DNA of 7,924 nucleotides from JBDROU01 sp043809745 [NCBI: bacterium]. Its GTDB lineage: Bacteria > Elusimicrobiota > JBDRMW01. Below are positions 1-7,924 of the stretch, in pieces. The translations under genes were made by a program, and so were the position numbers. The stretch covers positions 1-7,924 of the forward strand of contig JBDROU010000034.1 of assembly GCA_043809745.1 (NCBI GenBank), written 5' to 3'. Each line of letters starts with the position of its first letter. Position 1 is the first letter of the stretch. The notes below the pieces were generated by a model, which saw only the letters and a program-made list of their open reading frames with translations, was not told the origin of the DNA and did no database searches.

Positions 1-527
1 CTTTTTTGCTCAATGATTTTTGTTATCGTCTTAGTCCCTGCCATATTATAGTCTGCTCCTTTCAAAAACCAACACCCAGCATGGTCTACGGGCTGCCCTT
101 TTGCTGCATCATAGTGATTTTCTTTCTTCGGTCTACCCCGCAGATTGTTTAATTTTAATCTCTGAAGTATACTCTGTATCCACCGTCTTGTTACTGTTTC
201 TCCTGACCGGGTTTTTATCCTTTCCTTTATCTCTTCCCCTGTGATATCCGGATTATCCTCTTTTTCTCTCTTTATATAATTTATCATCTCATCTTTTACT
301 TTATAGCCACCCTCCCTGCCTCTACTATCTATTAATCCTAAAAATCCTTTCTTTTGATATTTCTTTTTTATTCTGCTCCAGGTTTCGGCACAATATGATA
401 ATTCTTTGCCTACACTTTTCAGGACTTCTTTCAGTTTTTCTCCCTGTAAAAGCCGTAGAACTATTTTTTGTTTCTCTCCAGCCTTTTTTACTTGCTCCTT
501 TTGTGTATCAGTAAAACCTTTTTCCAT
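1..527 (-). CDS. Transposase-like protein, N-terminal part (runs off left edge)
   Basis: The minus strand is open from an ATG at 527 to the window edge, giving 175 codons of an unfinished protein. Residues 20-60 (KIVLRLLQGEKLKEV, then AETWSRIKKKY) look like a helix-turn-helix of the kind at the head of IS630-like and related transposases. LIDSRGREGGYKV (65-77) is the usual linker, and residues 78-125 (DNPDITGEEI, then TVTRRWIQSIL) look like a second winged-helix DNA-binding domain. A basic GRPKKE stretch follows (131-136). The last visible part, VDHAGCWFLKGADY (147-160), would lead into the catalytic domain, which lies outside the window, so no DDE residue can be checked and the family is not certain. 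The start was chosen because the frame opens there and a consensus promoter sits just upstream. There is no Shine-Dalgarno. Confidence 0.6.
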   Translation of the reverse strand, partial: MEKGFTDTQKEQVKKAGEKQKIVLRLLQGEKLKEVLKSVGKELSYCAETWSRIKKKYQKKGFLGLIDSRGREGGYKVKDEMINYIKREKEDNPDITGEEIKERIKTRSGETVTRRWIQSILQRLKLNNLRGRPKKENHYDAAKGQPVDHAGCWFLKGADYNMAGTKTITKIIEQK

Positions 528-536
528 TGTGTAATA

Positions 537-564
537 ATTATACACAACAGAATATTTCTGTCAA
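537..564 (-). promoter_or_regulatory. Consensus sigma70-type promoter of the left transposase
   Basis: On the minus strand a perfect TTGACA (559-564) is followed after 16 bases by a perfect TATAAT (537-542). Transcription would be expected to start about 530-531, only a few bases before the ATG at 527. A 6-bp inverted repeat, TGTGTA...TACACA (528-546), overlaps the -10 box and the bases next to the start codon and could be an operator. The start site is inferred from consensus spacing. Confidence 0.65.
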
Positions 565-743
565 ATTATTTTTGACTTTTCATAATTCGCTTTTCATCTA
601 TCGTGCTTTTTTATTATTATCCTTCGGTATTCACCCACCTTATTGTTATTTTGCGTCCGAAAGTCCTGTAATTAATTAACAATACATAAATACTCATCGG
701 ATATACTGCTCATATATTATTCAAAAATTCAATTTGTAAAATA

Positions 744-2198
744 TCAAGACACACCCACATTTCGTTTTGAATAATATTTTTGTTTTGGGCTGTTTGGCTT
801 ATTTGGTATTGTTGGCGAAAGCAATCCTTTTTCAATTAAAGGATTCAATATCCTTTTTCTAAAGTAATCTCTATTTTGAATTTCAATAAAATTTTGAATT
901 TCTTCTCTGGTCCGCGGTTTGTTACAGAAAATTAATATTTTTTTTATACGTTCATCTTGCATGGTGGCTTGCGGAGGAACTTGCATGGTGGCTTGCAAAG
1001 GAACTTGCATGGTGGCTTGCGGAGGAACTTGCTCGGCTAAAGGAATAATCATTTTAAAAATATCCCCTTCAATCAATTGAGGATTTGCTCCGGAATAATC
1101 TTTGCTATACTTAAAAAGGTTTTTAACACCTGAGCCGAGTTCATCCGCACGTCCTATTTCCTTAAAAAAATGTGCTATTACCGGATTCTTTGGAAAAGGA
1201 GAAAAATTAGCCGGGTCTATCAACCCGTGTCCATGCGGTTTATTGCTGTTTTCCGTATATACCCTGTTTTTTTCAATAATAAATTTGGCAGGGAAAGGAT
1301 TTAAGTATTCTCTGTGAATAAGAATATTTCCTGCAACTTCTCTAAATATATGGTCTCTTAGATTTATACGCTGACCATTTTCTAAATAAAACTTATCCGA
1401 CAAGTGTTTTGCCGTAAAAGCCATTATTCTGTCATAACTTTCAATAAGATTGGTCCGTATATCATCCCGATCGTCATATCTGTCTAAATTCTCTATTCGT
1501 AATATTGCGTCTGTACGGAAATGCGGCAGAATTGATAAAATTACTGCATCTTTACCAAGTAGAAGAACAGAAGCCAGCGTAAAACCTTTTTCCCCATTCT
1601 GATAGTCCTTCAAATATAGTTGCGCGCTTTTCAATAGTTCGAAATCGTTCATTTCTATCCAGGGATGATCCGGCTTTTGATTTCCAGCCAACTTTCTGGC
1701 TCTAGCAATCAGGTCCTTTCTTAAATCATTTATAGTTACAAAAGGATAAACTTTATTTTCGGAATAAGTAGTTTGTTTTCGTAAATAGAGTGCTGTAACA
1801 AGATTGGAATTGTCAGTAATATCTAAGTCACCATCTTCGTTGCGGTCATATATTTTCCCAACGCACTTATGAACCTGCGAGCTTTCAGGTACATAGATAT
1901 ATAAAATAGTTTTCCCGTTAATCTCTATTTCTTCTATGGTTAGATAAAATGCAGGTTTGATTTTTTGTGAATTATTAACAGTCGTTATAAAATCTTTTTT
2001 TATTTGTATTATATAATTTTTATCTATTCCGGTTATTTCCCCATTATCATTGACACCAAGAAAAAGTTCTCCGCCAGATCTATTTAAAAATGAGCAAATA
2101 GTTTCAAAGACATCTTTACTGAGACTGCTTTTGCACTCCTTGAATTCTACCGAGATTCCTTCACCTTGTTTTATAACTCGACTTTTGCAGTGTCCCAA
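744..2198 (-). CDS. AlbA_2/Schlafen-like, RecG-like ATP-binding protein, start altered by insertion
   Basis: This 484-residue protein belongs to the COG2865 type: putative transcriptional regulators or DNA/RNA-binding ATPases, often encoded in accessory and defence regions. Residues 12-140 are the AlbA_2 domain (GEGISVEFKE at 12-21; FLNRSGGELFLGVNDNGEITGI). Residues 280-388 resemble the RecG-like/HATPase_c_4 segment (REVAGNILIHREY, FPKNPVIAHFF, IGRADELGSGV). Residues 391-414 are three copies of VPPQATMQ, the second with L in place of the second P. Residues 418-475 look like a C-terminal winged helix (RTREEIQNF, LNPLIEKGLL). The start is a TTG at 2196-2198 with no good Shine-Dalgarno, lying inside the mobile element. 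The first residues, up to about VIK, come from the element's terminal repeat, so the native N-terminus is lost. The AlbA_2 core is intact, so a product could still work if made. Its biological role cannot be told from sequence. Confidence 0.85.
   Translation of the reverse strand: MGHCKSRVIKQGEGISVEFKECKSSLSKDVFETICSFLNRSGGELFLGVNDNGEITGIDKNYIIQIKKDFITTVNNSQKIKPAFYLTIEEIEINGKTILYIYVPESSQVHKCVGKIYDRNEDGDLDITDNSNLVTALYLRKQTTYSENKVYPFVTINDLRKDLIARARKLAGNQKPDHPWIEMNDFELLKSAQLYLKDYQNGEKGFTLASVLLLGKDAVILSILPHFRTDAILRIENLDRYDDRDDIRTNLIESYDRIMAFTAKHLSDKFYLENGQRINLRDHIFREVAGNILIHREYLNPFPAKFIIEKNRVYTENSNKPHGHGLIDPANFSPFPKNPVIAHFFKEIGRADELGSGVKNLFKYSKDYSGANPQLIEGDIFKMIIPLAEQVPPQATMQVPLQATMQVPPQATMQDERIKKILIFCNKPRTREEIQNFIEIQNRDYFRKRILNPLIEKGLLSPTIPNKPNSPKQKYYSKRNVGVS
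957..1032 (-). repeat. Three 24-bp in-frame tandem repeats in the AlbA_2 gene
   Basis: The units are 957-980, 981-1004 and 1005-1028, followed by 4 bases of a fourth. The first and third are identical and the middle one differs at two positions (aa for gg). Each unit codes for eight residues, VPPQATMQ or VPLQATMQ. Copy-number change would lengthen or shorten a Pro/Gln linker without shifting the frame. Confidence 0.95.
2171..2191 (+). repeat. Left terminal inverted repeat of the element
   Basis: The minus strand here reads ACTGCAAAAGTCGAG then TTATAA. It matches the plus strand at 4425-4445 in 20 of 21 positions. It is read through by the AlbA_2 frame, giving that protein its HCKSRVIK residues. 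Confidence 0.75.
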
Positions 2199-2219
2199 AT
2201 AACCTGAAAATTGGTTATT
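2198..2219. repeat. Small perfect hairpin just inside the left terminal repeat
   Basis: AATAACC (2198-2204) pairs with GGTTATT (2213-2219) across an 8-base loop. On the minus strand the hairpin ends on the TTG start of the AlbA_2 frame, so it would cover the place where a ribosome binding site should be. Confidence 0.5.
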
Positions 2220-2315
2220 AGCTGTTGGATTTATCTATTTTGAGGGGAAGTGGCAAGACAGCAGGCAGAGTTCTCCCGTCTCACTTAGCCATAGTGTATC
2301 GGCCAAGCTTCTGCA

Positions 2316-2332
2316 CTGCTTCGCGAAGGCAG
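2316..2332. repeat. Small GC-rich hairpin behind the transposase stop
   Basis: CTGC...GCAG arms enclose the palindrome CTTCGCGAAG, 7 bases past the transposase stop codon. No T-run follows on the minus strand, so it is not a standard intrinsic terminator. It may be a subterminal structure of the element or slow read-through transcription. Confidence 0.35.
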
Positions 2333-2338
2333 ATGAAC

Positions 2339-3748
2339 CTATTGGGAAAATGCAGTAAGTAAAGGTGCCATTACTTTACTGAGTGGTTCTCCTTGGGAAA
2401 TGCCGGTAGCGATAAATGTGGCTAAGGCCCATAAAGCCTGAGCCTGTGTGTTCCGACGCCAATATCCCAGCGAGCCAGCAAGAGTATCCTTGACAGTGCG
2501 TTGGAGTTTGTGAATAAGGGCTTTATCGTGTTGGGCTACTTTCAGCAGGCTATAGGTGACGGCGACCAGTGCGATATGTTTATTTATCGCCCCAAAGTCA
2601 CGTACCTGGTACTGATCGAGCCCTTCATCTTTGCCCTCTTCGTGAAAGACTTCAACGGGCCAGCGGTGGCGACGGATGCGTGTAATTCCTACTGAACTCC
2701 AGTTCAGTTTGTTGGAGATGAAAAAGATTCCGGCATCCGAAAGGTCTGCTTCACGATGGTTGATTACCAGTCGTTGCTTTCCAAAGTTTTTGATACGATG
2801 AGTTCTACAGTAACTATAGTAGGTTTCCTTTTCTCCTTTGTAGGGAATCGTGATTTTTTGAAAGACCGGCGTGCCTCTTTTCTCGACAGCTTCTTGATGT
2901 TCTCGTTTAAGGTGGAGAGCAAATTCATCTAAGCGTTTTTCTCCTGAGGCAAGGATAATTTTGTCAGCACCAGCTAAGGTCCCCACATATGGAACTTTTA
3001 AGGTCTTATGCAAAAATGTGCAAAGGGAGGGTTGTGTATACCAGTTGTCGAAAGTGATAGCCAGATTAAGATATTTATGTTCGGCATAGACCTGGGTAAG
3101 TAGGTCTTGAGCGAGGAGTAACTTGGATTGATATAGTTTTTGTATTTCAGGGTTTTTCTGATAACGTGCCCACAGATGAACCAGGTAACTGCGCCACTTT
3201 TTGGGAGCGTTCTCTTTTAGGAGGTATTTATCTGCACGGATAGGTATGCCCGCGGCCTTAAAACCTGCCTCCAGTACCTCTGTCTCCGCAGGCTCCCATA
3301 AGCGGAAATTTACCGGGAAGTCGGTCTCGTCGTCACTGTAGTGAAGATTGACCAGGTTGTGGGCATATACATAGTGCTTCTTGGTGTGGTCCCACAAGTA
3401 GGCAATCTTATCGAAATCCTCACCCACATGTTCCAACAACGTGTCATCCAGACTCAACACTCCCATTGGTTTCAGCCGTGTAGCAGGCTGACTGCTGAGC
3501 ATGTTCAGGCGGGCACGGTTTAACTTCTCCGGAGAGAACGGACTTTCCGTCAGAAATCGATTCAAACTGCTCTGATTACGCACATCAATCACGAAGAGCT
3601 GGTTAATCCCTTCCACCGTTTTGTTTTCTGAGACGAGCAATCCACTGATATAACGTTTAAACTGCTCAAAAGCTTCTGGAGAAAAGACAGACACAAAAAA
3701 CGATTCATAGTGCCGCACAATCTCTGGAATCTCAACTAAAGGAATCAT
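2339..3748 (-). CDS. IS701-like DDE transposase
   Basis: This complete 469-residue transposase catalyses cut-and-paste movement of its element. The N-terminal part (FEQFKRYISGLL, then KTVEGINQLF, QSSLNRFLTESPF) is the usual head of IS701-type (DDE_5) enzymes. The catalytic acids fit an RNase H fold: D101 or D102 in VLSLDDTLL, D234 in ITFDNWYT, and E366 in HRWPVEVFHEEGKDEGLDQYQ. All are present, and the frame has no break. The ATG at 3746-3748 has a full Shine-Dalgarno, GGAGGTGAT, and overlaps the stop of the preceding small ORF as ATGA. It looks much richer in G+C than the neighbouring DUF6788 gene, which suggests a separate origin. The family call rests on motif layout and length. Confidence 0.88.
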   Translation of the reverse strand: MIPLVEIPEIVRHYESFFVSVFSPEAFEQFKRYISGLLVSENKTVEGINQLFVIDVRNQSSLNRFLTESPFSPEKLNRARLNMLSSQPATRLKPMGVLSLDDTLLEHVGEDFDKIAYLWDHTKKHYVYAHNLVNLHYSDDETDFPVNFRLWEPAETEVLEAGFKAAGIPIRADKYLLKENAPKKWRSYLVHLWARYQKNPEIQKLYQSKLLLAQDLLTQVYAEHKYLNLAITFDNWYTQPSLCTFLHKTLKVPYVGTLAGADKIILASGEKRLDEFALHLKREHQEAVEKRGTPVFQKITIPYKGEKETYYSYCRTHRIKNFGKQRLVINHREADLSDAGIFFISNKLNWSSVGITRIRRHRWPVEVFHEEGKDEGLDQYQVRDFGAINKHIALVAVTYSLLKVAQHDKALIHKLQRTVKDTLAGSLGYWRRNTQAQALWALATFIATGISQGEPLSKVMAPLLTAFSQ

Positions 3749-3825
3749 AATATCACCTCCATATGGTTACTGGATATTTCCTTTCCTCTCTTTTCCTTCC
3801 GACCTTTATCTTTTGCTTTTGACAT
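3745..3825 (-). CDS. 26-residue basic leader ORF coupled to the transposase
   Basis: This short ORF starts at an ATG (3823-3825) with AGAGGG (3830-3835) four bases upstream. It codes for a very basic peptide, MSKAKDKGRKEKRGKEI at its start. Its TGA stop (3745-3747) shares bases with the transposase ATG (ATGA), the classic layout for translational coupling, and the transposase Shine-Dalgarno lies inside the ORF. It is probably a translated leader that ties transposase output to upstream translation, or a small DNA/RNA-binding accessory peptide. Expression is inferred from the ribosome binding site and overlap. Confidence 0.55.
   Translation of the reverse strand: MSKAKDKGRKEKRGKEISSNHMEVIL
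3752..3760 (-). promoter_or_regulatory. Strong ribosome binding site of the transposase
   Basis: GGAGGTGAT matches the anti-Shine-Dalgarno closely, with GGAGG seven bases before the ATG. It fixes the start at 3748 and lies inside the small ORF's last codons. Confidence 0.75.
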
Positions 3826-3867
3826 TTTTCCCTCTGATAATACAAAGTTGTTTGGTACAGCCAGATT

Positions 3868-4185
3868 TTATATCTGCTTTTTTATTATCTCTATGTTTAT
3901 TTCGGACAATTCGTTTATGCATTTAATCATTTCCTTGTAATTCCCCACAGCATTTTTTATCTGCTTTTCTATAGCTTTTGGTATGTATAACATTCTGGGT
4001 TTGCCATTTGCAAATTGGGACAGGTAGAGAGATACATGTTTTTCACCCCGGACACATTTGCAATTGGGATGTCCGCATACCCTGCTCATTATTACAAGAG
4101 AGCCTTTAATAATTTCATTGGTGCTGGAGACCTTTCTGAACAATTCTTTTTTTGCTCGTTCTAATACTTTTAATGTTTTTGGCAT
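3868..4185 (-). CDS. DUF6788 family zinc-knuckle protein
   Basis: This 105-residue protein has the layout of DUF6788: a charged N-terminal helix (LKVLERAKKELFRKV), the block GSLVIMSRVCGHPNCKCVRG, and a C-terminal helix (YKEMIKCINELSEINIEII). The three cysteines C37, C42 and C44, perhaps with H39 or H50 (GEKH), look like a small metal site for nucleic acid binding. Families of this type commonly sit next to transposase genes, and here it is first in the element's transcription unit. The ATG at 4185 follows AGAGAGG (4190-4196), and a consensus promoter lies 38 bases further up. Its exact role in transposition is unknown to me. The gene looks complete at both ends. Confidence 0.75.
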   Translation of the reverse strand: MPKTLKVLERAKKELFRKVSSTNEIIKGSLVIMSRVCGHPNCKCVRGEKHVSLYLSQFANGKPRMLYIPKAIEKQIKNAVGNYKEMIKCINELSEINIEIIKKQI

Positions 4186-4222
4186 ATTACCTCTCTTATT
4201 ATGATATTATTTATACTATCAG

Positions 4223-4250
4223 ATTATACAAAAGAATTTTTTATTGTCAA
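4223..4250 (-). promoter_or_regulatory. Consensus sigma70-type promoter of the DUF6788 unit
   Basis: On the minus strand TTGACA (4245-4250) and TATAAT (4223-4228) are separated by 16 bases. Both boxes are perfect. The expected start near 4216 leaves a leader of about 30 bases with a Shine-Dalgarno at 4190-4196. The 11-base string ATAATTTGACA is identical to that at the left transposase promoter (559-569). Confidence 0.7.
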
Positions 4251-4317
4251 ATTATGGCATAACTTTTTTTACTTTATTTTTTTCAGATTCAATGTTTTTC
4301 GGGTTTAAGGAGTGAGA

Positions 4318-4449
4318 GTGGAAGTATTAATCTCTTACAACTACAAAAGTCTTACCTTTTTTTGTGGCAGGTGGGTGGTGGATATGGTTTTTCCTTTTGC
4401 AAGGCTACTTATAAATCAATACTTACTGCAAAAGTCGAGGTATAACTAA
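4318..4449 (+). other. Possible 43-codon ORF across the right terminal repeat (doubtful)
   Basis: A GTG at 4318 follows AAGGAGTGAGA and opens a frame ending at TAA 4447-4449, just outside the element. The peptide (MEVLISYNYKSL at its start) resembles nothing I know. It is opposite in direction to the element's genes. Otherwise 4186-4424 holds only the promoter and AT-rich sequence. Confidence 0.15.
4425..4445 (+). repeat. Right terminal inverted repeat of the element
   Basis: ACTGCAAAAGTCGAG followed by GTATAA matches the complement of 2171-2191 with one mismatch (g4440). The right-hand truncated frame is open through it, giving YCKSRGIT. Confidence 0.75.
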
Positions 4450-5419
4450 TAAATATCTCTCTAATCTGATTATAGTAGCCAAAAAATTCTGTGATGATTA
4501 TGATATATATTATGCCAGCGGAGTTTATGAATCCAGGTTCTTCAATTCGTTATATTGCAACCATATTTGTCTGATCATATTCAAGAAAGGTGATACTGAT
4601 AAAGGATGGATAATTGATCCTTCCCTCAAGGAATTTATAAGATGTTTTAAGGAACCTAATCGCTATAAGAATATTCTTAATGATAATGAAGTATTTACAA
4701 CTAATTCTAAGCATTTATATCTTATCTCAGCCGAGATTGGATCCGCTATCAGGAAAGAACTTGAAGTTAAAAAAAATTCTTTTACTCATTTCAGCTCAGC
4801 TTTTGATTCATATCTCCCATTATTCATTTATGAGAATAAGTCACTGGTGCTTGTGAAATTTCGAAGAAAAGAAGATAAGGTGGAAGCCGAGTATTATGAA
4901 CAAAAAGAAAATAGCGATTTTTCTCAAAAAAAACTTATATCTAACTATACCCTGAGATACCAGGAGCTATATAATTACAATAATATTTTTCCCATTATTG
5001 AGTCTTTGCTTAAAAAAGTTTCAATAATAGACAGTTCCGAGTTAGAGCAGCATCAAAGATTAATTTCAACAGAACTGGAAGAAGATTACATGCTGCTCCT
5101 TTATTATATAGAACTTGCTATTGTTCAGACTTTTCAAAGAAATACCGATTTGACAGACGGGATAGTCAGTAATGTATTAAATGAATTAATCTGCAATGAA
5201 GAAAACAGACTCTACCGTCTGGAATATTTGAAACCAAAAGCGGAAAAAATACACCAGGAATTATTAAATCAAATAAATTCGTTCAACCTGAAATTTAAAT
5301 ACCCGAAAAGAATATTAACTAATGCCTTAAAACAGGTTATGAATTCAGTTGAAACCTTTATTAAACGAGATGTATCAAACGATGCCTACTTAAAATTTAT
5401 TGTTGGTTATTTCAAATAG
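4448..5419 (+). CDS. Hypothetical protein, 5' end truncated at the element
   Basis: The frame is open without a stop from just after TAA 4412-4414 through the element's terminal repeat to TAG 5417-5419. Counted from the first codon outside the repeat it gives 323 residues. There is no ATG, GTG or TTG in frame before the GTG at 4847. That GTG has no ribosome binding site, and the 130 codons before it read like protein, so the gene has most likely lost its start. In the first part, NHICLIIF (H39) followed by KGWIIDPSL (D57) resembles the His-Asp half of a transglutaminase or papain-like core, whose Cys would then lie in the missing end. The rest is mainly helical and charged, with EEDYMLLLYYIELAIVQTF the clearest helix. 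I do not recognise the family. It is probably a remnant, though a downstream start is not excluded. Confidence 0.6.
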   Translation, partial: NKYLSNLIIVAKKFCDDYDIYYASGVYESRFFNSLYCNHICLIIFKKGDTDKGWIIDPSLKEFIRCFKEPNRYKNILNDNEVFTTNSKHLYLISAEIGSAIRKELEVKKNSFTHFSSAFDSYLPLFIYENKSLVLVKFRRKEDKVEAEYYEQKENSDFSQKKLISNYTLRYQELYNYNNIFPIIESLLKKVSIIDSSELEQHQRLISTELEEDYMLLLYYIELAIVQTFQRNTDLTDGIVSNVLNELICNEENRLYRLEYLKPKAEKIHQELLNQINSFNLKFKYPKRILTNALKQVMNSVETFIKRDVSNDAYLKFIVGYFK

Positions 5420-5529
5420 TATTTTGTTTAAGCTTTATTGTGTGTTTTTGTTATGTAAGAAAAAGACAGCTTATCCTTGCTTTTCTTTACTTATCCATTG
5501 CTATCAGTATAATTGGTCTAACATCACGC

Positions 5530-5567
5530 TTCAGCCGACAAAATCGCTGTGCGATTTTGCAGCTGAA
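5530..5567. repeat. Long near-perfect hairpin
   Basis: TTCAGC (5530-5535) pairs with GCTGAA (5562-5567), and CAAAATCGC (5539-5547) with GCGATTTTG (5551-5559). The loop is TGT and there is a small internal bulge (CGA/CA). No T-run follows, so it is more likely a dispersed palindromic repeat than a terminator. It could still act to stabilise the 3' end of the upstream transcript. Confidence 0.75.
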
Positions 5568-5606
5568 CTTGAATAAATTATTAGTAAATATTCAGTAAAT
5601 ACCGTT

Positions 5607-5681
5607 GTCATTCCGAGTGAAACGAAGGAATCTTATTGAGATTGCCACGGACTTCGTCCTCGCAATGATGCCAGAGATGAC
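5607..5681. repeat. GTCATTCC paired-hairpin repeat, diverged copy
   Basis: GTCATTCC at 5607 pairs back with GGAAT (5627-5631). A second hairpin follows: ATTGC (5641-5645) with GCAAT (5662-5666), with GGAC/GTCC inside. The element closes with ATGAC (5677-5681). The plan matches the copies at 6823 and 7564, with a different second stem. Confidence 0.65.
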
Positions 5682-5735
5682 GTACTTCAATGAATAGTTA
5701 CTCAGGAAGTCTGTATTAGAAAAGGATATTGTGAT

Positions 5736-6788
5736 ATGTATCAAAAGATATTAGAAATGTTGTTAGCAAAGTATGGACATCTGCCGTATTCTGAATTAAT
5801 TGAAGCACTAAGGAAAGATGGATTAGGAGAGTTTGTAGACATCATTGAAAATGATTCTAATTTTATGAAATCGATTTCTGAAATAGATAAAGAGTTTCCT
5901 ACAGATTTATTAGACGATAATGGTTATTGGGTAATGCCTTCAGTTGAGCAGCAAATAAGAGGTATTCCTGTAGATTATCATGAAACTTTTAAATTCGATC
6001 ATCAGGCATGTTTAAAAGGGTGTACAGGAACTTGTTGCAAAAATAAAAATTACCTTATGATAAGCATGATCGATATATTTGATATTTTATCAGCGAGTGG
6101 TGCGAAAGTTTTAGGAATTCACTCGACTATCGATCTATTCGATCGCAAGCCCCCGTTACTAGAGTTGTTTTATAACGAAGAATACAGGATGTATCTGCCA
6201 TACATAAGATATTTACCTTTAGGTGTTGACTTAAATACCCGGCCGGAAGATGCAAAGGGTAGTATTTGTCCTTTTTTACGTCCAATTCACGAAGTATATT
6301 CATACCACAAAAAAGAGTTACCACACTGGTCCGGCAAGGATGCGTTGGGCTGTATATTGATGGAGGATAAACCTGCTATTTGTCGTTTATCACCTTTAGG
6401 GAAATCTACCGGGATGATGACCGGTAAAATTACATATGAGTATTTGCCTCCAGCCATTGATTGTCCGGCTTGTGAGTCTGATGTTGATGTGAAAGTTTCT
6501 GATTATGTATCTTCCATAATTTCTTCTTCTGAAGAAGAGCAACAAAAAAATTTTCACAAGATGTTGATGATTATTAATGCAAAAACTTCCGGACAGTTTG
6601 ATCAAGACCGTTTTAATGAAATTATCAAACAAGTTTATAACATCGATGGAGTACTATCCAAATATGGTCTTGGATTAGAACATAGACCGCAAATTGATCT
6701 GTTGGTAGAAATAGTTTTTAGGGTTTCAAAAGGAGATTTCACTTTATATGAGCATTTTATTAAAGGTTTAAGTAATAAGTTTAGGTAG
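5736..6788 (+). CDS. YkgJ-type cysteine-cluster (Zn/Fe-chelating) protein, long form
   Basis: This 350-residue cytoplasmic protein contains the YkgJ/CxxCxxCC pattern of putative zinc- or iron-chelating proteins. The cluster is ACLKGCTGTCCKNKNYLMIS with C92, C96, C100 and C101, followed by DIFDIL as is usual in the family. C178 in ICPFL, C206 in ALGCILMEDKP and C216 in AICRLSPLG complete the core, as in the common C-x-L-x-RP-x-x-CR ending. An extra pair, C243-P-A-C246, follows. It carries about 85 extra residues before the cluster and about 100 after it, and the C-terminal part looks helical, so it is longer than many family members. There is no signal peptide or membrane segment. The ATG follows AAAAGGA after 10 bases. 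The gene stands alone between repeat-bearing gaps. The family's biochemical role is not established. Confidence 0.85.
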   Translation: MYQKILEMLLAKYGHLPYSELIEALRKDGLGEFVDIIENDSNFMKSISEIDKEFPTDLLDDNGYWVMPSVEQQIRGIPVDYHETFKFDHQACLKGCTGTCCKNKNYLMISMIDIFDILSASGAKVLGIHSTIDLFDRKPPLLELFYNEEYRMYLPYIRYLPLGVDLNTRPEDAKGSICPFLRPIHEVYSYHKKELPHWSGKDALGCILMEDKPAICRLSPLGKSTGMMTGKITYEYLPPAIDCPACESDVDVKVSDYVSSIISSSEEEQQKNFHKMLMIINAKTSGQFDQDRFNEIIKQVYNIDGVLSKYGLGLEHRPQIDLLVEIVFRVSKGDFTLYEHFIKGLSNKFR

Positions 6789-6822
6789 GTAGAGGAGTTG
6801 TAAGTATTCAGTCATTCCCCGT

Positions 6823-6884
6823 GTCATTCCCGTGTAAACGGGAATCTATTATAAATATAGATTCCGTGTCAAGCACGGAATGAC
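6823..6884. repeat. GTCATTCC paired-hairpin repeat
   Basis: Two hairpins stand in tandem: ATTCCCGT/ACGGGAAT (6826-6833 with 6838-6845) and ATTCCGTG/CACGGAAT (6861-6868 with 6874-6881). The linker 6846-6860 begins CTAT and ends ATAG. GTC and GAC close the ends, so the whole can also fold as one long palindrome. A partial GTCATTCCCC lies just before it (6811-6820). Confidence 0.85.
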
Positions 6885-6910
6885 ACACGGTGGTTTACTG
6901 AAACCTTACG

Positions 6911-7001
6911 AGGAGTTGGAATGGTTGACATAAAAAGAAACCTAATACCATTTTTACTTAGACGATTGCGGAGTGAAGCTATTTACCTGATAAATAGCTG
7001 A
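6911..7001 (+). pseudogene. 5' remnant of a possible AAA+ ATPase/DUF4143-type gene
   Basis: AGGAG (6911-6915) precedes an ATG at 6921 by five bases. The frame codes for MVDIKRNLIPFLLRRL and then runs ten more codons, SEAIYLINS at the end, to a TGA at 6999-7001. The first 16 residues resemble the start of AAA+ ATPases with a DUF4143 domain, which typically open with a basic residue run and PFLLRRL just before the Walker A region. No Walker motif follows: the frame enters the folded element at 6962. I read this as a gene broken at that point. A translated leader peptide is the alternative. Confidence 0.4.
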
Positions 7002-7038
7002 AGCTTACGGCGTAAACTCCGTAGATTAGCTCAATCGT
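6962..7038. repeat. Folded element: three-way-junction-like inverted repeats
   Basis: The closing stem is ACGATTG (6962-6968) with CAATCGT (7032-7038), continued by CGGAGT (6969-6974) with ACTCCG (7016-7021) and a 10-base bulge on the 3' side. Inside lie AGCTATTTA/TAAATAGCT (6977-6985 with 6991-6999) and TTAC/GTAA (7005-7008 with 7012-7015). It ends 33 bases before the ATG of the next gene. It may be a repeat element or a structured leader RNA. The sequence alone does not decide. Confidence 0.6.
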
Positions 7039-7071
7039 TAGATTAATAAATATTTACTATGGAGGAATCAA

Positions 7072-7419
7072 ATGTTGGAGAGTAAAGTTATAGGTTATTT
7101 TTCATATTTTTCAAAAACACTGGTATTTTGTGATGGGGATGCCTGTATTATTGCAGGATCTGAACAAAAAATGAGAGAATATATTTCTAAAATGAATAGC
7201 CAGGAAGTCCCTGAATATACCATTAAAAAAACTAGATTTGGAGAAATTATGGCTGGAGTTAATTTAGGTGCAGCGTATTGCTTTGATGAAGAAGCATATA
7301 ATAGATTTTATCCTCTTGCTCAGAAACAAGGGTTAGATATTGACCCGGAACCTTTCTTAAAGAAAACACCAACGGACTTACATTTTGTAAGAGTACAAGT
7401 ATCAGCAAATAAGAATTAA
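7072..7419 (+). CDS. Conserved-looking hypothetical protein, 115 residues
   Basis: The ATG at 7072 follows a strong GGAGG (7061-7065) after six bases, and the frame ends at TAA 7417-7419. I do not recognise the family. The protein has no signal peptide or membrane helix. It alternates predicted strands and helices: SKVIGYFSYFSKTLVFCDGDACIIAG near the start reads as two or three strands, residues 32-42 as a helix, and RFGEIMAGVNLGAAYCFDEEAYNRFYPLAQ as a strand-helix pair. Two cysteines in the first 25 residues (FCDGDACII, C20 and C25) and one in YCFDEEA are not arranged as a known metal motif. It is likely a small cytoplasmic alpha/beta protein. The folded element at 6962-7038 sits in its upstream region, so regulation through it is possible. 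Confidence 0.75.
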   Translation: MLESKVIGYFSYFSKTLVFCDGDACIIAGSEQKMREYISKMNSQEVPEYTIKKTRFGEIMAGVNLGAAYCFDEEAYNRFYPLAQKQGLDIDPEPFLKKTPTDLHFVRVQVSANKN

Positions 7420-7563
7420 TTCAAAATAAAACAATCAAACAACTTAATCCAGCGGACTTTTTCCACAGCTAAACCGGCATAAAAAGCTGCTGATTTCAGA
7501 TGTTATCTGGATAAACAAAGATTAGTAAAAGGTCGGTGAACGGTGTCATTCTTCGTTCAGTAT

Positions 7564-7615
7564 GTCATTCCTGCGAAAGCAGGAATCTATAGATTCCCAT
7601 TTTCATGGGAATGAC
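7564..7615. repeat. GTCATTCC paired-hairpin repeat
   Basis: ATTCCTGC/GCAGGAAT (7567-7574 with 7579-7586) closes a GAAA loop. ATTCCCAT/ATGGGAAT (7593-7600 with 7605-7612) closes TTTC. The linker CTATAG (7587-7592) is itself a palindrome, and GTC and GAC close the ends. It has the same plan as the copy at 6823. A partial GTCATTC lies upstream, at about 7543. Confidence 0.85.
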
Positions 7616-7677
7616 TACACCATTGACTGAACTTTTACAAAGATTAAGCGGTTTGATACATGTTATGAGGTATTAAC

Positions 7678-7924
7678 ATGGAAATTGCAGTAGTTGGAGG
7701 GGGAGCGGCTGGTTTCTTTTCGGCAATTACAGCAAAGGAAAATTATCCGGGTGCCAAAGTTGTCATTTTTGAAAAATCAAAAGAGCTCCTGGCCAGGGTT
7801 AAAATATCAGGTGGAGGAAGGTGTAATCTTACCAACGGTTGCACCTCCATAAAAGAATTATCTGAAGCTTATCCCAGAGGAGGGAAAGCTTTGAAAAAAG
7901 CCTTTCAAATCTTTAATAATAAAC
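7678..7924 (+). CDS. YhiN/HI0933-family FAD-binding oxidoreductase, N-terminal part
   Basis: The first 82 codons are in the window and the gene runs off the right edge. MEIAVVGGGAAGFFSAITA has the GxGxxG dinucleotide-binding loop of a Rossmann fold. VVIFEKS supplies the acidic residue at the end of the second strand, which binds the adenosine ribose of FAD. KISGGGRCNLTN is the signature of the HI0933/YhiN group of flavoproteins (aminoacetone oxidase-like), and YPRGGKALKKAF follows as in that family. Members are about 400 residues, cytoplasmic and with poorly known substrates. The ATG at 7678 follows TGAGG after seven bases. No convincing promoter boxes were found. Confidence 0.9.
   Translation, partial: MEIAVVGGGAAGFFSAITAKENYPGAKVVIFEKSKELLARVKISGGGRCNLTNGCTSIKELSEAYPRGGKALKKAFQIFNNK

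What the first reader, a model, noticed from the sequence alone, without database searches (positions are those of the whole stretch)
2171..4445. Compact element pairing DUF6788, a coupled micro-ORF and an IS701-like transposase
Terminal repeats matching at 20/21 positions enclose three minus-strand genes behind one consensus promoter. If this is one element, it is an IS701 relative with two accessory proteins, and DUF6788 would be a transposition cofactor. If it is nested, the outer element is a DUF6788-only derivative with intact ends but no transposase of its own. The composition contrast and the tight 42-bp gap between DUF6788 and the small ORF point in opposite directions.
Basis: partly seen in the sequence, partly recalled or inferred. 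Interest (0 to 1): 0.6.

Follow-up and report, generated by a model that had tools for sequence, protein, structure and literature searches.

The report
IS701-like transposon carrying a DUF6788 gene
A jumping gene of a known family carries, between its own two ends, an extra small gene for a probable metal-binding protein that also turns up in an unrelated kind of jumping gene, so it may be a helper for DNA movement.

Summary
A 20/21-bp inverted repeat (2171-2191 / 4425-4445; 0 of 300 shuffles) encloses three minus-strand ORFs behind a 12/12 sigma-70-type promoter. The evidence favours one element over nesting. Of 20 distant IS701-branch loci tested in plasmid records, 14 (from 6 plasmids, three end groups) have C(T/A)C(G/A)(G/A)CT ends. 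Scored with gaps against six upstream ends of such relatives, the window's repeat starts rank 1st and 3rd of 15,806 positions; an ungapped 12-base matrix failed. No significant internal pair was found. The repeats are best read as this transposase's own ends: element 2177-4439 (2263 bp), flanked by TTATAA/GTATAA; 10 of 14 relatives have exact 6-8 bp duplications. None of the 14 (1.24-1.5 kb) has DUF6788 inside its ends. DUF6788 recurs in an unrelated serine-recombinase unit lying in group II intron RT genes (4 of 4 loci examined), which suggests but does not prove a role in DNA mobility; some other copies have no annotated transposase nearby. No second copy was found; metagenomes could not be searched. 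Filed as a new variant.

The parts
2177..4439 (.). whole element, 2263 bp
   Evidence: ends set by comparison with relatives
2177..2191 (+). terminal inverted repeat, downstream (transposase 3') end, CTCGACTTTTGCAGT
   Evidence: rank 3 of 15806 positions against relatives' upstream ends, rank 23 against their downstream ends
4425..4439 (-). terminal inverted repeat, upstream end, CTCGACTTTTGCAGT followed by AAGTA as in several relatives
   Evidence: rank 1 of 15806 against relatives' upstream ends, rank 3 against their downstream ends
2171..2176 (.). left copy of putative target duplication TTATAA
   Evidence: 5/6 with GTATAA; chance of such a match 0.007 at that one length (five lengths were looked at)
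4440..4445 (.). right copy of putative target duplication GTATAA
2339..3748 (-). IS701-branch DDE transposase, 469 aa
3745..3825 (-). 26-aa basic micro-ORF, ATGA-overlapping the transposase start
   Evidence: read by eye; no family match; coding status not shown
3868..4185 (-). DUF6788 gene, 105 aa, CGxxxCxC...H motif
4223..4250 (-). sigma-70-type promoter TTGACA-16-TATAAT, 12/12
2192..2338 (-). 147-bp non-coding tail between transposase stop and end repeat; RNA fold not exceptional (z -1.05 for 2192-2341)
4340..4354 (-). weak internal copy of the end (TAAGACTTTTGTAGT, 11/15), possible second binding site
   Evidence: not shown to be more than chance

Best explanation
One autonomous insertion sequence of the IS701 branch, 2263 bp, that carries an extra gene (DUF6788) with its own promoter between its upstream end and its transposase. 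SHOWN: ends, order of genes, similarity of the ends to IS701-branch ends, near-match target duplication. INFERRED: one transcript from the 12/12 promoter runs through DUF6788, the micro-ORF and the transposase; the micro-ORF's stop overlaps the transposase start (ATGA), so transposase translation would be coupled and kept low; the transposase binds the CTCGACTTTTGCAGT ends and moves the whole unit by DDE chemistry, duplicating about 6 bp of an AT-rich target. DUF6788 is a probable zinc-binding small protein. My preferred but weak reading (about 0.4) is that it is a DNA-binding regulator or helper of transposition, not neutral cargo.
For: Outer repeats 20/21, 0 of 300 shuffles. Relatives' ends: 14 of the 20 loci tested have C(T/A)C(G/A)(G/A)CT ends, in three groups that are about 25% identical to each other in protein (haloarchaeal 1.24-1.29 kb, haloarchaeal 1.5 kb, Acaryochloris 1.5 kb). 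Ranking of all window positions by six upstream ends of these relatives puts 4439(-) first and 2177(+) third of 15,806. The upstream end also shares the inner AAGTA of several relatives. Exact 6-8 bp duplications in 10 of 14 relatives; 5/6 at 6 bp in the window. No internal end pair: best p=0.13. D101/D102, D234, R362, E366 and K373 conserved in 4 of 4 aligned transposases. DUF6788 also lies between a DUF5372/Y4bD-type gene and a serine recombinase in 4 of 4 such plasmid loci examined, each unit flanked by reverse-transcriptase pieces.
Against: No second copy of the three-gene element in anything searched. G+C steps from 46% to about 35% at the transposase start. A 12-position ungapped weight matrix, tried first, failed to single out the ends (at least 15 better positions); the gapped score was chosen after that, and the match needs one inserted T. 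The downstream end ranks only 23rd against relatives' downstream ends. The 14 relatives come from 6 plasmids, 8 of them from one, so they are not independent. The IS701 score is only just over cut-off (151 vs 150) and identity to plasmid relatives is 22-33%, more only in short pieces. None of the 14 relatives has DUF6788 inside its ends, and in Alicyclobacillus (3 plasmids) and Chlorohelix no transposase is annotated near it, so a helper role is far from shown.
Confidence: 0.8

Rival explanations
1. Same single element, but DUF6788 is neutral or host-useful cargo captured from an AT-rich genome, as passenger genes are in IS231-type elements, and plays no part in transposition. (A variant of the best explanation; it shares its anatomy.)
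For: AT-rich like the flanks; its own 12/12 promoter; relatives move without it (0 of 14 have it inside their ends); DUF6788 occurs with no annotated transposase or recombinase nearby.
Against: Recurrence of DUF6788 in a serine-recombinase unit and beside an IS701_3-type transposase in Polaromonas points to a mobility link.
Confidence: 0.42
2. Nested: an IS701-like IS inserted into an older DUF6788-only element (mobile insertion cassette).
For: G+C contrast; a weak internal pair TGTCCCAAATAAC (2191-2203) / TGTACCAAACAAC (3847-3859), 11/13, p 0.13-0.21.
Against: Outer ends resemble those of the transposase's own branch; the internal pair is not significant, does not resemble relatives' ends and shows no flanking duplication by eye; only 42 bp separate DUF6788 from the micro-ORF.
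Confidence: 0.1
3. The DUF6788 segment is itself a later insertion (of another element or by recombination) into an IS701-like IS just inside its upstream end.
For: Sharp composition step at the transposase start; in three haloarchaeal relatives the transposase starts only about 53 bp inside the end.
Against: No repeats bounding the DUF6788 segment were seen among those listed in the window scan (20 of 25 direct families, 25 of 34 inverted pairs shown).
Confidence: 0.2
4. The repeats are chance and the genes unrelated neighbours.
For: No other copy found.
Against: 0 of 300 shuffles; similarity to relatives' ends.
Confidence: 0.02

Closest known systems
IS701-like elements of haloarchaea (ISHti12, ISHala4, Halococcus and Halocatena copies) and Acaryochloris (plasmid records)
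   Same: IS701-type DDE transposase; ends C(T/A)C(G/A)(G/A)CT...; 6-8 bp target duplications in 10 of 14
   Different: 1.24-1.5 kb; no DUF6788 inside the ends; mostly 22-33% protein identity; the three aligned haloarchaeal transposases keep the Y of YREK
Family IS701 as defined in PMC2266710 (passages read)
   Same: DDE transposase; tyrosine of YREK absent as in 23 of 27 members; 6 of 7 specified end positions of ---YACT-Y--YR (counted by eye)
   Different: size 1400-1550 bp and 4-bp duplications in the family; here 2263 bp and a 5/6 match at 6 bp (or TATA, 4 bp, if the end is set one base out)
IS231 subgroup of IS4 with passenger genes (PMC2266710, passages read)
   Same: extra gene between the left end and the transposase
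   Different: other family, other ends, 10-12 bp duplications; the paper says this modular build had not been seen in other IS families or IS4 subgroups (2008)
DUF5372-DUF6788-serine recombinase unit of Burkholderiales and Microvirga plasmids
   Same: DUF6788 gene just upstream of the recombinase, in a mobile unit
   Different: serine recombinase instead of DDE transposase; lies in group II intron reverse-transcriptase genes

Membership tests
IS701 family | transposase matches the curated IS701 model | tested here: met
   NF033540 151 bits, cut-off 150; marginal
IS701 family | DDE triad with R-E-K but usually no Y of YREK | tested here: met
   D101/D102, D234, R362, E366, K373 conserved in 4 of 4; R at the Y position in the window, Y in the three relatives; family statement from PMC2266710
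IS701 family | ends ---YACT-Y--YR | tested here: inconclusive
   CTCGACTTTTGCA fits 6 of 7 specified positions (G for the first Y), by eye; consensus from PMC2266710, which says it does not represent the whole family
IS701 family | 4-bp target duplication | tested here: inconclusive
   TTATAA/GTATAA 5/6 at 6 bp, or TATA at 4 bp with ends one base out; branch relatives have 6-8 bp in 10 of 14
IS701 family | single-ORF element of 1400-1550 bp | tested here: not met
   2263 bp with DUF6788 and a micro-ORF; a typical size, not a strict criterion, and the haloarchaeal relatives of 1.24-1.29 kb miss it too
IS with passenger gene (IS231-like architecture) | extra gene inside the ends, upstream of the transposase | tested here: met
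   DUF6788 3868-4185 inside 2177-4439
IS with passenger gene (IS231-like architecture) | extra gene moves with the element | not testable with these tools
   no second copy found
mobile insertion cassette (DUF6788-only, no transposase) | no transposase of its own between the ends | tested here: not met
   the ends resemble those of the internal transposase's branch
DUF6788 (PF20586) | profile match over the curated cut-off | tested here: met
   61.2 bits, cut-off 27.2

The most novel reading that the evidence does not exclude
DUF6788 is a small zinc-binding accessory protein of DNA mobility that has been taken up independently by chemically unrelated recombination systems (an IS701-branch DDE transposase here, a serine recombinase in Burkholderiales and Microvirga), where it acts on the DNA or on the recombinase, for example in end recognition, target choice or transposase control.
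Probability: 0.3. Interest if true: 0.65.

Novelty: new variant of a known kind. Interest (0 to 1): 0.4.

Why it matters
The IS701 elements summarised in PMC2266710 are 1400-1550 bp (passages read); an extra gene inside the ends would extend the passenger-gene build known from IS231 to another family. If DUF6788 helps mobility, a family of unknown function would gain a testable role, and its presence in both DDE and serine-recombinase units would point to a shared accessory step. If it is cargo, the find is a modest annotation gain.

Tried and rejected
Homologue scans that gave nothing: DUF6788 and transposase proteins in genome contigs and viral contigs, the transposase alignment in viral contigs, the element's DNA in plasmids, both proteins in phages. 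The contig scans find close relatives only. The 15-mer end in viral-contig hit 20 stretches; none encodes either protein by tblastn at E 0.01, and 3 of 20 have an opposite-strand match with up to 3 mismatches (2.4 expected from shuffles); in the one of these that I looked into (L018) the genes between are not transposase-like by eye: chance. Rfam: no match in the window. RNA fold of the tail: unremarkable. Structure prediction of DUF6788 from one sequence: mean pLDDT 50.4, not used. Solved structures: no hit at E up to 1 for the transposase, two insignificant for DUF6788.

Internal ends for a nested IS: best pair p 0.13-0.21. A first shuffle test with shared 15-mers was uninformative (66 of 200 shuffles), I think because it counted palindromes and AT-rich matches; the 21-mer test with spaced arms replaced it. 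An ungapped 12-position matrix from 15 relative ends did not rank the window's ends among its best 15; on the first 8 positions they rank 2nd and 3rd. The gapped score followed, with 6 upstream and 6 downstream ends that I picked to stand for the three groups.

Ends of L035, L038 and L040 could not be set. Of the 24 relative loci given, four had no transposase hit (L053, L059, L060, L061), two gave no significant repeat (L052, L062), four have ends of other types (L036, L051, L054, L058) and 14 have the CTC/CAC-type ends; of these 14, L048 and L049 are not significant on their own (p 0.115, 0.155) but carry nearly the motif of L047, and 8 come from one Halococcus plasmid. The 17 regions were picked by hand from the places listed. 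The weak P. mandelii hit (E=2) was dropped. Three further records with the recombinase-linked DUF6788 were not fetched. Polaromonas DUF6788 (L028) lies divergently beside an IS701_3-type transposase probably cut by an IS6 element; no repeat pair enclosing both was recognised.

Papers: DUF6788 0 hits, DUF5372 0, IS701 family + accessory + transposase + passenger gene 0, Y4bA + recombinase + transposon 0. Searches (15 of 75 listed; 10 of 14 listed) were seen as listings only, apart from passages of PMC2266710.

Full report
OBSERVATION. The repeat 2171-2191 / 4425-4445 is real, 20 of 21 positions, and 0 of 300 shuffled windows hold such a pair with arms 100-6000 bp apart. Inside lie a full-length DUF6788 gene, a 26-aa micro-ORF whose stop overlaps the transposase start as ATGA (read by eye), and a 469-aa transposase that only just passes the IS701 model (151 bits, cut-off 150). 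A 12/12 promoter (TTGACA-16-TATAAT) stands before DUF6788. G+C is 46% in the transposase, 34.6% in DUF6788, 29% upstream and 34-35% in the flanks.

ONE ELEMENT OR NESTED. The deciding question is whose ends the outer repeats are. tblastn of the transposase in 72,556 plasmid records gave 28 records at 22-33% identity. I took IS701-branch loci from these and 17 regions picked from whole-record profile searches, and searched for inverted repeats around each transposase. Of 24 loci, 20 had a transposase match; 14 of these have ends of one type in three groups: haloarchaeal elements of 1.24-1.29 kb (CTC(A/G)(G/A)CT(T/C)TG(A/C)ACGTT), haloarchaeal elements of 1.5 kb (CTCG(G/A)CTTGG(C/A)AA) and Acaryochloris (CACGACTTGGCAAAGTT). 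Four have other ends; two were unresolved (lengths). The groups are about 25% identical to each other in protein; no tree was built. The 14 come from 6 plasmids, 8 from one. The window's ends are CTCGACTTTTGCAGT.

When every 22-mer of the window (15,806 positions on both strands) is scored against six upstream ends of these relatives, with gaps allowed, the upstream repeat start 4439(-) ranks 1st and the downstream one 2177(+) 3rd; an internal site, 3029(-), is 2nd. Against six downstream ends they rank 3rd and 23rd. An ungapped 12-position matrix, tried before, did not single them out; in its first 8 positions alone they rank 2nd and 3rd. So the match is in the first 8 bases plus a GCA shifted by one base. 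In the best search for an internal pair, 2191-2203 / 3847-3859 match at 11 of 13 with p 0.13-0.21, and the pair does not look like relatives' ends. I conclude that the outer repeats are most likely the transposase's own ends and that the element is 2177-4439.

TARGET DUPLICATION. With ends set at the first C, 10 of 14 relatives have exact 6-8 bp duplications and 4 have none longer than 2 bp; the window has TTATAA/GTATAA, 5 of 6, chance 0.007 at that one length, five lengths having been looked at. With the end one base out it is TATA, 4 bp. PMC2266710 (passages read) gives 4 bp for IS701 and 5-6 bp AT-rich tracts for IS1634, so the branch sits uneasily in IS701 by this trait.

WHAT DUF6788 IS DOING THERE. 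DUF6788 was aligned for the window and six plasmid loci; G28, C37, G38, C42, C44 and H50 are invariant, a likely metal site (inference). In plasmids, three tblastn queries with different members found few records. In the four recombinase-linked loci that I examined (L001, L002, L030, L031; three further records were not fetched) a DUF5372 gene (Pfam in L002 and L030) or Y4bD/Y4pK gene (so annotated in L001 and L031), DUF6788 and a serine recombinase follow each other (the L030 recombinase was recognised from its ORF and its DNA match to L002). Between L002 and L001 or L031 the match stops at the ends of a block of about 2.95 kb. A C-terminal reverse-transcriptase part lies beside the block in 4 of 4, an N-terminal part on the other side in 3 of 4 by tblastn and in the fourth (L002) by translation (the query came from L030): it looks like a mobile unit that sits in group II intron reverse-transcriptase genes. 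In Polaromonas, DUF6788 lies beside a damaged IS701_3-type transposase. Against a mobility role: in Alicyclobacillus (3 plasmids, one with an integrase next door), Chlorohelix and Natrinema no transposase is annotated beside it (the plasmid tables leave out pseudogenes); a Halococcus copy lies about 3 kb outside an IS701-type element; and none of the 14 relatives has DUF6788 inside its ends.

MECHANISM. Most likely one transcript from the promoter at 4250-4223 covers DUF6788, the micro-ORF and the transposase; coupling through the micro-ORF would hold transposase low; the transposase then moves the whole 2263 bp. All of this is inferred from anatomy. Whether DUF6788 helps, regulates or merely rides along is open; I put a role in mobility at about 0.4 and cargo at about 0.42.

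FLANKS. The element stands between two genes that point away from it and both lack an obvious start: an AlbA_2/Schlafen-type protein (744-2198 minus, whose listed TTG start lies inside the element) and a right-hand ORF open to 5419 with no ATG, GTG or TTG in frame before 4847. The insertion may have cut into the 5' end of one or both.

NOVELTY. PMC2266710 (passages) says that extra DNA with passenger genes between the left end and the transposase was seen in IS231 and not in other families as of 2008. Searches for DUF6788 and for IS701 family with accessory and passenger gene found no paper; (three of four terms) found 75 papers, of which I saw 15 as titles and abstract starts. ISfinder itself could not be searched. 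I therefore claim a new variant with caution.

Noticed in passing
L001:3597-6547, L002:3597-6547, L031:3602-6556, L030:3587-6457: A DUF5372-DUF6788-serine recombinase unit lies in group II intron reverse-transcriptase genes in all four plasmid loci examined; in L030 and L002 the break follows an IPK...(RPLG/RNLG)-like motif. A mobile unit that seems to target another mobile element.
   Followed up: partly
window 744-2198 (-): Schlafen/AlbA_2 protein with Fic-like C-terminal domain; it holds three 24-bp-spaced tandem repeats (956-1032) and weak PADLOC hits to pAgo-type models.
   Followed up: no
window 4442-5419 (+): ORF open at its 5' side without a start codon before 4847; its N-terminus may have been lost at the element's insertion.
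   Followed up: partly
window 6798-6849, 7563-7640 and about 5584-5614: Small dispersed repeats (GTCATTCC...GGGAATCTAT...), MITE-like or palindromic intergenic repeats.
   Followed up: no
window 3-545 (-): N-terminal part of an IS630/IS481-like transposase running off the window edge (below cut-off), with a promoter-like stretch resembling that of the DUF6788 gene (537-569 vs 4223-4255, 76%).
   Followed up: no
14 IS701-branch loci: 10 of 14 loci of this branch show 6-8 bp target duplications, not the 4 bp given for family IS701; it may deserve its own group.
   Followed up: partly
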